DNA from: an uncultured Allobaculum sp.
Lineage (GTDB): Bacteria > Bacillota_I > Bacilli_A > Erysipelotrichales > Erysipelotrichaceae
Direction of reading: 5' to 3'
NCBI GenBank assembly: GCA_948467695.1
Contig: CAOKFJ010000143.1
Location: forward strand, 1-5,529
DNA: 5,529 nucleotides
Under the pieces are notes generated by a model. The model saw nothing but the letters and a program-made list of their open reading frames with translations, did no database searches and had not been told where the DNA came from. The number at the start of each line of letters is the position of its first letter. Position 1 is the first letter of the stretch. Made by a program: the position numbers and the translations under genes. Below are positions 1 through 5,529 of this stretch, piece after piece.

Positions 1-587
1 GGCGAGCGCTCCAGATGACATACAGCCTTCATTTCCGGAAGGTGCTTGTGCGCCAGCGCAAGAGCGTAGGGCTTGGGGCTTTTCATCTCGTCGGTCTTTT
101 CATTTTCGTAGGCATTGATCATCGACTTGCCTCCGCCGCTGTATCCAGTCAGCGAGAAAGCATGCATTTGTGTGTTCGCATCAAGCAGACCGCTTTCGAT
201 CAGGGGGTAGACCAGCGCGATAAAACCGGAAGCGTGGCAGCCGGGGTTGGCGACTTTTTTTGCGGTTTTGATCTGCTCTTTCTGCGCGCTGCTCAGTTCG
301 GCAAATCCGTATGTCCATTCGGGATTTGTACGATGAGCGGTAGACGCGTCGATGATGCGGGTATCCAGACCTTCCATCATCTGAACCGCTTCCTTTGCGG
401 CTGCATCAGGCAGACACAGGAAGACAAGATCGGCTTCCTTCATTAGCGCCAGTCTTGCGTCGTAGTCTTTGCGAAGCTCATCTGAAATCGTGAGCAGTTC
501 AAGATCGGTGCGTTTAGCCAGACGTTCATGGATCTGCAGACCGGTTGTGCCCGCCTGGCCATCAATATATATTTTCGGTTTATTCAT
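1..587 (-). CDS. argC: N-acetyl-gamma-glutamyl-phosphate reductase, short (type 2) form, 5' part only
   Basis: The enzyme reduces N-acetylglutamyl-5-phosphate to N-acetylglutamate 5-semialdehyde with NADPH, the third step of ornithine/arginine synthesis, in the cytoplasm. The first 195 codons are visible and the gene runs off the left edge; type 2 enzymes are about 310 residues, so roughly a third is missing. The N-terminus MNKPKIYIDGQAGTTGLQI carries the NADP-binding glycine motif in the DGQAGTTG form, characteristic of the short ArgC family and unlike the longer E. coli type. The catalytic cysteine is C117 in NPGCHASGF, and GYSGGGKSM lies at about 149-156. The start at 587 is the only good one: an in-frame TAA lies 19 codons upstream with no ATG, GTG or TTG between. 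No clear Shine-Dalgarno site precedes it; the 5' leader is A-rich. It sits 430 bases downstream of argH and may be transcribed from its own promoter. Confidence 0.95.
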   Translation of the reverse strand, partial: MNKPKIYIDGQAGTTGLQIHERLAKRTDLELLTISDELRKDYDARLALMKEADLVFLCLPDAAAKEAVQMMEGLDTRIIDASTAHRTNPEWTYGFAELSSAQKEQIKTAKKVANPGCHASGFIALVYPLIESGLLDANTQMHAFSLTGYSGGGKSMINAYENEKTDEMKSPKPYALALAHKHLPEMKAVCHLERS

Positions 588-660
588 AGGCGTTCGTTTT
601 CGTTTTTGTAATTGCTGGTGTATTTCGTATTCTTGTGTTCTTTACATATATCTCTTATCT
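588..660 (-). promoter_or_regulatory. A-rich, apparently unstructured leader before argC without a clear ribosome binding site
   Basis: The 73 bases before the argC start are A-rich and poor in T and G near the start, ending AAAACGAACGCCT before ATG. I see no GGAGG-like sequence within 15 bases of the start, whereas argG has AAGGAG. The contrast with the heavily base-paired stretch just upstream suggests initiation on unpaired A-rich mRNA, or control by the upstream structures. This is inference from composition only. Confidence 0.4.
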
Positions 661-680
661 CTGCAGCCATTACGGTGCAG
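661..680 (-). other. Small hairpin in the argC leader
   Basis: CTGCACC pairs with GG-C-TGCAG around a GTAAT loop, with one bulged C. It has no T-tract, so it is not an intrinsic terminator. It is the last structured element before the A-rich stretch. Confidence 0.35.
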
Positions 681-688
681 GACATGTG

Positions 689-737
689 CGGATCGTCAGA
701 AGAAAGCGGAGAGGATCCGGTTTCTCCTGACGATCCG
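689..737 (-). other. Long hairpin (about 21 bp) in the argC leader RNA
   Basis: The 5' arm from 737 (CGGATCGTCAG) pairs exactly with the 3' arm ending at 689 (CTGACGATCCG). A G-U pair follows (726 with 700), then AGAAA/TTTCT, one C-C mismatch, CGGA/TCCG and a five-base loop (TCCTC). The G-U pair exists only in minus-strand RNA (it is an A-C mismatch on the plus strand), so the structure belongs to the argC-direction transcript. No T-tract follows, so it is not a standard terminator. Its first five bases also form the 3' arm of the hairpin at 733-760, so the two compete at their bases. Confidence 0.75.
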
Positions 738-776
738 GCATATCGAAAGATATACCGGATGCCGTTGGATACTCAT
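696..776 (-). CDS. Possible Arg-rich leader mini-ORF (26 codons) upstream of argC
   Basis: ATG at 776 opens a frame beginning MSIQRHPVYL and ending RRNRILSAFF before TGA at 698-696. Five of 26 residues are Arg (R5, R14, R17, R18, R20; codons CGG, CGG, AGG, AGA, CGG). The cluster R14-R20 lies on the 3' arm of one leader hairpin and the 5' arm of the next, so a ribosome paused there could change the fold. Against it: no convincing Shine-Dalgarno site precedes the ATG, and the sequence is constrained by base pairing, so the frame may be open by chance. No function is claimed beyond a possible regulatory peptide. Confidence 0.25.
   Translation of the reverse strand: MSIQRHPVYLSICRIVRRNRILSAFF
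733..760 (-). other. 12-bp hairpin in the argC leader RNA, overlapping the next hairpin
   Basis: ATCCGG-T-ATATC pairs with GATAT-G-CCGGAT around a TTTC loop, with a single U-G pair (754 with 739). On the plus strand that position would be a C-A mismatch, again pointing to minus-strand RNA. Bases 733-737 (CGGAT) are shared with the 49-base hairpin at 689-737, so full formation of one frays the other. This layout is typical of switching leaders, but the switch is inferred. Confidence 0.65.
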
Positions 777-792
777 GAGAGGAAAGTATCCA
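766..792 (-). other. 8-bp hairpin at the presumed start of the argC leader
   Basis: TGGATACT (792-785) pairs with AGTATCCA (773-766). The loop contains the ATG (776-774) of a 26-codon Arg-rich mini-ORF. If the promoter at 800-828 is right, transcription starts close to the 5' arm, so the RNA would begin with this hairpin followed by those at 733-760 and 689-737. Confidence 0.5.
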
Positions 793-799
793 TGCATTC

Positions 800-828
800 C
801 ATATATATAGATCAGGACTGTTAGACAA
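800..828 (-). promoter_or_regulatory. Candidate promoter for argC
   Basis: TTGTCT (828-823) and TATATG (805-800) are 17 bases apart; a TATATA at 807-802 gives 15 bases. Each box matches the sigma-A consensus at 4 of 6 positions. The -35 lies inside the TTAGACAAAACAGT sequence that recurs upstream of argG, so a regulator binding there could block it. Another weaker option is TTGCAA (893-888) with TTTATA (869-864). Confidence 0.35.
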
Positions 829-840
829 AACAGTTAACAG
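818..840 (-). promoter_or_regulatory. Candidate operator shared with the argG upstream region, site 1
   Basis: On the minus strand TGTTAACTG (839-831) is followed directly by TTTTGTCTA (830-822). The plus-strand 14-mer TTAGACAAAACAGT (821-834) is repeated exactly, in opposite orientation, at 4316-4329. The outer bases CTGTTA and TAACAG also form an inverted repeat. It does not match the ArgR/AhrC box as I know it. Confidence 0.4.
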
Positions 841-932
841 GAGTAAGGAAAGGCCCCGATCCATATAAACATTGATTAGATGAATCCTTGCAAAGCTCTT
901 TATCGGTTTTAGAAGCTTCGCTTTTTGATCTG

Positions 933-950
933 ATCGGCTGCAGCGCCGAT
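933..950 (-). other. Short hairpin in the argH-argC spacer
   Basis: ATCGGC (950-945) pairs with GCCGAT (938-933) around GCTGCA. A second CCGAT at 906-902 could pair with the same 5' arm. There is no T-tract and no evident function. Apart from this and the weak alternative promoter, I see nothing definite between 841 and 964. Confidence 0.3.
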
Positions 951-964
951 GCAGGGATATGGCA

Positions 965-999
965 ATCCGCCGCAACAAGACCGTCTCGTCGCGGCGGAT
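965..999 (-). other. Strong hairpin just after argH, no T-tract
   Basis: ATCCGCCGC pairs with GCGGCGGAT over 9 bp. The stem continues for 7 more pairs (GACGAGA with TCTTGTT, two of them G-U) to a three-base loop. The G-U pairs fit only minus-strand RNA. It starts 19 bases after the argH stop. Because TTGCCATATCCC follows instead of a T-run, I call it a 3'-end or processing hairpin rather than an intrinsic terminator. Confidence 0.55.
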
Positions 1000-1017
1000 G
1001 ATGTGGAAAATCTAAAT

Positions 1018-2418
1018 CTAGAATCCTTTAAAGGCTGATTTGTGCTCGTCGGCAAAGGCTTTGGCGTCTGCTGCCTGACCGAGAACATTTTCTTTTGCCG
1101 GACCGCCGTACACTTTGCGATCCGCTACCGCTTTGTGCAGATCGATCGCTTCATAGAAGCCTTCATCAAACAGATCGCTAAGCGCCTGGAGATCTTCAAG
1201 GGATACCTGGTCGAGCGTGATGCCTTTAGCTATGCAGTCAGCAACCAGAGAACCGGTCAGTTTGTAGGCATCTCTGAAGGGCATGCCTTTTTTTGCCAGA
1301 TAGTCGGCGCATTCCGTGGCGTTGATGAAGCCTTTGGAAGCAGCGGCTTTCATATTGTCCTTGCGGACTTTCATCGTTTTGAGCATGCCGGGCAGAACCT
1401 TGAGGCACATCTTGACGGTATCAACGGCATCGAATACCGCTTCCTTGTCTTCCTGCATGTCTTTGTTGTAGGCAAGAGGCAGACCTTTCATGACGGTGAG
1501 CAGACCGATCAGATCGCCGTAGACACGACCGGTTTTGCCGCGGATCAGTTCGCACATGTCGGGGTTTTTCTTCTGAGGCATGATCGAGCTGCCGGTGGAG
1601 TAGGCATCATCGAGTTCGATGAACTTGAACTCCCAGGAGCTCCAGAGAATCATCTCTTCGCTCAGGCGGCTCATGTGCATCATAAGAATCGACATGTCGG
1701 ACAGAAATTCGATGGCGAAGTCTCTGTCGGAAACCGCGTCGATCGAGTTGGACATCGGTTTGGAGAAGCCAAGATGCGAAGCGGTGAATTCTCTGTCGAG
1801 GTTGAATGTGGTTCCCGCAAGGGCTCCGGCGCCAAGCGGGCATTCATCCATGACTTCAAGCGCGTTTTCCAGACGGAGCACATCGCGCTTGAACATATTG
1901 GCGTAAGCCATCATCGTGTGACCGAACGTTACCGGCTGCGCTCTTTGAAGATGCGTATAGCCCGGAACGATTGTTTCGGCGTGTTCTTCGCCAAGATCGG
2001 CGAAGACTTTGATGAGGCCGACAAGCATATCTTTGATTTCTTCAATCTGTTTGATCACATACAGACGAAGGTCGAGAGCAACCTGGTCGTTGCGGCTTCT
2101 GCCGGTGTGCAGTTTCTTGCCGGTATCGCCGATCGATTCGGTCAGAAGCTGTTCGACGCAGGTGTGAATATCTTCATATTTGCTGGAAAATTCGATATCG
2201 CCGCTGTTCATTTTGTTGAGCAGTTCAAGCAGTCCATGATGAATGGACTGTTTTTCTTCAAGGCTCAGGATGCCCTGTTTTTCCAGCATGCAGCTGTGCA
2301 CCAGACTGCCCAGGATGTCCTGAGGATACAGTCTGGAATCAAAGGAGATGGAACTGTTGAAGTCGTTGGCATCGGCGTCGGTTTCTTTGGAGATCCGGCC
2401 GGTCCACAGCTTACCCAT
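1018..2418 (-). CDS. argH: Argininosuccinate lyase
   Basis: It cleaves argininosuccinate to arginine and fumarate, the last step of arginine synthesis, as a cytoplasmic homotetramer of the fumarase/aspartase superfamily. The 466 residues match the usual 450-470. Visible motifs: the N-terminal KLWTGRISKETD with FNSSISFDSRLYPQD; TGRSRNDQVALDLRLY from about 105; GYTHLQRAQPV around 152-162 with the conserved His156; and the family signature GSSIMPQKKNPD at 276-287, which contains the catalytic serine loop. The C-terminal region up to HKSAFKGF is complete, so the gene looks intact. The ATG at 2418 directly follows the argG stop (TAA-ATG), which suggests translational coupling; the only nearby purine stretch is the weak GTGGAA. 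It is co-transcribed with argG behind the T-box leader. Confidence 0.98.
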   Translation of the reverse strand: MGKLWTGRISKETDADANDFNSSISFDSRLYPQDILGSLVHSCMLEKQGILSLEEKQSIHHGLLELLNKMNSGDIEFSSKYEDIHTCVEQLLTESIGDTGKKLHTGRSRNDQVALDLRLYVIKQIEEIKDMLVGLIKVFADLGEEHAETIVPGYTHLQRAQPVTFGHTMMAYANMFKRDVLRLENALEVMDECPLGAGALAGTTFNLDREFTASHLGFSKPMSNSIDAVSDRDFAIEFLSDMSILMMHMSRLSEEMILWSSWEFKFIELDDAYSTGSSIMPQKKNPDMCELIRGKTGRVYGDLIGLLTVMKGLPLAYNKDMQEDKEAVFDAVDTVKMCLKVLPGMLKTMKVRKDNMKAAASKGFINATECADYLAKKGMPFRDAYKLTGSLVADCIAKGITLDQVSLEDLQALSDLFDEGFYEAIDLHKAVADRKVYGGPAKENVLGQAADAKAFADEHKSAFKGF

Positions 2419-3690
2419 TTATTCCACACTGGAGAAATGTTCTCCAGTCTCCTTGGCGAGCTGGGCATCATGGATCGCCCGTACAGCGATGGGCAGACCG
2501 AAGAGGTTGATGAATCCAGCGGAATCGCTCTGGTCGTAGCAGTCGTCTTCATCGAATGTAGCCATGCCTGCGTTGTAGAGCGAGAAGGGGGAAGTTACAG
2601 ATACGGGAATGATGTTTCCTTTGTACAGCTTGAGTGTCACGTCGCCGGTTACGGTTTCCTGAGTGGAATCCACGAAAGCGGAGAGCGCTTTTCTCAGCGG
2701 TGTATACCACAGACCATCGTAAACAAGTTCGCCGAACTTCTGAGCGACTGTCTGTTTGAAGTGCTTGGTGTTTTTGTCGAGCGTGATTTCTTCGAGCTTG
2801 TCGTGCGCTGCGTAGAGGATGGTTCCGCCCGGTGTTTCGTATACGCCTCTGGATTTCATGCCGACAAGTCTGTTTTCAACGATATCGAGGATGCCGATAC
2901 CGTTGGCGCCGCCGATTTTGTTGAGGAGCAGGATGATTTCCTTGGCGCTCATTTCTTTGCCGTCGACTGCTGTCGGAACACCTTTTTCAAAGTGGATGGT
3001 GACATTGGTCGGTTTGTCGGGAGCCATTTCGGGAGATACGCCCAGTTCGAGGAATCCCGGCTGGTTGATCGGCGCTTCATTGGCGGGATCTTCCAGATCA
3101 AGACCTTCGTGCGAGAGATGCCAGAGGTTTTTATCTTTAGAGTAGTTGGTTTCTTTATTGATCTTCAGAGGGATGTTGTGGGCTTCAGCATAAGCGATTT
3201 CTTTTTCGCGGCTGTTCAGTTCCCAGAATCTCCAGGGAGCGATGATGTCGAGTTCAGGAGCGAAGGCTTTGATCGCCAGCTCGAATCTCACCTGGTCGTT
3301 TCCTTTGCCGGTGCATCCGTGGCAGATGGCCTCAGCGCCTTCGGCTTTTGCGATTTCCACAATCCGTTTGGCGATGATCGGTCTTGCGAAGGATGTTCCC
3401 AGCAGATACTGTTCGTAGCTTGCACCGGCTTTGAGCGAGGGCACGATGTAATCGTCTACAAATGTGTCAGTCAGATCTTCGATGTACAGTTTCGAAGCGC
3501 CGGTAGCGAGAGCTTTTTCTTCCAGACCTTCAAGCTCGTCCGCCTGACCTACGTTTCCGGATACGGCAATGACTTCGCAGCCGCCGTAGTTTTCTTTAAG
3601 CCAGGGAATGAGGCAGGATGTATCAAGACCGCCGGAATAGGCGAGGACAATTTTCTTGTATGTTTTGTTTTCGTTATGCAGGTTGCTCAT
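2419..3690 (-). CDS. argG: Argininosuccinate synthase
   Basis: It condenses citrulline and aspartate to argininosuccinate using ATP, in the cytoplasm as a tetramer, and feeds ArgH directly. It has 423 residues against about 400 for the family, the excess being partly a short N-terminal lead ([13 protein letters not shown]). The N-type ATP pyrophosphatase loop AYSGGLDTS is at 17-25. [10 protein letters not shown] at 99-108 and [14 protein letters not shown] at 124-137 form the substrate-binding core. [16 protein letters not shown] lies in the C-terminal domain. No key residue seems missing. The start at 3690 is supported by AAGGAG eight bases upstream. It is the first structural gene after a T-box riboswitch and an Arg-codon leader ORF, so its expression is expected to rise when charged tRNA-Arg is scarce. 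Confidence 0.98.
2428..2448 (-). other. Hairpin at the end of argG, just before the argH start
   Basis: ACTGGAGA (2448-2441) and TCTCCAGT (2435-2428) form a perfect 8-bp stem around ACATT, within the last codons of argG and nine bases before the argH ATG. It pairs up the GGAGA that would be the best Shine-Dalgarno-like sequence near argH, so argH translation may depend on ribosomes finishing argG. Confidence 0.5.
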
Positions 3691-3705
3691 GATGTATTCT
3701 CCTTA
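3691..3705 (-). promoter_or_regulatory. Ribosome binding site of argG
   Basis: AAGGAG at 3704-3699 is eight bases from the ATG at 3690. It fixes the start and contrasts with argH and argC, which have no comparable site. Confidence 0.85.
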
Positions 3706-3814
3706 TATCCTTTTCGGATCTGTTCGATAGTCATTCGACATAGCGTCTATATGTAAACTGAGTTTTTCAGGATGGATCGTTCCGAAACACGTTCATCGAG
3801 GATCCGTGCCGGAT

Positions 3815-3883
3815 TCAGTTCATTTCGATCTCCTGTTTATGAATCGATGTGTACAGGCATCGTCGTCGTCGCTCTTCCTGCAT
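3815..3883 (-). CDS. Putative arginine leader peptide (22 aa, RRRR) upstream of argG
   Basis: ATG at 3883 opens a 22-codon frame beginning MQEERRRRCLYTS and ending with TGA at 3817-3815. Residues 5-8 are four consecutive Arg, all CGA (3871-3860). A purine-rich site, GGAAGGGG (3899-3892), lies eight bases before the ATG, as good as that of argG. The ORF begins right behind the T-tract of the T-box terminator, so it is made only in read-through transcripts, and it ends 124 bases before argG. CGA does not occur in the four large genes here. I infer a ribosome-stalling sensor of arginyl-tRNA. CGA and the T-box's likely CGU codon are normally read by the same tRNA-Arg (anticodon ICG), so both layers could sense one tRNA. 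No classical terminator follows, so any effect would be through mRNA folding, translation or RNA stability. A chance CGA triplet repeat is the main alternative. Confidence 0.55.
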   Translation of the reverse strand: MQEERRRRCLYTSIHKQEIEMN

Positions 3884-3891
3884 ACAAATCG

Positions 3892-3899
3892 CCCCTTCC
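3892..3899 (-). promoter_or_regulatory. Ribosome binding site of the Arg leader ORF
   Basis: GGAAGGGG, eight bases from the ATG at 3883 and only one base after the terminator T-tract. This well-placed site is the main reason to believe the leader ORF is translated. Confidence 0.5.
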
Positions 3900-3930
3900 A
3901 AAAAAAAACGTCCCTTCATACGAAAGGACG
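3900..3930 (-). terminator. T-box regulated intrinsic terminator
   Basis: CGTCCTTT (3930-3923) pairs with AAGGGACG (3916-3909), with one T-G pair, and is followed by nine T (3908-3900). Its 5' arm is shared with the antiterminator, where 3932-3928 pairs with 3941-3937 and CCT 3927-3925 with AGG 3951-3949, giving the mutually exclusive folds expected of a T-box. Confidence 0.9.
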
Positions 3931-4128
3931 ATAAGGATCGCGGTACCACCTGTCTTCCCTCTTCTTTGAAGAGGACTCTCTCCCATAACGCCGGGTCGCG
4001 GGAACAGCTCGATTTCTGTCGCGGTTCCACTCACGGACACGTTCGCTGCCTTGCCGCCATCCCTTCTCACCAAACGGGACTCTCTTTGGACTTTCGTGCA
4101 GGTACTTCTTCCGATCACTGATTTGATA
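3900..4128 (-). promoter_or_regulatory. T-box riboswitch, probably tRNA-Arg specific, controlling argGH
   Basis: The leader binds uncharged tRNA and then folds into an antiterminator. Elements in order: GGAAGAAGTA (S-turn side of the specifier loop) near 4107; AGAGAG and the distal loop TTTGGTGAGAA closed by TCCC/GGGA (about 4084-4060); likely specifier codon CGT at 4035-4033; the stem IIA/B block with CCCGGCGTTATGGGA at 3995-3981; stem III CCTCTTC-AAA-GAAGAGG at 3974-3958; the T-box TGGTACCGCG at 3948-3939; and the terminator. The T-box class is certain. The specifier is inferred from its position, by comparison with well-known leaders, and from the genes controlled. An additional T-box-like TGGAACCGCG lies at 4029-4020. 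Confidence 0.95.
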
Positions 4129-4134
4129 GTCGCT

Positions 4135-4162
4135 ATTTTACAGAATCGAAAATCGATTTCAA
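4135..4162 (-). promoter_or_regulatory. Promoter of the T-box/argGH transcript
   Basis: TTGAAA (4162-4157) and TAAAAT (4140-4135) are separated by 16 bases. Both match the sigma-A consensus at 5 of 6 positions. The expected start near 4128 fits the beginning of stem I. Confidence 0.75.
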
Positions 4163-4189
4163 CAGGATTGAAAACACTTGCGACATGTT

Positions 4190-4210
4190 TCTGAAAATTT
4201 CTCTGAAAAT
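4190..4210. repeat. Direct repeat TCTGAAAAT, two copies 12 bases apart
   Basis: TCTGAAAAT occurs at 4190-4198 and 4202-4210 on the plus strand, about 30-50 bases upstream of the argG -35. A related palindrome TGAAAATTTTCA is at 4355-4366. It could be an activator or UP-type site, or simple AT-rich sequence. Confidence 0.35.
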
Positions 4211-4295
4211 CCCCGTTTTTCATACATTTCAAGCCTTCACGGCTCCTTTTTCATCCGAATATAGAGGAAGAAAAGAGAAAAAGCACAGAAACATT

Positions 4296-4329
4296 CAGTT
4301 AACATAGACAAAATCACTGTTTTGTCTAA
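4296..4329 (-). promoter_or_regulatory. Candidate operator shared with the argC upstream region, site 2
   Basis: TAGACAAAA (4305-4313) and TTTTGTCTA (4320-4328) form a perfect 9-bp inverted repeat with a six-base spacer. The 14-mer TTAGACAAAACAGT (minus strand 4329-4316) is identical to plus 821-834. On the minus strand TTTTGTCTA (4313-4305) is followed directly by TGTTAACTG (4304-4296), the same two 9-mers as in site 1 but in swapped order. It lies about 130 bases upstream of the argG promoter. No T-tract follows, so a terminator is unlikely. Confidence 0.45.
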
Positions 4330-4436
4330 ATACGTCTGATCAAATCTCTGTTTATGAAAATTTTCAGTTTGTATGTTTTAAGCAGATATTCCCAACAAAA
4401 CGCGATCCTGCTTCCAGAGACTTTCTGTTTTTTCAT
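4326..4436 (-). CDS. Possible 36-codon ORF, unknown
   Basis: ATG at 4436 opens a frame starting MKKQKVSGSRIAFCWEYLL and ending LIRRI before TAG at 4328-4326. GAGG lies eight bases upstream of the ATG. The product would be very basic (Lys/Arg-rich) with no clear membrane segment. The stop lies inside the inverted repeat. No promoter is obvious and I do not recognise the peptide; a chance frame is more likely. The rest of 4211-4462 holds nothing else I can support apart from the repeats listed. Confidence 0.15.
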   Translation of the reverse strand: MKKQKVSGSRIAFCWEYLLKTYKLKIFINRDLIRRI

Positions 4437-4462
4437 GAATTGAACCTCATCCCTGGACATTG

Positions 4463-4492
4463 AAAAAAGCTCCACCCGGACAGATGGAGCTT
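4463..4492 (-). terminator. Intrinsic terminator of the GH89 gene
   Basis: AAGCTCCA (4492-4485) pairs with TGGAGCTT (4474-4467), 8 bp, followed by a run of six T in total (4468-4463). It lies 56 bases after the stop of the glycosidase gene. The plus strand also shows a T-rich tail (TTCGTTTT), so it could work in both directions. Confidence 0.85.
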
Positions 4493-4548
4493 CGTTTTAA
4501 TTTGTGACTGAAATTTTTCCTGCCAGGATTGAACGCAAAAGCATCAGA

Positions 4549-5529
4549 CTATCTGGCATTTTCCTCCTTCAGTTTTGCGAGAAGGTCTTCATCCGGACGA
4601 AGACGCATTTCAAGCCATGCGCGGTTCAGACCGGCTGCTGCTTCATCGACTTCCTTCTGGGACTGCGCATCATTCAGAAGCGGTTCAGCCTGATCAAGAG
4701 CGCTCTGAAGTTCAGCTTTGCCTTTATCCAGATAGTCATTCAGATCAACGCTCTTCACCGCGTTGACAACCATTTCGAGCAGCTGCACATCAACATCCGC
4801 CTCGATGGGCTGTGTCTTTGTACGCACTTCGATTGTGGTATTGGCAGTGATGTCATTGATTGTCAGCACATTGCCTTTATGCGAAGTGCTCACATTGGAA
4901 CCTTCAGCCGATTCGATTGCCTGATCTGCCGCAAGAACAACGTCCTGCGCAACGCCTTTATGAGCGAACAGATCTTTCGTTTCTTTCGATCCGTCTTCAT
5001 GCGTGATGTTGATCGTCACACGATAATCGTCATCAAGACCGTATTTCAGGAATGCCTCATTGGCAAGCGCCTGAATGTCGCCGCTTGTTTCGGTGGTGTA
5101 GTCATTCTGATCAAGCGACCAGTTCCATCCAATGTCAAAGTTGTCGCGGAAAGTGAAGTCTTTGTAGTCGCTGCCGAAAGTTTCCTTCAGACCGTCGATC
5201 CAGATCTGCCAGCGTTTTCCATAGTAGTCTTTGGTCAAACCGGCATACTGACGGTTGGCGTAGTCGACAAGAACGCCGCCGCCCCACATCGTGGTGCCTT
5301 CGTGGCTGAATTCCTGTTCAGACATGCGGTATGTGCCCCATGTCGTGATCAGCGCGCGGGCATTGCGTTCAACCATGTCGCGTCCATGATCATCGAGGTT
5401 GTACTCTTCTCCTAGATCAATGGCTTTCTGGATCCAGCTGCCCACAAGGAATTCCTCATGCGTGCCAAGAACCTGATCGGTCAGATCGATGACAGCCATG
5501 AAGCGGTCTGCATAGTAGTCAAAGGCAAC
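4549..5529 (-). CDS. GH89-type alpha-N-acetylglucosaminidase, C-terminal part, with FIVAR-like domain
   Basis: Alpha-N-acetylglucosaminidases of family GH89 remove terminal alpha-GlcNAc, for example from mucin or heparan-type glycans; bacterial forms are usually secreted. The last 326 residues are visible and the frame is open to the right edge, so the ATG at 5499 is internal. Visible residues 1-165 are the GH89 C-terminal alpha-helical domain: HEEFLVGSWIQKA, NARALITTWG (56-65) and WGGGVLVDYANRQYAGLTKD with YYGKRW (82-107). Residues 168-240 are beta-rich and Ig-like in character (DITANTTIEVRTKT). Residues 248-310 look like a FIVAR domain (Y266, VDEAAAGLNRAW). The protein ends at KEENAR with no LPXTG motif, no transmembrane segment and no dockerin, so cell attachment is not evident. 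The catalytic domain and any signal peptide lie outside the window. It is unrelated in function to the arginine genes and is separated from them by a terminator. Confidence 0.88.
   Translation of the reverse strand, partial: VAFDYYADRFMAVIDLTDQVLGTHEEFLVGSWIQKAIDLGEEYNLDDHGRDMVERNARALITTWGTYRMSEQEFSHEGTTMWGGGVLVDYANRQYAGLTKDYYGKRWQIWIDGLKETFGSDYKDFTFRDNFDIGWNWSLDQNDYTTETSGDIQALANEAFLKYGLDDDYRVTINITHEDGSKETKDLFAHKGVAQDVVLAADQAIESAEGSNVSTSHKGNVLTINDITANTTIEVRTKTQPIEADVDVQLLEMVVNAVKSVDLNDYLDKGKAELQSALDQAEPLLNDAQSQKEVDEAAAGLNRAWLEMRLRPDEDLLAKLKEENAR

Follow-up and report, generated by a model that had tools for sequence, protein, structure and literature searches.

What is the function of a 22-codon open reading frame (ORF) that carries four tandem CGA codons and lies, with a Shine-Dalgarno (SD) site of its own, between the terminator of a T-box riboswitch and argG? 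The question is raised by a stretch of DNA of 5,529 nucleotides that was analysed as a whole and is called the window here; it is the entire contig of an incomplete genome, and among named organisms the nearest relative found is Allobaculum mucilyticum strain 128, whose ArgG is 95 per cent identical. The feature is described on the minus strand, on which a partial glycosidase gene (PF12972) is followed by the Arg T-box, its terminator, the 22-codon ORF, a 124-nt spacer, argG, argH and argC (Table 1). The ORF had been noticed from its sequence, and its coordinates, its position behind the T-box terminator, its SD and the CGA run at codons 5-8 were all confirmed. The T-box itself is well defined: the covariance model scores above its cut-off, the specifier (by reading) is an Arg codon, the downstream genes are argG and argH, and an intrinsic terminator with a run of nine T follows the antiterminator. 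Specifiers in related argG T-boxes are CGU in most readable cases of the window's family, with CGC in one of its members (L018), and CGC in the readable cases of the sister family. CGU and CGC codons are served by the same tRNA, and the T-box is expected to sense uncharged tRNA-Arg(ICG).

Table 1. Coordinates of the arginine T-box, the leader and the genes behind it in the window
Feature	Position	Strand	Basis
T-box riboswitch, Arg specifier CGU at 4041-4039, antiterminator bulge GGTACCGCG	3921..4127	-	RF00230, 105.1 bits (gathering score 93); specifier by reading
T-box terminator: hairpin 3930-3909 and nine T 3908-3900	3900..3930	-	terminator scan
Leader SD site GGAAGGGG	3892..3899	-	sequence; SD score 4
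Arg leader ORF, 22 codons and stop, product MQEERRRRCLYTSIHKQEIEMN	3815..3883	-	sequence; conserved in relatives
Leader start codon ATG and stop codon TGA	3883-3881 (ATG); 3817-3815 (TGA)	-	sequence
Four tandem CGA, codons 5-8, predicted stall site	3860..3871	-	sequence
124-nt spacer, including argG SD AAGGAG at 3704-3699; no conserved structure found	3691..3814	-	
argG, argininosuccinate synthase	2419..3690	-	PF00764 and PF20979
argH, argininosuccinate lyase	1018..2418	-	PF00206 and PF14698

A search of 315 genomes of the order for ArgG gave a match in 98; 90 upstream regions were examined, the other eight genomes having too little upstream sequence, broken hits or sequence that was not fetched. 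A T-box core was present in 48 of the 90 regions; the 42 counted without one include two of just 87 and 22 nt, and any T-box that lacks the searched core would escape this count. Behind the 48 cores, 30 cases have a CGR-CGA pair in frame with a start codon that is preceded by an SD, two (G204 and G205) have a single CGA followed by AAA, and 16 have no such ORF. The 30 leaders with a pair span 15 genera in two families. In this set, which was assembled without codon selection, the pair always has CGA as its second codon (30/30) and CGA or CGG as its first, and it lies 1 to 5 codons from the start. SD, start, frame and Arg pair are thus kept across relatives and the sequence beyond the pair drifts, which is the behaviour that the original prediction had proposed to look for; the four other members of the genus all lose their DNA similarity to the window at position 3866, inside the CGA run. 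The same prediction had held that relatives with the T-box and without the ORF would speak against it, and this was seen in part, in the 16 of 48 cases just given. In one genus member (G001:C1:593611-594878), ArgG is split over two overlapping frames, through either a sequencing error or a broken gene. No ArgG relatives were found in viral contigs.

The leader is not confined to argG. A scan of the order for a T-box core, a T run and CGRCGA found this pattern in 92 of 315 genomes, from 27 of 79 genera, and the reversed pattern that served as the control was found in 7 genomes. At class level, 17 of 395 genomes carried the pattern; three matches outside the order were set aside as chance, since they resemble the start of tyrS, the start of pheS and an unrelated stretch. 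Of 74 pieces that were read, 70 were distinct with an in-frame leader, two had no in-frame start, one match lay inside a gene and one piece was a duplicate, so that 70 of 73 distinct pieces hold an in-frame leader. Two of these 70 stop short of a gene; behind the other 68, the genes look by eye like those of lipoprotein binding proteins. The downstream genes of L292 and L240, the two that were tested, match PF00497 (extracellular solute-binding proteins, family 3), and the leader therefore likely accompanies arginine transport genes as well. Leaders come from 26 genera in all, counted by genome handles. The feature is thus real and far wider than the window.

A search for Arg-specifier T-boxes that made no reference to the leader gave 123 places in 100 of the 315 genomes. 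Among the 105 of these that were read (18 were not, and one of the 105 ends 79 nt past its core), 33 are followed by a CGRCGA leader, recognized by position as one already known, three by another Arg run (CGA-CGA-CGA in L370 and L386, CGA-CGT in L388) and two by a single CGA, and 67 have none. The second Arg T-box of Allobaculum, ahead of a binding-protein gene, is among those without a leader (L354-L357). The 67 leaderless T-boxes here and the 16 ahead of argG indicate that the T-box works without the leader. They are also what one would expect if the ORF had arisen by chance and had no function, a reading to which we give next to no credence because frame, SD and codons are conserved and because the pattern was found in 92 genomes as against 7 for the reversed control. 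The genome of the window has eight further T-box matches, and the ORF lists for the regions behind them, inspected by eye, showed no cognate-codon leaders. We hold with high confidence that the Arg-codon leader is tied to Arg T-boxes, and these comparative counts bear out the proposal that an Arg-codon leader behind an Arg T-box places two potential sensors of one tRNA pool on one message.

The evidence that the leader is translated is indirect but strong. For 92 non-identical leaders out of 98 loci (six were left out because their first 14 residues are identical to those of others), the best-scoring SD and start codon upstream of the pair were chosen blind to frame; six of the 92 have no start with an SD score of 4, and in 85 of the remaining 86 the pair is in frame with the start so chosen, where roughly one third would be expected without translation. 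Many of these leaders come from close relatives, so that the counts are not independent events. The pair lies at codons 2-7 in 91 of 92 leaders, start-to-pair offsets differ by whole codons and 21 different codons precede the pair. Its second codon is CGA in all 92 and its first is CGA in 78 and CGG in 14, in a set for which the scan itself required CGRCGA. We regard the leader ORF as likely translated. These data also bear on a reading in which CGRCGA is an RNA or DNA element, bound by a protein or by another RNA, with an incidental ORF around it. The constancy of the six bases in the argG leaders, where the search did not demand them (30/32), is what such an element would produce; its coupling to the frame of the best SD and start, the whole-codon offsets, the synonymous variation at the third base of the first codon and the diversity of the preceding codon are not, and we consider this reading very improbable. 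Nor do the peptides resemble an arrest peptide: upon inspection by eye, Arg-Arg is shared between genera and the rest differs.

The choice of codon points to the tRNA that may be sensed. CGA is absent from the 46 Arg codons of argC, argH, argG and the glycosidase piece, in agreement with the initial reading of about 46 codons. That reading had also named a high genome-wide frequency of CGA as an argument against a special role, and here the outcome is mixed: in 204 genes from 20 contigs, CGA makes up 347 of 3,823 Arg codons (9.1 per cent), which is uncommon but not exceptional, and CGA-CGA accounts for one of 217 Arg-Arg pairs. Among 90 Arg codons counted in ten argG genes from the window's family, 3 are CGA. 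In counts that begin after codon 20 of each gene and leave out leaders of at least 60 codons, the pairs of 81 leaders consist of CGA in 148 of 162 codons and CGG in 14, and 60 binding-protein genes, partly read, contain 76 Arg codons of which none is CGA or CGC. Leaders thus use CGA or CGG, and CGA is almost absent from argG and the binding-protein genes.

A tRNA survey of A. mucilyticum (G002), which is a sequenced relative and not the window's own genome, found tRNA-Arg genes with the anticodons ACG (two genes), CCG, CCT and TCT; tRNA-Arg TCG was not found in pieces covering all but one of 57 Rfam tRNA places. CGA can be read by the ACG tRNA through inosine, by I-A wobble. In the apparent lack of a tRNA-Arg(UCG), CGA should therefore be read by tRNA-Arg(ICG), the tRNA expected for the T-box, and CGG by another isoacceptor (CCG), so that CGG-CGA leaders may watch two isoacceptors. 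A theory outlined in an excerpt of PMC1183508 holds that regulation makes use of the codons whose translation responds most sensitively to starvation, and Arg pairs containing CGA are described as slow in the his leader of Salmonella (excerpt of PMC4046918); the split in codon use between leaders and targets fits both.

Two further observations concern the targets. The binding-protein genes behind leaders are very poor in arginine, with their 76 Arg codons spread over 60 genes after the first 20 codons, and an induced transport protein thus seems to spare the amino acid that it is expected to import. In nine genomes of the sister family, argG uses no codon read by the tRNA expected for its T-box: 75 of 75 Arg codons are AGA, and the flanking genes have AGA in 161 of 271 Arg codons, CGA in 18 and CGG in none.

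The reading that we favour, at a probability of roughly 60 per cent, is that the leader is likely translated and would monitor charged tRNA-Arg(ICG), as the second of two sensors, on those messages that get past the T-box. When charged tRNA is short, the T-box would let RNA polymerase pass, and the first ribosome on the leader would stall at the CGA codons and stay parked there, still covering the leader's own start site, as footprint size suggests for a stall at any of codons 2-7. The parked ribosome would end traffic over the leader and shield the 5' end of the message, the gene's own ribosome-binding site, predicted to be open, would stay free, and each transcript would give a higher output. 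If charged tRNA is plentiful, ribosomes would pass the leader and the output of each transcript would be lower. In B. subtilis, a ribosome stalled close to the 5' end is reported to stabilize long stretches of mRNA (excerpt of PMC3997798). Since the leader stop lies 124 nt before argG, 5' shielding would be the likelier route in the window. We infer translation and stalling as well as the sign and size of the effect and the respective parts of traffic relief and 5' shielding; that the leader senses tRNA charging is put forward with moderate confidence, and the sign of the effect and the output step with low to moderate confidence.

How would such a stall be converted into output? Ribosome-mediated transcription attenuation with alternative hairpins had been the first suggestion, and a run of cognate codons in a short leader ORF, together with complementary 6-mers in the window, is in keeping with it. 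A consensus terminator scan of the minus strand, however, found the T-box terminator and none between the leader and argG, and neither terminator nor antiterminator hairpins are predicted behind the leader ORF. The fold of the window leader is no more stable than those of its shuffled versions (z +0.89), and the mean over 89 leaders is -0.31, although ten lie below -2. Placing a ribosome on the CGA pair or on the stop brought no consistent change of fold in 23 leaders. The two 6-mer pairings that had been named do exist as complementary sequences; they are specific to the window, and the end of similarity at position 3866 means that the four other genus members do not share them. Classical attenuation is therefore not supported, and we judge it highly improbable. 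The gene SD is predicted to be open over the 89 leaders (median unpaired probability 0.91, below 0.4 in three), and together with folding that is on average no better than in shuffles this makes it unlikely that the leaders commonly work by a change between RNA folds; an RNA switch between the leader and argG was rejected on the same folding data. A pairing of CGACGA with the antiterminator TCGTC was also dropped, since Faecalicoccus has ACGTCC (by eye) at that place and yet keeps CGACGA.

The geometry of leader and gene is variable at the leader stop and more regular at the pair. Among 92 leaders, 14 run in frame into the gene and 21 overlap its start, and the stop lies 0-14 nt before the gene in six, 15-25 nt in eight, 26-60 nt in 35 and more than 60 nt in eight. 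For 89 of 92 leaders the distance from pair to gene is no less than 50 nt, and for 76 it is 50-79 nt; the three with a shorter distance have doubtful gene starts. In the window, the pair lies 181 nt before argG. The downstream genes have an SD of their own, with a score of at least 4 in 88 of 92. One leader, MTSDRRCREENLL... (G008, piece L221), has no stop and continues in frame into a binding-protein gene.

In the rtpL leader of the anti-TRAP system, the stop codon reportedly lies near the SD of the regulated gene. A strict form of that arrangement, in which a ribosome that finishes the leader would pause at its stop and cover the gene SD and a stall at the Arg codons would keep it off, is quite improbable here. 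In 14 of 92 leaders the stop is 0-25 nt ahead of the gene, but its position is not conserved: 43 leaders end at least 26 nt before the gene, 35 run into or past its start, and the distance in the window is 124 nt. What the locus does have in common with B. subtilis rtpA (excerpt of PMC11255114) is the tandem of T-box and cognate-codon leader as such; here it consists of an SD-bearing leader ORF with tandem cognate codons behind the T-box terminator.

A more serious rival keeps the sensor and inverts the sign. A stall would then lower output, because full translation of the leader feeds the gene by coupled reinitiation or because the stall holds ribosomes back, and the leader would temper the response of the T-box. 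The 21 leaders with a stop that overlaps the gene start and the 14 that run into the gene in frame would suit such coupling, as would the frame beyond the pair, which is open up to the gene SD in 36 of 89 leaders as against 18 expected from shuffles. In S. aureus, slow Arg codons of rbfL are reported to lower expression of the downstream gene under Arg limitation (excerpt of PMC13009471), and reinitiation at leader peptides has been proposed to be general (excerpt of PMC4833913). The T-box and the leader would, however, then oppose each other, the genes own an SD, and a ribosome stalled on a pair at least 50 nt before the gene would not cover the gene SD in the manner of rbfL. We therefore regard the inverted sign as unlikely. 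The open frame is a hint that ribosomes which continue to the gene are important, whether the effect is positive or negative; since it would also suit the inverted sign, it counts against a stall that raises output, the sense of the reading that we favour. That reading is also weakened by the 14 of 92 leaders with CGG as first codon, which should need another isoacceptor (CCG), and by the 43 of 92 with a stop at least 26 nt before the gene, for which relief from leader traffic is hard to see.

The best reading of the leader by analogy is that it works like the anti-TRAP tandem, as a structure-free arginine counterpart. Because the stop-codon geometry of rtpL is not found, we file the leader as a variant of that tandem. 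In B. subtilis, rtpA encodes anti-TRAP and is a Trp T-box gene whose translation is also regulated by tRNA-dependent ribosome stalling (excerpt of PMC11255114, citing Chen and Yanofsky 2003, 2004). Both systems would combine, on one message and for the same tRNA, a T-box that controls transcription with a stall, predicted in the present case, that controls translation. The arginine leader differs in its amino acid and CGA codons, in targets that are a biosynthetic gene and binding-protein genes rather than a regulator, in a stop without a fixed place before the gene, and in its spread across an order.

Three other systems share parts of the design. S. aureus rbfL is likewise a short upstream ORF with rare Arg codons that responds to arginine limitation at the level of translation, as is predicted here; in the excerpt of PMC13009471 it has no T-box, uses AGA and AGG codons and overlaps the SD of its gene, which the stall lowers. 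The Salmonella speF leader orf34 has two consecutive Arg codons whose rate of translation sets expression, again as predicted here; as presented in the excerpt of PMC6386406, orf34 has no T-box, involves Rho, RNA structures and RNase G, and contains a conserved peptide domain. Erysipelotrichales, the same bacterial order, also have leader ORFs with cognate His codons, which in the excerpt of PMC9413887 belong to his operons without a T-box and operate with terminator and antiterminator hairpins. No description of an Arg leader behind a T-box was found in the open-access literature among the matches listed, and in a term search the main texts of a T-box survey (PMC2494555) and a T-box review (PMC7583486) do not contain the words arginine or Arg. 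The original prediction had known of no precedent for a tandem of T-box and arginine leader; among the matches listed there was likewise none, and the general idea is known from B. subtilis anti-TRAP.

More tentatively, a large part of this gut-bacterial order may stack two sensors of one tRNA on each message: a T-box with a CGU or CGC specifier for uncharged tRNA-Arg(ICG), and a structure-free stall leader that would monitor the charged form through its worst codon, CGA. The targets would be written in other Arg codons or be almost free of Arg, and output would be set by a parked ribosome itself instead of an RNA fold. If this is true, the tandem of T-box and leader peptide, known for a Trp regulator gene of Bacillus, is a widespread arginine design, and a sensor based on ribosome stalling needs neither an RNA switch nor a stop at a fixed place. 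Codon choice would be tied to regulation, the sensor using CGA, the specifier CGU or CGC and the targets almost no CGA. Genome annotation would gain a compact module composed of an Arg T-box, an SD, a start, a few codons and CGR-CGA.

Some minor observations were made at these loci. A 14-mer, TTAGACAAAACAGT, is present twice in the window, at 821-834 on the plus strand and at 4316-4329 on the minus strand (chance 0.03); one copy is upstream of argC and the other upstream of the argGH T-box, where it forms part of an inverted repeat, TAGACAAAA-N6-TTTTGTCTA. It could be an operator common to both arg units; no copy with up to two mismatches was found in the loci of six relatives, which do not all cover both regions. 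In three genomes (G257:C17, G258:C226 and G259:C62), two Arg-specifier T-boxes lie on the same strand about 240 nt apart, probably as a tandem ahead of one gene (L398, L399 and L413). Finally, behind the second Arg T-box in genomes of the Allobaculum and Ileibacterium type (L354-L359), where there is no Arg leader, a small hairpin (GGGC/GCCC, GGGA/TCCC and alike), recognized by eye, precedes the binding-protein gene; it adjoins the conserved CCGGAAAGGA or a similar SD region, and the two sides of its stem seem to covary.
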